From contig CABVRX010000016.1 of NCBI GenBank assembly GCA_902500825.1, forward strand, positions 1-64,000: 64,000 nucleotides of DNA, written 5' to 3'. The position numbers were made by a program, and so were the translations under genes. The stretch is from an uncultured Nitrospira sp. (GTDB lineage: Bacteria > Nitrospirota > Nitrospiria > Nitrospirales > Nitrospiraceae). The notes beneath the pieces were generated by a model. The model was given only the letters and a program-made list of their open reading frames with translations, did no database searches and was not told the DNA's origin. Shown one piece after another: positions 1 through 64,000 of the stretch. Every line of letters starts with the position of its first letter. The stretch's first letter is position 1.

Positions 1-1
1 T

Positions 2-55
2 GCGGCCGGCAACAAGGTCGATTCGTTCCACGTGGCGTTGCAGCTGCAGTACTAA
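2..55 (+). CDS. C-terminus of an upstream protein, probably an outer-membrane beta-barrel (partial)
   Basis: The open frame enters from the left edge and ends at a TAA, giving a 17-residue tail that finishes VALQLQY. Alternating hydrophobic residues and a terminal aromatic are the usual last strand of Gram-negative outer-membrane barrels, where the C-terminal aromatic is read by the BAM machinery. Only the tail is visible, so the family cannot be named. Confidence 0.5.
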   Translation, partial: AAGNKVDSFHVALQLQY

Positions 56-662
56 CTTGGACGGTATAGTCTCAAATTCGCCTCTTGAGATAAGTGGATA
101 TTCAGTGAGAGAGAGTGGTCATTTGCTGGGCTACTGGAGCGGGACTGGACGGGGGAAGATTCAGAGAGATAATAAACGATAACAGTCGGCACATGCTCAC
201 GCCGGTATTGAAGAGGGAGCTTGCCCACCCCCACTTTTTAGCGGGGTTCCCATGTCTTCTAGGGACCCCGCTCCCATCCCCCTAAAAAATCCGCCAGGGC
301 TTTGGAAACAGTCAGCTCCAGGGTCGTGGCCTCTTCCCTTAACCTTTCGGTATATTCCCGGAATCTCTTCAGTGATGTCCGCCTCTGTTCTCAGGATATT
401 TCTGATAGGCCTATGCCGTTTCTTCCACTATGCTGGCAAGTTATAGGAAAAGCGGTTATGGGCTGGGAACGATATAATGGACTGATGGTGACGGAATGGT
501 GCAGGAGCTGCCGTGTTGAGGAAGAACGCATTGCAAGAGTTGCCCCGGCGTTGCATGAGCCGTCGTGACAATTGGGAAATGACGGAAAGAAGACAGAGAA
601 ATTAGCGAGTAGGATGTATCGAGATGAGTATCCCTGAGAAAGGAGAGGGGAGGTGACGCGCT
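56..662. other. Intergenic stretch without a recognisable gene
   Basis: Short overlapping frames on both strands lack ribosome sites and recognisable domains. The only structure is an inverted repeat at 240-272 (stem AGCGGGGTTCCC against GGGACCCCGCT, one bulged base). It lacks a clear T-tract in either direction, so I do not call it a terminator. Confidence 0.4.
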
Positions 663-950
663 GTGAATCTGAAGGGCTTCATACTTGAAGATGGCCAAGG
701 AAGGGAATTCATGATGCTATGTGAGCGCTCCCATATGCGGCTAGGAAAGACCTACGAGCTCCGAGGATGGCAACGGCGGAGACTGGTTCCGCTGCAGTGT
801 ACGGAGAGGGAGCTTCGAAAAGTCGTCGGTGAAGTGCGGGCTACGCTGCATGACTTGTTTAGAAGTCTCCCGAGACTGCTTGAGCATAGCCATGGCGCTT
901 CTTCTGCGCATGCCACTGCTCACAGTCTCCAACGATTTGCTAAGAGGTAG
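663..950 (+). CDS. Small hypothetical protein (95 aa)
   Basis: A GTG-initiated frame follows a very strong purine-rich ribosome site (AAAGGAGAGGGGAGGT ending about 7 bases before the start). The N-terminal half looks like a small beta-rich fold, with an ILEDGQGREF stretch followed by short basic segments; the C-terminal third is helical and rich in His, Ala and Arg. I recognise no family. No partner gene lies close by, and a long reverse-strand frame overlaps it, so the call rests mainly on the ribosome site. Confidence 0.45.
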   Translation: MNLKGFILEDGQGREFMMLCERSHMRLGKTYELRGWQRRRLVPLQCTERELRKVVGEVRATLHDLFRSLPRLLEHSHGASSAHATAHSLQRFAKR

Positions 951-1189
951 CTGTTCTTCAGGGACCGGCGGTTTCCAGAGGCCAAGGGGGTCGTGATTGG
1001 TCTAATCCTCGACCTGTCAACATATTGACGACCTACGACTCCCGATCTGGTGAGATCTATAGGGTACGAGTTTTGTGAGTATTAGGTGTGTCCCCGTAGA
1101 CCTTGGTTGTTGGCGCCCCTGAGAAATCTCCTCGCAGCGCTCCGCTCGCTTGCAGTATGATACGGCTCCGCTGACTGAGAGGCGCAGCC

Positions 1190-1582
1190 GTGTTGAAACA
1201 GCGTATCGACGACGTCACGAAAGCCAACCAGAGATTCTATGATGCCTTTGAGAGTCTCGACATCGCCAAGATGGACGAGATCTGGGCCCATCAAGAATAC
1301 GTCACCTGTATACACCCGGGCTGGACGATTCGTTCCGGATGGCCCGCTGTCCGTGATTCTTGGGTGTTGATCTTCAATAACACCTTTTCGATGAAGTTCG
1401 AGCTGACCGACGTGATGGTCCAAGTGGCAGGTGATATGGCCTGGATCATTTGTGTCGAGAATCTCACCACCCAACAGTCCGACGAACCGCAACAAGCCAA
1501 GGTGCTCGCCACAAACCTCTTTGAGCTCATCGGCGATGAGTGGCTGATGATCCATCACCACGGCTCGCCAGTTATGGGGTGA
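1190..1582 (+). CDS. SnoaL/NTF2-like fold protein (130 aa)
   Basis: The protein has the compact size and order of the NTF2-like/SnoaL superfamily: an N-terminal helix ending in FYDAFESLDIAKMDEIW, then a VTCIHPGW turn and the sheet region, closing with LFELIGDEWLMIHHHGSP. These cone-shaped folds act as small hydrolases, isomerases or binding domains; the substrate cannot be read from sequence. The start is GTG with a GAGAGG site 8 bases upstream. His in CIHPG and the HHH near the end could line the pocket. It stands alone, followed by a second small gene about 110 bases downstream. Confidence 0.75.
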   Translation: MLKQRIDDVTKANQRFYDAFESLDIAKMDEIWAHQEYVTCIHPGWTIRSGWPAVRDSWVLIFNNTFSMKFELTDVMVQVAGDMAWIICVENLTTQQSDEPQQAKVLATNLFELIGDEWLMIHHHGSPVMG

Positions 1583-1691
1583 GGGGGAATGCGGGCGGTC
1601 TCGTAGTCTTCTGTGCTCGCTCAATGCGCACAGGGGAAAATTACACCACCGCCGTTAGGAGAACTGGCAACCTAGTTGAAAGGAGGGTTCC

Positions 1692-1871
1692 ATGCTGCAA
1701 GGAAGCAAGGGAAAAGAACTTGCCGATCCTATGTGGTTAGCCAAGAAAACACTATTGGAGATTAAAGAATACGTTTGTGCAAGGACGGGAGATAAACCGG
1801 GCTCAGTAAAAGGATGGGTTCTCGATTGGGAACGCGGAAAACAGGGAAGATGGGACCCAACAATCAAGTAG
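1692..1871 (+). CDS. Small hypothetical protein (59 aa)
   Basis: ATG preceded by a clear AAAGGAGG ribosome site about 6 bases upstream, then 59 codons and TAG. The product is basic and tryptophan-rich (a helical MWLAKKTLLEIKEYVCA part, then a GWVLDWERGKQGRWDP tail). The reading frame is visibly richer in A/T than its neighbours, which suggests recent arrival or weak constraint. No family recognised. It may be a short DNA- or protein-binding peptide, but nothing in the sequence proves a function. Confidence 0.5.
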   Translation: MLQGSKGKELADPMWLAKKTLLEIKEYVCARTGDKPGSVKGWVLDWERGKQGRWDPTIK

Positions 1872-1922
1872 TCGAAGCACTACCAGCCAGTCATTGGCAA
1901 CTCAAGATCTCCTAGCTAGACC

Positions 1923-2201
1923 CATGCCCTCCACAGTACGTCGGGCAATGCTCGATGATCTCGATCGACTCGTTCCGCTGTTTGATGTATACCGCCGGTT
2001 CTATGCCTGAATCCACGCGAAGAGGGGTCGGCACGTTGTTGCTTGCGCCAGCTGTCGAAACGGCCCGTGCCTCTAGCGCGGTTCGGTTGGAATTGGCGAC
2101 GGCAATTACGAATCAACCGGCTCAGAGATTCTCCATACGCATGGAGATAGCAGCGGGATGAATTCTACCTATATGAGTATGAGCTATCACTGGAGGCGTG
2201 A
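1923..2201 (+). pseudogene. Eroded GNAT-family N-acetyltransferase remnant
   Basis: Three pieces of one acetyltransferase lie in order but not in one frame. The N-terminus (from ATG 1923, TVRRAMLDDLDRLVPLFDVY) ends in TGA at about 2013. The acetyl-CoA-binding end follows in another frame (RRGVGTLLLAPAVETARA, then RLELATAITNQPAQR). The last strand (DEFYLYEYELSLEA) returns to the first frame and ends at TGA 2201. The middle of the domain, roughly 70 residues, is missing. GNAT proteins of this type are about 150 aa with the motif R-x-x-G-x-G/A; here at least one deletion and two frame changes make it non-functional. Confidence 0.75.
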
Positions 2202-2220
2202 CAGGGGCTTGGTCTGAGCG

Positions 2221-2457
2221 TCAAAGCTTCGGTGCTGGGGCAGGCGCTTCATCCATCCGGATGGTTTTCATCCATTCGGCGGCGATGGTATCGCGTTCCT
2301 CCATCGTCATGCCGGCATAGGTGTGGAACATCCGAGCGCCACGGCGACGGCGCCACGTGAGAAAGTTGAGGAAATGGTCTTTGCAGATAGAGCGCGTGCC
2401 GGCCGGAGCATACGGTTTCTCCAGACAGTTGGGTGCGCAGCAGGTACTATCCAACAT
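2221..2457 (-). CDS. Small cysteine-containing hypothetical protein (78 aa)
   Basis: The start has a good ribosome site (TAGGAGA about 7 bases upstream on the minus strand). The N-terminus carries CC-x3-C and a further Cys followed by His (SICKDHF), spaced like a small zinc-binding knuckle. The middle is strongly basic (TWRRRRGAR), and the tail is an Ala/Pro run. No family recognised. It is divergent from phoD, with about 110 bases between them. Role unknown; nucleic-acid or metal binding is only a guess. Confidence 0.65.
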   Translation of the reverse strand: MLDSTCCAPNCLEKPYAPAGTRSICKDHFLNFLTWRRRRGARMFHTYAGMTMEERDTIAAEWMKTIRMDEAPAPAPKL

Positions 2458-2569
2458 CTCGGGTCTCCTACAGACCTATTCAGTATGCCGGTCTACTGTG
2501 CCGATTTTCAAGCCCGCGTCTTGCTTGGCTGCTTGACCCCCAATAGCGTCATAGGGTAGGACTGTCCGG

Positions 2570-4042
2570 ATGCACGCATTTCTTTTGCTGGCCGGTATGT
2601 TAGCCCTTGGCTCCTCTTGCTTCGGCTGTATTGCAAATGAGAGCGTTCGATCCAGCAGTTCATTTGAGGGAAAGCCCTTCATGATCTCGGATGTCTTGCC
2701 GCAAGGTGTTGCGGTCGGCGAGGTCACTGCGCAAAGCGCATTGCTGTGGCTGCGTACCGACGGACCGGCTTCGGTTCAGGTTGAGTGGGCCACGATCTCA
2801 CGATGGGAACGAGCCTCGAAACTTGCCGCAATCGTGAATCCGGTGTCGAGAACGGCATCGATCACAACGACCGCGGAAACGGATTATACCCTCATTATCC
2901 CACTGGAAGGTCTGGGGCCTGCAACGCGCTATCGGTATCATGTCCTGGTCGGTTCTGCAGAGCAGACCGCAAGGCGGCGCTCTGCAAGCCTTGCGGCTAT
3001 GGGTGAATTTACTACTCTGCCGGATGATGTGACTTCCGCCATGGTGACATTTGCCTGGAGCGGAGATCTCGGTGGTCAGAAGCGCTGTCGCCAAGGTCCG
3101 GGCGGCTATCCGATCTTCGACAGCATCCGCCGACAACATCCTGACTTCTTTCTGTTTCTCGGCGATACGATTTATGGCGACGATATCTGCCCCTCTCCGC
3201 CGAACGAGCCTGGCGCCGACTTCAAAGCGACGACGCTGCAAACCTATCGGGTGCGTCATCGTTATCAACGCGGGGCGGAGGCTCTGCGTCGATTTTTGGA
3301 GACCACGCCGGTTTATGTGGCGTGGGATGATCATGAAGTAAGGAATAATTTTTCCGGCCCGTATGATGAACAGATGCCGGCAGCCAGGCAGGCATTGCGG
3401 GAGTACTGGCCCATCGCTTCTCCACCACACGATCCGCGTCGTCTCTATCGGCGTATACGGTATGGTGCCGACCTCGAACTCTTTATTCTGGATACCAGGC
3501 AATATCGGAGTCGCAATGCCGATCCGGATGGTCCTGCCAAGACCATGCTCGGAGCGACACAATTGGCATGGTTGCTCGATGGGCTGCGTACTTCAACTGC
3601 GACCTGGAAAGTGATCGCGACTTCGGTCCCGCTTTCGATTCCAAAGGGTGGTGACGTCAATATGCCAGGCTACGATGGCTGGGCGGGAGGACCGGACGGT
3701 ACCGGCTTTGAACGGGAACGGCGGGTGATCGTCGATGTAATTTTGGATCACAAGCTGAGGAACGTGGTGTTTCTTGCAGGCGATGTGCATTTCGTGCAAG
3801 CCAACGCCTATGATCCTGATCAAAACGGCGTGATTGATTTTCACGAATATATTGTTGGGCCGCTGTCTGCGCGCCATGGGGTGCTCACGGCGTGGGATGA
3901 GGGATTGCATCCAACGCGGCTCTTTAACGAGTCGGGGTTCGACAATTTCGGACTTGTTCGCGTCACCAAGGATGAGTTCGCCATCGCAGTGGTGGACGAG
4001 GCGGGCAATAAGCGATTTTCTCACGTTGTGCGGGCTCAGTAG
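2570..4042 (+). CDS. PhoD-like alkaline phosphatase D family protein (490 aa)
   Basis: Metallophosphatase of the PhoD family, which releases phosphate from phosphodiesters or monoesters outside the cytoplasm. A hydrophobic export signal with two cysteines (LGSSCFGC) suggests a lipoprotein or Sec signal. An N-terminal fibronectin-like PhoD_N domain (about 45-145) is followed by the catalytic domain with FLFLGDTIYGDD, YVAWDDHEVRNNF, LFILDTRQYRS and VVFLAGDVHFV, which hold the metal-binding Asp, Asn and His residues. Length is normal for the family. It is monocistronic or paired with the following 160-aa gene (about 107 bases away). Phosphate scavenging is the likely role; no Pho box was identified. 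Confidence 0.9.
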   Translation: MHAFLLLAGMLALGSSCFGCIANESVRSSSSFEGKPFMISDVLPQGVAVGEVTAQSALLWLRTDGPASVQVEWATISRWERASKLAAIVNPVSRTASITTTAETDYTLIIPLEGLGPATRYRYHVLVGSAEQTARRRSASLAAMGEFTTLPDDVTSAMVTFAWSGDLGGQKRCRQGPGGYPIFDSIRRQHPDFFLFLGDTIYGDDICPSPPNEPGADFKATTLQTYRVRHRYQRGAEALRRFLETTPVYVAWDDHEVRNNFSGPYDEQMPAARQALREYWPIASPPHDPRRLYRRIRYGADLELFILDTRQYRSRNADPDGPAKTMLGATQLAWLLDGLRTSTATWKVIATSVPLSIPKGGDVNMPGYDGWAGGPDGTGFERERRVIVDVILDHKLRNVVFLAGDVHFVQANAYDPDQNGVIDFHEYIVGPLSARHGVLTAWDEGLHPTRLFNESGFDNFGLVRVTKDEFAIAVVDEAGNKRFSHVVRAQ

Positions 4043-4149
4043 AGGTCGGGCACGTTCGTGCCCCTTGCAATTCCCGCAGATGGCCGGTTACCGTACGACT
4101 CCCGAGGTCATTGCGCAGTTCACTTCAACGATATCAAGGAGCACACGTC

Positions 4150-4632
4150 ATGTCAGGATTGATGTCCGCCGATGATATTTTCTCGAAAGCGGAAGCGGCG
4201 GCCGTAGCGGCGACCGGGCCGGATGAAAAGGCCCTCCAAATCGATTATGACGCATTGAGAGAACAGTTTCGCAAAGCGTTGAGCGATCGAAAAGTGGCGC
4301 TTTGCCACGTCAATAAGTTTTTACCGGAAGGGTATGAGGATCAAGGTCGGTTCAATCTGATGCTGCTGACGGCGGGTAATGTCGTGTTCGATATCGTCAT
4401 CGGCGATTCCTATTTCCGGTACGATGTGGTGTCGGTCGGTCAATTGGATAAGGTGCAGCTGATCGACGCGATGTGGGATAACCGAGAAAAGCGTCGAGAA
4501 GAGCCGTTCTTAAGCCTGCGCCTCATGCACGGCGAGGAAGCACACTTGCTCCTGGCATTAGACGACGAAGAACGGGCCAGTCTCTTGAAATTTGCCTCGG
4601 CGGTCACAGCGGCACGAAACCCGGAGCGCTGA
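4150..4632 (+). CDS. Conserved-type hypothetical protein (160 aa)
   Basis: The start at ATG 4150 is chosen because AAGGAG lies 8 bases upstream; an in-frame ATG 39 bases earlier has none. The protein is soluble, acidic and without signal or membrane segment. It has an N-terminal helix rich in Ala/Glu, a central beta-rich part (FNLMLLTAGNVVFDIVIGDSYFRYD) and a C-terminal helix. It looks like a small alpha/beta adaptor domain, but I recognise no family. Convergent with the next gene. Confidence 0.7.
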   Translation: MSGLMSADDIFSKAEAAAVAATGPDEKALQIDYDALREQFRKALSDRKVALCHVNKFLPEGYEDQGRFNLMLLTAGNVVFDIVIGDSYFRYDVVSVGQLDKVQLIDAMWDNREKRREEPFLSLRLMHGEEAHLLLALDDEERASLLKFASAVTAARNPER

Positions 4633-4690
4633 GCGTACACCGAAGTTGCAACCAGTCGACACTGTCTGCTTCGAACATTGCGGGGCTGTA

Positions 4691-5314
4691 TCAATCCGCC
4701 TCATTCCATTTCTCACAGGGGCTCAGGCGGTCGGTGGAGGTATCTCGCCAGATCAGGCACAGTTTCGTTTCGTGAGGCTTGCCAGAAGCGTCAACGTACG
4801 ACACGATTCCAAGTATCACAATGAACCAATCCTTGCGCTCCAAGTGCATGCCTTGCACGTCGGTGAGCGGAGCTATCAAAGAAACGGTCTGAGATGCGAC
4901 AGATCCCGAACCGATTTCCCTTATGGCTTCGGCATCGGCCGTCAGTTGCAGGGGCATGTCCCAATCCGGGAATGTGTTGGCGGTCCAGACTGTCATCACG
5001 AGACGGGTTTTTGTCGTCAGTGCAGGGGAGTCCCCCGTATTTTTGAGGAGCACCGTTGCGGTCGGGATGTTGTGTTGGACGAGGGGGCCGACGATCGTTG
5101 CTTCCTGAACTTCCACTCTCGCGCGGTCAGCAGTTTGATAGGTCTTCTCTTGCATCGACACAATGATGGAGACCGCGACAAGAACGAGTGCAAAGCACGC
5201 GACCAAACCGCTCAATAGATACCTGCGCTTTTTCAGGGCGCCTTGCAAGCTCGATGGCTCGAAAGGCGTCTCGTGCTGTTTGGCGCTGGAATCCGGCCTA
5301 CAAGGTTTTGTCAT
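4691..5314 (-). CDS. Single-pass membrane protein of unknown function (207 aa)
   Basis: A cytoplasmic N-terminus of about 30 residues with a KKRR stop-transfer patch is followed by one transmembrane helix (LLSGLVACFALVLVAVSIIV, about 33-53). An extracytoplasmic domain of about 150 residues follows; it starts with a Tyr/Arg-rich helix and continues as a beta-sandwich-like region (VLLKNTGDSPALTTKTRLVM), close in look to DUF-type domains on bacterial inner membranes. No catalytic motif is evident. It lies downstream of the PD40 protein gene on the same strand and could share its transcript. Confidence 0.75.
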   Translation of the reverse strand: MTKPCRPDSSAKQHETPFEPSSLQGALKKRRYLLSGLVACFALVLVAVSIIVSMQEKTYQTADRARVEVQEATIVGPLVQHNIPTATVLLKNTGDSPALTTKTRLVMTVWTANTFPDWDMPLQLTADAEAIREIGSGSVASQTVSLIAPLTDVQGMHLERKDWFIVILGIVSYVDASGKPHETKLCLIWRDTSTDRLSPCEKWNEAD

Positions 5315-5371
5315 TCATTGGTTGAAGATGTCTCAGGTCTGTGAACTCCCTTTCTTGTACGGGACAGTCAA

Positions 5372-6439
5372 TCATTTTGTATCGCTCGGCATTCCTGCGC
5401 TGTTGACGAGCAAATTGGGTGGCGGCCCGATCGGCTCAAAATTCTTCAGCAACGGGACATTGTCTTTCTGAACCCACATCATGTCGTGATTATACGAATC
5501 ACGAGGGCCCAAACTACCCGTGAACGTCTTGCCGTCGGGGGTAAAGGTCCAGCACATATCTTCGCCGGCCGTGTTGATCGTATCGCCGAGGTTCAATGGC
5601 TCTTGCCATTCGCCCTTTGGATTCTGGTAGGCAATCCACATATCATGTCCTCCTCGCGAGCCCATGTCCGGACGTGTACTGGTAATAATGAGGCTCTTCC
5701 CATCCTTCGATAGGCCGGTCCAGTGCATATGGTCACGGTAGGGCGAATTGATGCGTGATCCTAGGCTCTCAGGTTTTTGCCAGACGCCATCCTTCTTCTC
5801 GACTTTCCAGATGTCGCTGTCTTGGGTGACCCCCGGCTGTTGATAATTGAAGTAAATAAGGCTGTCGGAGGCGATAATCGGACAGTGCTCCTCGCCGGTC
5901 GGCGTATTGATGTGCGGGAGTTCCGGGACATCGTTCCAGTTTCTGGCCGGTTGCCAGACGCCGTTAATTTTCTGTGTGACATAGAGGTCGCCGGTGGAGA
6001 GATTCCCCGGTTCGTATCTTGTGAAATACATGACATTGCCGTCGTCCGAGAGACTCGGCTCCAGCTCCCATGCGGACGTATTGATGTTCGGTCCGACAGT
6101 CGGATCAATGCCCGGCCCCAAATGAATCGGGGTTTGCCACGTACCGTTCACATTGTGCGTCATCCAGATATCGAAGTTGTAGGGAACCCCAGACGACGGG
6201 ATGCTGCCTTGGCGCCCGGAGACGAAGATGGCCGTTTTTCCGTCTGCGCTGTAGGTCATCTCGATCTCTGAGTCTGATGAGTTAATGGGCTCACCCATGC
6301 TCTTCGAGAGCGAAGAACTCATATGCGCGTGTCCGCTATGCGGCATCTCCATGCCTGACATCGCATACGTCAAAGCAGGAGTCAGAAAAAGTGTGAGCAC
6401 GGCCATACAGTGATGAGGAAGTAATTTGTGCGAATTCAT
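5372..6439 (-). CDS. Exported PD40/TolB-like beta-propeller protein (355 aa)
   Basis: The start at 6439 is chosen for the GGAGG site 5 bases upstream; a longer frame begins at 6490 without one. A signal peptide (to about residue 28, ending LTYAMS) leads a His/Met-rich linker (GMEMPHSGHAHM) that could bind metal. At least four PD40 blades follow, each with the hallmark of a date/display strand and an SxDGxxxxF turn, such as MTYSADGKTAIFVSG, SLSDDGNVMYFTRY and GLSKDGKSLIITSTR. PD40 proteins are periplasmic binding or scaffold propellers. Ligand unknown. It follows a methyltransferase gene by 47 bases. Confidence 0.85.
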   Translation of the reverse strand: MNSHKLLPHHCMAVLTLFLTPALTYAMSGMEMPHSGHAHMSSSLSKSMGEPINSSDSEIEMTYSADGKTAIFVSGRQGSIPSSGVPYNFDIWMTHNVNGTWQTPIHLGPGIDPTVGPNINTSAWELEPSLSDDGNVMYFTRYEPGNLSTGDLYVTQKINGVWQPARNWNDVPELPHINTPTGEEHCPIIASDSLIYFNYQQPGVTQDSDIWKVEKKDGVWQKPESLGSRINSPYRDHMHWTGLSKDGKSLIITSTRPDMGSRGGHDMWIAYQNPKGEWQEPLNLGDTINTAGEDMCWTFTPDGKTFTGSLGPRDSYNHDMMWVQKDNVPLLKNFEPIGPPPNLLVNSAGMPSDTK

Positions 6440-6486
6440 AACAACCTCCGTGTTTCGCTCCTGAGCGCCAGTTGTGTAGATCCCGA

Positions 6487-7302
6487 TCATTCCTTCGCCC
6501 GTGCCGTGACCACAATCGCCTGCATCGTTGAGCGGTATGGGTTTTCTCCACCAGTCTGGGCTAAAGCTGTCGCCACTGCATCGACGATTGGTCCAGACGA
6601 ACCGCCGCGTTCTTGAATTTCAGCGAGGACCGGCGCGCCTTCGATCAGTCCAATTGCCAGCGACCTTGCCGTGCTGCTAGAGCACTCTTTCTGGACGGCC
6701 TGGATCTCGATGCGATCAAATCCGTTCACTGTCAACAAAGTGCGTAAGACGTCGACGTTGTAAAAACTACACGGCGCTTTGAAAAACTGCGGTGGATTCT
6801 CCGGGAAAAATCCTCCAACAGTCTCATGCGCAATGATACCCCAGGGGTTATTTTCAATCCGATCCCACACGCTGAAGGCGAGCAAGCCACCTGTGACGAG
6901 GACACGGCGCATTTCGCGAAAGGCGCGTTCTTTATCCGGCACAAACATCAGTCCGAACTGACAGACAGCGACGTTAAACGAGCCACCGGGAAACGGTAGA
7001 TTCGCGATATCCGCCTGTCGCCAGATGACTCCCTCCAAGGAGTTTAGTTTCCTTTGCGCGTAGTCGAGCATGCCTGGATTGATATCGGTTACTGTAAGGG
7101 CCACAGGTGGCTTCAGGCGAGCACGCAGCTGCCGAGTGACAATGCCGGTCCCGCAGGCCATTTCGAGAACGGAGCCTTCCTTGCAGTGGGCAGCTATACG
7201 ATGTGCAAGATCGATCGCATAAGGCTCAAACAAGGTCGACCCGAGGTGCCGTTCATATAGGTCGCAAATCGGAGCGTAATCATGTTCAAGAAAATTACTC
7301 AT
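6487..7302 (-). CDS. Class I SAM-dependent methyltransferase (271 aa)
   Basis: ATG at 7302 has an AAAGG site about 7 bases upstream; a TTG directly before it is less likely. Motif I is VLEMACGTGIVTRQL (SAM-binding glycine-rich loop), followed by TVTDINPGML (acidic end of strand 2), QADIANLPFPGGSFNV (motif II) and RVLVTGGLLAF (motif III). This is the Methyltransf_11/UbiE-like type that methylates small molecules; substrate unknown. The gene lies just upstream of the PD40 gene and 12 bases after the MBL remnant, so the original context may have been disrupted. Confidence 0.85.
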   Translation of the reverse strand: MSNFLEHDYAPICDLYERHLGSTLFEPYAIDLAHRIAAHCKEGSVLEMACGTGIVTRQLRARLKPPVALTVTDINPGMLDYAQRKLNSLEGVIWRQADIANLPFPGGSFNVAVCQFGLMFVPDKERAFREMRRVLVTGGLLAFSVWDRIENNPWGIIAHETVGGFFPENPPQFFKAPCSFYNVDVLRTLLTVNGFDRIEIQAVQKECSSSTARSLAIGLIEGAPVLAEIQERGGSSGPIVDAVATALAQTGGENPYRSTMQAIVVTARAKE

Positions 7303-7313
7303 CAAAAAACCTT

Positions 7314-7697
7314 TCAGAAGTTGTAAGATTCGCCGTCCTCAGGGACCAACACGCGCGAGGTCATACCCTGTTCGAGAAGAAACGCTCGCAGGTCTTTTCG
7401 TGACAGCGTGGCGTGGTTTACTGCCTCCATGTGGCTAGTGATAATGGTTGCTGAAGGAGCGGCCTTATATACCTCGTACACATCCTTCTTCCCCATAATG
7501 ATCGGCTCATTATGAAGAACTCTGGCGTCGCCGCTATTGAGAACAATGACATCAGGTTTGTACTGCTCCAGGTTCTGTTCGACACCCTTAATGGGGGTCG
7601 GATGCCTCCCGTCAGTACCGTATAGTGCGAGTCTTTGCAGCTCAAAGTGGTTCTCGTGAGGCCTATAGACACTATACTTGCCATGCGTGAGATTCAA
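7314..7697 (-). pseudogene. C-terminal remnant of an MBL-fold metallohydrolase
   Basis: The last 85 residues match the C-terminal third of metallo-beta-lactamase-fold hydrolases: a VEQNLEQYKPDVIVLNSGDA strand, PIIMGKKDV, then SHMEAVNHATLSRKDLRAF and a VLVPEDGES ending. The first 35 residues do not resemble the family, and the metal-binding HxHxDH motif and N-terminal sheet are absent. It is therefore a 5'-truncated copy that cannot be catalytic; the missing two thirds are not found upstream. Confidence 0.6.
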
Positions 7698-8437
7698 GAG
7701 AGCGTCACATCAAGAAGTATTGGGGTTGGTTCACTGACAGAACGGCTGGCCTGGCGTGATCAAAGGCGGGGCTTCACTACCGCAGAACGTGCAGGTGGGC
7801 CTGCAGCTCAACATGACACAAAGATCCAAGGGTACTCGTCTGAACCTCGTCGGACAAAATATGCGATGCACGGTGGCCTGCTTGTCAGGGTGCTGAAAGG
7901 TTCTCCAGTTGTGGTTAGTGTTGGTCTTTAGAGGAACCCCGTCGAAGCTTCTTGCGGAGGAGGGCGAACGATTTCGTGAGAGAACTGTAAGCACGAAGCG
8001 AACCTGAGTGACCTTTAGATACCATCAGATTACCAGGGAGTACTTGTAGGGACTTTTCTCTCGTTGAAAACCGGCTCACGTCGATCCACGCTTCGCATCC
8101 GATCGAGATTGCTTCCGCCTTGAGTGAGCGGGAGAGCTGCTGCTCGTTGGAATAATTGAGGAGGAAAGCCATCTCGTCCTTCGTGAATCTCGGCCCACCG
8201 CGATTCTTTCCTATTTCTGTTGAGCAAGGAGAATGCCACACGAATGATTGAACAGAGTGGAGCAAGTTTTTTGCTTATCGCTTTGATTTTGAAGGGCAGC
8301 GGTTCCTCCAGTGGACCTCATAAAGATCGAGGTCCTGTATCCGGAAGGATGCAGAGATGTATCTCAACGTGCGCGGAGGTACTCCGGAGGTAATCAATGG
8401 AGAATCGATCAGCCTGCGCAGGAGGAGGGGAGAGGGA
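7698..8437. other. Non-coding or decayed stretch between truncated MBL gene and haemoglobin gene
   Basis: Frames of 70-116 codons exist on both strands, but none has a recognisable domain or a convincing ribosome site. The one at 7915-8265 (minus) has a plausible helical middle (FTKDEMAFLLNYSNEQQLSR) that may be debris of a lost gene. The composition and the neighbouring remnant suggest decayed accessory DNA. Confidence 0.4.
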
Positions 8438-8857
8438 CTAGCACTCTCCTGCGTTTACTTCTCTGACTCGTTCCGCCGGGATGCTGAGCGCGGCTAAGAG
8501 GTAGTCTTTGAATTGAGTGCTATACGGTTGATCGGCGATGGCTCGTTGCATGCACAGCAGCCAGGCATCGCGCTCTTCGTACCCAATGGGAAACTGTTTG
8601 TGAAAGCCCGGAATGCTGATCGGTCCATAGTGCTGCTGAAATAGCTTGGGGCCTCCCAGCCAGCCGCACAGGAAATACGTCAACTTCTTGCGTGATTCGG
8701 TTAGATCTGAGGGATGCATGCTTCTGATGATTTCAGCCTCAGGCAGCGTGTCCATGTTGATGTAAAATTCGTCTACCAAGCGAGTGATTCCCATAAGTTC
8801 ACCCGCTTCTTGATACGGAGTGGTTTGCACGCTGTCTTCCTGTTCACCAACGGACAT
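8438..8857 (-). CDS. Group II truncated haemoglobin (139 aa)
   Basis: A 2-over-2 haem globin. The B-helix Tyr lies in LVDEFYINMDTLPEA, the DLTESRKKLTYFLCGWLGGP stretch is typical of group II, and the F-helix proximal His region is FHKQFPIG, followed by the Trp of the G helix (ERDAWLLCMQRA). Group II globins bind O2 and detoxify NO or peroxide, and are cytoplasmic. The gene is the last of a minus-strand block, 21 bases after ygfZ, whose product helps Fe-S enzymes; co-transcription with ThiC (an Fe-S enzyme) upstream would fit protection against oxygen or NO (inference). Confidence 0.88.
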   Translation of the reverse strand: MSVGEQEDSVQTTPYQEAGELMGITRLVDEFYINMDTLPEAEIIRSMHPSDLTESRKKLTYFLCGWLGGPKLFQQHYGPISIPGFHKQFPIGYEERDAWLLCMQRAIADQPYSTQFKDYLLAALSIPAERVREVNAGEC

Positions 8858-8878
8858 ATGTCTTCGTGGAGCCTGATA

Positions 8879-9970
8879 TTAATGTTTGGCGTAGAAGGGC
8901 AGGGTCTGAACGGTGGCAGGATGTCTCCCGCTCTCGAATTCCACGGCCAGTTCCGTGCCGGGTTTACTGAAGTCGCGCAGGGGAAATCCGAACGCGATGG
9001 TTTTGTTAAGTTGAGGGGAACGGACGGCGCTGCTGATCCAGCCTACCTCACGATCGCCGCTGTATAGTTTGGCTCCATGCGACGGAACGGCTGAATCCAT
9101 AAGGACCAACCCAACCAGCTTGCGGCGCACGTTGCCGTAGGTATCCATGCGTGCGACGACTTCTTGCCCTGGGTAGCATCCTTTGCTGAGACTGAACGCC
9201 TTTTCCTCAAGATTCGCTTCAGGCGGAACAATCTCTTCGTTCAAATCCGGCCCGGCGTTCGGGAGGCCGGCTTCGATACGCAAGGCTTCTCGCGTGTGGC
9301 TTCCGATAGCCCTTATGCCGAACTTGTCTCCAGCCTGCAGGGCACTCGTCCATGCGGTCAGGAGACTGTCTGTAGGAAGGAGCACCTCAATATCGACTTC
9401 TCCCGTTTCTTCGGTGCGTAACACCAGGGCGTGATGCCCGCCGATCTGTGCGGTGACAAAATCAACCGGCGTTAAGTCCGTGACATCCACACCGAATGCG
9501 GATTGCACCACATGCGGGGCCTTCGGTCCGCTGATCAACAGCAATGCCCAGCTCTCGGCGCAATTTTCCATCTTGGCCTTGGTTCCATAGAGCAGGAATT
9601 TGCGTAGGGCTTGGAACGTGGTGTCCCCGATCTCGCCCACATCTTCCAGCATAACGGCATCAGTCTGCATGTACAGACGGAAGTACGTGAGCATCTTGCC
9701 TTTGTGGGTCAAAAAGCTGGAATAGCGGCCTTGTCCTGGTTGGAGAGGAAGGATGTCGTTACTGATAACGCTTTGCAACCACTTCACGCGATCTTCGCCC
9801 GTGACTCGGAGCTTGCCGCGATGGGAGAGATCGGCTATTCCCACTGCCTGGCGGACGGCACGATGTTCGGCTGCGACATCGCCATAGTGGGCCGGAATTT
9901 CCCAGCCGGTGACATCCTCAAATGTCGCTCTAAGTTGGGCATGTTGTGCGTAAAGACGGGATTGTTTCAT
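8879..9970 (-). CDS. ygfZ: YgfZ/GcvT-family folate-binding protein (363 aa)
   Basis: A tetrahydrofolate-binding fold related to the glycine-cleavage T-protein. The YgfZ signature is clear as KGCYPGQEVVARM (about residues 265-277) with the conserved Cys; the N-terminal IADLSHRGKLRVTGED is shared with GcvT. YgfZ assists maturation or repair of Fe-S enzymes such as MiaB and radical-SAM proteins. Length is slightly above E. coli YgfZ and like other bacterial homologues. It sits downstream of thiC/thi4, and ThiC is itself an Fe-S radical enzyme. GcvT itself is less likely, given the KGCYxGQE motif and the absence of gcvH/gcvP. Confidence 0.88.
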   Translation of the reverse strand: MKQSRLYAQHAQLRATFEDVTGWEIPAHYGDVAAEHRAVRQAVGIADLSHRGKLRVTGEDRVKWLQSVISNDILPLQPGQGRYSSFLTHKGKMLTYFRLYMQTDAVMLEDVGEIGDTTFQALRKFLLYGTKAKMENCAESWALLLISGPKAPHVVQSAFGVDVTDLTPVDFVTAQIGGHHALVLRTEETGEVDIEVLLPTDSLLTAWTSALQAGDKFGIRAIGSHTREALRIEAGLPNAGPDLNEEIVPPEANLEEKAFSLSKGCYPGQEVVARMDTYGNVRRKLVGLVLMDSAVPSHGAKLYSGDREVGWISSAVRSPQLNKTIAFGFPLRDFSKPGTELAVEFESGRHPATVQTLPFYAKH

Positions 9971-10033
9971 GTTCGGTCTGAAAGTGTGAATGTGTGACGG
10001 TCAAAAATCTTCGGACCTGATGACATTCGGACC

Positions 10034-10420
10034 TTATGACTTGACGACATCATGGCTGTTGATGACCTCTTCCACCAGTTCCCGCGTTCGAGCGGAAAAT
10101 TCATTGCGGGAAACGATCTTCGTCACACCAAGCGCTTTCGCACGCTTCCAGGTCTCTACTTCCTCGTGGTTTGCAAAGGCCAGCGACGGAATGCTCTTCA
10201 AGCGTGCATCAGCTTTCAGTTTCTCCAACGCCTGAAAGGCATCCAGCGTGAGGTCGTTCATATTGAAGAGGATCGCACGTGGACCGGCCGATACGGCTTT
10301 ATCGACAATATCCTGTTGGGTACGCGCTTTTTCCAGCTGGTATTCCGGTTGGCGCAATGCGTCCCGGACTTTGGTATAGAAGAAAAGATCTGTAATGGCG
10401 ATAAGAATGGTCTTCTGCAT
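10034..10420 (-). CDS. Degenerate response-regulator receiver domain (pseudoreceiver, 128 aa)
   Basis: Stand-alone CheY-like fold: TILIAITDLFFYTKVRDAL (strand 1/helix 1), RAILFNMNDLTLDAFQALEKL (strand 3), SIPSLAF (strand 4) and ALGVTKIVSRNEF (strand 5). The phosphoacceptor Asp is replaced by Asn (FNMND), the acidic pair after strand 1 is not intact, and the conserved Lys of strand 5 is not in its usual place. Such domains cannot be phosphorylated in the normal way and serve as protein-protein switches. It lies 12 bases after the TPR gene on the same strand. Confidence 0.8.
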   Translation of the reverse strand: MQKTILIAITDLFFYTKVRDALRQPEYQLEKARTQQDIVDKAVSAGPRAILFNMNDLTLDAFQALEKLKADARLKSIPSLAFANHEEVETWKRAKALGVTKIVSRNEFSARTRELVEEVINSHDVVKS

Positions 10421-10432
10421 GGGTATCTGGTT

Positions 10433-10948
10433 TCAGTTCAGCGAGCTGACCAGCCGTCCGAGCGCCTTTCTGGCCAAGACGTAGTTTGGGTCCAAGGTGA
10501 GCGCTTTCTTATACGAATCGATGGCTTCCGTCCAGTTTCCTTTTCGCTCATACACGCGGCCGAGATTGAGATGCGGAAAGGCCGGACTCTCGTAACGCTT
10601 GGCATGTATCGCCTTCTGAAACCAGGGAATGGCCTCGTCGAATTCGCCCTTCTCGATCAGGTAAGCGCCGATATCATTGTAGGGGTTGCCGAAGTCCGGG
10701 TCCTGCGCGATGGCCTTATGACATTCCTCAATCGCCTCGTCAATCCGTCCCATCCAGCTATAGGTCCATCCCAAGAACGTGTAGGCTTCGGCAGTGGGAT
10801 GGGTGGCAAGCGATTTCTTGTACAGGTTGACGGCCTCTTCCAGTTCGCGTTTCATCTGCTGCTCATACGCTTGCTGGAACAGATCCCATGCTTGGCGCTT
10901 GTCCTCCTCGCGTCCTTCGCCTTGTAGCAAAAAATCTTGAACATCCAT
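10433..10948 (-). CDS. TPR-repeat protein (171 aa)
   Basis: At least four tetratricopeptide units are visible, with the usual W/L/G/Y/A/F/A/P spacing: LEEAVNLYKKSLATHP, AYTFLGWTYSWMGRIDEAIE, NPYNDIGAYLIEKGEFDEAI and HLNLGRVYERKGNWTEAIDS. The start is set at ATG 10948 (MDVQDFLL). A longer frame to 11035 would be made entirely of the palindromic repeat sequence upstream. TPR proteins are cytoplasmic scaffolds; the pseudoreceiver gene directly downstream may encode a partner. No signal peptide. Confidence 0.82.
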   Translation of the reverse strand: MDVQDFLLQGEGREEDKRQAWDLFQQAYEQQMKRELEEAVNLYKKSLATHPTAEAYTFLGWTYSWMGRIDEAIEECHKAIAQDPDFGNPYNDIGAYLIEKGEFDEAIPWFQKAIHAKRYESPAFPHLNLGRVYERKGNWTEAIDSYKKALTLDPNYVLARKALGRLVSSLN

Positions 10949-10954
10949 GGTCAG

Positions 10955-11090
10955 GTTGCTGAAAAAGGCTCCCGGCGTCGTTCTCGGTCGCTCGAACTCC
11001 TCAACGTACTGAGAAGTGCGCCTCCGAGTTCGCACTCCCTGCGGCCTTGCCGGATGATCTTTTTGATCAGCCTGCCGGGCCGATAGCGTC
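10955..11090. repeat. Imperfect palindromic intergenic element
   Basis: Between thi4 and the TPR gene lies about 135 bp with inverted ends: TTGCTGAAAAAGGCTCCCGG on the left matches the complement of CCGGATGATCTTTTTGATCAGC on the right. In between are TCGGTCGCTCGAACTCCTC and CTCCCTGCGGCCTTGCCGG. From memory, Nitrospira genomes carry many intergenic elements of this look (AAAAAGGC...CTGCGGCCTTG); copy number needs a genome search. It can also act as a transcript-stabilising or attenuating hairpin inside the thiC block. Confidence 0.5.
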
Positions 11091-11104
11091 GTGCTCTCTA
11101 TACT

Positions 11105-11905
11105 CTACTCCTGTTTCAGCTTCTTTTTAATCAACTCTGCTCCATACCGGCCGGACAGCAACATCGAACCGAAGGCGGGACCCATTCTTGGGGTGCCATA
11201 TACTGCGGCCACAGCCAATCCGATGACGAAGCAATTGGGATACACTTCTCCGGTACGATCCATGACCTCTTCTTCGGATCGCGCAACCCACATGGCGCCG
11301 TTGCCCGGCACCTTATTATACAGGTTCCGCTTGTGAAGGAGTTCGACCAGGACTGCGTCGTGGCCGGTGGCATCAACGACGACCTTGCTCTCAAGGGCGA
11401 TGGGATCGACATGGATGATATCATGACCAGCCATCTCGACGGTGGTACTGTTGACGACGACTCCTTCCAATAGACCGTCATTGCGCAGGATCAAATCGAC
11501 CACTCGTGTGAGGTTCATGACCTTGGCGCCGGCATTGTACGCGGCAGCAATCAAGGCTCCGGTCGCGTGTGGTGGATCGACCATATGCATCCCCGCGCAC
11601 TCTTTGATCTTCTTGCAGGGCACGCCGATCTCTTCGAGGATTTCATTCGCCGGCTCGCAGATCGTCGCCTTGTTCATGAGATACCCGCCGGACCAAAATC
11701 CACCACCGAGAGCGAGGCTTTGCTCAATCAGCAGTGTGCGAAATCCCATTGCCGCTAAATCGCGCGCACAAATAAGTCCTGATGGCCCCGCTCCGACGAT
11801 GATCACGTCGCTCTCGATCAACTGATCAAATTCTTTATAGTACTCCCGGGCAATCTGCCGGGTGATGTCTCGTTCACGTAACGGGGCTGGTCGCGGTTTG
11901 GCCAT
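11105..11905 (-). CDS. thi4: Thi4-type thiazole synthase, probable sulfide-using form (266 aa)
   Basis: Makes the thiazole moiety of thiamine from NAD and glycine. The Rossmann FAD/NAD site is DVIIVGAGPSGLICARDLA; further conserved blocks are EQSLALGGGFWSGGYLMNK, VDPPHATGALI and the C-terminal RMGPAFGSMLLSG. In yeast Thi4 the sulfur-donating Cys lies in a C-M-D-P context; here the same place reads H-V-D-P (in GHDIIHVDPIALES), as in archaeal Thi4 that use free sulfide catalytically. Start 9 bases after thiC ends, so the two are co-transcribed under the TPP riboswitch. No thiG/thiH is visible in the window. Confidence 0.9.
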   Translation of the reverse strand: MAKPRPAPLRERDITRQIAREYYKEFDQLIESDVIIVGAGPSGLICARDLAAMGFRTLLIEQSLALGGGFWSGGYLMNKATICEPANEILEEIGVPCKKIKECAGMHMVDPPHATGALIAAAYNAGAKVMNLTRVVDLILRNDGLLEGVVVNSTTVEMAGHDIIHVDPIALESKVVVDATGHDAVLVELLHKRNLYNKVPGNGAMWVARSEEEVMDRTGEVYPNCFVIGLAVAAVYGTPRMGPAFGSMLLSGRYGAELIKKKLKQE

Positions 11906-11914
11906 GTGGTGCTC

Positions 11915-13831
<1,917 letters not shown>

Positions 13832-13881
13832 TCATAGTTAGCCGATATGCGGAGCCAATACTGACGCAGCATTCTTGCAAT

Positions 13882-13918
13882 AAAAAAGCCGCTTTCCCAA
13901 GAGGTAGGGAATGCGGCT
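13882..13918 (-). terminator. Rho-independent terminator of the TPP riboswitch
   Basis: On the minus strand AGCCGCATTCCC, loop, GGGAAAGCGGCT and a run of six T, placed between the aptamer and thiC. Its 5' arm contains TTCCCTAC (plus 13904-13911), which is exactly complementary to GTAGGGAA at the 3' edge of the aptamer (plus 13948-13955). Without TPP those two can pair as an antiterminator; with TPP the aptamer holds its strand and the terminator forms. This gives transcriptional control of thiC-thi4. Confidence 0.88.
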
Positions 13919-13943
13919 GAGCTTCACGAAATCCGCTGTTGCC

Positions 13944-14026
13944 CGGCTTCCCTACGCTGGTATTACCCAGGTCAGGTTGTGAGGGTCGTCCGATCGTTCG
14001 GACTCTCAGCCTCAAGGCCCCCCTAG
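13944..14026 (-). promoter_or_regulatory. TPP riboswitch (THI element) upstream of thiC
   Basis: The minus strand shows the THI box in order: GGGGGGCCTTGAGGCTGAGAG, a variable hairpin (TCCGAACGATCGGA), ACCCTCACAACCTGACCTGG and GTAATACCAGCGTAGGGAAG. CTGAGA and the ACCTG...GGGTAATACC...CGTAGGGA strings are the pyrimidine- and pyrophosphate-sensing helices. It lies about 125 bases before thiC and is coupled to the terminator at 13882-13918. Confidence 0.95.
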
Positions 14027-14202
14027 CTCTAGCTATTGGTGCTGATCGTATTCCTTGGAGATGAGCCAAGTCAATCGGCTATTAGACCCATCCGTCTACT
14101 ATCCTTTGGGGCGACTGACTAGGACTTTTCCTCATAGGGCCATTCGTTGATTGTGAAGGGAGGCTATCGTAGAATGAATTCCCTTACGATTGGAGGAATA
14201 TT

Positions 14203-15306
14203 GTGACGTCTGCTGCGACTTTACCGAGGCCAATCACCGAATACCAAACGCAGTCGGCGGAAGAATTATACCGTCGGACAGCAGCGGCGAAGAGCGCGCT
14301 TGGTGAGCGAGTAATGATCCTGGGCCATAATTACCAGCGGGACGAAGTCATCCAGCATGCCGATTTTCGCGGCGATTCACTTTTGTTGGCGAAATTGGCC
14401 GCTGAACGCTCCGAACGTCCCTACATCGTCTTTTGTGGCGTGCATTTTATGGCTGAGACGGCCGACATCCTCAGCCGTTCTGAGCAAACGGTGATTTTGC
14501 CGGACATGGCTGCGGGTTGCTCGATGGCCGATATGGCGGCGATCGAACAGGTTGACCAGTGTTGGGAAGCGTTGGGACGCGTGGTTCCGGTTGAAGAGAC
14601 TGTGATGCCGGCGGTCTATGTAAACTCAGCGGCGGTGCTCAAGGCGTTTTGTGGCGAACAGGGGGGCATCACCTGCACGTCCTCCAATGCGAAAGCCGTG
14701 ATTGAATGGTGCTGGGCGAGGCGAGAAAAAATTCTCTTCTTTCCTGATGAACACTTGGGCCGTAATACGGCGAACAAAATGGGCATTCCCCGCGAACAGA
14801 TGATTGTGTGGGACCCTTACCAACCCAACGGCGGGAATACCAAAGAAGCCATCAAACGAGCCAAACTGATCTTATGGAAAGGTCATTGCAGCGTCCATCA
14901 AATGTTTCAACCGGCTCATGTGGATTATTTCCGCAAGCAGTATCCCGACGGTCAAGTCATTGTGCATCCAGAATGTCATGAAAACGTGGTCAATAAGGCG
15001 GATCTCATCGGATCGACCGAGTTCATCATTCGCACGGTGACTGCCGCGCCGGCCGGCACGACCTGGGCAATCGGGACGGAACTGAATCTCGTCAATCGAC
15101 TAAAACACGAACTCACCGATAAGAAAGTGTTCTTCCTGTCGTCTACAGTCTGTCAGTGTGCCACCATGTTCCGAATCGATGCGGCACACCTGTGCTGGGC
15201 CATGGAGAATCTTGCCGAAGGCCAGGTCGTCAACCATATTGTAGTGCCGGAAGACGACAAGCGCTGGGCGAAAGTTGCGCTGGACCGCATGATGGCCGTC
15301 AGTTAG
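14203..15306 (+). CDS. nadA: Quinolinate synthase NadA (367 aa)
   Basis: Condenses iminoaspartate with dihydroxyacetone phosphate to quinolinate in NAD synthesis; 4Fe-4S enzyme. Recognised by MILGHNYQRDEVIQHADFRGDS, VFCGVHFMAETADIL, PDMAAGCSMADM, and later VHPECHENVV and the CQCATMFRIDAAHL block, which supply the cluster cysteines. The GTG start at 14203 has TGGAGG about 6 bases upstream. Divergent from thiC across the riboswitch region. NAD is also the substrate of Thi4, though no co-regulation is evident. Confidence 0.97.
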   Translation: MTSAATLPRPITEYQTQSAEELYRRTAAAKSALGERVMILGHNYQRDEVIQHADFRGDSLLLAKLAAERSERPYIVFCGVHFMAETADILSRSEQTVILPDMAAGCSMADMAAIEQVDQCWEALGRVVPVEETVMPAVYVNSAAVLKAFCGEQGGITCTSSNAKAVIEWCWARREKILFFPDEHLGRNTANKMGIPREQMIVWDPYQPNGGNTKEAIKRAKLILWKGHCSVHQMFQPAHVDYFRKQYPDGQVIVHPECHENVVNKADLIGSTEFIIRTVTAAPAGTTWAIGTELNLVNRLKHELTDKKVFFLSSTVCQCATMFRIDAAHLCWAMENLAEGQVVNHIVVPEDDKRWAKVALDRMMAVS

Positions 15307-15380
15307 GGCTGGTGCCTCCCCCCTTCCTTCCGGTATAGTCCTGCGATTCCGTATGATCATCTGGTAAATGCTCGGACCCC

Positions 15381-18203
15381 ATGAGTCTTGTGGATTACAA
15401 ATCAACGCTCAACCTTCCGAAAACTGATTTCCCGATGAAGGCCAATCTGCCGCAGCGGGAGCCGGAGATGCTGGCCTGGTGGGACCAACAGAAGCTCTAC
15501 GAGCAGATTCAGGCGATGGGGCAGGGACGACCTCGGTATGTGCTCCACGACGGTCCGCCATATGCCAACGGCCGCATCCATATCGGGCACGCGCTGAACA
15601 AGGTTTTGAAAGATATCATCGTGAAGTCCAAAACCATGGCCGGCTTTCATGCCCCCTATGTGCCTGGTTGGGACTGCCATGGGTTGCCGATCGAGCACCA
15701 AGTCATGAAGGAGCTTGGTGAAAAGAAACAGGGTCTGGATGTCTCAGAGATCCGTAAGCTCTGTCGCGCCTATGCCGAGAAATATGTCGATATTCAACGT
15801 GATGAGTTCAAGCGACTCGGAGTATTGGGAGAATGGGAGCGTCCGTATCTCACGATGACGCCGAACTATGAAGCCACGATCATTCGCGAGTTTGGAAAAT
15901 TTGTTGAGCGTGGCGGAGTCTACAAGGGGCTCAAGCCGGTCCTCTGGTGTACGCAAGATCAAACTGCGCTCGCAGAAGCGGAAGTTGAGTATGACGATCA
16001 TACGTCTCCGTCAATCTATGTGAAATTCCCAGTCGTGACATCCCCGTCCATGCTGGCCGATGTCTTTTCAGGTGTGTCACTTCCAGAAGGAACGAAGTTG
16101 GTCTCCGTCGTCATCTGGACGACGACGCCATGGACCCTTCCGGCGAATCAAGCGGTCTGTCTCCATCCAGACATCGACTATGCATTCGTGCAGGTGGGAG
16201 ATGAGCTTTTCGTGATGGCCGAGAAATTGATCGAGAGCGTGGCCAAGGCTTGCAAGTTCGAAGACTATCGGGTGTTCGGGGTGAAGAAAGGCGGGGAGGG
16301 GTTCGAGGGGTTGGAGACGCAACGTCCGTTGTCCACCGGCTTGTCGCCGATTCTCCTCGGTGATTTCGTGACGCTCGAGCAAGGGACCGGCTGTGTCCAT
16401 ATTGCGCCAGGCCACGGTATGGAAGACTATCTCCTCGTGCTTGAACACAACGCCAAGGCGTCACCCGGCGAGCGACTCGAAATCCTGGCTCCGGTCGACA
16501 ACGGTGGACGATTGACGGCGGCCGTGAAGGAATTTGCGGGTCAACACGTGTTCAAGGCGAATCCAAAAATCGTCGACTATCTCCAGTCCAATGGACGTTT
16601 GCTCGGGCATGGCTCGCTGAGCCACTCCTACCCCCATTGTTGGCGATGCAAGAGTCCGGTGATCTTCCGTGCGACCGAGCAATGGTTCGTGTCGATGGAG
16701 ACCAACGACTTGCGAAAAGAGACGCTGGCGGAGATCGACCGGGTTCGATGGATTCCCAGCTATGGCCGCGACAGAATCAACGGCATGATCGAAAATAGGC
16801 CGGATTGGTGCCTCTCGCGTCAGCGTGTGTGGGGCGTGCCGATTCCTGGATTTACGTGTCAGACCTGTCATCATGTCCTTGCCGATCCTGTCGTGATTGA
16901 ACAGGTCGCGTCCTTAATGGAGTCCGGGGGAGCGGACGTCTGGTTCGAACGGTCGGCCGGCGAACTGTTACCTGCTGGAACAGCCTGTCCAAAGTGCGGT
17001 GGAACACACTTTGAAAAAGAGCGTGACATTCTCGACGTTTGGTTTGAATCCGGTGTGAGCTATGCCGCTGTGTTGAAGCCGAGGAAGTGGTGGCCGGCTG
17101 ACTTGTATCTTGAAGGATCGGACCAACATCGAGGATGGTTCCATAGCGCGCTGCTGGCCGGTGTGACGACGGATCATCGAGCGCCCTATGGAGCGGTGTT
17201 GACCCACGGTTTTGTCGTGGACGGGCAGGGCAAGAAGATGTCCAAGTCGGCTGGAAATGTGGTGGCGCCGCAGGATGTCATCAAACAGTCAGGGGCGGAG
17301 ATCCTCCGTCTGTGGGTCGCGGCTCAAGATTATAAAGATGACCTCAGGATTTCGCCGGCTATTCTGAACCAACAAGTCGAGGTGTACCGAAAAGTCAGAA
17401 ATACGTGCCGATTTATCCTAAGTAACCTCTACGATTTTGATCCGGCGCTCAATCGTGTGAGGTTTGACCAGTTGCCAGAACTGGATCGTTGGGCGTTGTT
17501 CAAGCTTCATAATCTTGTCGATGTCGTAAAGAAAAGTTACGAGAAGTTTGATTTTCGCCAAATCATCCACGAGCTAGATTACTTCTGCACGGTGAATATG
17601 AGTGCCATCTATTTAGACATCCTGAAAGATCGGCTGTATACCTTTCATAAGGATTCTCGAATTCGTCGAAGCTCTCAGACGGTATTGTGTGATGTTCTTG
17701 TGACGTTCGCTAAACTCATTGCACCGATTCTAAGCTTCACCGCTGATGAAATCTGGCGTATGTTGCCGGAGGGGGTACGGAAAGACGCTGGCACGGCGAG
17801 CGTGCATCTTGCTTCGTTTCCCGAGTCCGATCCGGCTTGGGCCAATGAGAAGTTGACCGAGCGGTGGGAGCGACTGCTGAAATATCGTACCCAGGTGCAG
17901 GGGGTGCTGGAAGAGAGCCGTCGGGAGAAGATGATCGGTTCTTCTTTGGAAGCTCATGTGCACATCGAAGCCAATGCCGAGCATTTCCATTTTTTGAAGC
18001 CGTACGAACAAGACCTCAGCGCCCTGTTCATCGTCTCGAAAGTGATGTTAACGCAAAGTCCGGAAGGTGGAGAACCGCTTCGTGTGACGGTGTCGAAATC
18101 ACAAGCGGGGAAATGCGAACGGTGCTGGAACTATCGAGAAGCGGTAGGCAAGGACGCCGCGCACCCAACCCTCTGTGATCGGTGTCTGGAGGCGATCCGT
18201 TGA
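15381..18203 (+). CDS. ileS: Isoleucyl-tRNA synthetase (940 aa)
   Basis: Class I aminoacyl-tRNA synthetase. The HIGH motif is in YANGRIHIGHALNK, KMSKS in GKKMSKSAGN, and the editing domain holds VVIWTTTPWTLPANQAV. The C-terminal zinc finger is CERCWNY plus CDRC, as in bacterial type 1 IleRS. Full length. It overlaps lspA by four bases, an arrangement widespread in bacteria (ileS-lspA). Confidence 0.98.
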   Translation: MSLVDYKSTLNLPKTDFPMKANLPQREPEMLAWWDQQKLYEQIQAMGQGRPRYVLHDGPPYANGRIHIGHALNKVLKDIIVKSKTMAGFHAPYVPGWDCHGLPIEHQVMKELGEKKQGLDVSEIRKLCRAYAEKYVDIQRDEFKRLGVLGEWERPYLTMTPNYEATIIREFGKFVERGGVYKGLKPVLWCTQDQTALAEAEVEYDDHTSPSIYVKFPVVTSPSMLADVFSGVSLPEGTKLVSVVIWTTTPWTLPANQAVCLHPDIDYAFVQVGDELFVMAEKLIESVAKACKFEDYRVFGVKKGGEGFEGLETQRPLSTGLSPILLGDFVTLEQGTGCVHIAPGHGMEDYLLVLEHNAKASPGERLEILAPVDNGGRLTAAVKEFAGQHVFKANPKIVDYLQSNGRLLGHGSLSHSYPHCWRCKSPVIFRATEQWFVSMETNDLRKETLAEIDRVRWIPSYGRDRINGMIENRPDWCLSRQRVWGVPIPGFTCQTCHHVLADPVVIEQVASLMESGGADVWFERSAGELLPAGTACPKCGGTHFEKERDILDVWFESGVSYAAVLKPRKWWPADLYLEGSDQHRGWFHSALLAGVTTDHRAPYGAVLTHGFVVDGQGKKMSKSAGNVVAPQDVIKQSGAEILRLWVAAQDYKDDLRISPAILNQQVEVYRKVRNTCRFILSNLYDFDPALNRVRFDQLPELDRWALFKLHNLVDVVKKSYEKFDFRQIIHELDYFCTVNMSAIYLDILKDRLYTFHKDSRIRRSSQTVLCDVLVTFAKLIAPILSFTADEIWRMLPEGVRKDAGTASVHLASFPESDPAWANEKLTERWERLLKYRTQVQGVLEESRREKMIGSSLEAHVHIEANAEHFHFLKPYEQDLSALFIVSKVMLTQSPEGGEPLRVTVSKSQAGKCERCWNYREAVGKDAAHPTLCDRCLEAIR

Positions 18204-18724
18204 GTGCGTCTGGCCTTCGCAATCTGGCGCTCGCATCGGTGACCGGCAGCATCATTTTTCTGGATCAGCTGACCAAACAGCAGATCATGCAAACGATGCG
18301 GCTCCATGAATCGATCTCCGTCATTCCCAATCTCTTCAGTTTGACTTATATCCGAAATCCTGGAGCGGCATTCGGTCTGCTGGCCGGGAGCAGCAATGCG
18401 TTTCGGATGGTCTTCTTTGGGTTGACGTCGATTTTTGCCCTTGGGCTGTTGGGCACGATTCTGTTACGAATGCCGGAACAGGATTGGGTGGGGCGCGTCA
18501 GCGTTGCGGGAATTCTCGGCGGCGCAATCGGCAACCTCATCGATCGGCTGCGTTTTGGGGAAGTGATCGACTTTTTGGATGTCTATGTCGAAAATTATCA
18601 CTGGCCGGCGTTCAATGTAGCGGACTCGGCGATCACAGTCGGCGTCATTGTTCTCATCATCCACTTTGCCTTCGAAAAACGCACGGAATCCTCTGCCGAG
18701 TCGGAGTCATCTTCGGTCCCCTAA
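18200..18724 (+). CDS. lspA: Lipoprotein signal peptidase (174 aa)
   Basis: Aspartyl protease that removes signal peptides from prolipoproteins in the inner membrane. Four transmembrane helices; conserved FLDQLTKQ, TYIRNPGAAFGLL, the first catalytic Asp in GNLIDRLRFGEVIDFLDV and the second in FNVADSAI. I place the start at TTG 18200, which overlaps the ileS stop and has GGAGG 7-8 bases upstream; an in-frame GTG at 18182 lies ahead of that ribosome site. The window encodes several lipoproteins that would be substrates. Confidence 0.95.
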   Translation: MSASGLRNLALASVTGSIIFLDQLTKQQIMQTMRLHESISVIPNLFSLTYIRNPGAAFGLLAGSSNAFRMVFFGLTSIFALGLLGTILLRMPEQDWVGRVSVAGILGGAIGNLIDRLRFGEVIDFLDVYVENYHWPAFNVADSAITVGVIVLIIHFAFEKRTESSAESESSSVP

Positions 18725-18785
18725 CCCTAACCAAGAGTTTTAAGTTATGAGTGTTAGCTCAACGCTCAACACGAAAGACTAGGAA

Positions 18786-19046
18786 TCAGGCCGGCATTCG
18801 AACGATGAATCCGCCTTTTTCCTTGGTTTGCTTCTGCTGTTCTGCCGAGAACATGAACAGCGGTTCACTGTGACAGAATTGGCACTCCTTCGTCGTGATC
18901 GTCGCATTCGGCTCCCCGATGCTGACCAGATACTCCTTCGCGAGTTTGAGGGCGGTGGCTTCATCCGTCGTCATCACATCGAAGTGAATACGACCGCTCT
19001 TGCCGTTGACCCAAGTATCATAGACGTGAATCGTATCCGAAGACAT
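18786..19046 (-). CDS. DUF2024-family protein (86 aa)
   Basis: The start at ATG 19046 is set by an AAGGAG site 6-7 bases upstream; a much longer frame continues into uppP but lacks support. The sequence IHVYDTWVNGKSGRIHFDVM at the N-terminus and the ECQFCHSE knuckle are typical of the DUF2024 family, small alpha/beta proteins of unknown role. Eleven bases after uppP on the same strand. Confidence 0.85.
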   Translation of the reverse strand: MSSDTIHVYDTWVNGKSGRIHFDVMTTDEATALKLAKEYLVSIGEPNATITTKECQFCHSEPLFMFSAEQQKQTKEKGGFIVRMPA

Positions 19047-19057
19047 GACAGCTCCTT

Positions 19058-19933
19058 TCAACGGGCGACCAACATGACTAAAATTCCGAGGATAATACGA
19101 TAGTACGCAAAGACTCGCAAGGTGTGTCGTTGGACATAGGTAAGGAAGACCGCGATGACGGCCCAAGCCACCAGGAATGAGATGACCATGCCGAGGCCAA
19201 GCGCCAGGAAATCCTGATCGGTAAACGTCCCTCGTGCCTTCCACGTTTCATAGACTGTGGCCGCGATGATGGTCGGCAGTGCGAGAAAAAAGGAGTATTC
19301 CGTGGCCACTTTGCGGTCAAGTCCGGCGAGCAGACCGCCGATGATCGTCGAGCCGGAGCGAGACATGCCGGGGATGAGAGAGGCGCATTGTGCCAGTCCG
19401 ACCCAGAAGGCATGAACCGCCGACACTTGATCCAGGCTTTTGGCCCGGCTTGTTCGCTTCGTTGCTTCAACAACGAGGATGATGATACCTCCCAGGATCG
19501 ATGTTGCAGCTACCGTCAGAGGAGTGAACAAATATGATTCGATCCACCCATGAGTCAACAGGCCGAGTGTGGCGGCGGGCAGGAAGGCGATCCCGAGTCC
19601 AAGCAAGAACCATAAGTTGGGATGACTGTGCATGGATGCCTTGACACGGTCGGACCATGCAGCAGGAGGATCGCTTGCCGAGGCTGCACGCAACACCTTC
19701 TGTTCCTGCCAAGCACCGGTCAGAAGCCGCCAGATTTTTTCGCGTTCAAAGACGATGACGGCCAGAATTGCGCCCAACTGAATGGAGATCTCCGCATTGG
19801 CCGCTACGTCGCCGGTGAAGCCAAGGGCGTGGCCGACCAGGATAAGGTGCCCCGTGGACGAGACGGGCAGGAACTCCGTGAGTCCTTCGACGATTCCCAG
19901 TATGACCGCGAGCGTTGGGCCCCATTCATTCAT
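19058..19933 (-). CDS. uppP: Undecaprenyl-diphosphatase UppP/BacA (291 aa)
   Basis: Integral membrane phosphatase that recycles undecaprenyl pyrophosphate for peptidoglycan and other wall polymers; confers bacitracin tolerance. The two signature regions are GIVEGLTEFLPVSSTGHLIL near the N-terminus and LIPGMSRSGSTIIGGLLAG in the middle. About eight membrane helices; length slightly above the usual 265-275 because of a loop near residues 80-115. Confidence 0.95.
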   Translation of the reverse strand: MNEWGPTLAVILGIVEGLTEFLPVSSTGHLILVGHALGFTGDVAANAEISIQLGAILAVIVFEREKIWRLLTGAWQEQKVLRAASASDPPAAWSDRVKASMHSHPNLWFLLGLGIAFLPAATLGLLTHGWIESYLFTPLTVAATSILGGIIILVVEATKRTSRAKSLDQVSAVHAFWVGLAQCASLIPGMSRSGSTIIGGLLAGLDRKVATEYSFFLALPTIIAATVYETWKARGTFTDQDFLALGLGMVISFLVAWAVIAVFLTYVQRHTLRVFAYYRIILGILVMLVAR

Positions 19934-20212
19934 GCGTACACCGTGTAGGATCTAAGATAGTAGGCTTGAGGTTTCACTCTTCATGGTCATCTCAGATAGA
20001 GATAGAACGTGGACGATGATCACAGAGCGACGCCGATCCGTCAAGTACAGATGGGTTGTCATTTTGCAGCTCCGTCGAAACGAACTCGTTTCCACAAAAG
20101 CAAATATGTTGACAACGTCCGGATGTTGGCATACACACAAGGAAACAAAACCGGAAGCGATGTCTATCTGTATAGACAGGCCTACCGTAGGATTTGATGG
20201 AGGGAGGATCGC

Positions 20213-20899
20213 ATGAGACGCGAGTGGACGGTGATCGTGTTGGTTGGGGTGGTGTTGACCACGGGTTGCGTATCCAACAAGAAATACCAAGGGGCGTTGG
20301 CCGAGGCGGACAACGTTAAGATGGAACTGGATAAGACTCGCCAACAGAAGAGCGCCATGGAGCAACAGGTCCGAACCCTCAAAGAACTGAACGTCAAGTT
20401 CGGGAATGAGGCCCAAGCGGCTCGTGATGAACTCCAGCGGGTTGAGCACGGACGTGACGCGGAACGAGGCACGATCGAAGGACGAACCAAGGAACTCGAA
20501 GATAAAGTCAAGGCGTTATCGGCGCAGAATAAGAACGTACGGCTAGAATATCAGGACGTGAAACGTCATAACGACACGTTGAAATCACTGGTAGCCCGTT
20601 ACCAAAAGGAGCTCAAAGATCGCTCCAATGCCGGGGGGGCGAATCAAACAGCGACCGTGACTCCAAGCCAGACTCCACTCGGAACCGCGACGGCCCCTCA
20701 GGCGGCTGTCTCAGCGGCGATGAACATTAATAAAGTTTCAGCGAGCGATATGATTCTCTTTCTCGGACTGAAGCAAGATGAGGCCGATCGCATCGTGAGC
20801 AATCGGCCTTATCGCGTGAAGGGTGAGTTGGTAGCGAAAAATGTGGTGCCAAAAGAAACCTTCGACCTGATCAAGGATCGGATCTCAGTCAGTCCATAG
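20213..20899 (+). CDS. Coiled-coil lipoprotein with C-terminal helix-hairpin-helix (228 aa)
   Basis: A lipoprotein signal ending in VVLTTGC is followed by a long Lys/Glu/Gln-rich coiled coil (about 25-140), a Thr/Pro/Ala linker, and a C-terminal NINKVSASDMILFLGLKQDE...YRVKGEL part that has the ComEA-like helix-hairpin-helix look. The likely place is the periplasm or inner leaflet of the outer membrane. The HhH could bind DNA or another protein; the combination resembles no named family I know. ATG has GGAGGATC just upstream, and a strong terminator follows. Confidence 0.8.
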   Translation: MRREWTVIVLVGVVLTTGCVSNKKYQGALAEADNVKMELDKTRQQKSAMEQQVRTLKELNVKFGNEAQAARDELQRVEHGRDAERGTIEGRTKELEDKVKALSAQNKNVRLEYQDVKRHNDTLKSLVARYQKELKDRSNAGGANQTATVTPSQTPLGTATAPQAAVSAAMNINKVSASDMILFLGLKQDEADRIVSNRPYRVKGELVAKNVVPKETFDLIKDRISVSP

Positions 20900-20926
20900 C
20901 CGACTGAACATCTCAGCGGCAATGTA

Positions 20927-20968
20927 CAAAAGGGCCGTTCTCCTTGTTGGAGAACGGCCCTTTTGTTT
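20927..20968 (+). terminator. Strong Rho-independent terminator
   Basis: Perfect stem AAAAGGGCCGTTCTCC, loop TTGTT, GGAGAACGGCCCTTTT, followed by GTTT. The symmetric A/T ends allow use from both sides, so it may also stop the minus-strand operon that ends at about 21012. Confidence 0.9.
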
Positions 20969-21011
20969 GGATGGACAAACCCTTGCGTCTGCGTCGTCAA
21001 CGGTATGAGAC

Positions 21012-21176
21012 TCAGCTCGAAACAAGCTCGTCGAAGGATCTAAAATTCAGCTTCAGACCTTTACAGACCTCAACCTGTCGATCGAAGCGGTTCTTTGTGC
21101 GAATCATGTTCCATAACCTGCCAAGGCCCACGCGCCCCCAGGCTGCCAGGTGGAAGACGGACAACGGATAGTCTGT
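21012..21176 (-). pseudogene. Severed C-terminus of the amidohydrolase
   Basis: Directly after the TGA that ends the amidohydrolase frame, the same reading frame continues for 54 codons without a shift: TDYPLSVFHLAAWG, then NMIRTKNRFDRQVEVCKGLK, then TGA. In the family, the segment LLFGTDYP carries the metal-binding Asp, and N-x-FDR-x-x-x-x-K-x-L-G/K-L closes the barrel. The stop therefore replaces exactly the Gly of LLFGTDYP by one base change (GGA to TGA). Confidence 0.75.
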
Positions 21177-21977
21177 TCAAAACAGGAGGCGGGATTGAAG
21201 CTCGGGGTGATGCCTGAGATGCAACAGCACCTTCAAGCGATGGGGTTGGGTGAGAGCGGAAATGTCGGCATAGAAGTTTGGGTAACGCGCACACAGTTCT
21301 CGGAACGTTGGAATGAATTTTTCATAAAACATGAGGCCATAGCTGCAAGCGTGGGCAGCGATGACCGTCACTCCTTCCTCCAATGCCAGGCGGAGTCTAT
21401 CGGGATCGCCGAGCGATTGATCCTTACCGATCAGGCTGAATTCGTAACCGACATGGCTGAGAAACGGCAATTTCCTCTGAGCGAGTGCTCGATAGAACGG
21501 TGTGTATCTCTGATCAGCCGGATTGAAGTGCTGGGCGTTCGGCAAGACTTTGATCAAGACGGCGCCGGCATCGGCACAGCGGTGAACTTCATCGATGGCA
21601 TCTTCGCGTTGCGGGTTGATCGAGGGGCCGGCAAGAAATATATCCGGATACGCTCGGACGGTCTTGAAGACGTACGCGTTGCTGACGAGAAAGTCCGTAT
21701 GCTGCCGATTGAGGAGGCCGGCCTGGTCGTAAAGTCCATCCATGCCGAGCAGCACGGCTTTCGAAACATGCTGCGAGGCGCGCAACTCCTTGAGAAGGTG
21801 ATCGAGATATTTCTGATTGGCTTCCCGAGGATGTGCCGGTGACAGATCCTGTTTCCATAAAAGAAATTGAAAGAGCGGGCTTCGAAGGAGTTTCGACGAA
21901 ATGAAACAACCATTGTCGCCGTCCGGCAGCGCCGCGAGATGGACGTGGCAATCGACCAGCGATTTGGTGGACGTCAT
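21177..21977 (-). CDS. Amidohydrolase-like TIM-barrel protein ending early at an in-frame TGA (266 aa)
   Basis: Metal-dependent hydrolase of the amidohydrolase_2 (COG2159) type: VDCHVHLAAL at the N-terminus is the HxH metal site, FLSHVGYEFS carries the next His, and VIAAHACSYG the following one. It stops after LQSRLLF, just before the conserved GTDYP with the last metal-binding Asp, which lies in the same frame past the TGA (21012-21176). As read, the enzyme would lack its final strand and a ligand. It overlaps the upstream gene by four bases (ATGA), so it is translated as the last gene of the trio. Confidence 0.75.
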   Translation of the reverse strand: MTSTKSLVDCHVHLAALPDGDNGCFISSKLLRSPLFQFLLWKQDLSPAHPREANQKYLDHLLKELRASQHVSKAVLLGMDGLYDQAGLLNRQHTDFLVSNAYVFKTVRAYPDIFLAGPSINPQREDAIDEVHRCADAGAVLIKVLPNAQHFNPADQRYTPFYRALAQRKLPFLSHVGYEFSLIGKDQSLGDPDRLRLALEEGVTVIAAHACSYGLMFYEKFIPTFRELCARYPNFYADISALTQPHRLKVLLHLRHHPELQSRLLF

Positions 21978-24900
21978 TCGGCGATCGCGTTCTGGTTCGC
22001 GCCTTTACTCCTCACTTCCAATGTCTCATGTGATGAGAGTCGTTCCATCGCAATCCGCTTCACACCTCGCAGATCAAGCTTGCCGGTTCCAAGAACCGGT
22101 AATGCCTCGACTTTGATGAACTGGTGCTTTCCCGGGATAAATAAATTGGGCAGGCCGCTTGCCGAGAGTTTGTCCAGGATGGGAGGAATGCGGGATTCCT
22201 CAAGTGTATGGAGGACGGCGAGACGTTCGCCCTTTTTGTCGTCGGGTAGACCGGTCACGGCAAAGACTTGTGTGTCGGCCTCGGCAGCCTGTTGCAAGGC
22301 TTCTTCGACTTTGCCGTGAGGGACCATCTCGCCGCCGATTTTTGAGAAACGTGACAGCCGGTCGGTAATCGTCAAAAATCCGTCTTCATCCAGGGAGGCG
22401 ATGTCACCGGTAATGTACCAACCATCCCGCATGGCCTGGGCGGTAAGGTCTTCGCGTCCAAGATAGCCGTTCATCACGTTCGGTCCCTTCACGAGCAACA
22501 TCCCCGGTCTTCCGGTTGGAAGCGGTGCGTAACTGTCAGGATCGACGATCTGCACCGACACACCGGGTAGCGGCTGTCCGACGGTGCCTCGGCGCGAGGC
22601 CGGTTGATAGTAGCCGGCTGCGCGGAAGTCCGGGCAATTAACGGCAATGACAGGCGCACATTCCGTGACGCCATAGCCTTCGATCGGTCCGATCCCAAAC
22701 TTGTCTTCGACGGCCTCTGCCAGTCGTGCCGGCAGTTTTTCCGCACCGGTGAGGATGACCCGCACCGAACTGAATTGTTCCGGTGTACAGCGGCGCAGAT
22801 AGAGTTGGAGAAACGTCGGCGTGGTCACGAGAAAGGTGATCCGATGTCGCCGGATGAGCTCACCGATCGCTGCGACATCGAGCGGTGAAGGATGAAAGAT
22901 CATGGCGGCGTTATTGGACATCACAAACCAGAAGACCATGTATCCGAATGAATGGAAGAACGGCAGAATGCCGAGAACGCATTCGTTTTGATAGAAATGA
23001 AGCACCTGCGTGGCGCCCTGACTGTTGGCGTCGATGCTGAAGTGCGAAAGCATGACACCTTTGGGTTCTCCGGTGCTGCCGCTGCTGAAGATGATCGTGG
23101 CCAGGCTGTCGGGAGTGAGCGGAATCGTCTGCCCGCAGGCGCGTTCGATGATGCGGCACGGAGCGAAGAGGGCCAGCAAGGCAGCCAGTAGTTTCTGACC
23201 CGTGCTGATTGTCGCGGCCACGTCCTCCAGCCAAACGACCGACGGTCCATCCGGCAGTTCGAGGTTGGCTTTTTCAACGAAGGCACGGCTCGTCACGATT
23301 GTGCGCAGGCCCGCCTGTTCTACGGCGGCCTCTAGTCCTGATTTTCCGACCGTGTAGTTCAAGTTCACGATGGTCTTTCCGCAGAGGGGGGCGGCGACAT
23401 TGACCAAGGCGGTGGCCACTGTGGGCGGCAACAAGGCGCCCACCTGCTGTTGGTCCTTCCAATAGAGCCGAAGCGTTCTCGCAAGGACGATTGATCCGAT
23501 GAGAGCTTGCAAGGATGAGACGCGGGGACGGTTCTCGTCGGCCATGGCCAGGCGGAAAGGATAGCGGCGCATCGACCGGATAAATTGGCGATGGAGCGGC
23601 CGGCGACTCGGTTTCCTGAGCTGCCAAGCTGTTTCGCCGAGTGCTCGAATCTTCTTGCGCAGTTCGTGCGCCGATGTATCCGACGGCAGCGACATTCCGA
23701 ACGAAACGGTGACGGGATACGGAAGTTGTTCCGGCACTTTCCACAGAAAGCGGCCGTGATTGAAGCTGAAGATGCTGCCCCACACACGGTCGAGATGAAC
23801 CGGGATGATAGGAACTGTCCGTCCTTTCACGATTCGTTCGAAACCCCGCCGGAACGGTAACAGCGTTCCGGTACGAGTCATCTGGCCTTCAGGGAATATG
23901 CAAACGAGTTCTCCCTTGTCGATGGCCGCACCGGCATCGCGGAGCGCCCGCAGAATCACACGCAATCCCCCATGAGACGAAATCGGAATGACTCCGAGCG
24001 CCTTCATGAACGGTTTGAAGATCGGCTGTTCGGCATATTGCGAATCAACGACAAAGCGCACGGGTCGATCCAAGCTGGCGATCAGCAAAAAGCCATCGAC
24101 AAAGGAGACGTGATTGGGAACGAGGAGCGCTCCACCGGATTGCGGCACATGAGACTGACCGACGATGCGGAGTCGATAGAGGGTGTTGGTGAGAATGACC
24201 AGCACCAGCCGGATAAACGTGTCAGGCAAAAACCACAGCGCCCACCCGATGCCGCCCAAGGTCATTGCGGCAGCGGCCAAGAAAATGCCCGTTGTCGAGA
24301 GGCCGGCGTTGGCCAAGGAACCGCCTACCAGTGATCCCAACAAAATGCCGCTGAAGACGCACGTGTTGGAGAACGAAATGACGGCACCCCTCCGATCGGA
24401 CGGGGATTTCCATTGGAGGATGGCGTTCAACGGAACAAAGATGAATGAACTGGCAATTCCCAGTGCTCCCATCATAAGGAAGGTTCCTGTCAATGGAGGT
24501 GCCAGGATCCCGAGTGACAGCAAAGTGAGAAACACGCCGATGGCGCCTAAGGGGATCAATCCGTACTCGACCCGGTTCTTGGAGACTCGTCCGACCAGCA
24601 TGGCGCCGATTCCGATGCCCACTGATAGAATGGTGAGCGGAAGGCCAGACATGGCATCAGACAGATGCAAGACGGCCTTTGCATAGACGAGGACGTTCTG
24701 TCCGAACAGGCTCGCAATCGTCCAGAACATGACTTCCATGGGAATGGCCATGCGCAGCATCCGTTCCGATTGAATCGCGGCCCATGCACCTTGGACCGTG
24801 ACTCCTATGCCTCCAGCTGCGCGGGCGGGTGACACCTGTGGAATGCGAAACGCGGTCGCGAGGCCGATGACCGAGAGGCCGGTCAATGCCAGCGGGGCCA

Positions 24901-25462
24901 GCCAGGTTTGAGCGCCCGCAATTTGTAGAAGGAATCCCCCGGCGGCGGTTCCCGTGAGAATGGCGGCAAAGGTCCACATCTCCAAGAGTCCATTGCCGGT
25001 TGCTAGCCGCTCATGTGGGATTAATTCAGGAAGGATTCCGTACTTCGAAGGGCTGAACAGGGCGCTGTGCACACCCATGCCGCATAACACGATCAAAGGT
25101 AGGACACCGCCGGCTGGATTCAGCCAGAGCGCAACCGTGCCTGCGGCCATCAGGAAGACCTCGATGACTTTGATCGAGATGATGACGGTCCGCTTACTGA
25201 TGCGATCGGCCAATGTGCCTCCAACGAGAGAGAGGAACACCAAGGGTAGCGTGAAAATGACAAAGGCCATCGCGGTCTGTGTCTGGGCGACCGTCTCCAG
25301 TGCGGGGCCTGATGCCATACCTGCTGTGGCTTGCCGAATAGCGAGCAGCGCGACCATCAGTTTCCACGCGTTATCGTTGAAGGCGCCGCAGAATTGGGCG
25401 ATCAAAAGACCCTGAAGCGGGCGTGACAGAGGTTGGGGTTCAGAACCGGCCGAGGTGGTCAT
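21974..25462 (-). CDS. Fused MFS transporter / PlsC acyltransferase / acyl-ACP synthetase (1162 aa)
   Basis: Counterpart of LplT plus Aas in one chain, which in enterobacteria flips lysophospholipids inward and re-acylates them. Residues 1-420 form 12 membrane helices (LLIAQFCGAFNDNAWKLMV at the start). About 430-620 is an acyltransferase with the HX4D motif NHVSFVDGFLL and FPEGQMTRTG. About 640-1130 is an AMP-binding ligase with IIFSSGSTGEPKGVML, GYGVTECAPV and ITDRLSRFSKIGGEMV. It is coupled by four-base overlaps to the genes on either side. Phospholipid repair at the inner membrane is the likely role. Confidence 0.93.
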   Translation of the reverse strand: MTTSAGSEPQPLSRPLQGLLIAQFCGAFNDNAWKLMVALLAIRQATAGMASGPALETVAQTQTAMAFVIFTLPLVFLSLVGGTLADRISKRTVIISIKVIEVFLMAAGTVALWLNPAGGVLPLIVLCGMGVHSALFSPSKYGILPELIPHERLATGNGLLEMWTFAAILTGTAAGGFLLQIAGAQTWLAPLALTGLSVIGLATAFRIPQVSPARAAGGIGVTVQGAWAAIQSERMLRMAIPMEVMFWTIASLFGQNVLVYAKAVLHLSDAMSGLPLTILSVGIGIGAMLVGRVSKNRVEYGLIPLGAIGVFLTLLSLGILAPPLTGTFLMMGALGIASSFIFVPLNAILQWKSPSDRRGAVISFSNTCVFSGILLGSLVGGSLANAGLSTTGIFLAAAAMTLGGIGWALWFLPDTFIRLVLVILTNTLYRLRIVGQSHVPQSGGALLVPNHVSFVDGFLLIASLDRPVRFVVDSQYAEQPIFKPFMKALGVIPISSHGGLRVILRALRDAGAAIDKGELVCIFPEGQMTRTGTLLPFRRGFERIVKGRTVPIIPVHLDRVWGSIFSFNHGRFLWKVPEQLPYPVTVSFGMSLPSDTSAHELRKKIRALGETAWQLRKPSRRPLHRQFIRSMRRYPFRLAMADENRPRVSSLQALIGSIVLARTLRLYWKDQQQVGALLPPTVATALVNVAAPLCGKTIVNLNYTVGKSGLEAAVEQAGLRTIVTSRAFVEKANLELPDGPSVVWLEDVAATISTGQKLLAALLALFAPCRIIERACGQTIPLTPDSLATIIFSSGSTGEPKGVMLSHFSIDANSQGATQVLHFYQNECVLGILPFFHSFGYMVFWFVMSNNAAMIFHPSPLDVAAIGELIRRHRITFLVTTPTFLQLYLRRCTPEQFSSVRVILTGAEKLPARLAEAVEDKFGIGPIEGYGVTECAPVIAVNCPDFRAAGYYQPASRRGTVGQPLPGVSVQIVDPDSYAPLPTGRPGMLLVKGPNVMNGYLGREDLTAQAMRDGWYITGDIASLDEDGFLTITDRLSRFSKIGGEMVPHGKVEEALQQAAEADTQVFAVTGLPDDKKGERLAVLHTLEESRIPPILDKLSASGLPNLFIPGKHQFIKVEALPVLGTGKLDLRGVKRIAMERLSSHETLEVRSKGANQNAIAE

Positions 25463-27318
25463 CCGTGAGGGTCATTCTGCCTGAGATTTGGTGCTGGGGA
25501 AATAGGCAGGCCTTCCAACTCCATAATTCTCAGCGCGTTCGTCGTAGGGCACGGGCCTGGTCGGAGCCGGTAGTCAAACTCGAGTGAACCGGCTGACACG
25601 GTTTCCTGAAAGTGTGCATTGATGAGCCTCGGCACAATGCGCTCCAGATCGGCCAACTCCAGATCATGGGTGCTCACAAGGCCGAAGCCGTTTCCTTGCG
25701 ACAGTTCGGTAATGTAGGCCTGGCTGCCGATGAGCCGTTCCCGATTGTTGGTGCCTTTGAAGATCTCGTCGATCAGGAACAGCACAGGTGGCGCGGGTAT
25801 TTCTTTGGTAGCAGTAAGGATTGTCTTGAGCCGTTTGACCTCGGCATAGAAGAACGAGAGACCGGCATCAAGCGAATCATCGACCCGGATGCAACAGGCC
25901 AGCCGGCTCCAGGTCCATTCCAGCGAGCCTGCACAAACAGGGGCACCGGCTTGCGCGAGGCAGAGGTTGATGCCGATCGTCCGCAGGAACGTACTCTTGC
26001 CGGACATGTTGGAGCCTGTGATCAGGTGAATTGCGCCGAGTTCAGTCAGATGAACGTCATTAGCAACACAGGTCTTCGTCGGCAGTAACGGATGGCCGAG
26101 TCGGTCGGCGTGAAAGGCAGGAGGCGTGCCGTTCCGTTCACCGGCTGCGACGAGGGGAGTCGGCCATGTGTAATTGGGATGAAGGTAGGCAAAGGTCGCT
26201 AGAGCCGATGCCGCTTCGACTTCCGCCAAGCAGTTCAACCACAGCGGGAGGGCGTTTTTGATCTCGTGCTGGATCTGACTCAGTCGGCGAGTGAACCACA
26301 GATCCCATGGGCAGAGCGCGTTGATTGCCAGATGAACGAGCGGGTGCGCCTTGATGCTGATCGCATGAAGCGCGCGTGCAGCACGATTGAGGTGCCGCAT
26401 GGGGCTAGCCGTGCCGATCAGGTTCGTCCAGGCGGAAGTGAGTGCCGTGTCTCGTCGTCGTGCATGCCGCTCAATGTAACCAAGGACCGTAGCAAGCCGC
26501 TCAGTTTCATGATGAAGTCCGACGGCATGCTCCAGCAACTCTTCTCCTTGATCAGTCATGAAGTAAATCACGACATAGGCCGCGAACGAAAACATCCAAT
26601 AACCAGGGAGCAAGCCGAGCATCGTGGCTAAGGCAAGACTGATCGTTGCAAGGGCGAGGAGACTTTGGACGATCAGGATAGTGTCTACGTGAGGTATGCC
26701 GATCGGATGTTCAAGCACCGCGGCCAACCGCTTGCCGTTGATTTCTTGGTCTCCGGTTAATTTGGCCTCGAGCGCAAGACGGTCACGAAACAAGGTACGA
26801 ACTGCCAATTCTTTTACCAAAGACCGCCGTGTGTGCCAATGTGACGGCGTAGGGGGCTGCTCCAGCAGCCAGCCATGCAAGCGCTCTCGGCCATGGTCGG
26901 ATACGGTGGTGTCGAGGAGATGTGTCAGAGAGTGTGCGCCGAAGAGATCCAGGTCTGCGGCATACGGATGAGACTTCGGAGCTTCACCGGGCCTCGCGGG
27001 AATCGCAGCCCAGTCCAGTGCCATCCGAGCCAGATGAGCCAGCTTAATCTGTTTCCATTGCCGAAGCCGGTGAATCCGTGTTTCTACCCTGTTATGATAC
27101 GCGGCCACGGTGACGAAAATGGCTAAGAATATTCCGAGGGCCAGGTTGCCGCTGTGATACCAATCGAGCTTGTAAAAGGTCACGGTTCCGACGAGGCCGA
27201 TGAGGAAAATAGCCAGCCGCCATCGTGTGAATGTTGCGCTGGTCCTGGTTCCTTGAACAATGAGGTGGTCGGTGCGCCGGATCATCGACTCGATCTGTGC
27301 CATACGTGAGCTGGCCAT
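25459..27318 (-). CDS. Membrane-anchored MutS-like ATPase (619 aa)
   Basis: The C-terminal third is a MutS-type ATPase: Walker A GSNMSGKSTFLRTIGINL, Walker B VLFLIDEIFKGTNNRERL, and VSTHDLELADLE. The N-terminal mismatch-recognition domain is absent; instead there are two helices at about 32-75 and two more near 225-275, separated by a lever-like helical core. Such MutS-related membrane proteins are known as unnamed families; no mismatch repair role is expected. It begins the coupled trio (overlap ATGA with the acyltransferase fusion), hinting at a lipid- or membrane-related ATPase. Confidence 0.85.
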   Translation of the reverse strand: MASSRMAQIESMIRRTDHLIVQGTRTSATFTRWRLAIFLIGLVGTVTFYKLDWYHSGNLALGIFLAIFVTVAAYHNRVETRIHRLRQWKQIKLAHLARMALDWAAIPARPGEAPKSHPYAADLDLFGAHSLTHLLDTTVSDHGRERLHGWLLEQPPTPSHWHTRRSLVKELAVRTLFRDRLALEAKLTGDQEINGKRLAAVLEHPIGIPHVDTILIVQSLLALATISLALATMLGLLPGYWMFSFAAYVVIYFMTDQGEELLEHAVGLHHETERLATVLGYIERHARRRDTALTSAWTNLIGTASPMRHLNRAARALHAISIKAHPLVHLAINALCPWDLWFTRRLSQIQHEIKNALPLWLNCLAEVEAASALATFAYLHPNYTWPTPLVAAGERNGTPPAFHADRLGHPLLPTKTCVANDVHLTELGAIHLITGSNMSGKSTFLRTIGINLCLAQAGAPVCAGSLEWTWSRLACCIRVDDSLDAGLSFFYAEVKRLKTILTATKEIPAPPVLFLIDEIFKGTNNRERLIGSQAYITELSQGNGFGLVSTHDLELADLERIVPRLINAHFQETVSAGSLEFDYRLRPGPCPTTNALRIMELEGLPISPAPNLRQNDPHG

Positions 27319-27424
27319 AGCAGGCGACCTTACTGGGAACGGACGGGAACGTCAAATACCGAGGTGAGTTTCAGAAACGAATCTCGTCGGCCCAGGAGAA
27401 TCGGTCACGTTTCATCAAATAATA

Positions 27425-28300
27425 ATGGCTAACGATTGGATTGACGTCTGCATCCAAGAGCGCTTCGATGCAGGCGAGTTGCTGAGCCGACTTGACGATC
27501 CCAGCATCCAAGGCGCTTGGGAGGATGAGGGGGGCGTCCATCTCTATTGGCCGGAAGACCAATGGAACGAAGATCGGCTCGCCTCGGTTCGCCTGGTCCT
27601 TGCAGACCTCGCACCGTCGATGGGGGACATTTCGCTCTCGGTACGACAGGTGCCGGCTCAGGATTGGAACGAGACATGGGCGCGATCCGTGAAACCGCTT
27701 CACATCGGTCGGTTGGTCATTCGTCCGAGTTGGGAATCAGTCGTGCTGGGGCCGAGGGATATCGAAATCGTGCTTGATCCTAAGCAGGCATTCGGTACCG
27801 GCCATCATGCGACCACTCGCATGATGCTGGAATGGCTGCAGAAAGAAATTCACGGTGGTGAAAAGGCTCTGGACGTAGGGACGGGTAGCGCTCTCCTGGC
27901 CATGGCAGCGGTCAAGCTCGGCGCCGCATCGGCTATTGGTGTTGAACATGATTCGGTTGCGGCGGAATGTGCAAGAGAGTATCTCGGATTGAATCATTTG
28001 GACGATCGGATCGACATCATCACCGGCACGTTAGACGACCTGCCGGGGGAGAAGCGAGAGATCGCTGATTTAGTGCTGGCCAATCTCGACCGGCAGACGA
28101 TCTTGGACCTCACCGGCGATTTGGTAGGCTCGGCGTCGGAAGGGGCGAGAATCATGGTCTCCGGCATTCTGGTCGAGCAGCAGGACGAAATCGTCGAACG
28201 GTTTTCCAGTCTCGGCTTGGCGTGCTCCGAACGCTGTGAAGATGAAGGGTGGGTGGCGATGAAGTTTTTCAGACCAGAATCCTGCGATGGAGAGGCCTGA
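27425..28300 (+). CDS. prmA: Ribosomal protein L11 methyltransferase (291 aa)
   Basis: Trimethylates L11 using SAM. The N-terminal substrate-recognition domain is followed by VPAQDWNETWARSVKPLHIG, then DPKQAFGTGHHATTRMMLEW, KALDVGTGSALLAMAAVKLG (SAM loop) and VLANLDRQTILDL, the NL-x-x-x-I-L catalytic-site block. All are PrmA hallmarks. Three bases separate it from the MOSC gene. Confidence 0.95.
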   Translation: MANDWIDVCIQERFDAGELLSRLDDPSIQGAWEDEGGVHLYWPEDQWNEDRLASVRLVLADLAPSMGDISLSVRQVPAQDWNETWARSVKPLHIGRLVIRPSWESVVLGPRDIEIVLDPKQAFGTGHHATTRMMLEWLQKEIHGGEKALDVGTGSALLAMAAVKLGAASAIGVEHDSVAAECAREYLGLNHLDDRIDIITGTLDDLPGEKREIADLVLANLDRQTILDLTGDLVGSASEGARIMVSGILVEQQDEIVERFSSLGLACSERCEDEGWVAMKFFRPESCDGEA

Positions 28301-28302
28301 CG

Positions 28303-28782
28303 ATGTCAACCAGGCCTCCCTATCCGCATGTGCATCAGATCAATGTCTCTGACGGAGGTGTTCCGAAGCTGCCGGTTTGGGAGGCCAAGGTGAGTGAACG
28401 GGGTTTGGATGGCGATCGCCAGCGCAATCTGAAGTTCCATGGCGGGCCGGATCGTGCCGTCTGTCTGTATTCGCTTGAACTCATCGAACAACTTCAAGAT
28501 GAAGGCCATCCGATCGATCCAGGATCCTCCGGTGAAAACCTGACCTTGTCCGGCTTGGAGTGGGAGCTGGTGCGACCCGGTGCGCGATTGACGATCGGTC
28601 CTGACGTCGAACTCGAAGTCACGAGCTTTACAACTCCATGCAGCCATAATGGGCGCTGGTTTCGGGATGAGGACTTCTCGCGCATTTCGCAGAAGCTCAA
28701 TCCAGGCTGGAGTCGTGTCTATGCGAAAGTGCTGCAGGGTGGAGTTGTGCGGCCTGGAGATGCAGTCGAGATAGGGAGCTAA
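28303..28782 (+). CDS. MOSC-domain protein (159 aa)
   Basis: The start at ATG 28303 follows the prmA stop by two bases. MOSC domains bind molybdenum cofactor or related sulfur-bearing ligands through a conserved Cys; here TTPCSHNGRWF carries it, with GDRQRNLKFHGGPDRAVCLY and GSSGENLTLSG as family blocks. Short, stand-alone MOSC proteins like YiiM are involved in molybdo-enzyme or N-hydroxylated-base reduction. No partner oxidoreductase is adjacent. Confidence 0.88.
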   Translation: MSTRPPYPHVHQINVSDGGVPKLPVWEAKVSERGLDGDRQRNLKFHGGPDRAVCLYSLELIEQLQDEGHPIDPGSSGENLTLSGLEWELVRPGARLTIGPDVELEVTSFTTPCSHNGRWFRDEDFSRISQKLNPGWSRVYAKVLQGGVVRPGDAVEIGS

Positions 28783-28810
28783 CAACCCCGTACGCTTTTG
28801 GAGGTGTCTA

Positions 28811-29470
28811 GTGGATCGCGTACCAGAACCAGAACTGATGGACGATCCGAAGCAGGCAGAGGCCTACGCTCGCGCCGACTTTGCGGAGGAAAACCAAGGA
28901 TTCGTTGAACGATTCAAAGAGTATTTTCCGGAGTTTGCGCAAGGAAAGGTATTGGATCTCGGCTGTGGTCCAGGGGATATCCCGATCCGATTTGCCAAAC
29001 TGTATCCGGCCTGCCAGGTCATGGGCATCGACGCGTCGGCTCCCATGATTCAATTAGGAGAGCAAGCGGTGCAACAAGCGGTACTGGCCGACCGCATCAC
29101 GTTGCGATGCGAACGGTATGAAGAGGTGGCTGGTGCGAGAATCGTTGACGCCGTCATTTCCAACAGCCTACTCCATCATCTGCTCAATCCGTTGCAGTTT
29201 TGGCAGAAACTTCGCCAACTGGTGAAGCCTGGGGCGCCAGTCTTGGTGATGGACCTGCTCCGCCCGGACTCACCGGAAGCGGCACAAGCTATTGTCGATC
29301 AGTACGCTGCTAACGAGCCGGCTATCCTGCGTCGCGATTTCTACAATTCTCTGCGTGCGGCATTCACAGAAGATGAAATCGGTTCACAACTTGCCCGCAT
29401 GAATCTCACACGATTGCTGATCGATATCCCAGACGACCGGCACTGGGTGGTCGGAGGGATAATTTATTGA
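28811..29470 (+). CDS. Class I SAM-dependent methyltransferase (219 aa)
   Basis: GTG start with GGAGGTG upstream. Motif I is VLDLGCGPGDIPIRFA, followed by VMGIDASAPMIQLGEQA, DAVISNSLLHHLLNPLQFWQ and PVLVMDLLRPDSPEAA. The pattern is the UbiE/Methyltransf_25 type acting on small molecules; substrate unknown. Together with prmA and the MOSC gene it forms a likely three-gene operon. Confidence 0.85.
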   Translation: MDRVPEPELMDDPKQAEAYARADFAEENQGFVERFKEYFPEFAQGKVLDLGCGPGDIPIRFAKLYPACQVMGIDASAPMIQLGEQAVQQAVLADRITLRCERYEEVAGARIVDAVISNSLLHHLLNPLQFWQKLRQLVKPGAPVLVMDLLRPDSPEAAQAIVDQYAANEPAILRRDFYNSLRAAFTEDEIGSQLARMNLTRLLIDIPDDRHWVVGGIIY

Positions 29471-29607
29471 GAGCGATGGCGAACCTATATTTTAGCGTTC
29501 AGTATCCAGCTAACGGCAGACACGGGACAGGTTGTCTCTGCGGGATTATACAGTCTGTCTAATCATTGTTGGGTGTTGGATATAGGGTTTAGACGGGATA
29601 GAGGACA

Positions 29608-30162
29608 ATGAGCCAGTTGATTCGATGCCTAGTTTTAGCGGTCTTGTTTTCGCTGGCCGCTGGTTGTGTGAATGTGGTCAATCCGGTCTTGGTAAAAGTA
29701 ACCTATGACAAGCCTATTAGAATGACATCCGACAAAACTGCAAGGCTGGAACTAATTATCGGCGTCGTACAAGGGGACCGCCCTTACCCTAGTTCGCTGT
29801 TCAATGCGCAAGACCAGCAAGTATTCACGGAGTCTCTCGAAGAAGAACTCCTCCGCCTCAACCTCTTGCGCGTATTTGGAGAGGGAGAATCGACCATCGA
29901 GGGTACGGATGTCCTGATCCTACTGATGTTCGTGCATACGACGCACGACAGCAATTTACACGACTATCGGCTAGATGTTGCTATGGAAATCTGCTCTGCC
30001 GATAGAGCATTCAAGAAGCGGTATCAAGTTCTATCGTCAGAGGGGGAGAGCATATTGATACGTATGGGAACCAACGCAGCAGAAGGCAAAGCCAAAGCGG
30101 CCAAGAAACTAATGGCAGCGTTGATCCCGGACATCGAGCAGTTTATGAAAGCCCAGCAATGA
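29608..30162 (+). CDS. Lipoprotein of unknown function (184 aa)
   Basis: The signal peptide ends in LAAGC (lipobox, lipidated Cys 20). The remaining 165 residues look like a compact alpha/beta domain with ELIIGVVQGDRPYP, LEEELLRLNLLRVFGEGE and a C-terminal basic helix (AKAAKKLMAALIPDIEQF). Resembles DUF4136- or GNA1162-like lipoproteins in outline only. A GAGGACA site precedes the ATG. The coding frame is somewhat A/T-richer than the surrounding genes. Confidence 0.75.
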   Translation: MSQLIRCLVLAVLFSLAAGCVNVVNPVLVKVTYDKPIRMTSDKTARLELIIGVVQGDRPYPSSLFNAQDQQVFTESLEEELLRLNLLRVFGEGESTIEGTDVLILLMFVHTTHDSNLHDYRLDVAMEICSADRAFKKRYQVLSSEGESILIRMGTNAAEGKAKAAKKLMAALIPDIEQFMKAQQ

Positions 30163-30214
30163 TGATTCCCAAGGCTCATGCTTGACCCCATTGGTCTTCC
30201 TCAAGTGTTAGGCA

Positions 30215-30970
30215 ATGAAATCCCATCCTCTGTCATTACGGCGTATTTGTGAAGACCTTCGGACAGTTACTTTTCTTCCACTGCTTCTCCTTCTCGCCAT
30301 CCTGAATCTTGCCTCCTGTTCGGTGATCGAGGCGACTTTCTCGACGATCAAGACGGGCTATCGTGTCATTAAGGGAACAGTTAAAGGGACTATCTGGGTC
30401 GTGCGAGGCACCTATCAATTTACAAAAGAGACGACCAAACTCGTGTACCGCATCGGCAAGTTTACCTTTGAAGTCGTCCGTGCTCCATTGGAGTATCCCT
30501 TGGTGAGGGACGACGTTCAGACCATCGATGGACTCCCTGTCAAGGAGGCGATTCGCCTAGGGCGCGTGAAAAACGCTCCCTATACCGTCAAGGGCCGGCA
30601 TTATGTGCCGATGAGCGTCTCCAGTGCACAGACCTATGAAGAGACAGGCATGGCATCGTGGTATGGGGAAGAAACACTGCGTCAGAACAATGGATCCATG
30701 ACGGCCAACGGCGAACTGTTTAACCCGCGAGCATTGACGGCAGCCCATAAGTATTTGCCGCTTCCAACCCATGTGCAGGTGACGAACTTGGAAAATGGGC
30801 GGTCGATTGTTGTGAGAGTGAATGACCGTGGCCCCTTTCCCAGTCAGTACAATCCTGATTCCGGAAAGAGGATCATCGACTTGAGCGAAGGAGCAGCCGA
30901 ACAGCTTGGGTTTGTCGACAAAGGAATCGCCCTGGTCCGTGTGGAGACGATTCAACTGGAAGAGTCGTAA
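30215..30970 (+). CDS. rlpA: RlpA-like septal ring lipoprotein (251 aa)
   Basis: The lipoprotein signal ends in LNLASC; a hydrophobic/amphipathic region full of repeated TxKGTxxxVRGTYQF segments follows, then a double-psi beta-barrel: GMASWYGEETLRQNN, SMTANGELFNP, ALTAAHKYLPLPTHVQVTN and IVVRVNDRGPF with DLSEGAAEQLGF. The catalytic-type Asp of NDRGP is present. RlpA cleaves naked glycan strands at the septum or scaffolds it. No SPOR domain is seen, so this is the short form. Confidence 0.92.
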   Translation: MKSHPLSLRRICEDLRTVTFLPLLLLLAILNLASCSVIEATFSTIKTGYRVIKGTVKGTIWVVRGTYQFTKETTKLVYRIGKFTFEVVRAPLEYPLVRDDVQTIDGLPVKEAIRLGRVKNAPYTVKGRHYVPMSVSSAQTYEETGMASWYGEETLRQNNGSMTANGELFNPRALTAAHKYLPLPTHVQVTNLENGRSIVVRVNDRGPFPSQYNPDSGKRIIDLSEGAAEQLGFVDKGIALVRVETIQLEES

Positions 30971-31277
30971 GCGGAGCCAAGGAACCGTCTATTCAAACCG
31001 AGAAAAGTGCCGACCCCTTAATTCTGTTTCGGAACTCACGTCCATTTTTAGCATCATTGCCATACCTCACTTCGTTCATGATGTAGGAATATCCAGATGA
31101 AAGATTTGGTCATCAGCGAGCCTCCGATCGTGGAAGCGTTGCGCTGAACCATTGTTCGCTTTCAGCAAGCTGATTATGAGTGAGCGGCCGTGAGGTGGTG
31201 TGTCAGCCAATCGGCAATCCTCCATGGCCTTCAGAGGGCCAAGTGGTTGCGTCAACCGTTCCACGAGGACCATTCAA
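30971..31277. other. Intergenic stretch, no gene recognised
   Basis: A 16-codon frame at 31097-31147 (MKDLVISEPPIVEALR) could be the stub of a lost gene, but it has no partner sequence. Nothing else is supported. The region lies between the ends of rlpA (plus) and the cNMP-binding gene (minus). Confidence 0.35.
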
Positions 31278-31922
31278 CTATACAGCTCCTGGCTCGATAG
31301 CGCGGCGCCGCACGTCGGCCAGCAGTCGTTCGACGATCAGTCGCATGAAAAAGAAGCCTAGCTTGGGGTTCTGGTAGTACAGGCGGTAAATCATCTCATC
31401 CGTCATCGTGTATAGTTCGCAGTCGGTCTCGCAGATCACAGTCATCGTGCGCACCTTCTCGATGGAGAAGAGCCCTATCTCTCCGATCAACTCACCGGGA
31501 TCGAGGTAGTGGCCGATTTCTTGAAGCTTGAGGCGCCCCATGGCCACGTAGACGATTTCGTTGGCCAGATCACCCTTTCGGAAGAGCACTTCCCCGGCCT
31601 TGTGCTTCCTGAGATACATGTGTGGCAAAAGCCATTCCGAAACGGGTGATGCCACAGTGGCCTGTTCGATCTGCTTTGTCAGCCGGATGATTTCTGACAG
31701 CCGTTTGGAGTTGATCGGTAACAGGATGGCATTGAGGAGAAATTCCGGCGCGCCGAGCAATTTAACGATATCAAACTGCACATGCAATACGCTGAAGCTG
31801 ATGAAAATGACGTTGCTGGCCACGGCCAGCACACGCAGGTGAATCATGTCTTTCTGCGCATGACTGGCAAGATACAACAGGCATCCTAGTAGGCCAATGA
31901 TGGTAACGTAATCAACGTGCAC
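31278..31922 (-). CDS. Membrane protein with cyclic-nucleotide-binding domain (214 aa)
   Basis: Two to three membrane helices (about 5-22, 28-48 and 56-70) lead into a CRP-like cNMP-binding beta-roll: YLRKHKAGEVLFRKGDLANEI, VAMGRLKLQEIGHYL, DPGELIGEIGLFSIEKVRTM and VICETDCELYTMTDEMI. The GE-x-x-G-E-I-G part is the phosphate-binding cassette region, although the Arg usually found in R-S/T-A-T is R-T-M-T here. No DNA-binding domain. The start is GTG with only a weak AGAAAG site. Cyclases in the same neighbourhood could supply its ligand. Confidence 0.8.
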   Translation of the reverse strand: MHVDYVTIIGLLGCLLYLASHAQKDMIHLRVLAVASNVIFISFSVLHVQFDIVKLLGAPEFLLNAILLPINSKRLSEIIRLTKQIEQATVASPVSEWLLPHMYLRKHKAGEVLFRKGDLANEIVYVAMGRLKLQEIGHYLDPGELIGEIGLFSIEKVRTMTVICETDCELYTMTDEMIYRLYYQNPKLGFFFMRLIVERLLADVRRRAIEPGAV

Positions 31923-32386
31923 GGATCGTGATCTTTCTAACGATGGCCGATGCGAGGATATGCGTGGTTGTCGTTGTTCTTCCGTTATGATCCGGTTGAG
32001 CGATCCGCATCCAGTGTGCTGAGACCTGCTTCGGTGCGCTCAAAACCGATGGAGAGCTGGACTGAGGGGTATCGGTTGTGTGTTCCACAACGTATTCGAG
32101 AAAGGTGCTTTCCCAGTTCCTGAATGCGAGTTCCCCTGAAAAGGGATCAGAAAAATGTAATTGGAAGGCCATATCCAGTTCAGTGGGGCGTATGATAGCG
32201 CCGATGGTGAAGAAAAATAAATCAGGTCTGCTCGGGATATCGAGCCTCGGTTCTGGCGGTGGTCGTGTAGACCTATCCCTTCCGGCACTTGCGCTCGCTC
32301 GGAAACTCGTCATTTGATTTTGAGAGAGGTTCGAGTCATACTTCTCGCCCAATCCGCATCGGTGAGCTTTATTAAGCGATAGCATT
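31923..32386. other. Divergent intergenic region upstream of the UspA-UbiB fusion
   Basis: A minus-strand frame of 157 codons (31912-32385) fills most of it. It has no recognisable domain, no ribosome site, and an amino-acid mix (Ser, Thr, Arg and Pro runs) like untranslated sequence. I treat the region as control sequence or decayed DNA. Confidence 0.35.
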
Positions 32387-34471
32387 GTGGACGATCAGCC
32401 GCGGAATCACGCCATACGACGTGTCATGGTCGGCACCGACCGCTCGAAAACAGCGGATCAGGCTGTTCTCTGGGCCGCCCAATTCGCTGATCGCTATGGT
32501 GCAGACCTGTTCGTGGTGCAAGTCATCCTCCCGCAGCACCCATCCACCACAGAATTCGGCACGGCGGAGCACACACGGGCTGCGGCCGCGAAACATGAAC
32601 TGACGGATTGTGTCCGTCAGCTTGTCGGAGAGCGCGGACATGCGTTCATCGTCATGGATGATGACCCGGCGTTGGCCATCGTCCGTGCCGCTGAGCAAGA
32701 AACAATCGATGTCTTGGTGGTGGGGAATGCGGGCATGGCGGGGAGAAAGGAGTTTTTGCTCGGCAACGTCCCGAACCGAATCAGTCACAATTCCCGTTGC
32801 ACCGTGATCATCGTGAATACCCAGCTATTAGCCGAAGGGCACACTGGAGAAGCCGCCCGAGTCATCTCCTCTCAACCCGAAAGCCAAGTCTCTGAACCTC
32901 ACATGGGAGCTCGAGCAGTAAAAATCGCCACCGTGATGGCGAAATATGGTGTTCAAGAATTCTTGAGCCAACCCGCTCCATCGGATATCTTGACACGCCG
33001 TCAGCAAGCCAAGCGTCTTCGTGCTGCGCTGGAAGAACTGGGGCCCACCTTTTCAAAACTGGGGCAGGTGTTGTCGACTCGCCCGGATCTCCTTCCTGCG
33101 GAATACATCGAAGAACTTGCGATGTTGCAGAGTCACGTCCCTCCACTGTCTGAGCGCGAAGTTGTTCGAGTGGCTGAGCAGGAATTGCGGGTGCCGTGGG
33201 AAGATGTGTTCGAGTCGATTGATCCCAAACCGCTCGCTGCCGGGACCATCGCCCAAGTTCATCGGGCGACATTGGAAACCGGCGACCGGGTGGTCGTCAA
33301 GATTCAGCGGCCCACGGCACGAGCGGAAATCGAGCAGGATCTGGCTCTCCTGGAGGTCTTTGCCGAAAAAGTCGGCAAGCGTCCTGCGCTCAACCGAGTG
33401 GTGAATATGGAGGCCGTGTTCAAACACCTCTCCACGTCGCTTCAGCGTGAACTCGACTTCCGTCAGGAAATTGAGAACATCGAGAGGATGCGGATGGTGC
33501 TCGCAGACTATGATCGATTAGCGGTCCCTTCCGTGTACCGAGAACTCTCGACCGCCCGATTGTTGGTGATGGGAGAAATTCAGGGTATTCACATTGCTCA
33601 GGCGCCGGACGGTCCAGAACGCGTCGAGGCCGCCCGGCAGCTCTTGGAGAGCTTCTATAAGCAAATCATCGTCGATGGTTTCTTCCATGCCGATCCTCAC
33701 CCAGGGAATCTTATGTGGTGGAAGGACCGTATCTACCTCCTGGATTTCGGTATGGTCGGGGCTGTGGATGCCAATGTGCGTGAGCACCTCTTGTTACTGC
33801 TGATGGCGTTGTGGAAAGAAGATACGGTGTTCCTGAGCGACGTCATTCTCATGATGGCGGGGTCGCTTGATCGGAGCGATCTGAATGTGCCTCAGTTCCA
33901 GAGTGACATAGGCGACATGATCTCAAAATACCGTACGGCGGCTCTGGCCGACATGCAGATCGGACCGCTTCTCCAGGAAATGAGTGCGATCGGTGTTCGA
34001 CACGGTGTGCCACTGCCGGCGTCATTGACACTTGCGGCCAAGGCGCTTGCGCAGGTCCAACTCGCGACCGCGCAGCTTGATCCCAAACTCGATCCGTACG
34101 ATGTGGCGGGCAAGTTTTTGATGCGGTCGATGCTGAAACGTCTGGGTGCCACCCTGGATCCCAGAGGGTTGGTGTATCAGTCGCAGAAGTTGAAAGTACG
34201 GGCTGAGCGGGTCGTCGAAGCGATTGAACATCTCATCGGTGCCCGCCCTGGCCAGAAGCTGGTCGTCAATTTTAAGGCGAATTCCCTGGAGGATACGGTT
34301 CGCCGTACAGGTCGGCGTTTCGCAGTAGGGCTGACCGCTGCCGCAAGTATTCTCGCCAGCGGACTCACGGCGACCTCGGCCACAGCGGCCGATTGGGTCT
34401 CCGTCTCGTTCGGGATCGTCGCCGGGCTGCTGATTGTTGGATTGGTTCTGGATTTGATGCGCGGACGGTAG
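32387..34471 (+). CDS. Fusion of universal stress protein domain and UbiB/ABC1 atypical kinase (694 aa)
   Basis: Residues 8-150 are a UspA fold (RVMVGTDRSKTADQAVLWAA, DVLVVGNAGMAGRKEFLLGNVP, SRCTVIIVN), with the G-x-x-G-x(9)-G-S/N ATP-binding pattern partly kept. From about 190 a UbiB/AarF domain follows: LGPTFSKLGQVLSTRPDLLP (KxGQ), PLAAGTIAQVHRA (Ala-rich loop), VVVKIQRP (Lys), FFHADPHPGNLMWW (catalytic loop) and YLLDFGMVG (DFG). Two membrane helices close the protein. UbiB proteins support ubiquinone or lipid biology. Start GTG with weak ribosome site. Confidence 0.9.
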   Translation: MDDQPRNHAIRRVMVGTDRSKTADQAVLWAAQFADRYGADLFVVQVILPQHPSTTEFGTAEHTRAAAAKHELTDCVRQLVGERGHAFIVMDDDPALAIVRAAEQETIDVLVVGNAGMAGRKEFLLGNVPNRISHNSRCTVIIVNTQLLAEGHTGEAARVISSQPESQVSEPHMGARAVKIATVMAKYGVQEFLSQPAPSDILTRRQQAKRLRAALEELGPTFSKLGQVLSTRPDLLPAEYIEELAMLQSHVPPLSEREVVRVAEQELRVPWEDVFESIDPKPLAAGTIAQVHRATLETGDRVVVKIQRPTARAEIEQDLALLEVFAEKVGKRPALNRVVNMEAVFKHLSTSLQRELDFRQEIENIERMRMVLADYDRLAVPSVYRELSTARLLVMGEIQGIHIAQAPDGPERVEAARQLLESFYKQIIVDGFFHADPHPGNLMWWKDRIYLLDFGMVGAVDANVREHLLLLLMALWKEDTVFLSDVILMMAGSLDRSDLNVPQFQSDIGDMISKYRTAALADMQIGPLLQEMSAIGVRHGVPLPASLTLAAKALAQVQLATAQLDPKLDPYDVAGKFLMRSMLKRLGATLDPRGLVYQSQKLKVRAERVVEAIEHLIGARPGQKLVVNFKANSLEDTVRRTGRRFAVGLTAAASILASGLTATSATAADWVSVSFGIVAGLLIVGLVLDLMRGR

Positions 34472-34503
34472 ACTCGAGTGGTTCTATTAACCGTTCGTCA
34501 CAA

Positions 34504-34641
34504 TCACGGTTTGGCTCCACCGCTCTTGACTGAACGTAGGATCATTTTTTCGAGCAGGTAGGCTAATACCGACATCCCCAGGGATATCAGCCAAAATTGC
34601 AACCGTCCTTCAAGAGACCGAGGTTTCATCTTCGTGCTCAT
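34504..34641 (-). CDS. Small single-pass membrane protein (about 45 aa)
   Basis: From ATG 34641 the frame encodes MSTKMKPRSLEGRLQFWLIS and a hydrophobic helix (LISLGMSVLAYLLEKMIL), then a short basic tail. No good ribosome site; a longer frame continues upstream to 34761 with a composition unlike protein. It lies tail-to-tail with the UspA-UbiB gene. Called only because the basic-then-hydrophobic pattern is typical of small membrane peptides. Confidence 0.4.
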   Translation of the reverse strand: MSTKMKPRSLEGRLQFWLISLGMSVLAYLLEKMILRSVKSGGAKP

Positions 34642-34805
34642 TGTGGGACCATTATCATTGACGGCCACGCCGTCTGCAATAGGGAATTGATTCGCAGCCT
34701 GGTTCTTCAGCCGAGCATGCTTGCGCTCGGGGTGTGCTTCCCTTTGCATCTGCTGGGCCACCTTACTGATGCCAGCCGTAATATTTAAGGATGCTGAGGT
34801 GACAC

Positions 34806-36125
34806 ATGAGAGGTGATGGGGCCAAGTTGGCTAAAAAGCTCTTACCCCAGGTAGCAATGTTGTCATTCCTCTCTCCCGGCGAAATACAAGCGCTTTCACA
34901 ACGCGGCGAAATACTGTCTGTTAATGATGGCGATGTTCTTATTGCTGAGGGTGCGGTTGGAAACACCTTGTTTCTTGTGCTGCGAGGTAAAGTGGCGATC
35001 TCACGGGATGGATTTCGCCTGGCCGTAAGTGAAATGGGATCTGTAGTAGGCGAAATATCGCTCGTTGACTCGGGAAAGGCAACCGCAACAGTAACAGCTA
35101 TAGGTCCAGTGATGGTGTTCAGGATATCCAGGGAGAACTTTGAAACTCTCTACTCAAATAAGAATTTTGTTCGCGCTATCCTCAAAGGTCTTGCCGCGAA
35201 AACAAGGGAGGCGATTGACCGAGACGTTGGCAACCTTCACAGAATAGAAGGACTGCGTGATACGTTCGGGCGATATGTTTCTAAGGCAGTGTTGGATGAT
35301 ATATTGTCTTCTTCTGACCCGGAGTCACTTTTATCCGGTCGCTTGGCCAATGCAACAATCTTCTTTTCTGACATTCGCAATTTCACTACTTTCTCCGAGC
35401 ATCTGCCTGCTGCCGACATGATCTGCCTGCTTCGAGACTATTTTGGCCGAATGGTTCCCCTGGTAACGAAGCACAACGGGTATATAAACAAGTTCATTGG
35501 TGACGCTCTTTTGGTTCTATTTAATCTTCCAGTGGCATACTCAAATTCGGCCATTGAAGCGGTACAGACTGCAATTGAAATGTCCCAATCGCTTGACGAG
35601 ATGAACGCTGATAGACGCGACCGCGGAAAACCTGCGATAAGCATCGGAATTGGGATCCATGCAGGAGAAGTAATTGCTGGCAACATTGGTAGTGTTGAGA
35701 GAATGGAATACACCGTCATCGGTGACAATGTCAATCTATGCTCACGCCTTGAGGGTTTGACCAAGCACTATGGAGTACGGGTGCTGATCAGCGAAGATCT
35801 GCGAGAGAAGATTGGCCAACATTTCCTCATTCGCGCAATAGATTTAGTGATAGTGCAAGGTAGGCAGAAGCCCACACGGATCTATGAACTTTGTGGGACG
35901 ATATCTTCAGCGAGAGATATAGAAGTATCAGTGTGTAGGCAGTATGAGGAAGTACTAAATCTGTACTTCGCTAGACGCTGGCGTGACTGTATCAAGAAAA
36001 TATCTAAGAGCAAACTGCTAGCTATCGACAATCCATCTAACGTGCTGCGTAACAGATGTGAGTTCTTTTTAAAAGAACCTCCTTCCGAAAACTGGAATTG
36101 TGCTTTTGCCATGGGTGAAAAATGA
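34806..36125 (+). CDS. Class III adenylate/guanylate cyclase with cNMP-binding domain (439 aa)
   Basis: Residues about 18-130 form a cyclic-nucleotide-binding beta-roll (FLSPGEIQALSQRGEIL, VVGEISLVDSGKATATV). Residues about 175-355 are a class III cyclase: FFSDIRNFTTFSEHL (metal Asp), YINKFIGDALLVLF (substrate Lys and second metal Asp), and YTVIGDNVNLCSRLEGLTK (Asp for adenine, Asn/Arg for transition state). These residues point to cAMP. Self-feedback by the product is likely. The reading frame is clearly more A/T-rich than its neighbours, which suggests horizontal transfer. Confidence 0.9.
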   Translation: MRGDGAKLAKKLLPQVAMLSFLSPGEIQALSQRGEILSVNDGDVLIAEGAVGNTLFLVLRGKVAISRDGFRLAVSEMGSVVGEISLVDSGKATATVTAIGPVMVFRISRENFETLYSNKNFVRAILKGLAAKTREAIDRDVGNLHRIEGLRDTFGRYVSKAVLDDILSSSDPESLLSGRLANATIFFSDIRNFTTFSEHLPAADMICLLRDYFGRMVPLVTKHNGYINKFIGDALLVLFNLPVAYSNSAIEAVQTAIEMSQSLDEMNADRRDRGKPAISIGIGIHAGEVIAGNIGSVERMEYTVIGDNVNLCSRLEGLTKHYGVRVLISEDLREKIGQHFLIRAIDLVIVQGRQKPTRIYELCGTISSARDIEVSVCRQYEEVLNLYFARRWRDCIKKISKSKLLAIDNPSNVLRNRCEFFLKEPPSENWNCAFAMGEK

Positions 36126-36426
36126 TAGGGCACTCAAATATGGCCAAAAAGTATGGGGTCAAGAGCCTTTATGAAACGTTTTTGGTTGATGGTCACTCAA
36201 CCGAATCTCCGTGGCGAGATGATGCCGTTTAACTGTGGATGCGCCGAGCGGTGGAGGCATCGGTAGAGAACACTCTCGTTTCTACGGATGCCCCGATGCG
36301 TTTCGCACACCTTTCCTGCGAGAGGGCACCTTGTCGGTGAGATGAGGCATCGGTGTCTGTGAGGAGCCGGTGAGGCATCCTGGCGCACGCCGCTCGAGTT
36401 TTCGCAGCCTGCTAAGGTTTGAAACG
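36126..36426. other. Intercyclase region with hairpin and GAGGCATCGG repeats
   Basis: The string GAGGCATC recurs three times (near 36254, 36343 and 36372), and GGCATCGGTAGAGA...TTTCTACGGATGCC (about 36257-36296) forms an imperfect hairpin. A GTG at 36370, in frame with the following cyclase, has GAGGAG three bases upstream and is an alternative start. No separate gene seen. Confidence 0.4.
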
Positions 36427-38679
36427 ATGAGGCGAATACTCAAAGCGCTCGCATGGGGCTGTGTGGTTGGGCTCATCGGGCTCGTCTTCAGCTTCACGCA
36501 CATGGCGAGAAGTTTTGAAGAGGATCTTGGCCTCGACTTTTTTTTTAAGTTGAGAGGTGTTCAACAACCGCCCACGGAAGCCGTCGTCGTCAGTATCGAT
36601 AGAGACTCTGCGGAAAACCTCAAGATCCCGGACAATCCTGACAAGTGGCCTCGCTCCGTTCATGCGAGACTTATCGACACCCTTGTGCGAGCAGGTGCCA
36701 AGGCCATTACCTTCGACGTACATTTTATCGAGCCGAAGGTGACGGAAGACGATCATCTGTTCGAACAGGCGATTCGCCGCGCTGGAAATGTGGTCCTCGC
36801 TGATGCCATGAGGGCGAAAGATATTCCGACCCCATCGGCTGGACATGATGCCTCCGACACCACCAATATCGTCAAGCTCATCAAGCCGCTTGAGTCGTTT
36901 GCGCAGGCGGCGACGGGAACTGCACCATTCGTCCTGCCCAGGATTCCTTTCAAGGTGAATCAGTATTGGACGTTCCAGCAGGGAGCCGGTGATGCCCCGA
37001 CGTTTCCGATTGTGGCATTGCAGCTGTACGGGTGGGAGGAGTTAGGAAATTTGGTTCAGTTGGTGAAACAGGTCAACCCGGCCTATGCGGAGAGGCTGCT
37101 CGGCGATGTGGAGAAGGAGCGTATCACGCGAAGTCTTGTGGGAATGATCCGTGATCTGCGAGACCTGTTTGAAGGCGATTCCTTGCTGGCTGAGCGGGTG
37201 CGCGAGGAGTTAGAGCGATCGGGTCTGCGAGCGAAGGACCAGGGTCGGTATCGCCTTCTGAAGGCTCTGATCAATATATACGGAGGAGAGGTCAGCCGGT
37301 ATATCAACTTCTATGGACCGCCTGGGACGGTTCCCACGATCCATTATGACCAGGCGCTGCAGATTGGAACGGAGTCAGGGCCGGCTTTCGATGTGGAGGG
37401 CAAAGCAGTCTTTGTCGGCCTTTCGGAAATTCTGCTCGCGGAACGAAAGGACAGCTTTTACACCGTCTTCTCGCAGGGGAACGGGGTATTCATCGGTGGG
37501 GTGGAAATTGCCGCAAGCGCCTTCCTGAACATTCTCGATGACACGACGATCGTACCGATCAGCTTGCCGGCTCATATCGGGCTGCTGTTGTGTTGGGGGA
37601 TGGTCGTCGGGGCTCTCTGTCGGCTGCTCTCTATCAGCATTGCCGCCGGGGCGATGTTCGGCATGGCCGGGCTGTATCTGACTATCGCCGCACATCAATT
37701 TCAGTCCTACCAGCAATGGTATCCGGTTGTGCTTCCTCTCCTCGTTCAGTTGCCGATCGGCTTCGTCGGTGCGGTCCTCTGGAATTATGTCGAATCGGAT
37801 CGTGAGCGAAAGAACATCCGCAAAGCGTTCGGGCTCTATTTGCCGAACGATGTCGTCGATCAATTGGCGAAGGACATGGCGAATATCAAGGGCACGACAC
37901 AGGTGGTCTACGGAACCTGCCTGTTCACCGATGCCGGAGACTATACTGCGCTCTCAGAGAAAATGACGCCGAAGGACCTCAGCGATTTCCTTGGCCGGTA
38001 TTTCGAAGCGCTCTTTCAGCCGGTGCGCAAACATGGCGGTCTGATCGTGGATCTGAAAGGGGATTCGATCTTAGCTATTTGGAAAGGACCGCACGATGAT
38101 CCGGCTCTGCGCAAAAAGGCTTGTCTGGCCGCGCTGGAGATGTCTGAGTCCGTGGCCCGGTTCAATCAATCTGTGGCGCCCTATAGTCTGCCCACACGCA
38201 TCGGTCTGCATGCCGGTGAATTGACGATCGGGGCGGTCGGAGCCATGGATCACTATGAATATCGGCCGACCGGCGATGTCGTCAATACAGCCTCGCGTGT
38301 GGAAGGGTTCAACAAGTATGTCGGGACACAAATCGCCGTGAGCGACGAAGTGATCAAAGGTTTGGACGGACTACTGACCAGGCAACTCGGTACATTCCGG
38401 CTCAAAGGCAAAGGCACACCGCTGAGGCTTCATGAATTGGTGAACCCCTCGGAGCAGGTGAAACAGATACAGCATGAAATCTGCGCGATCTTCGCGGAGG
38501 GGTTGACGGCCTTTAGAAATCGTTCGTGGGATCAGGCTCGCGCTGCCTTCCAGCGGTGTCTCGACGTGACAGAACAAGATGGCCCCTCTCAGTTCTATTT
38601 TGCCCTCTGCGATCAGTATCTCACGACTCCCCCTTCAGAAGAACCCTGGGACGCTGTCATCACTTTTGAAAACAAATAG
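36427..38679 (+). CDS. CHASE2-domain adenylate/guanylate cyclase (750 aa)
   Basis: A membrane helix (LAWGCVVGLIGLVFSFTHM) opens the protein; an extracytoplasmic CHASE2 sensor (about 30-370; AVVVSIDRDSAENLK, ITFDVHFIEP, GKAVFVGLSEILLAERKDSF) follows, then three membrane helices and a class III cyclase (about 480-690): CLFTDAGDYTALSEKM, IVDLKGDSILAIW (Lys and Asp kept), YEYRPTGDVVNTASRVEGF. A short TPR-like tail ends it. The domain order is the standard CHASE2-cyclase sensor. ATG 36427 is preferred; GTG 36370 is possible. Confidence 0.92.
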   Translation: MRRILKALAWGCVVGLIGLVFSFTHMARSFEEDLGLDFFFKLRGVQQPPTEAVVVSIDRDSAENLKIPDNPDKWPRSVHARLIDTLVRAGAKAITFDVHFIEPKVTEDDHLFEQAIRRAGNVVLADAMRAKDIPTPSAGHDASDTTNIVKLIKPLESFAQAATGTAPFVLPRIPFKVNQYWTFQQGAGDAPTFPIVALQLYGWEELGNLVQLVKQVNPAYAERLLGDVEKERITRSLVGMIRDLRDLFEGDSLLAERVREELERSGLRAKDQGRYRLLKALINIYGGEVSRYINFYGPPGTVPTIHYDQALQIGTESGPAFDVEGKAVFVGLSEILLAERKDSFYTVFSQGNGVFIGGVEIAASAFLNILDDTTIVPISLPAHIGLLLCWGMVVGALCRLLSISIAAGAMFGMAGLYLTIAAHQFQSYQQWYPVVLPLLVQLPIGFVGAVLWNYVESDRERKNIRKAFGLYLPNDVVDQLAKDMANIKGTTQVVYGTCLFTDAGDYTALSEKMTPKDLSDFLGRYFEALFQPVRKHGGLIVDLKGDSILAIWKGPHDDPALRKKACLAALEMSESVARFNQSVAPYSLPTRIGLHAGELTIGAVGAMDHYEYRPTGDVVNTASRVEGFNKYVGTQIAVSDEVIKGLDGLLTRQLGTFRLKGKGTPLRLHELVNPSEQVKQIQHEICAIFAEGLTAFRNRSWDQARAAFQRCLDVTEQDGPSQFYFALCDQYLTTPPSEEPWDAVITFENK

Positions 38680-39373
38680 TCTGACGCGCGAGATTAGCGG
38701 ACTGTAACAAATACCGCATACTTCGTTGCACGGCCTCAGAGCTGCTCATCCAGCCTTCGTGAAAAGGGCGTCATAGTCAGCCACTTTCCTCGGGCCTGAA
38801 TCGAATCGGATACAGGATCTATTTCGATACATTGGATCTGTTTCGATACATCAAGATCTTGACAACGATTGCGGAAATAATTGGTCGGAAGCTCCCGCCT
38901 GTGACTGACGTGCTCCGCTAGGCCGTTCTGTCACGCTGAAAATGAGTGCGACCAACCGTCGCGGCGCCGCATAACTGAACCTCTGAGCCTGAAACGGGTT
39001 GGTTACGTCTTCTCCATCCATCCTTTCCTTCTTGCATAGGCACATCCTTTGCGTATCGCCGTGCGGAGGTGATGATGTTGACCAGATGTAATGGTGGTAA
39101 TTCAGGTTTCCTGAGTGAAGGTGGTGTTTTGACATATAGGAATACGTTTAATTCTTATACCTTATAAAATGGCATGTGGCCGCCTCGTCGTAATGCTTGT
39201 AATTGGTCGAGTGTGATGATTAGGGTGCGCCCCTCCTTGTCATGCATGAGGACTTGGAGGATCCGGAGAAGTAGTCGAGTCGTCAAAAAGCGGAATTGAT
39301 CAGAGCTTCCCTAAGTGCACTATGGCTGATTCCAGGATGGGACAGCCGTGAAGCAACGAGAAGGGAGGTAGTG
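38680..39373. other. Long upstream region of the FecR-TPR-barrel gene
   Basis: About 690 bases with no supported gene. It holds the direct repeat at 38815-38851 and a TTGACA at 38859-38864 with no well-placed -10 hexamer. Unusual length for such a region suggests control sequence or an RNA, but no RNA family is recognised. Confidence 0.4.
38815..38851. repeat. Tandem direct repeat GGATCTRTTTCGATACAT
   Basis: Two 18-base copies, differing at one position, lie with a period of 19 bases (GGATCTATTTCGATACAT, then GGATCTGTTTCGATACAT), just before a TTGACA. The spacing of nearly two helical turns suits tandem operator sites for a regulator binding one face of the DNA. The downstream gene is the FecR-TPR-barrel protein, about 520 bases away. 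Confidence 0.55.
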
Positions 39374-42300
39374 ATGGGAGGAACGGCGAACCGATGGGGG
39401 GTTTGTGCAAGTCTTATGGTTTGCTCAAGCATCCTGCTGGGTGTGTTGTCTCCTGCCCCGTCACGTGCGGCGACATGCGAGCCGCCGATCGCGAAAGCGA
39501 TGGCCGTCGAGGGCAAGGTGGATGTCCGCTCCACCGACAGCACGCAGTGGCGGCCGGTCAAGCTGAACGACACCTTCTGCCCCGGCGACGTCATTCGCGT
39601 GCAGGAACGAAGCAGAGCCGATATCGCGCTCTCGAATCAGCCGATCTTACGTCTCGATCAGAACAGCACGATGACGCTCGGCGGCGTCAAGAAACAAGGC
39701 GGCTCGGTCGTCGAACTCACGAAGGGCGCCGTGCACTTCTTCAGTCGCCTCCCCAGGAACCTCGACATCAAGACCGCCTTCGTGAACGCAGGTGTGGAAG
39801 GTACGGAAGGCGTCGTGAACGTCGGCGAGGAGAAAGCTGAAGTCACGATCTTCGAAGGGAAGGTCGTCGCGGCCAACGAATCCGGGACAGTCACCCTCAC
39901 CAACGGCCAGTCGGTTGTTGCTGAAACGGGTAAACCCCTTACATATCAGACCGTCGTCAAGCCGCGCGATGCGGTGCAGTGGGCGCTGCATTACCCGCCG
40001 GTCATTGACCGGAAATCCGGTGAAGCGGGAGAAGCGCAATCGCTCACCAACCGTGCCGCAGACGCGCTGGCGGTCGGCCGGGTGGACGAAGCCAAGGCGG
40101 ACCTCGACCGGGCGCTGAAAACGGATCCGCGATCTGCCGATGCACTGGCCCTCCAGTCCATCATCGCCGTCGTGCAAAACGACAAGGAACAAGCGCTGGG
40201 CTTGGCCACCAGCGCAGTGGCGGCAAATCCGCAGTCCGCCTCCGCTAAGATCGCGCTGTCCTATGCCCAACAGGCTCATTTTGATGTCGACGGAGGGCTG
40301 AAGAGTCTCCAGGAAGCCGTCAAGGCCGAACCCAACAACGCCCTGGCCTGGTCGCGATTGGCGGAATTGCATCTGTCGCTGCAGCAACTCGATAAGGGAT
40401 TAGCAGCCGCACAACAAGCCGTGGAAATAAATCCCGATGTCGAGCGGGCACACACGGTTTTAGGATTTGCCTACCTCTTGCAGGTCAAAACCAAAGAGGC
40501 GCAAGCCGAATTTCAAAAGGCGCATGAAATTGACCAAGCTGCGGCATTGCCGCAACTGGGATTAGGTTTGGCCAAATTCCGGGAAGGCAAAGTCGAAGAA
40601 GGTCGCCGCGAGATGGAAGTCGCCGCCAGCTTGGATCCAAACAATTCGATGATCCGCAGTTATCTAGGCAAAGCGTACTTCGAAGAGAAAAAAACAGATT
40701 TGACGGAACGTGAATATCAGAACGCCAAGGAACTTGACCCCAAAGATCCAACACCGTTCTTCTATGACGCGCTACAGAAACAGCTCACCAACAGGCCGGT
40801 CGAGGCGTTAAAGGACATGGAGACGGCCATTAAGAACAATCAAAATCGCGCTGTGTATCGGTCTCAATTACAAATGGATCGAGACCTTGCGGCACGCAGT
40901 TCTGCCTTGGGTCGTGTCTACACCGATTTGGGTTTCGAGCAAGTCGCCTTGGTTGAAGGTTGGACTTCTATCACGCAGGATCCCAGCAGTTACACGGCTG
41001 CTCGTTTCCTGGCCGATACCTATGCCTCACGGGAACGTTCAGAAGTGGCGCGGGTCAGCGAATTGCTGCGATCCCAACTGTTACAACCGCAAAACATCAC
41101 GCCGATCCAACCAACCCAAGCCATCAGCAATCTTTTGTTACTGGGTTCCATCGGTCCAACCGGCACGTCGTTTAGCGAGTTCAATACCTTGATGGTCAAT
41201 CGCGACCGGCTCACGTTTCTCGGCAATGGATTGTATGGTAGCAATAACACAGCGATGGGAGAAGGTGTCGTTGCCGGCATTTTCGGAAAACTCTCGGTCA
41301 GCGCCGGATTCTCCAATTTTAGGACAGATGGCTGGCGCGCGAATGCCAACCAAAAAGATGCGATTGCGAACGTGTTCATGCAGTATGAACTCACCCACAA
41401 AACGAGTATTCAGGCTGAATATCGCTATCGCAACCTACAGCTAGGTGACGTGCAGCAACGATTCTTTAACGATAATTTCGAGCCATTTTTTAATAATTCG
41501 ATAGTGAACAATGTTTTCAGGATTGGAGGACGGCATTCTTTTACACCTGACTCGACCCTGCTAGCCAACTTTAGTTACACGAAAAATGGGGATCTTGCCA
41601 CATTCGCCCCTCCGAATACGCCCCCCGTTGACGTCGGACTCGGGAGTCCTGTTCCGATCTCATTCCAGCAAATCAACGGAAAAGGATTCAAGCAGGACGC
41701 GTATACCGCTGAGGTCCAACACATATTGCGCACTCAGTATCTGAATCTCGTGACCGGTGGAGGCTACAGACAACAAAACGGAAGCCCCCAATTACTTGTC
41801 AATCTTAATGCCAGCATCCTGGACCCCACGGACCCTACCCTCGCGAACCTCAATGTAGTGAACCAACCGATTCCGTTGCTTCTCCAACACCTCAACGCGT
41901 ATGCGTACGGCTATTTCAAGCCGATTCGGAATCTGACCTTGATCGCGGGAGGAAGCTACGACTATTTGGAAGGCTCACCGGCATACGTGGCTGGACCGAA
42001 TTCCGACAACTCGAAGAGTCAGTTTAACCCAAAATTCGGCCTGCTCTATCAGCCTCACCCGAACACGACGATTCGGTTAGCGGCCTTCAGGACGCTTAAA
42101 TCACAAACCTTAAATGAGCAGACAATCGAGCCCACCCAGGTGGCAGGCTTTAACCAGTTCTACGACGACGTCTCTATTAGCCATGGATGGCGCTACGGAG
42201 CGGCGATCAACCAAAAGTTCTCAAAGACGTTCTTTGGAGGTGTCGAAGGTTCTTACAGAAAAGTGGACCTTCCCACAACGGATGTCCTCGATGTCACAAA

Positions 42301-42769
42301 TACCACTAACAATACTAACGAGTGGTATCAGGCGTTGGCCTATCTCAACTATGCGCCGCATCCGTGGGTCGCACTCAGGGCACATTACCAATATGACCAA
42401 TACGCCAACAGTTTGCCTGGTGCCGGACAATTCTCCGATGCCCAGCTATACACGAGTCGCGTGCCCTTGTCGGCTGGTTTTTTCCACCCATCTGGGTTCA
42501 TTGCCAATGTGACTGTCACCTACTGGAACCAAACTGGGACGTTTGAGCCCCTGAGTCAACCACTCGGAACACGAGTAGATGGGCACGATACGTTTTGGCT
42601 GACCGATGCCATGATCGGATACCGGATGCCGGAACGGTACGGACTGATTGTGGTCGGCGTGAAAAATCTATTTGATCAGCAGTTCAACTATTTCAACACG
42701 GACTGGAGAAATCCGATCATTCAGCCTGATCGGCTCGCATTCTTCAAGATCACCATTGCCCTTCCATGA
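39374..42769 (+). CDS. FecR-TPR-outer-membrane beta-barrel fusion protein (1131 aa)
   Basis: Start ATG 39374 with AGGGAGGT 4-6 bases upstream. A signal peptide ends APSRAA. Residues about 40-175 are a FecR domain (VEGKVDVRS, GDVIRVQERSRADIAL, VELTKGAVHFFSR, VEGTEGVVNVGEEKAEVTIFEGKV). About 200-560 are TPR units (ADALAVGRVDEAKADLDRAL, LAELHLSLQQLDKGLAAAQQ, AHTVLGFAYLLQVKTKEAQA). From about 600 to the end a TonB-dependent-receptor-like barrel of about 530 residues follows, rich in aromatic/Gly/Asn alternation (YRYRNLQLG, YGYFKPIRNLTLIAGGSYDY, PERYGLIVVGVKNLFDQ) and ending in FFKITIALP. No TonB box or plug is seen, so it is probably a self-contained pore or secretion channel with a periplasmic scaffold. 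Confidence 0.85.
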   Translation: MGGTANRWGVCASLMVCSSILLGVLSPAPSRAATCEPPIAKAMAVEGKVDVRSTDSTQWRPVKLNDTFCPGDVIRVQERSRADIALSNQPILRLDQNSTMTLGGVKKQGGSVVELTKGAVHFFSRLPRNLDIKTAFVNAGVEGTEGVVNVGEEKAEVTIFEGKVVAANESGTVTLTNGQSVVAETGKPLTYQTVVKPRDAVQWALHYPPVIDRKSGEAGEAQSLTNRAADALAVGRVDEAKADLDRALKTDPRSADALALQSIIAVVQNDKEQALGLATSAVAANPQSASAKIALSYAQQAHFDVDGGLKSLQEAVKAEPNNALAWSRLAELHLSLQQLDKGLAAAQQAVEINPDVERAHTVLGFAYLLQVKTKEAQAEFQKAHEIDQAAALPQLGLGLAKFREGKVEEGRREMEVAASLDPNNSMIRSYLGKAYFEEKKTDLTEREYQNAKELDPKDPTPFFYDALQKQLTNRPVEALKDMETAIKNNQNRAVYRSQLQMDRDLAARSSALGRVYTDLGFEQVALVEGWTSITQDPSSYTAARFLADTYASRERSEVARVSELLRSQLLQPQNITPIQPTQAISNLLLLGSIGPTGTSFSEFNTLMVNRDRLTFLGNGLYGSNNTAMGEGVVAGIFGKLSVSAGFSNFRTDGWRANANQKDAIANVFMQYELTHKTSIQAEYRYRNLQLGDVQQRFFNDNFEPFFNNSIVNNVFRIGGRHSFTPDSTLLANFSYTKNGDLATFAPPNTPPVDVGLGSPVPISFQQINGKGFKQDAYTAEVQHILRTQYLNLVTGGGYRQQNGSPQLLVNLNASILDPTDPTLANLNVVNQPIPLLLQHLNAYAYGYFKPIRNLTLIAGGSYDYLEGSPAYVAGPNSDNSKSQFNPKFGLLYQPHPNTTIRLAAFRTLKSQTLNEQTIEPTQVAGFNQFYDDVSISHGWRYGAAINQKFSKTFFGGVEGSYRKVDLPTTDVLDVTNTTNNTNEWYQALAYLNYAPHPWVALRAHYQYDQYANSLPGAGQFSDAQLYTSRVPLSAGFFHPSGFIANVTVTYWNQTGTFEPLSQPLGTRVDGHDTFWLTDAMIGYRMPERYGLIVVGVKNLFDQQFNYFNTDWRNPIIQPDRLAFFKITIALP

Positions 42770-42820
42770 GAACAATGATCAAAAATGTGCTGATGAAAAC
42801 CCAACCGACAGGAGGTGCGT

Positions 42821-43486
42821 ATGTTGATTAGATGCTTAGCCGTGATCTGTGCCATGGCGCTCACCATTCCTATCTGGGGACTCACGAGTGACGCCCTGGC
42901 ACTGAACATTACGTTGAGGAAGGCGAGCCCCAATACCGTGGGCTGTGACCTGGTTGTGACCGAGACAGGAGATATTGACACGGATACCTTGAGCGTTAGC
43001 TGCAAAGTTGGGCCGCCGTCAGAAGGCGTGCCTAATATACCCGGGCTTGCTCTGTGTCGCAATCCAGGGAGCAAGAAGAACGCAGCCCCAGGGATACAGC
43101 TGGTGGAAGTGGAATTAGTTGGATCATTTGAGGACACGTCCTCAGTTAACCAGGTGAATTGCAACGGGGAGACTGGACAGTGTGAACAAACTGTTACCGC
43201 TTCGGCCAAAGGAGCTCAATTAGCCGCGTTAAATGCTGCATGCCCAAACCCACGATGGACCGTGTCAGATTTTGCGCCCTGTTCGACGATAATTATGGTC
43301 ACAGCAACTGGTACATGTGGCGAAGGGTACGGGACGAGGACAGCCACGGCAACATTCAGCTGTGTAGAGATTAACTGCCAGGCGGTAGTGCAGTTCGATA
43401 AAAAAACTGGGAGATTGGGGGGGCCTGATTACGCATGCAATGAGGTATCTAGGACAGATTCAGGGTGTGTGTATCCTGGAGACTAA
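42821..43486 (+). CDS. Secreted cysteine-rich protein, copy 1 (221 aa)
   Basis: ATG 42821 matches the paralogue's start and has GGAGGT 4 bases upstream (an in-frame GTG lies 6 bases earlier). The signal peptide of about 29 residues ends SDALA. The mature part has 12 cysteines in positions conserved with copy 2 (VGCDL, SCKVGPP, LCRNPG, NCNG, QCEQT, ACPNP, FAPC, GTCGEG, SCVEINC, YACN, GCVYP), which would allow six disulfides. No family recognised. Between the barrel gene and the DsbA-like gene on the same strand: exported and disulfide-bonded is a reasonable inference. Confidence 0.8.
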   Translation: MLIRCLAVICAMALTIPIWGLTSDALALNITLRKASPNTVGCDLVVTETGDIDTDTLSVSCKVGPPSEGVPNIPGLALCRNPGSKKNAAPGIQLVEVELVGSFEDTSSVNQVNCNGETGQCEQTVTASAKGAQLAALNAACPNPRWTVSDFAPCSTIIMVTATGTCGEGYGTRTATATFSCVEINCQAVVQFDKKTGRLGGPDYACNEVSRTDSGCVYPGD

Positions 43487-43495
43487 GGAGGTTGA

Positions 43496-43645
43496 ATGCT
43501 GAGGCCAGTACCAACAAGTCGCCCGATCACTTTTGTGCTTTGGGGATGGGGCTCCTGCAGGCCGCAGGGCTGAGTGAGAACACGGGGACCGCTGCACAGC
43601 CAACAGCGGTCGCCACTATTGATGGTTCCATTGTCTCAGAAGCCG
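43496..43645 (+). pseudogene. Frameshifted 5' fragment of the SurA/DsbA-like gene
   Basis: 150 bases align with the first 151 bases of the gene at 44405: ATGCTGAGG start, GGGGATGGG, GCCGCAGG, and ATTGATGGTTCCATTGTCTC near the end. One base is lost in the T-rich part before GGGGATGGG, which shifts the frame to TGA after about 25 codons. The homology then stops and the second copy of the secreted-protein leader begins. The ribosome site AAGGAGG is intact, so a short peptide might still be made. Confidence 0.8.
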
Positions 43646-43700
43646 AGAGCACAATGGCCAAAAATGTATTAATGCAAACCCAACCAACAGGAGGCGCGTT

Positions 43701-44342
43701 ATGTTGAGTAGATTCATGTCCGTGCTCTGTGTCATGGCGCTCACCATTCCTATCTGGGGACTCACGAGTGACGCCCTGGCACTGAACATTACGTTGAGGA
43801 AGGCGAGCCCCAATAGCGTGTTGTGTGAGGTGCAGGGTACCGGTGCGGGAAATATTACCAAGGATCCCCTGGTCTTTAGCTGCGAAGTTGGGCCGCCGCA
43901 AGAACTCTCGACTATAACCGGGCTTGTTGTGTGTGGAAATCCCGGGAAGAAGTTGAATGCCGCGCCCGGTATACAGCTGGCGGAATTAGCTGGAACATTT
44001 GTTGAGTTTGATCCAGTTAGCCCGAGAAATTGTGACAAGAATGGAAAGTGCGTACAAAGTGTTCTTGCTGAGCCAACCGAAACTCAATTAACCTCGTTAA
44101 ATGCTGCATGCCCAAACCCACAATGGGTTGCGAAAGATTTTGTGCCCTGTGCAGCGACTGTTACGGTCCAAGGGATTGGTCTGTGTAGTGATCGAATCAC
44201 CGAGGGGGTGCTAGCCCAGGCATCATACTCCTGCGTGATCCCGAATTGTGAGGCTGTCCTGACATACAATCCAGCCACTCAGAAATTGGAGGGACCTGAT
44301 TTCACATGCACAAAGCTATCAGAGGGACCGTCATCATGTTAG
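43701..44342 (+). CDS. Secreted cysteine-rich protein, copy 2 (213 aa)
   Basis: Paralogue of the gene at 42821, with the same signal peptide and the same first 12 mature residues (LNITLRKASPNS/T) at nucleotide level. All 12 mature cysteines are kept (VLCEV, SCEVGPP, VCGNPG, NCDKNG, KCVQS, ACPNP, FVPC, GLCSDR, SCVIPNC, FTCTK, SSC), while the residues between them differ at roughly half the positions. GGAGGCG ribosome site. Followed by the DsbA-like gene 62 bases on. Ligand or role unknown; constant leader plus variable body is the pattern of diversifying secreted families. Confidence 0.8.
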   Translation: MLSRFMSVLCVMALTIPIWGLTSDALALNITLRKASPNSVLCEVQGTGAGNITKDPLVFSCEVGPPQELSTITGLVVCGNPGKKLNAAPGIQLAELAGTFVEFDPVSPRNCDKNGKCVQSVLAEPTETQLTSLNAACPNPQWVAKDFVPCAATVTVQGIGLCSDRITEGVLAQASYSCVIPNCEAVLTYNPATQKLEGPDFTCTKLSEGPSSC

Positions 44343-44404
44343 GAACACTACAAAATGGAGCATTAAAGAGTGGGCACCAGGCTTGTAGAGGAAGAGAAGA
44401 TTGA

Positions 44405-45466
44405 ATGCTGAGGTACGTACAAAAAAGTTGCCGGTTCACTTTCTTGATTTTGGGGATGGGTTTGTTGCCGGCCGCAGGACTGAGCGAGAACAGGGGGACA
44501 GCCATACAGCCAACACCTGTCGCCACTATTGATGGTTCCATTGTCTCAGAAGCTGATCTCGCTCAGACGGTCGCGGGCCAACTCCAACAGTTAAGACAGC
44601 AGGAATATGAGCTGAAGAGTAAATCGCTGGACCAGTTGATTGCCAGGCGGTTACTCGAAGTGGAGGCCGCGAAGCAGGGTATCTCGGTTGATCAACTGAC
44701 CGATCGCGAAGTCAAGGCAAAGGTCGGTGAACCAACCGATGCGGAGGTGGAAGCGTATTATCTCGGCCAAAGGGATCGTCTTCAGCGGCCGCTATCTGAA
44801 ATTCGATCACAGCTTCGGGAGGCTTTACGCCAGTCGCGAATTCAAGAGGGCATGCACCAGTATGGTGCTCGATTGAAAGCTGCATCAACGATTGTGGTGT
44901 GGCTCAATCCGCCTCGCGTTGAACTCAGTGGACATTCCAGCCGTATTCGGGGCAATTCGGATGCGCCGGTCGCAATCGTGGAATTCTCGGATTTTCACTG
45001 CCCATTCTGTAAACGGGTGCAGCCTTCTCTGAACGAAGTGCTGTCGCGCTACGATGGAAAAGTTAAACACGTCTTCCGCGATTTCCCGTTGGATAACCTC
45101 CATCCGCAAGCCAGAGCGGCGGCCGAGGCCGCCAATTGCTCGGGAGATCAGGGTAAATTCTGGGAGTACCACGATCTCCTCTTTGCACAGGCTCCGAAAG
45201 CCTCGCTCGAAGATCTCAAAGGCTATGCCAGGACCGTGGGCTTGAATACGGAGAAGTTCGACAACTGTGTCTTTCAAGGCACGCATCATGATGCGGTGCA
45301 ACGTGATATCGATGAGGCGACCAGGGTAGGGATGACTGGGACACCGGGTTTCTTCATCAATGGACGATTTCTCAACGGTGCACAGCCATTAGAGAAGTTT
45401 GTGCAGATCATCGACGAGGAACTGGCGTTCACACAGAAAGGGCACCGTCAGCGCATCGCTGAATGA
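44405..45466 (+). CDS. Exported SurA-N-like / DsbA-like thiol-disulfide oxidoreductase fusion (353 aa)
   Basis: A signal peptide (to about 26) is followed by a SurA/PpiC-type chaperone N-terminal helical region (VATIDGSIVSEADLAQTV, LDQLIARRLLEVEAAKQGI, about 38-165). From about 185 comes a DsbA/DsbG-like thioredoxin fold: PVAIVEFSDFHCPFCKRVQP (C199 and C202, active-site C-P-F-C), FRDFPLDNLHPQARAAAEAA, and the cis-Pro loop VGMTGTPGFFING. It would oxidise or isomerise disulfides in the periplasm; the two 12-Cys proteins encoded just upstream are likely clients. Last gene of the module. Confidence 0.88.
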   Translation: MLRYVQKSCRFTFLILGMGLLPAAGLSENRGTAIQPTPVATIDGSIVSEADLAQTVAGQLQQLRQQEYELKSKSLDQLIARRLLEVEAAKQGISVDQLTDREVKAKVGEPTDAEVEAYYLGQRDRLQRPLSEIRSQLREALRQSRIQEGMHQYGARLKAASTIVVWLNPPRVELSGHSSRIRGNSDAPVAIVEFSDFHCPFCKRVQPSLNEVLSRYDGKVKHVFRDFPLDNLHPQARAAAEAANCSGDQGKFWEYHDLLFAQAPKASLEDLKGYARTVGLNTEKFDNCVFQGTHHDAVQRDIDEATRVGMTGTPGFFINGRFLNGAQPLEKFVQIIDEELAFTQKGHRQRIAE

Positions 45467-45766
45467 AGTGCTCTCCACCCGCATCGAATCTGAATGAACC
45501 GCTGGAAGAACAGGCCAGCATGAAGTCGATCAGAAGTGGCAGTGCGCCGGCCTGACGCGCACTACCATGTCGCTCATGAATCATGAGTCAAATGAACAGC
45601 CCGCCCAAAAGAATGCAAGCCAAGGTATGAAGACAGGGGGGAGTCCAACATGGTATAATTTTGCATACCGTGAGAGGCATGCTCTATTTGATTGGCTGTC
45701 AGATATTAGCTGGCAAAAGTGTTCCTGCCGGCGGCCAACCGCATCTCTAAAATCCGAAGTCTGGAC
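45467..45766. other. Upstream region of the phosphodiesterase gene
   Basis: Contains a perfect TATAAT at 45655-45660 about 110 bases ahead of the chosen start, without a clear -35 hexamer, so a promoter here is possible but not firm. An 81-codon frame at 45567-45812 has no ribosome site or domain and overlaps the next gene. Confidence 0.4.
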
Positions 45767-46555
45767 ATGCAGATACGAGTGTTGGGTTGCCACGGGGCGG
45801 ATTGCCTCGTGAATACAACAGACCGGTCGGTTTGCCAAGAGAGTTGCGGATTCCTCATTGACAACTCCGTGCTTCTGGACGGTGGCACAATCGGCACGCG
45901 ACTCACCTTGTCAGAGCAGTGTCGTATCCGATTTGTGCTCCTCAGCCATCTTCATTTCGATCATATCAAGGGTCTACCATTATTGGTTGACAATCTCGCT
46001 GAATGGTTCGTTGAACCAGTGACTGTTGCGGCAACGGAGCCGGTCCTGCAGGGTTTGAGGGACCATGTGTTTAATGACAAGGTCTATCCAAATTTTTTCC
46101 AGCTGCCGAGTCAGGAAAATCCGATCCTGCAAGCACACGTGCTTCATCCTGGCAAATCGGTTGTGCTCGGACATCTTGAGGTCATTCCCGTTTCGGTCAA
46201 CCACACCGTCCCCACCGTGGGATATGTGGTGAAGGATGACGAAGCTGCCTTGCTCTATAGCGGTGATACCTATCAGACTGAGGAAATCTGGAGCCTGGGT
46301 CAGACAACGCCCGAACTCAAGGCCGCTTTTATTGAATCATCCTTTCCTGACGAACTGGGGAAGTTGGCCCAAAAATCCAAACACCTGACTCCTTCGCTGT
46401 TCCTCAAGGAGTTTCAAAAACTTAGGCGTCCGAACCTGCCTGTCTACGCGTATCACATGAAGCCTCCTTACCAGGCCCAGATCAAGGAGGAAATCAGTCG
46501 GCTAGGCATTGAGCGGGTGGCGTTTCTCGAAGAAGGTCAGATCATTAAGTTGTAA
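45767..46555 (+). CDS. MBL-fold class II 3',5'-cyclic-nucleotide phosphodiesterase (262 aa)
   Basis: Metallo-beta-lactamase fold with LLSHLHFDHIKGLP (HxHxDH zinc motif; F replaces the usual L), CGFLIDNSVLLDGGTIGTRL at the N-terminal sheet, HTVPTVGYVV, LLYSGDTY (bridging Asp) and YAYHMKPPY (last His). The first block and TG-x-R-L pattern follow class II cyclic nucleotide phosphodiesterases (CpdP/PDE1-like), which hydrolyse cAMP. Start ATG 45767; upstream GTG codons are possible. With the two cyclases (34806 and 36427), this gives synthesis and removal of cyclic nucleotide in one neighbourhood. Confidence 0.85.
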   Translation: MQIRVLGCHGADCLVNTTDRSVCQESCGFLIDNSVLLDGGTIGTRLTLSEQCRIRFVLLSHLHFDHIKGLPLLVDNLAEWFVEPVTVAATEPVLQGLRDHVFNDKVYPNFFQLPSQENPILQAHVLHPGKSVVLGHLEVIPVSVNHTVPTVGYVVKDDEAALLYSGDTYQTEEIWSLGQTTPELKAAFIESSFPDELGKLAQKSKHLTPSLFLKEFQKLRRPNLPVYAYHMKPPYQAQIKEEISRLGIERVAFLEEGQIIKL

Positions 46556-46610
46556 TTGCACACGAGTGGTGAGATTCTCTTAACCCCGGCTGGCTAGGCT
46601 CATCGATTGG

Positions 46611-47378
46611 CTAGCCTGTGAGATGACTGATTAACCAATCTGCGATTAAGTCCGTCATCCGTCCAAAATCGTCGCCCCTCGTAAACTGATGATCGGCACC
46701 GGGCAACAGCTCGAGGTGTTTCTTGACCAGCAACGCGTCGTAAAGCTGTCGACTTTGATGAAGCGGGACATGCTCGTCCTTGTCGCCCTGCACAATGACG
46801 GTTGGGGCGGTGATCGATCGTGCGGGGGCGTAGGCGATCTGTCGGAGGGCATCTTCATAAAAGGCGTAGTGGAGCGCGATTCGATCGGGACCGCCCATGA
46901 TATTCGGAATCGTACCGGTGGCTTTCCAGTGAGCCATTTCATCATCCCCAAATTCGAGCCGTAGCTCCTCGGCAAAGTCCACGACGGGACATTTCAGAGC
47001 GAGACAGGCCAAGTCCCCCCGTTGCGAAGCAGTCAAAATCGACACCAGACCGCCGAAACTTGAGCCCATCAGGCCGATGTGCCGATACCCGCGCTTTCTC
47101 ATGAGCTCGACCGCTCGATGTGCCTGTTCAACCGCCAAGCTGACGGTGATCTGATCGAACGGTCCCTCGCTTTCCCCTTGGCCAAAGAAATCGAAACGAA
47201 AGGTGGCGATGCTTTGGCTGCCCAGCATGCGGGTCAGTGCGTTGTTCGTCGAGCTGGTTTTCGATGAAAGAAATCCGTGACAGAGGATGGAAATTTTGTC
47301 CGTCCCTCCGTCGGGGACGGTCAAGATGGCGGCGACCCGATGGCCGTGAGGATCGAGGAATGAGAACCGTTCTTCCAC
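46611..47378 (-). CDS. Alpha/beta hydrolase (255 aa)
   Basis: Serine hydrolase fold: oxyanion-side CHGFLSSKTSS, nucleophile elbow GLMGSSFGGLVSIL (G-x-S-x-G), acid VIVQGDKDEHVPL and the His of LLPGADHQF. This is the cytoplasmic esterase/peptidase-like type. Substrate unknown. It lies 62 bases after the 12-TM protein gene's stop on the same strand and could be its downstream partner. Confidence 0.88.
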   Translation of the reverse strand: MEERFSFLDPHGHRVAAILTVPDGGTDKISILCHGFLSSKTSSTNNALTRMLGSQSIATFRFDFFGQGESEGPFDQITVSLAVEQAHRAVELMRKRGYRHIGLMGSSFGGLVSILTASQRGDLACLALKCPVVDFAEELRLEFGDDEMAHWKATGTIPNIMGGPDRIALHYAFYEDALRQIAYAPARSITAPTVIVQGDKDEHVPLHQSRQLYDALLVKKHLELLPGADHQFTRGDDFGRMTDLIADWLISHLTG

Positions 47379-47440
47379 AGGAGGGATTGTATCAGAGTCG
47401 GGGTCTGAGATCAGGAAGAAGGTCGGTCCCTGGTGGGCGT

Positions 47441-48772
47441 TCAGGCCGTGAGCTTGAGTTCGTCGGTAGAGATCTGTCCTGTCCGACGCTGGTCCGGTTT
47501 CTTGGCGATGATCGAGGTCAGCTTGACGGAAAAAATGACTAAGCCGGTCATCAAAAGGCCGAGACTGGTCCAGTTTGCAACACGGATGTAGATGGAGGTG
47601 AGCGGCACATTCCAGGTCAGCGCTGCCAAGATGCCGAGTCCCATGGTTCCTAGGTTGAGGGTAGTGATTTGAACGGTACTCCAGCGATTCATCACGGTTG
47701 TGAGCTGGTCACGATAGGGCCCACGTTTCTTCTGATTCGAGATCCGGCCATTCGCGAGGGTGATGGGAATCAGGTAAGAAAATGCGCCCATAATGGCATT
47801 CATAACGAAGCCGATGAATGCCATGTGTGTGTAGGCCACAAGGTGGAGTCTGCCATACGGTAACACCGAGCGGCTGGAGAGGTTATTTGCTCCGACAAGC
47901 ACGCCTAGAACGATGGTAAAGATGAGAAAGAACGCACTGACGAAAAGATGGTCCTCGGCAGCACTGCTGGTTTGGGCTGAGGAGAGCCACGTGCGAAACA
48001 GACTGCCGATCCAGAGGATCCCCCCCAGAAAAAACATGGCGCCGGCGGCCAGTTCAATCAGGACCGATGAGTTCAAGAATCCACCGATTAAGACGGCCAC
48101 GCCTATCGGCATCACGATCGTTCCCAGCTGGGCAAGCGTAGGGCTTACGCGCGGACGGTTCCAGACTGCCGGCAGGAGGTGGTGTACTATTCCGATGACG
48201 GCTAAAACCACAAAACCGAGTACCGCCAGGTGAATGTGCGCGAGCCGCACGGAGCCGTAGTATTCCGGAAGGTACCCCAGCGTCATGATTTCCCCGCAGG
48301 CCGACCCGCCCACAAGGCATAGGAGAGAGAGCGCGTCACACCAAGACTCTTTGATGGAAAACTTCCAGGCCAGGCTCGTACGTACCCAAACGGTGTAGAT
48401 GACAGAAAGAAACGCGGCAATCACCACGAAGCCGGATACACTTACGACTAGGTCCCGGTGCAACCAGAACCCCACAAGCATTCCAATCACGCCACCGTTC
48501 ACTGCTGAAAATGTGAGGAGATGGAAGTCCGCTTCTTTTCTGTTTGCCGAGCTTGGTGAAGGGATGAGCAGGAGAAATCCGCCGAGAATGATCTGGGCTA
48601 CACCTCCGACCAGAGTGGCATGGACATGGAGCGCCCTGACCCACGACGGCAACGGGGTACCGTGAACCAGCCCGACCAATGTCGCCATGCCAAGAATCGA
48701 CGCCAGCACTAACCAGCTGAAGCCCGTGACGCAAAACGCGAGAGGGGGAATGGTTTGTGCCAACATCGGCAT
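47441..48772 (-). CDS. 12-TM membrane protein resembling haem-copper-oxidase subunit I (443 aa)
   Basis: About twelve hydrophobic helices. Paired histidines sit in helices as ALHVHATLVGGV, RLAHIHLAVLGF, GIVHHLLPAVW and RLHLVAYTHMAFIGF, the sort of His pairs that bind haem and copper in subunit I of cytochrome oxidases and NO reductases. The order of HxH and HH pairs differs from the canonical set, and no subunit II or III is adjacent. A divergent member of that superfamily or an NnrS-like haem protein are the main options. Function unproven. Confidence 0.6.
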   Translation of the reverse strand: MPMLAQTIPPLAFCVTGFSWLVLASILGMATLVGLVHGTPLPSWVRALHVHATLVGGVAQIILGGFLLLIPSPSSANRKEADFHLLTFSAVNGGVIGMLVGFWLHRDLVVSVSGFVVIAAFLSVIYTVWVRTSLAWKFSIKESWCDALSLLCLVGGSACGEIMTLGYLPEYYGSVRLAHIHLAVLGFVVLAVIGIVHHLLPAVWNRPRVSPTLAQLGTIVMPIGVAVLIGGFLNSSVLIELAAGAMFFLGGILWIGSLFRTWLSSAQTSSAAEDHLFVSAFFLIFTIVLGVLVGANNLSSRSVLPYGRLHLVAYTHMAFIGFVMNAIMGAFSYLIPITLANGRISNQKKRGPYRDQLTTVMNRWSTVQITTLNLGTMGLGILAALTWNVPLTSIYIRVANWTSLGLLMTGLVIFSVKLTSIIAKKPDQRRTGQISTDELKLTA

Positions 48773-48775
48773 GTG

Positions 48776-49576
48776 TTATCGCTCTAAGAAATAGAAATGG
48801 TCCGTCGGACCCTGCCCGTGGCCGATCGCTAAGCCATGTCGGATCGCTTCGGTGACATAGGACTTGGCGGCTTGCGCGGAATCTAAGACAGATCTTCCTC
48901 GTGCAAGATGAGCGGCCAAGGCGGAGGCGAACGTGCAGCCGGTGCCATGCGCATGGCGGGTCTCGATGAACTCTCCCTTCAAGACGTTGAAAAACCGTCC
49001 GTCATAGAGCAGATCCGTCGCCCGCTCATTGAGCAGATGGCCGCCTTTGATCAGGACATGCTTGCACCCGAAGCCATGAATCACTTTGGCCGCTCGTCGG
49101 GCATCGGTCAACGAGGCAATTTCAATCCCCGACAGTTGCTGCGCCTCATGCACATTCGGTGTCACGACCAAAGCGAGTGGGAGCAACTTCGTCTTGACGG
49201 CCTCAATGGCGTCCGGCCGCAAGAGAGAATGCCCGCTCTTGGAGATCATCACCGGATCCACGACCAGGTTGGCGACGTGTTGCGGCCCCAGCATGGTAAC
49301 GACCACCTCGACGATGGCTGCCGAGGAGAGCATACCGGTCTTGACGGCGGCAACGTCGAAGTCGTCGAAGACGGCATCGATCTGTGATGCGATGATGGAC
49401 GCGGGCAATTCGAAGACATCCGTCACTTCTTCGGTATTCTGAGCCGTGATGGCCGTGATGACGGACATAGCAAACACGCCGTTGGCGGACATGGCTTTGA
49501 TGTCCGCCTGAATCCCTGCGCCTCCGCCGGAATCCGAGCCGGCGATCGTGAGCACCTGTTTCAACGTATTCGACAT
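48776..49576 (-). CDS. thiD: Hydroxymethylpyrimidine/phosphomethylpyrimidine kinase (266 aa)
   Basis: Phosphorylates HMP and HMP-P for thiamine synthesis, the step after ThiC. Recognised by LTIAGSDSGGGAGIQADIKA, VVDPVMISKSGHSLL and the ribokinase-type anion hole HAHGTGCTFASALAAHLARG. AAAGGA ribosome site about 9 bases upstream. The gene is over 35 kb from thiC here and has no riboswitch of its own. The stop is three bases before the 12-TM gene's start. Confidence 0.95.
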   Translation of the reverse strand: MSNTLKQVLTIAGSDSGGGAGIQADIKAMSANGVFAMSVITAITAQNTEEVTDVFELPASIIASQIDAVFDDFDVAAVKTGMLSSAAIVEVVVTMLGPQHVANLVVDPVMISKSGHSLLRPDAIEAVKTKLLPLALVVTPNVHEAQQLSGIEIASLTDARRAAKVIHGFGCKHVLIKGGHLLNERATDLLYDGRFFNVLKGEFIETRHAHGTGCTFASALAAHLARGRSVLDSAQAAKSYVTEAIRHGLAIGHGQGPTDHFYFLER

Positions 49577-49645
49577 GTAATGATCCTTTTATGGTGTCGT
49601 CTAGACAGATTTCGACGGCTGGCCAATCTTGAGCCCATCTGGCTC

Positions 49646-49771
49646 CTATGGTACCCCGTACTTCAACTGCTTGAGGCTTTCCACATAACTCGCTCCAGCC
49701 CACAGCGATGCCGTATGTGAGAAGGATGTTGTGAAACCGACGAGCAGTACCAGAAGGCCGATCATACGCAT
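49646..49771 (-). CDS. Small exported peptide (41 aa), tentative
   Basis: Starting at ATG 49771 the frame gives a short basic start, a hydrophobic core (IGLLVLLVGFTTSF) and an Ala-rich cleavage-like site (SLWAGA), then YVESLKQLKYGVP and a stop. This is the outline of a signal peptide with a mature part of about 15 residues. There is no ribosome site, but a promoter-like TAGACA-N16-TATAAT lies just upstream, so the message could start a few bases before the ATG (near-leaderless). Confidence 0.35.
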   Translation of the reverse strand: MRMIGLLVLLVGFTTSFSHTASLWAGASYVESLKQLKYGVP

Positions 49772-49783
49772 GAACTAAATGTC

Positions 49784-49811
49784 ATTATACTCAGTGAAGG
49801 TCTACTGTCTA
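49784..49811 (-). promoter_or_regulatory. Sigma-70-type promoter upstream of the small peptide and thiD
   Basis: On the minus strand TAGACA (one mismatch to TTGACA), 16-base spacer, perfect TATAAT. It points towards the 41-aa frame and thiD. Confidence 0.5.
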
Positions 49812-50166
49812 GCGGGCCGTAAAAAATGATGCGGCGAAGTGTAGGCGCTGGAAGCGGCGTGGAATGGTTGAGCGTTGACATGGACTGTAGGGATGCGGCC
49901 CTTGTCTCAGGAACGGGCTGGTCGAGATGGAAATCATGGTAATGTTTGTCGCCCTGCGATAGGCTTCATCTGAGAACTGAGTTTTGCATTATTTATCACG
50001 CATTTCGTCGATATTATTCGTTTCCACACTGACCTGGTGACGCTGCTAGTCAGGTTATTCCCCCGCTGAGTAAGCCAAAGGTGGGGTTTGACAAGGGCGC
50101 TTGCTAGTGGAGTACACTGCCACTCCAATAGCCCCCCATTCACTCCTACTGTCCAAGGAGGACTCG
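49812..50166. other. Divergent control region between thiD and the Rh-type transporter
   Basis: About 350 bases without a supported gene. The ribosome site AAGGAGG lies just before the transporter start at 50167. Candidate promoter hexamers for the plus strand are not convincing. Confidence 0.4.
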
Positions 50167-51471
50167 ATGCAGAACAGCTTCTGGTTGAAGATGCTCAGCG
50201 CAGCAAGTCTGTTTCTTCTGTGCGTCACGAGTTGGGTCGGTGCCGAAGAGCCGACGAGTGCCGTCAATGAGGCGCGCCTGGTCGCGCAATATAATTACTC
50301 GATCCATATCCTGGCCATGTTGGTGGTCGGCTTCGGATTTCTCATGGTGTTCGTCCGGCGGTATGGTTTCGGGGCAACGACCGGTACCTATCTCGTCGTC
50401 GCAACCGGAATACCTCTATACATGCTGCTGCGTGCGAACGGGGTAGTGGGGCATACCATCCAGGCCCATTCGGTCGAGACGCTGATGCTGGCTGAATTTT
50501 CGGTGGCGACGGCGTTGATCGCGATGGGGGCGGTGCTCGGACGATTGCGCGTGTTTCAATACGCGTTACTCACGCTGTTATTGGTGCCACTCTATGCGCT
50601 GAACGAATATTTGGTATTGGACAATGGTTCGGGGCTGACCAAAGGATTTCAGGATTCGGCAGGGTCGATCGTCATTCACGCGTTCGGCGCGTATTTCGGC
50701 TTAGCTGCGTCTCTGGTGCTGACGACTGCGCAGCAGCGTAGTCAACCAATCGAATCAGATCCGACGTCCGATCGGTTTGCAATGCTCGGTTCCATGGTTC
50801 TGTGGCTGTTTTGGCCGAGTTTTGCGACCGCGATCGTGCCGTTTGAGCAAATGCCCCAAACCATCGTGAATACGATCCTGGCTCTGAGCGGAGCCACGCT
50901 TGCCACCTATTTTCTCAGCACACGTTTTCATCATGGAAAAACTTCGATGGTGGATATGGCCAATGCGGCGTTGGCGGGTGGGGTTTCAATCGGCTCGACC
51001 TGTAACCTCGTGAGTCCCACCGGTGCATTTGGTATCGGATTACTTGCCGGTGCGCTCTCGGTGATTGGGTTTGTCTTCATTCAGCCCATGCTGGAATCGA
51101 AAATCAAATTGGTCGATACCTGCGGTGTGCACAATCTGCATGGAATGCCTGGCCTTTTGGGAGGACTCTGCGCGATCGTCGTCGTACCGAGCGTTGCCGG
51201 GGTCCAACTCGTAGGCATCGCGATGACGCTCATCATCGCCGTTATCGGAGGGGTCATCGCCGGCATGGTGATCAAAGCCACTGGCACGACGGAACAGGCT
51301 TATGAAGATTGCCATGAGTTTTCCCATGTGCCGGGACCGGAAAGTGAACACAAGGTTGAGCAACTCGCGTTAGGCGCCAAAGCCGATATCGAAGCTTTGC
51401 AAAAGGAACTGCTTGCCCGCACAGAGGCGCACATTCGATCTGCACGAGAGGAGCCAAGACCGATTGTGTAA
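50167..51471 (+). CDS. Rhesus-type ammonium/ammonia transporter (434 aa)
   Basis: AmtB/Mep/Rh superfamily channel; signal-like N-terminus then 11-12 helices. The Rh subtype is indicated by GSIVIHAFGAYFGLAASLVL (first pore His) and DTCGVHNLHGMPGLLGG (second His of the twin-His pair), as in Rh50 of Nitrosomonas, where Amt proteins have a different form of these blocks. The C-terminus is a soluble Glu-rich helix. Start ATG 50167 with AAGGAGG 7 bases upstream. It admits ammonia as substrate or nitrogen source. No glnK is adjacent. Confidence 0.9.
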   Translation: MQNSFWLKMLSAASLFLLCVTSWVGAEEPTSAVNEARLVAQYNYSIHILAMLVVGFGFLMVFVRRYGFGATTGTYLVVATGIPLYMLLRANGVVGHTIQAHSVETLMLAEFSVATALIAMGAVLGRLRVFQYALLTLLLVPLYALNEYLVLDNGSGLTKGFQDSAGSIVIHAFGAYFGLAASLVLTTAQQRSQPIESDPTSDRFAMLGSMVLWLFWPSFATAIVPFEQMPQTIVNTILALSGATLATYFLSTRFHHGKTSMVDMANAALAGGVSIGSTCNLVSPTGAFGIGLLAGALSVIGFVFIQPMLESKIKLVDTCGVHNLHGMPGLLGGLCAIVVVPSVAGVQLVGIAMTLIIAVIGGVIAGMVIKATGTTEQAYEDCHEFSHVPGPESEHKVEQLALGAKADIEALQKELLARTEAHIRSAREEPRPIV

Positions 51472-51751
51472 CTGACCTATCGGGCCGGCACCGGCCTGCT
51501 GAGAGCGCCCACCAGTCGGAGCGACGCCGTGAGAGTCGATGTGACCTTCGGCGCTTACTGCGTGCCGGACTCGTGAGTGTGCTTATGCGGCTGTTTCTGT
51601 GTCCAGACACTCGGCATAACGATCCACATGAATAAACCCGTGGGCTAGGGATACCCCCAGTCGCATGATTCCGTAACACCTGCCACGATACAGGAGGTCA
51701 CCACGGCTTTGGTCAACGTTTGAACGAGCGCACGTACGTAGAGGATTTGTC

Positions 51752-52393
51752 ATGTATGGTGCGAGAATCTTGCTCGCTGACGACCATCCATTGGTGTTGG
51801 AGGGCGTCAAGCAATTGCTTGAGCCGGATTGTTCAGTGGTAGGGACTGCACAAACGGGTCAGCAAGTGCTGGAAGAAGCCCAGAAGTTGAATCCGGATAT
51901 CGTATTACTAGACGTCAACATGCCGGGGATGAATGGATTTGAAGCGGCTCGAAAGCTGAAAGCGCTCTTACCTACGGTCAAAGTCATCTTTGTCACGATG
52001 CTTACAGAAGCCATAGCAGTCAGCGAGGGGTTTCGCTCCGGAGCGATGGGCTATGTGTTGAAGCAAGATGCTTCGGACGAACTCCATGCCGCGGTCAAGA
52101 GTGTCATGGCGAATAGAAGATTTGTGTCCTCCAAGATCGATATGGAAGTTCGCGATGCTATGGAATGCCAATGGTCTCGACCTGAAGGCTATTCGACCAA
52201 TTTGACCGAGCGACAGCATCAAATCCTCGCGATGCTTGCCAACGGCTCGTCCACCAAGCATATTGCCAAGGAGCTCAACATTTCGATGAAGACCGTGGAA
52301 TTTCACAAAGCCAACATTACCCGCAAGCTTGGTGTCCGTACCACGTCCGATTTGATTCGCGTTGCGCTGGCTTCAGGTATGACGGTCCTCTAA
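51752..52393 (+). CDS. NarL/FixJ-family response regulator (213 aa)
   Basis: The receiver domain has the acidic pair in LLADDHPLV, the phosphoacceptor Asp in IVLLDVNMPGMNGFEAARKL, Thr in VIFVTML and Lys in YVLKQDASD. A LuxR-type HTH follows (LTERQHQILAMLANGSSTKHI, LNISMKTVEFHKANI). Binds DNA once phosphorylated. About 280 bases downstream of the Rh transporter and convergent with a second regulator of the same family. No sensor kinase is adjacent, so the signal is unknown. Confidence 0.93.
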   Translation: MYGARILLADDHPLVLEGVKQLLEPDCSVVGTAQTGQQVLEEAQKLNPDIVLLDVNMPGMNGFEAARKLKALLPTVKVIFVTMLTEAIAVSEGFRSGAMGYVLKQDASDELHAAVKSVMANRRFVSSKIDMEVRDAMECQWSRPEGYSTNLTERQHQILAMLANGSSTKHIAKELNISMKTVEFHKANITRKLGVRTTSDLIRVALASGMTVL

Positions 52394-52434
52394 GCAGACA
52401 TTCACTGACCAAATATCACGTATATCCAGCCGCT

Positions 52435-53088
52435 TTAGTGAATGGCGATGAGCCCATTCGCGATGGCATACTTTGTGAGCTGAGCCGCCGACCTCATGCC
52501 GAGCTGCCTCATAATGCGTGTTTTGTGAAACTCGACGGTTTTGATCGACACATTTAAGACAGCCGCCACTTCTTTGATGGATTTTCCTTCAGCCACGAGT
52601 TGCAGAACCTCCCGCTGTCGCAAGCTGAGTGTATGAGCGAATCCTTCGGGCGCTTCTTCAGTGTTCGTGTCAGCGCGGGACTGTATCCCCTGGTCGGCGA
52701 CGATTGGAGACACGAACGTGTTGCCGTTCAAGACTTCCTTGAGCGCTTGCGTCAATTCTAATCCTACCGACTGCTTCAACACATAACCCGATACGCCGAT
52801 GCGGAGTGCTTCCGTCACGAAGTTCGGCTCAGAGTGCATCGTCAGGACAATGACTTTGATGGCTGGGTTACGCTTCAAAATTTGACGGGATGCATCCAAT
52901 CCGTTGAGCAGCGGGAGAGAAATATCGACGATGACCACGTCCGGCGAACATTCTTCAACAGCCTTGAGCAAGGCGCGGCCGTCAGAAACAATCCTCAATA
53001 GTTCGAATTCCGGTTCCAGCAGTTTCCGGATCCCCTGGGCGACAAGGACATGATCATCCGCCAGCAAGATGATGGGTTGGGTATTCAT
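52435..53088 (-). CDS. NarL/FixJ-family response regulator (217 aa)
   Basis: Receiver: ILLADDHVLVAQGI, Asp in VVIVDISLPLLNGLDASRQI, VIVLTMHSE, YVLKQSVG. HTH: LSLRQREVLQLVAEGKSIKEV, LNVSIKTVEFHKTRIM. It is a paralogue of the regulator ending at 52393 and lies tail-to-tail with it, 41 bases apart. An orphan regulator, as no histidine kinase is nearby. Confidence 0.93.
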   Translation of the reverse strand: MNTQPIILLADDHVLVAQGIRKLLEPEFELLRIVSDGRALLKAVEECSPDVVIVDISLPLLNGLDASRQILKRNPAIKVIVLTMHSEPNFVTEALRIGVSGYVLKQSVGLELTQALKEVLNGNTFVSPIVADQGIQSRADTNTEEAPEGFAHTLSLRQREVLQLVAEGKSIKEVAAVLNVSIKTVEFHKTRIMRQLGMRSAAQLTKYAIANGLIAIH

Positions 53089-53881
53089 GGCGAAATCTCC
53101 TTTCCTGCTTATCCCAAGATGAGCATAGAGCCCTGTCTACAGAGTATGCCGCGTTACACCATTCCGGGTTGCCGTTATGGCCTCCAGTCATTGTGGTCAG
53201 GCGACTCTCAAGGGATCCTAATTAGTCCGCTGAGCAGGGAACCATTACTGTACTGCCACACATGATGATGGTTGATTGTTGCAGGATAAGCAAGAGGCAC
53301 TATCATAAGCCTCGTCCGTAGACCCTGATCAGGGCCCCGTGCCTTCAGTGAGAAACGCCTCCAATGAGCGCGAAGCAAGTGATGTGTCGATTAAGCGACA
53401 TCGCCGTCCGAAAAAGAACGGAATGAATCGGAGCTACAAAAGAATTTAAGACAGGGATAACCAGCCTGCTGAAGAGTAATCGTTACCTGAACCTCTCAAA
53501 TCAGATGTTGGCACGTAGCTCATTTCCATGACGCGCTGCGAGTCCTCAAGAGTGTTCGCAACGTTCAAGTTGTACCTATTGGACAGCCGAAAGGACTTCA
53601 GCTCCATCCCATCCTGGGGAAAAATACAGTTGAGTCGTACGCCTGTGTGCCGCAGTTTTCACTTGAGTCTTGAGTGATGAATCTCAGCAAAAACTAGGTG
53701 AATGATTTACCGCTATGGCATGATGACATGGCGCGCATCTTGCAATTTGTAAAAGTATGTATCTCCTGTTGGTCTTAAGAAACAGATAACGTCGAATGGA
53801 GCTGAACCTATTTCCAAGATTCAGTACTACCTGCACTTTGAAGGGAAGGACTGAAGCACACGATACGTCAAGAGGCTTTCC
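53089..53881. other. Gene-free stretch of about 790 bases
   Basis: Only one 71-codon frame at 53050-53265, which overlaps the regulator's 5' end and lacks a ribosome site or domain. No repeats, RNA or mobile element recognised. The G+C content drops near 53700-53850, ahead of the next gene, consistent with a promoter area. Confidence 0.35.
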
Positions 53882-54427
53882 ATGGCAGAAATCATCGTCT
53901 CGTGGATACTAGGTTTGATCGTCATTGCCATTGCATGGGGAAGCGTAGATAAAATCGCCGTTCCTATCAAAGCATTTGCTCAATCATGGCAAAGTCCTAA
54001 CCGGAGAAAATGTTTACAGATTGTGGTCACAAGCCTTTTCGCGTTAGCCTTACTTTGGATCATAGCCTCAACGGATAGTAATTACATGGAAGAGTGGGCC
54101 GGCCTTCCGACGCTCTTGATATGGGCCGGCGGCCTCTGGCTGATTCCGTTTCAGTTTGATGCCGTGGGGCACTACTGGCTCTCTTTCTTGGCCATAGGCG
54201 TTATCCTGATACTGTTCTGGGTGGGAAGCAGTTCTTATCATTCAACACGAACGCATGCCTCGACAGATGTTTCAATTCAGGCAACTATTTCGATGCAGCA
54301 GGGGCAGGACGCATCCTCGAGCCTGACTGGTCTCGGGTTTCTCTTTTGGATTGCTTTCATCGGCCTCACGGTTGCCGCTATCGCCCGATACACATCTACG
54401 TGGAATGCCGGTGTTCTTAATTCATGA
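53882..54427 (+). CDS. Hypothetical membrane protein (181 aa)
   Basis: ATG preceded by only a weak purine stretch. Four hydrophobic segments (IIVSWILGLIVIAIAWGSV, VTSLFALALLWIIAS, LLIWAGGLWLIPFQF/WLSFLAIGVILILFWVG, LGFLFWIAFIGLTVAAIA) separated by a Ser/Thr/Gln-rich loop. Length and pattern fit small inner-membrane proteins; no family recognised. The frame is A/T-richer than the typical neighbour. Confidence 0.65.
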   Translation: MAEIIVSWILGLIVIAIAWGSVDKIAVPIKAFAQSWQSPNRRKCLQIVVTSLFALALLWIIASTDSNYMEEWAGLPTLLIWAGGLWLIPFQFDAVGHYWLSFLAIGVILILFWVGSSSYHSTRTHASTDVSIQATISMQQGQDASSSLTGLGFLFWIAFIGLTVAAIARYTSTWNAGVLNS

Positions 54428-54572
54428 ACGACGCCGCAATACTTGCACGCTAGTCGGCGAGTTATGGCGGGGGTGGACTTAGTTACGGTGAAAGAGTTCT
54501 TCGGCCGTTGAAAGATTGAAACGACTTTTCAGAACAGGGGATGGGAAGGGGAGATGCAACCACTTGATTCTG

Positions 54573-54648
54573 TGGTGCGCCCGACAGGACTTGAACCTGT
54601 AACCCCCAGATCCGTAGTCTGGTGCTCTATCCATTGAGCTACGGGCGC
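54573..54648 (-). tRNA. tRNA-Arg (anticodon ACG)
   Basis: On the minus strand GCGCCCG acceptor strand, TAGCTCAATGGATAGAGCA (D arm), CCAGA-CTACGGA-TCTGG anticodon arm (ACG at 34-36), GGTTCAAGTCC (T arm), CGGGCGC and an encoded CCA end. All four stems pair. The A at position 34 would be changed to inosine by TadA. Confidence 0.97.
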
Positions 54649-54725
54649 ATCCCGATTTTCCGCCGAGGTATAAGTCCTGAGGTAAAGGGCTAGCTTGACG
54701 ACGATGGTTAAGGATGGTGTCTCGT

Positions 54726-54755
54726 CTCAGCACTCAGCGCTTTTGTCTCAGCACG
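54726..54755. repeat. Intergenic CTCAGCACTCAGC motif
   Basis: CTCAGCACTCAGCGC is followed by a further TCTCAGCAC within 30 bases. The same word family occurs between other genes in the window (58848-58911, 62787-62850, and a diverged form at 18751-18775). Confidence 0.35.
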
Positions 54756-54846
54756 TACCAGAGCCAGTGGTTATACAGTTCTTGGAGAGAGAGGGTCAAG
54801 AGACGAACGCTGGAAAAGTCTGGATTCGAGGTTGAGCGGCGGTTGG

Positions 54847-55203
54847 TTAGTGGATACTTTTGCTCACTTCGTTTGAGAAGGAACTTTCGGCGCCATTTGA
54901 ATTATACGCGGTGACTGTAAAGAAGTGGGTGGTATCGGTTTCCAAGTCAGTCACGGTGTAGCTGGTGACATCCATGGCCACAGCAGCAATCGGCGCACCA
55001 TACGCACCTGATGTTGTTGCCTGATAGATCTTGTATCCCGCAAGGTCCGGTCCCACACTGGCATCCCATGAAAGCATAGCCGTCCCACCGGTTGGCTCGG
55101 AGGTTGGAGCGGAATCAGGCGATGCGCACGCCGTAGCAACGAGCAGAAACAAACAGATTTGAAATAAATGATAATGACTGGCCATCGATCTCGGTAGGTC
55201 CAT
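54847..55203 (-). CDS. Fibronectin type III lipoprotein (118 aa)
   Basis: ATG 55203 has GTAGGAGTG upstream. The signal ends in VATAC (lipobox), then a Ser/Pro linker. Residues about 42-115 form one fibronectin type III beta-sandwich: AMLSWDASVGPDLAGYKIYQA, TVTDLETDTTHFFTVTAYN, GAESSFSNEV. Such domains are surface or periplasmic binding modules. A stand-alone single FN3 lipoprotein; partner not evident. Confidence 0.85.
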   Translation of the reverse strand: MDLPRSMASHYHLFQICLFLLVATACASPDSAPTSEPTGGTAMLSWDASVGPDLAGYKIYQATTSGAYGAPIAAVAMDVTSYTVTDLETDTTHFFTVTAYNSNGAESSFSNEVSKSIH

Positions 55204-55457
55204 TTCACACTCCTACGACGTGGCAGTCTCTTCGGTGGCTACAAAGGAGCAAAGCTTATACCGATGTCAGCGTGGAAATATTACCACAGAAGTCTATGGA
55301 AATATGAAGAATGGGTGGATCGTCGGCAGCGATCAACAAAATGAGACGCTAGGGATCTCAGTCAGAATCGTACGACTTGGCCAGAATTTGGTATTTTCAA
55401 TCATTGGAAGAGGGGCTGGAGCTGGATTAGGGGAGCGAGGCTCTGCTCCATGAAAAT

Positions 55458-55495
55458 ACTGGGGGGGCTTCCTACTGTATAGGAAGCCCCCCAGT
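55458..55495 (-). terminator. Rho-independent terminator after the Lys/Glu-rich secreted protein
   Basis: Stem ACTGGGGGGCTTCCTA on the minus strand with its complement TAGGAAGCCCCCCCAGT (one extra base), followed by ATTTTC. Lies 22 bases past the stop codon of the gene at 55517-55753. Symmetric, so may also act on plus-strand messages. Confidence 0.8.
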
Positions 55496-55516
55496 TAAGT
55501 TTCACTAAACCGGCTC

Positions 55517-55753
55517 TTACTTGCCGCCCTTGTCCTTCTTCTCTTCGCCGAAGGTGTCGGCATGGCCGCCCTTCTTCTCTTCTTTCTTGTCGCTGAAGGT
55601 ATCGGCATGGCCGCCCTTCTTCTCTTTCTTCTCCTCGCCGTACACCACGACGTGGCCGCTCTTCTTCTCTTCCTTCTTCTCGCCGGCGAAGGCTGGCGCG
55701 CTGAAGGTCACTGCCACTGCCACTGCCATAATTGCCATCAACATGCTCTTCAT
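55517..55753 (-). CDS. Secreted low-complexity Lys/Glu/Gly/His repeat protein (78 aa)
   Basis: ATG 55753 is chosen for the AAGGGGG site about 8 bases upstream; an in-frame start 48 bases earlier lacks one. A clean signal peptide (MKSMLMAIMAVAVAVTFS to APAFA) is followed by three or so near-repeats of the type GEEKKEKKGGHADTF, with variants KKSGHVVVYG. The mature part is very hydrophilic, highly charged and probably unfolded, with one His per repeat. It could bind metal or polyanions in the periplasm. It has its own terminator, so it is a distinct transcript. Confidence 0.85.
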   Translation of the reverse strand: MKSMLMAIMAVAVAVTFSAPAFAGEKKEEKKSGHVVVYGEEKKEKKGGHADTFSDKKEEKKGGHADTFGEEKKDKGGK

Positions 55754-56147
55754 TATGAGAACCCCCTTATAGAAGTAATGATTATAAATTATGTGTGCCA
55801 TTCACTTGGCACTTGCCCAGATGCTCAGCAAAGGTAGTGCCGTTCTTCCCTATTCGTAAGATGAGACACAGACCATTGGGTAATCAGCAGGTTACAAAAT
55901 TTCTCTCATGAAGCTGCGAATGATTTATCCTACAGGGTGCTGTAGCAGAATGGTATGGATACGACTAAACCGCCTCATTGCAGTAGTTGGCCTGGATAGT
56001 TGGCAGATACTTTACGGGTACCCTCCCGCTGCTCATCACATTCAAGGGCCTTTATGCCTGGGGATGGAGCTGGGTGATGTCGCACGATCAGTTGATATCT
56101 CGTAATCGTATGTATTCGTATCCCTACTTTTCAAGATCGGTCCGGCA
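55754..56147. other. Intergenic region upstream of the Lys/Glu-rich protein
   Basis: No gene supported. Small frames at 55908-56105 and 55987-56352 lack ribosome sites and domains. A/T-rich around 55770-55800 (TAATGATTATAAATTATG on the plus strand), where the minus-strand promoter of the repeat protein could lie. Confidence 0.35.
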
Positions 56148-56342
56148 TCATCCTCCAGAAATGACCGGACGAATTTCGATTCGATCCTTGTCGGAAAGCA
56201 TTTCGTCTTCAGTTACTAATTCGTCGCCTCGAATGACCAAATGCGCTTCAGCCAAAAGATTCAATTCGCGCAGGAGGTCTTTTGCCCGCTTCGGCCCCTT
56301 GATTTCAATCGACCGTGACGGGTGGTTCAATTGCACATGCAT
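56148..56342 (-). CDS. ThiS/MoaD-like ubiquitin-fold protein (64 aa)
   Basis: From ATG 56342 the frame encodes a short beta-grasp: MHVQLNHPSRSIEIKGPKRA, DLLRELNLLAEAHLVIRGDE, LLSDKDRIEIRPVISGG. The C-terminal Gly-Gly is the thiocarboxylate site of sulfur carriers. ThiS would serve thiazole synthesis with ThiG, but the window uses Thi4; MoaD- or other sulfur-carrier roles are equally open. The ribosome site is weak. It follows the CCA-family gene on the same strand after about 95 bases. Confidence 0.8.
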   Translation of the reverse strand: MHVQLNHPSRSIEIKGPKRAKDLLRELNLLAEAHLVIRGDELVTEDEMLSDKDRIEIRPVISGG

Positions 56343-56437
56343 GGGAGAATGATACGCGTTCCAGCGGCGAAGGGGCAAGGGTGTTTTGGAACCACCGTAT
56401 GAGCACATTCGAAAGGCCTGAGAAAAAAACAAGCCGA

Positions 56438-57820
56438 TCAGCAGGGAGTGGAAAGTCGGCTCTTTATGTAGGCGAGACCGTCTTCCAGTGTTCCAAAGCC
56501 TCCATCAAGTTGAGCTTCATAACAATCGTCAAGTAGTCGGCCCATGTCAGGACCTGGCTGGACTCCTAATTCCAATAGGTGACGGCCCATGACAATGGGA
56601 AGAGGAGCACCGTGGTCCACTGCCAACTGTTGTGCTCTGTTCAATAGCCACTCGCCTGCTGGAAATCCATCAAACTGCTTCGGCGGACGGCCTGCATGGT
56701 CGGCCCGCGCCACACGCACCAATCGGTCGATGCGGTGGACTTGCTTTGCCAATCGGCGGACGGCGCTGTCTGAAGCGTTGGCGTCATAAAGGGCGCGAGG
56801 ACGAAGATGGCAACGCACCAGAGGAACCACCTCATCGATCAGGTCGTGCTGGTTGGTCAGTCGCTCGAGAAAACATCTCGTTGGGCCTGCGCCTTCCGAT
56901 TCGTGTCCCCGTGAGGTGACGTGCCCGTATTCCTCTCGGGTCGTGGCCGGCTTGCCGAAGTCGTGGCAAAGCACGCCTAAACCGACGGCAAGGTCGTCCT
57001 GCTCATCACCGGTTCGCTCTGCAGCGAACCAGTCTAGGCAATGGAGTGTGTGGATCCAGACGTCGCCTTCCGGGTGCCAGACGGGGTCTTGGAGGCAGCC
57101 TTGAAGGGCCGCGAGTTCCGGATAGAAACTGAGCCAGCCGCAGTGACCTAAGAACTGCAAACCCAACGACGGCTTGCCACCTTGAAGGAGAAGCTTCTTC
57201 CATTCTTCCCACAGCCGCTCTCTCGGCTGACCCTCCTGCGACAGTGTTTGGCACAGGGCTACTGTTTCCGACGCAACAGTGAGGTCAAAGCGGGCCGACA
57301 GCTGCATGCCACGCAAGGTCCGCAGAGGATCTTCAGCGAATTGGTTCGACGTGTGGCGCAATATCCGTGCATCAAGGTCGCCACGACCATTGAAGGGATC
57401 GCGGAGTTCCATGGTGTCCGGATCCCAGGCCATCGCGTTCATGGTGAAGTCTCGCCGTGCAAGCGCCTCGTCGATCGGCATGCCGGGATCGGCTTGTCTC
57501 AGCAAGCCGGGGAGGGATGTGTCGTTCGCGAGCATGCGGGAGGGAATGGAAATATCGATCGGCAGACCTTGCAGCTTGAAGATCTGGAACGCTTTCCCGA
57601 CGAATTGCACGGAGAAGTGCTCAGCCAGCAGTGCATGGACGTGACCGGGCGGGAGCCCAAGGACTTCGAGGTCCAGATCCCGTGGTTGTCGGCCGAGTGC
57701 GAGATCTCGGACCGAGCCGCCGACCAGCCAGACCCTTCCGCCCCCACGACGAATGGTGTGTTCAATACGGCGAAGGAGTTCCCTGAGGGGGGGATCTTCA
57801 AGACGAAAGCGGACCGGCAC
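56438..57820 (-). CDS. CCA tRNA nucleotidyltransferase / poly(A) polymerase family protein with HD domain (460 aa)
   Basis: Nucleotidyltransferase beta superfamily: VWLVGGSVRDLALGRQPRDLD (G-G-x-V-R-D and DxD), RRDFTMNAMAWD, and the HD domain starting LGVLCHDFGKPATT with ...HESEGAGPT. It matches bacterial Cca-type enzymes that add or repair the 3' CCA of tRNA. tRNA-Arg in this window encodes CCA, so repair is likely. Its start is immediately adjacent to the galT stop (galT ends at 57821). Confidence 0.9.
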   Translation of the reverse strand: MPVRFRLEDPPLRELLRRIEHTIRRGGGRVWLVGGSVRDLALGRQPRDLDLEVLGLPPGHVHALLAEHFSVQFVGKAFQIFKLQGLPIDISIPSRMLANDTSLPGLLRQADPGMPIDEALARRDFTMNAMAWDPDTMELRDPFNGRGDLDARILRHTSNQFAEDPLRTLRGMQLSARFDLTVASETVALCQTLSQEGQPRERLWEEWKKLLLQGGKPSLGLQFLGHCGWLSFYPELAALQGCLQDPVWHPEGDVWIHTLHCLDWFAAERTGDEQDDLAVGLGVLCHDFGKPATTREEYGHVTSRGHESEGAGPTRCFLERLTNQHDLIDEVVPLVRCHLRPRALYDANASDSAVRRLAKQVHRIDRLVRVARADHAGRPPKQFDGFPAGEWLLNRAQQLAVDHGAPLPIVMGRHLLELGVQPGPDMGRLLDDCYEAQLDGGFGTLEDGLAYIKSRLSTPC

Positions 57821-58825
57821 TTAGATCACCGCATCGCGGAGGAACGTCGCGGCTTCTTCCGGTGATACCGGATTGATGTAGAAGCCGGTGCCCCATTCGA
57901 AACCTGCGACTTGCGTCAGTTTGGGGATGACCTCCAGGTGCCAATGGTAGTAGTCGCCGGTTTTCTCATGAAGAGGAGAGCTGTGGAGGATGAAGTTATA
58001 CGGGGGGCGGGACAGCACGTTGTCCATGCGCCGCAACGACTCCGAAAGGATCGGGGCCAGAAATTCAAATTGCGATTTTTGGCTTTCCTCGAAATATGCA
58101 GCATGACGCTTCGGAAGAATCCACATTTCGAACGGAAACCGCGGCGCGAACGGCGTCACACACAGGAATTCAGGATTCTCCGCGACGATCCGATCTCCAT
58201 CCGAGAGATCCTGCCGAAGGATGTCACAGTAGATGCAGCGCTCCTTCTGCTGATAGTGGGTGCGGCAGCCGTCCAGCTCTTCTTGCACGTTGGTCGGGAC
58301 GATCGGCAAGGCAATGAGCTGAGAGTGGCTGTGTTCCAGCGTGGCACCGGCGGACGCGCCGTGGTTCTTGAAAATGAGAATGTAGCGGAATCGAAGGTCC
58401 TTTCTGAGGTCGATCATGCGGTCTCGATAGGCCCATAGCATATCCTCGATCTTCTTAGTCGGGAGATCGGCGAGACCTTCGACATGGTTGGGTGTTTCGA
58501 TGATGACTTCGTGAGCGCCCACACCGTTCATGCGGTCGTAGAGTCCGATTCCCTCGCGCCCCATTTCACCTTCGACTTGCAACGCGGGAAATTTATTCGG
58601 CACGACACGCACGGTCCAGTTGGGGGAATTGGGGCCGCTCGGTTGCGGTCGATAGGCCATGATTTCTTTCGGTGTGAGGCGTTCCTGTCCAGGGCAAAAC
58701 GGACAGACGGCAGTCGAAACAGGTCGGGTCGGTTGGAGCTTGATAAAGTCGTGCGGGCGGCCTCTCCGTTCGGTGGAAATGATCACCCAGCGACCCACGA
58801 TGGGATCACGTCTTAGATCTGGCAT
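57821..58825 (-). CDS. galT: Galactose-1-phosphate uridylyltransferase (334 aa)
   Basis: Leloir pathway enzyme moving UMP from UDP-glucose to Gal-1-P. The HIT-type active site is ATLEHSHSQLIALP (His-Ser-His-Ser-Gln), and the zinc-binding site is CPFCPGQE. Full length. Directly upstream of the CCA-family gene, with no other gal genes nearby; together with GH57 it suggests glycogen or nucleotide-sugar metabolism. Confidence 0.93.
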   Translation of the reverse strand: MPDLRRDPIVGRWVIISTERRGRPHDFIKLQPTRPVSTAVCPFCPGQERLTPKEIMAYRPQPSGPNSPNWTVRVVPNKFPALQVEGEMGREGIGLYDRMNGVGAHEVIIETPNHVEGLADLPTKKIEDMLWAYRDRMIDLRKDLRFRYILIFKNHGASAGATLEHSHSQLIALPIVPTNVQEELDGCRTHYQQKERCIYCDILRQDLSDGDRIVAENPEFLCVTPFAPRFPFEMWILPKRHAAYFEESQKSQFEFLAPILSESLRRMDNVLSRPPYNFILHSSPLHEKTGDYYHWHLEVIPKLTQVAGFEWGTGFYINPVSPEEAATFLRDAVI

Positions 58826-58847
58826 GTGTGCTCCATTCCGTGAAGTT

Positions 58848-58911
58848 CTGAGTGCTCAGTGTCTCGGGCACAAATAGATTTCACAGCTCAAAATTCAACA
58901 CTCAGCACAGT
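58848..58911. repeat. Inverted CTGAGTGCTCAG / CACTCAGCACAG motif
   Basis: CTGAGTGCTCAGTG at 58848 and CAACACTCAGCACAG at 58897 can pair with a loop of about 35 bases, between the 3' end of the GH57 gene and the start of galT. Same word family as at 54726 and 62787. Confidence 0.4.
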
Positions 58912-58916
58912 TTCTC

Positions 58917-61118
58917 CTACACTCTCCAGAGTCCGGCCTCAAAGTCCGGCCCGGGGACGATGAGGACGGCTGGACCATCGCCTGGATAGCGGGCCACTTC
59001 AAGACTGTGTTCTCGCACGATGATCGACATCTGGACTGCATTCCCTTGTTCCAGGCGCAATTCCTTCCAGGGAACGGCCAACTCCAAAATGGTGTGGGCC
59101 TTGATCGACCGATGGGTTCCGGTCTCTTGCCAGACATCCGCTTGGGACTGACGAGACAAAAGAAATGCTTCCGCGCCAGGCGAGGAAAGCGGAAACGTAA
59201 GCCGAAACGTGAATTGAGGTCCTTGCAACGTAATGTCGATGTCGAGGCCCTGTCGTGTCGTGCTTGTCTCGTCGGGGTCGAATCTCATCACCAGGTGATC
59301 GAGATTCCAACCGAATCGGATTGCAGTGAAGAGTCCGTCAGCTTTCCACATGGCGCCAAGCGGGGGGCGGGTATTGATGCTTCCCGCGCCGCGCCATTCG
59401 AAAAAGTCGGTCACCATGCCGTCGATCGTGGGATTCAACAGGACGAGCGGCTGTTGGACCGAATCGGATTCGGAAGCAATTGTTGTGGTACAGATAGGGT
59501 TGTTCAGTTGATCGGGAGGCGGAAGGCCCATATGCGTCCAGACATTGCGGAGATGCGTTCGAAAGAGCCGATCGAATTCCGGTTTGAAGTCGGTATCGAA
59601 ATCGTCGCCATACCACCAGAACCAGTCGCTGCCTTCGGCTGCGTATAGCTCTTGCCAAGCTGCTTTCGCACGGTCAGGCGAAAGGCTCGGCGCAAGCCCC
59701 ATAAGCTGTGTGCGGGTATGACCGAGAAGATCCCATCCGCGATTGTCTTCGTAGTGCCCGATCCAAATCTTGTAGTCGGAATTGATCCAGGAGCCCGAAT
59801 GGAGACAGGGCAGCTGCTGCGTTGGTTGAATTGAGGTGATCGCATCAGAAATAGTCGACGATTGAGCTGCGATCTGTCCCGCTTGATCCAGTTTGTGGTT
59901 TGTGAAGGCGTCATACAGCAGAGAAAGGAATCGTTCACCGCCGTCATGATAGTGTTCCCATGGGTTTTCACCGTCCAACACGATGGCGATGACGATCTTG
60001 TCTTGGGGGGCATCGTAAACGATGCCTCGTAAACGCCGCAGGACATCCTCAGCGGCGGATTCTGGTGTGGTCTTGTGGTAGACGAATCCGAATGCGTCGG
60101 AGATCTCCCGGTCGCGGAACAGGACGGTCAAAGCATGGTCGGCTTCACCGATGCGATAGGGCTGATAGAGTGCGGACTGGCGATGCCATGGGCGGCCGCA
60201 CATTTCTAGGGAACGTGCGAGAATGCCTTCGTCCGTGGCAAACCAGCGAAGACGGGCTCGATGGATAAGCGGAAGCATTTCGGGACACACTGATCCCTCG
60301 GATGGCCACAGGCCCACCGGAGGCCGGCCGAATGTTTGCTGGTGAAAATCGACGGCTTGTTGAAGTTGGGCTGCGGCATCGTCCGGGGCATGGAAGCGAG
60401 CGGGCAAGGGGAGGTCCGGTCTGGCTCGTCGGTTGAGATCGGTGTCGATGACCAGCGGCAGAATCGGATGATAGAAAGGGGTGGTGGTTAGTTCGATCTG
60501 CTCTCGTTCCATGAGTCGTCGGTAGAGAGGGAGGATTTCCCGCACGGCCAGCCGTTGCAGTTCCAATACTTCTTGTTTGTCGCTCTCGGTGAAGCTGCGA
60601 TTTTTCTGGCGCAGTGCGGCCAGGCGAGGATATTGTTGAACGGTGCCGTATCCGAACCAAGCGAGATTGTGCCAAACTTGCAGATCCAGCAGTTCTTGCG
60701 CGGAAAACTGGCGGGCAACACGGTGGAGATCATGCCTCGATATGTCCAATCCCCGTTTCACCAGCAACTCATGGTATCGTGGATATGGCCGCACCATCGT
60801 CGCCCAGTTGGCCGAAAAAAAATGACGGACCAGAAAGGCCTTTTCTTCAAGGGTCAGGTTGGCCGCCGGACGTTGTGCATGCTCCAGGAAAAGATCGCGG
60901 ATTTTGCCGGTACCGATCTCCTCCAACTGCAAGAGGAGGGATGGAGTAAAGTTGAATGTGGCGCGAACACCGGGAAATTTTTCCAACAAATAGGCCATAT
61001 CATAATAGGCCTTGGTCGCATGCAGGCGTACCCACGGCATACTGGCTGATCCGGCCACCGGGTCGGTGTAATAGGGCTGGTGCATATGCCACAGAAAACA
61101 CACGTGGAGATGCTTCAT
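58917..61118 (-). CDS. Glycoside hydrolase family 57 protein (733 aa)
   Basis: The start at ATG 61118 (MKHLHVCFLWHMHQPYY) is the family's typical N-terminus; a longer frame to 61271 lacks support. GH57 motifs: FLWHMHQPY (motif 1), GLWPSEGSVCP with the nucleophile Glu (motif 3), and VLDGENPWEHYHDGG with the acid/base Asp (motif 4). A C-terminal beta domain (about 580-733) resembles DOMON/glucodextranase C-terminal modules. GH57 enzymes act on glycogen or maltodextrin as amylases, branching enzymes or glucanotransferases; the exact activity is not fixed by sequence here. Confidence 0.88.
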   Translation of the reverse strand: MKHLHVCFLWHMHQPYYTDPVAGSASMPWVRLHATKAYYDMAYLLEKFPGVRATFNFTPSLLLQLEEIGTGKIRDLFLEHAQRPAANLTLEEKAFLVRHFFSANWATMVRPYPRYHELLVKRGLDISRHDLHRVARQFSAQELLDLQVWHNLAWFGYGTVQQYPRLAALRQKNRSFTESDKQEVLELQRLAVREILPLYRRLMEREQIELTTTPFYHPILPLVIDTDLNRRARPDLPLPARFHAPDDAAAQLQQAVDFHQQTFGRPPVGLWPSEGSVCPEMLPLIHRARLRWFATDEGILARSLEMCGRPWHRQSALYQPYRIGEADHALTVLFRDREISDAFGFVYHKTTPESAAEDVLRRLRGIVYDAPQDKIVIAIVLDGENPWEHYHDGGERFLSLLYDAFTNHKLDQAGQIAAQSSTISDAITSIQPTQQLPCLHSGSWINSDYKIWIGHYEDNRGWDLLGHTRTQLMGLAPSLSPDRAKAAWQELYAAEGSDWFWWYGDDFDTDFKPEFDRLFRTHLRNVWTHMGLPPPDQLNNPICTTTIASESDSVQQPLVLLNPTIDGMVTDFFEWRGAGSINTRPPLGAMWKADGLFTAIRFGWNLDHLVMRFDPDETSTTRQGLDIDITLQGPQFTFRLTFPLSSPGAEAFLLSRQSQADVWQETGTHRSIKAHTILELAVPWKELRLEQGNAVQMSIIVREHSLEVARYPGDGPAVLIVPGPDFEAGLWRV

Positions 61119-61218
61119 CGAGGCGGATTTCCTTTTTCTTTGGTTGAGTATGTCATAGGGGGTATGAGCATGCAATCCGCGGATGGATTTATGATCGAAC
61201 GTCGCGTGAGGAGTTGAG

Positions 61219-61620
61219 ATGACGACATTTTTTCGGTACTGGGGGCCGGTGTGCGGATATGCCGGGCTCATTTTCTATTTATCCGCGCAGTCTCATCCTG
61301 AAACCCATGTGCCGTTCGTCACGTATTTCAGTGATAAGGTCTTGCATGCCGTCGAATATGCCGTATTGGGCGCATTGTGTTACCGGGCTATTCGTGGAAA
61401 CGGATATGACTCATGGAGACAGCAAGCGATTCCCGCGGCCATTCTCCTGGCCTCGTTGTATGGGATGAGCGACGAGATACACCAAGCGTTCGTTCCGTTT
61501 CGAGATTCAAGTTGGCTCGATTGGTTGGCAGATACGGTCGGAGCCGCACTCGGAGTGATCGCCATGCATCGGATATCGAATCTCCGACCGGTGGGTACGA
61601 TTCCGGAAGCGTTGCCGTAG
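61219..61620 (+). CDS. VanZ-like membrane protein (133 aa)
   Basis: Four hydrophobic helices with the family's LIFYLSAQSHPE (LSS/LSAQ motif), DKVLHAVEYAVLGALCYRA, SLYGMSDEIHQAFVPFRDSS and DWLADTVGAALG. VanZ-like proteins occur in glycopeptide tolerance and also as ordinary inner-membrane proteins of unknown role. ATG follows AGGAGTTGAG. It starts the plus-strand run of amgK and murU. Confidence 0.9.
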   Translation: MTTFFRYWGPVCGYAGLIFYLSAQSHPETHVPFVTYFSDKVLHAVEYAVLGALCYRAIRGNGYDSWRQQAIPAAILLASLYGMSDEIHQAFVPFRDSSWLDWLADTVGAALGVIAMHRISNLRPVGTIPEALP

Positions 61621-61681
61621 CACTGATCGAATACATGGTCTTCGTGACAAGTCGCGGACCGCTCGCTATAATTCGCTGAGT

Positions 61682-62785
61682 ATGTTGTCGGCCAACGCAA
61701 CCCCTTTCAAGGCACCACTCTCCCCACCCGATCAAACGCTCATTGCTCAGGCTGTCGAGACTCGTCTTCTTCCCGGCCTTTTGTTCAGAACGTTGACGCC
61801 ATTGGCAGGGGATGCCTCCAATCGGCGCTACTATCGAGCCGTTGTTGCCGGAGGGCCGCCGCATTCTGTCATCGTGATGCAGTTGGCTGAGCCGGAAGGA
61901 TTTAAACAGTCTGAAGAGGCGGTGAGCGGGAGTATCCATCAGATCTCCGAACTGCCGTTCATCAATGTCATGTCGCATTTGGGCAAAGCGAACGTGCCGG
62001 TGCCGACTCTCCACTACTATGATCAATCGGCAGGGCTGCTCTATCTGGAAGATTTCGGAGATGTGACGTTGGCGGAGGCCGTCAGCCAGGCGGATGCGCC
62101 GGGCTTGGAGTCACGGTATAAGCAGGCGGTCAACGTCTTGGTTCAAATGCAGATCAGTGCCACGACGCCGGCGGATCCCGGGTGCGTGGCGTTTCATCGC
62201 AGTTTCGACGCGTCGTTATTGATGTGGGAGTTCGATCATTTCTTGGAGTATGGCATCGTGGCGCGCAACGGCAAACCGTTGCCCGATGAGGCCGCCACGG
62301 CTATAAAGCGGGAGTTCGAATGGATTGCGGAACTGCTTGCCGGGGAGCCACGCGTCTTTACGCATCGTGATTACCACTCTCGCAATTTGATGGTCGACGG
62401 ACTGCGGCTCGGCGTGATCGACTTTCAGGATGCCTTGATGGGACCGGCGACGTACGATCTTGCTTCACTGTTGCGGGATGCCTACATCCAGCTCGACGAA
62501 ACCCTCATCGACGATTTGGTGGGGTACTACCTCGACCAGCTGGCCGAACGGCGTTTTGTCTGGACCAACCGCGCCGCGTTCCGACGACTATTCGATTTGA
62601 CGAGTATCCAACGTAATCTGAAGGCGGCCGGCAGATTTGTCTACATCGATCGGGTCAAAGGGAATCCGAAGTTCTTAGCCGATATTCCTCGTGTCTTGAG
62701 CTACGTCAAACGCAATCTTAAAAAATATCCGGAACTGGATACCCTCCGGAAGCACCTCAGCCCACACGTGCCGGAATTGCAGTAG
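61682..62785 (+). CDS. amgK: AmgK-like aminoglycoside-phosphotransferase-family sugar kinase (367 aa)
   Basis: APH-type kinase fold: LTPLAGDASNRRYYRAV, LLYLEDFGDVTLAEAV, VFTHRDYHSRNLMV (catalytic Asp and Asn), LGVIDFQDALMGPATYDLASLL (metal-binding DFQ). The form with DASNRRYYR and YDLASLLRDAYI is that of AmgK, which phosphorylates N-acetylmuramic/N-acetylglucosamine at C1 in cell-wall recycling. The next gene encodes the matching nucleotidyltransferase, which supports the call. Confidence 0.88.
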   Translation: MLSANATPFKAPLSPPDQTLIAQAVETRLLPGLLFRTLTPLAGDASNRRYYRAVVAGGPPHSVIVMQLAEPEGFKQSEEAVSGSIHQISELPFINVMSHLGKANVPVPTLHYYDQSAGLLYLEDFGDVTLAEAVSQADAPGLESRYKQAVNVLVQMQISATTPADPGCVAFHRSFDASLLMWEFDHFLEYGIVARNGKPLPDEAATAIKREFEWIAELLAGEPRVFTHRDYHSRNLMVDGLRLGVIDFQDALMGPATYDLASLLRDAYIQLDETLIDDLVGYYLDQLAERRFVWTNRAAFRRLFDLTSIQRNLKAAGRFVYIDRVKGNPKFLADIPRVLSYVKRNLKKYPELDTLRKHLSPHVPELQ

Positions 62786-62786
62786 A

Positions 62787-62850
62787 GGACTGAGGGGTGA
62801 GGACTGACGACTGAACGTCGGATCATCGACTCAGCACTCAACCCTCAGCA
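62787..62850. repeat. Inverted repeat between amgK and murU
   Basis: GAGGGGTGAGGACTGACGACTG and CGACTCAGCACTCAACCCTC are roughly complementary, giving an imperfect hairpin ending about 9 bases before the murU start. Same CTCAGCACTCA word as elsewhere in the window; it may affect translation of murU. Confidence 0.45.
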
Positions 62851-62858
62851 TTGATCGT

Positions 62859-63617
62859 GTGAAAGCCATGATTCTGGCGGCTGGTCTCGGCACCCGGCTG
62901 AGGCCGCTGACGAACACCATTCCCAAACCGTTGCTGCCGGTCGGCGGAACGCCGCTCATCGTCTGGAATTTACTGCTGCTGAAGCGGCATGGGTTCCGTC
63001 AAGTCGTCATCAACCTACATCATCTGGCTCCGATGATCGAACAAGTGTTGGGCACAGGCTCAAAGTTCGGGGTTCGGATTATTTACTCCCATGAGCCGGT
63101 CATTCTTGGAACCGGCGGCGGGATTAAACAAGCCGAGCCTCATTTTTCGGGAGAGCCGGTTCTGATTCTCAACGGGGATACGCTGGTGGAATTGGATCTT
63201 GAGGCGCTCTGCGATTTTCACCGCACGCGCAACGCGGCGGCCACATTGGTGCTACGGGAAGACTCGGACGCTGCTCGCTGGGGGTTGGTCGAGGTGGGAG
63301 ACCAGGGACAAATCCTGCGTATTACCGGAAAAGGGCTCGTGGATTCCGGACCGGTGATTCCACGCATGTTCGCCGGGATTCACATCGTGCACCCTCGGGT
63401 GCTCCGGCATGTGCCGAAGGGCGTGGCCTCCTCGATCATCGATCCCTATGTGCGGGCCATCGAGCGGGGTGAACCGGTGCTCGGGTATGACCTGCAGGGA
63501 TATTGGTCGGATATCGGCACGGCCGAGCGCTACGCGAAGGCGGAACAGGATGTTCGATCAGGACTGATTCGATTAGAAGACCGGCAGTCTCTCGATCCTC
63601 ACATTCCGCTCACGTAG
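62859..63617 (+). CDS. murU: MurU-like nucleotidyltransferase (252 aa)
   Basis: Sugar-phosphate nucleotidyltransferase: MILAAGLGTRLRPLTNTIPK (G-x-G-T-R-x-R-P), KPLLPVGGTPLI, ILNGDTLVELDL (metal-binding Asp), VILGTGGGIKQAE, and SDIGTAERYAKAE near the end. With AmgK upstream it would make UDP-MurNAc from recycled MurNAc-1-P; a mannose-1-P or glucose-1-P transferase is the alternative. GTG start at 62859 reads VKAMILAAG; an ATG three codons on is possible. Confidence 0.88.
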   Translation: MKAMILAAGLGTRLRPLTNTIPKPLLPVGGTPLIVWNLLLLKRHGFRQVVINLHHLAPMIEQVLGTGSKFGVRIIYSHEPVILGTGGGIKQAEPHFSGEPVLILNGDTLVELDLEALCDFHRTRNAAATLVLREDSDAARWGLVEVGDQGQILRITGKGLVDSGPVIPRMFAGIHIVHPRVLRHVPKGVASSIIDPYVRAIERGEPVLGYDLQGYWSDIGTAERYAKAEQDVRSGLIRLEDRQSLDPHIPLT

Positions 63618-63672
63618 GAAGAGTTGATCTCGGCCATGACGATTCACCGAATCGCCAGGACGGCAATCCTGC

Positions 63673-64000
63673 TTATCCTTTTTGTTGCTTGAGTAACCGG
63701 GCCAGGTACGTTCGCTGGAGCTTGAGCGATTCAGCGGCTTTCGTCTGATTGCCTTCGGCCTGCTCCATCGCGCGCGCGATGATATAGCGGCTATGATGCT
63801 CCATCGATTCATGGTAGGGCATGTTGAGATACGGCAGTGCGGCATCCTCTCTTCGATGGAGAATGGGATCATCCGCCAGTAGCGCCAACATCTCCGGTTC
63901 GATGATGTCTTTCGGGCTCAAAACGACGGCGCGCGCGATGACATTATCCAATTCTCGAATGTTTCCCGGCCAAGTATAGTGGGTCATAGCATCGAGCGCG
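63673..64000 (-). CDS. C-terminus of a sigma-54-dependent activator (partial)
   Basis: The frame is open at the right edge. It contains the end of the AAA+ domain (YTWPGNIRELDNVIARAVVL, the WPGN-x-REL motif) and a Fis-type HTH near the stop (MEQAEGNQTKAAESLKLQRTYLARLL). This is the C-terminal third of an NtrC-family activator; the N-terminal sensor or receiver lies outside the window. It is convergent with murU. Confidence 0.93.
   Translation of the reverse strand, partial: ALDAMTHYTWPGNIRELDNVIARAVVLSPKDIIEPEMLALLADDPILHRREDAALPYLNMPYHESMEHHSRYIIARAMEQAEGNQTKAAESLKLQRTYLARLLKQQKG

Follow-up and report, generated by a model that had tools for sequence, protein, structure and literature searches.

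At positions 39374-42769 the window, by which is meant the whole analysed stretch of 64,000 nucleotides from an uncultured Nitrospira, encodes a protein that is probably a signal receptor of the outer membrane, built like NsrA, and not a channel for cargo. On one chain it carries a FecR domain, a long TPR superhelix and a 22-strand barrel that lacks a plug. It is related over its full length to NsrA of Sinorhizobium meliloti, and like NsrA it is encoded beside a CHASE2 cyclase, an adjacency that is conserved among its relatives.

Domain anatomy of the receptor

The frame opens with ATG, ahead of which is a GGAGG-like site, and on sequence grounds it is a real gene and not a chance frame, because its domain order is shared by all 71 homologues whose N-terminus is complete or nearly so. 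Its parts are the following.

39374-42769, forward strand: whole receptor gene, an NsrA-type FecR-TPR-barrel protein of 1131 amino acids (translation, Pfam, AlphaFold2 model, hhalign with the NsrA family)
39374-39469, forward strand: signal peptide, approximately residues 1-32 (sequence; hydrophobic helix in the model)
39473-39973, forward strand: FecR domain, residues 34-200 (Pfam PF04773, separate model, PupR match, cysteine counts)
40031-41086, forward strand: TPR superhelix of ten helix pairs, residues 220-571 (Pfam TPR, model)
40739-41086, forward strand: last helix pairs, residues 456-571, a putative coupler of barrel and arm (conservation)
41087-41206, forward strand: junction of 40 residues (572-611), without a plug (model; no PF07715 match here)
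41207-42766, forward strand: barrel of 22 strands, TonB-dependent-receptor type, residues 612-1131 (model, Foldseek, VIA-align, loop pattern)

Pfam places FecR at residues 72-164 (E 2e-12) and the start of the TPRs at residue 227, and gives a weak TonB_dep_Rec_b-barrel match at residues 676-918 (E 8e-8). The AlphaFold2 model, for which the alignment held 58 homologues (mean pLDDT 82, pTM 0.73), has a signal helix at 5-25, a beta FecR domain at 40-193, paired helices at 220-570 and a mostly extended junction at 572-611; the barrel that follows has 22 strands, in the interval 612-1130. Loops from odd to even strands are long and those from even to odd comprise 2-5 residues, the pattern expected of a closed barrel with both ends periplasmic, and closure, read from this pattern and the Foldseek matches and not from coordinates, is what it suggests; the strand count and closure that the earlier note had proposed to look for in a predicted structure are in agreement to this extent. 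Foldseek ranks TonB-dependent receptors of 22 strands (E to 9e-16) as the top matches of the model, with FpvA, FecA and BtuB among those matched by the barrel in Foldseek and VIA-align, and the predicted fold is that of a TonB-dependent transporter with 22 strands.

No match to the plug family PF07715 was found in the receptor. The plug model does work in this genome, since eight plugged receptors were found by it in other proteins there, and no plug fits between the helices and the barrel because that interval is of 40 residues, as against some 130 for a plug. The mature protein of the model begins directly with FecR and no plug follows; the TonB box is a short motif that has no dependable test. 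The reading of FecR and TPRs ahead of a barrel without a plug, made earlier from the letters, is thus borne out by Pfam, the model and the PF07715 search, and as to homologues with a plug, which had been named as the counter-case, in a set of 43 homologues PF07715 is not one of the families with matches in more than three. The last TPR helices are the most conserved part of the family, with 58% of columns at least 90% identical, and the suggestion that a periplasmic arm stands in for the plug is plausible in that light. The variable part is formed by the outer barrel loops, in several of which identity is 13-30%.

TPR and receptor chains took up the VIA-align list of the full model, and the FecR domain was therefore modelled and searched alone (pLDDT 88.7). 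It matches the cell-surface signalling domain of the anti-sigma regulator PupR (6ovk_R) with Z 15.2 over 138 residues at rmsd 3.0, and a Parabacteroides anti-sigma factor with Z 14.7, the next row having only Z 7.0; the modelled fold, a FecR solenoid, justifies the name. Cysteines C35 and C69 of this domain form a pair present in 50 and 52, respectively, of 58 homologues. The likeness to PupR is what would be expected were this classical cell-surface signalling, with FecR reporting to an ECF sigma factor or to the signalling domain of a TonB-dependent receptor. FecR here is, however, part of an outer-membrane chain in which neither an inner-membrane anchor nor a sigma-binding or anti-sigma domain was found by Pfam or in the AlphaFold2 model, and it is the genome's two other FecR proteins, of about 350-380 amino acids and near plugged receptors (C18, C12), that resemble ordinary anti-sigma regulators. 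An explanation of that sort is extremely improbable.

Relatives and pairing with a CHASE2 cyclase

Upstream of the receptor gene the window holds the following genes.

36427-38679, forward strand: CHASE2 cyclase, the proposed inner-membrane partner; a GTG start at 36370 is also possible (Pfam, catalytic residues, conserved adjacency)
36502-37611, forward strand: CHASE2 domain of that cyclase (Pfam)
37915-38418, forward strand: cyclase domain of that cyclase (Pfam)
34806-36125, forward strand: second cyclase domain, on one chain with a cNMP-binding domain; only this and one other PF00027 protein were found in the genome (Pfam)
31278-31922, reverse strand: small protein in which a cNMP-binding domain accompanies three hydrophobic segments, the other PF00027 protein and a candidate effector (Pfam, hydropathy, homologue at locus L032)

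The CHASE2 cyclase gene is directly upstream of the receptor gene on the same strand, with the cNMP-cyclase fusion upstream of it in turn. Elsewhere in the window, 32387-34471 encodes a universal stress protein domain and an ABC1/UbiB-type kinase domain on one chain. Downstream of the receptor with its conserved FecR cysteine pair, 44405-45466 encodes a SurA-like N-terminal part followed by a DsbA-like thioredoxin domain, and 42815-44342 holds two tandem paralogous secreted cysteine-rich proteins without a Pfam match. Between the cysteine-rich genes, 43465-43707 resembles a truncated copy of the first part of the SurA/DsbA-like gene that continues into the next leader and, judged by these resemblances, looks like a scar of tandem duplication. 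The cysteine-rich proteins (42815-43486 and 43701-44342) were considered as a conserved ligand or accessory and rejected, clear relatives being present only at the closest Nitrospira locus, with one weak match elsewhere.

A contig scan gave 432 relatives, of which the best 80 were analysed as loci. Its seeds were two barrel or junction motifs, so that conservation of those motifs is partly selected; FecR and CHASE2 were not in the seeds. The 80 loci span Nitrospirota, delta- and gammaproteobacteria, Methylomirabilota, Rokubacteria, Nitrospinota, Brocadia and others, and in this best 80 of 432 FecR is present in all 71 chains with a complete or near-complete N-terminus, so the domain order, which the earlier note would have sought across Nitrospirota, is one of several phyla. 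By Pfam, FecR and TPRs occur together in 43 of 43 family members, 25 of which reach the receptor-barrel model. Within the genus the full-length receptor is patchy, occurring in only two of 35 genomes (G000 and G004).

Where there is enough flank (at least 2.5 kb on the left), a CHASE2 gene accompanies the receptor gene at 54 of 59 loci; for the other five none was found within the stretch covered. It is directly upstream on the same strand in 42 loci, many of the gaps being of a few bases. Distances among FecR domains correlate with those among CHASE2 domains (r 0.51; shuffle maximum 0.25), a correlation that includes shared ancestry and is consistent with joint inheritance. Eight loci (L034, L037, L038, L041, L048, L049, L051 and L053) have a distant subtype of CHASE2 cyclase, with scores of about 150 compared with about 600, mostly on the opposite strand, which suggests partner exchange. 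In 59 related genomes 15 of 55 FecR genes are within 6 kb of a CHASE2 gene, against about 0.5 expected. Most of these CHASE2-near FecR proteins are of 300-460 amino acids and have no barrel, and therefore FecR and CHASE2 are paired more widely than in the receptor family alone. One related genome has, within about 9 kb, two CHASE2 genes flanked by three of FecR type (G041:C98:25227-33902). At another locus (L008; G055:C5:459925-460512) a FecR region 39% identical to the window receptor has an internal stop and may represent a decayed or split receptor; the distance to a CHASE2 gene is about 1.9 kb.

The NsrA-CyaK pair of Sinorhizobium meliloti is reportedly the subject of Garnerone et al. 2018 (doi 10.1128/JB.00019-18). 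In a search of plasmids the FecR-TPR-barrel chain turned up in Ensifer and Sinorhizobium also, and on pSymB of S. meliloti ml28 the annotated nsrA is followed, with a one-base overlap, by cyaK; in Pfam terms NsrA is FecR with TPRs and CyaK is CHASE2 with a cyclase. Compared one against one in hhalign, the family of the window receptor and that of NsrA align over 1037 columns with probability 100 (E 1.8e-46). Because TPRs inflate profile scores, FecR and barrel were also compared separately, with probabilities of 99.7 (3e-26) for FecR alone and 98.3 (2e-14) for the barrel alone. The fused order is accordingly not unique to the window, being the architecture of NsrA.

A receptor-type barrel is mostly for uptake, and there are weak TPR-level matches to the TPR-barrel proteins BcsC and PgaA, which export polymers. 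These features would suit a transporter or channel in which a substrate traverses the barrel, the arm of TPRs and FecR serves to gate it or to bind peptidoglycan, and the CHASE2 neighbour only regulates or accompanies uptake. Such an explanation is unlikely: lack of a plug means lack of the usual TonB coupling, no polymer synthase or transporter gene is a clear recurrent neighbour, the neighbour that is constant is a signalling cyclase, and NsrA behaves as a receptor in genetic tests. The peptidoglycan binding by the arm that had been suggested from the letters finds no support, as the searches with the receptor, Pfam included, revealed no peptidoglycan-binding domain. The idea of a channel with cargo is likewise without support, gene neighbourhood and NsrA both pointing to perception of a signal that would control the CHASE2 cyclase.

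Proposed signal path and cyclic-nucleotide output

With the protein taken as a signal receptor, an extracellular ligand would meet the outer loops of the barrel, and the change would pass by way of the conserved last TPR helices (456-571), in the position where other receptors have their plug, to run along the TPR arm into the periplasm. There the tip of FecR would touch the periplasmic CHASE2 domain of the upstream cyclase (36427-38679), which would then alter cyclic-nucleotide synthesis in the cytoplasm, with the product being read by the local cNMP-binding proteins. The hydropathy of the cyclase reveals hydrophobic segments at 4-22 and 375-452, and its CHASE2 domain is therefore predicted to be periplasmic and its cyclase domain cytoplasmic.

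The direction from receptor to cyclase is suggested by the genetics of NsrA, an outer-membrane receptor needed for the cAMP made by CyaK, CyaD1 and CyaD2 in S. meliloti; it is required for perceiving signal 1 and signal 1′, both of which are transduced by CyaK and CyaD1/D2, and ribosomal protein uL2 is its candidate ligand (PMC7529298, PMC13001267). With identity between the window receptor and NsrA at about 19%, the Nitrospira barrel could bind a ligand of another class. Adjacency alone gives no direction, and cyclase output might conversely control expression or assembly of the receptor. That is decidedly improbable, since CHASE2 senses outside the cytoplasm, the two hydrophobic segments putting it in the periplasm here, and NsrA is genetically upstream of its cyclases.

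The metal-binding Asp502 and Asp546 of the window cyclase, as well as the class III residues Asn620 and Arg624, are invariant in all 62 partner cyclases. The ATP-specifying Asp617 is kept, and the position of the class III adenine-binding lysine is occupied by Asp542, so that a product other than cAMP is possible; in the 62 partners this column consists mostly of D, N and E. The genome is 99.8% complete. Of its three class III cyclases two are encoded at this locus, and the only two cNMP-binding (PF00027) proteins found in it both lie within 8 kb of the receptor. Regulators of the Crp type were looked for in the genome and not found: PF00325 has no match and PF13545 none above cut-off, and a Crp query over the genome matches only the local cNMP-cyclase fusion protein. 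With both cNMP-binding proteins local and no Crp found, the output therefore probably differs from that through Clr in S. meliloti. From gene content, the likely readers of the messenger are the two local proteins rather than a Clr-like regulator. At the locus of the L032 homologue a small membrane cNMP protein is in the same place, beside the CHASE2 gene.

Among the best 80 of 432 relatives, genes with a cNMP-binding domain occur at 23 of the 80 loci, ten being Crp regulators of the classical type, most of them divergent and next to the CHASE2 gene; this is the clean domain count, and a figure of 34 loci with Crp regulators was discarded as a neighbour-cluster artefact chained via GAF and sigma-54 domains. 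A broader proposal, possible though on balance rather doubtful, is that of a self-contained non-transcriptional pathway from receptor to CHASE2 cyclase and on to the membrane-anchored cNMP protein and the cNMP-cyclase, with no Crp; more widely, the touch between FecR tips and CHASE2 would be a general means, in many phyla, of relaying external signals to enzymes of the inner membrane.

NsrA and other known systems

So far NsrA has been regarded as a receptor by which rhizobia perceive plant signals. Together with a CHASE2 cyclase this chain is also present in Nitrospirota, Desulfobacterota, Gammaproteobacteria, Methylomirabilota, Nitrospinota, Planctomycetes and others, and control of cyclic nucleotides by outer-membrane-barrel sensing is therefore likely to be an old and general device. 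What CHASE2 domains sense is listed as unknown (PMC5192318); a FecR domain reaching in from the outer membrane is a possible answer. A search of the available literature found no paper on the domain order of this receptor family or on its Nitrospira members.

With NsrA-CyaK the window pair shares the FecR-TPR-barrel order over full length, a barrel at about residues 600-1200 with a common loop motif around a conserved Asn-Gln, and an adjacent CHASE2 class III cyclase. It differs in that the gene order is reversed, with the cyclase before the receptor, that the substrate lysine kept in CyaK is Asp542 in the window cyclase, that no regulator of the Crp/Clr type was found in the genome, and that there is no plant host. 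The receptor belongs to the known NsrA kind, and its output branch is probably new.

In Campylobacterota CHASE2 cyclases adjoin a FecR-domain outer-membrane protein (mBio 2022, PMC9239204), the two side by side as in the window; compared by description only, that cluster differs in having a separate TPR gene and a phosphodiesterase. A Burkholderia biofilm operon pairs a LysM-FecR protein with a CHASE2 histidine kinase (PMC5192318), again an envelope protein with FecR and a membrane sensor with CHASE2, but with peptidoglycan-binding LysM instead of TPRs and barrel, and with histidine kinase and response regulator as output. In FecA/FecR and PupB/PupR a receptor-type barrel and a domain of FecR fold also cooperate across the envelope, though as two chains, with a barrel that has a plug and a signalling domain, and with an ECF sigma factor as output. 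BcsC and PgaA, encoded in polysaccharide operons, share the periplasmic TPR arm preceding a barrel; they have no FecR, and theirs are 16-strand export barrels, in contrast to the 22 receptor-type strands of the Nitrospira protein.
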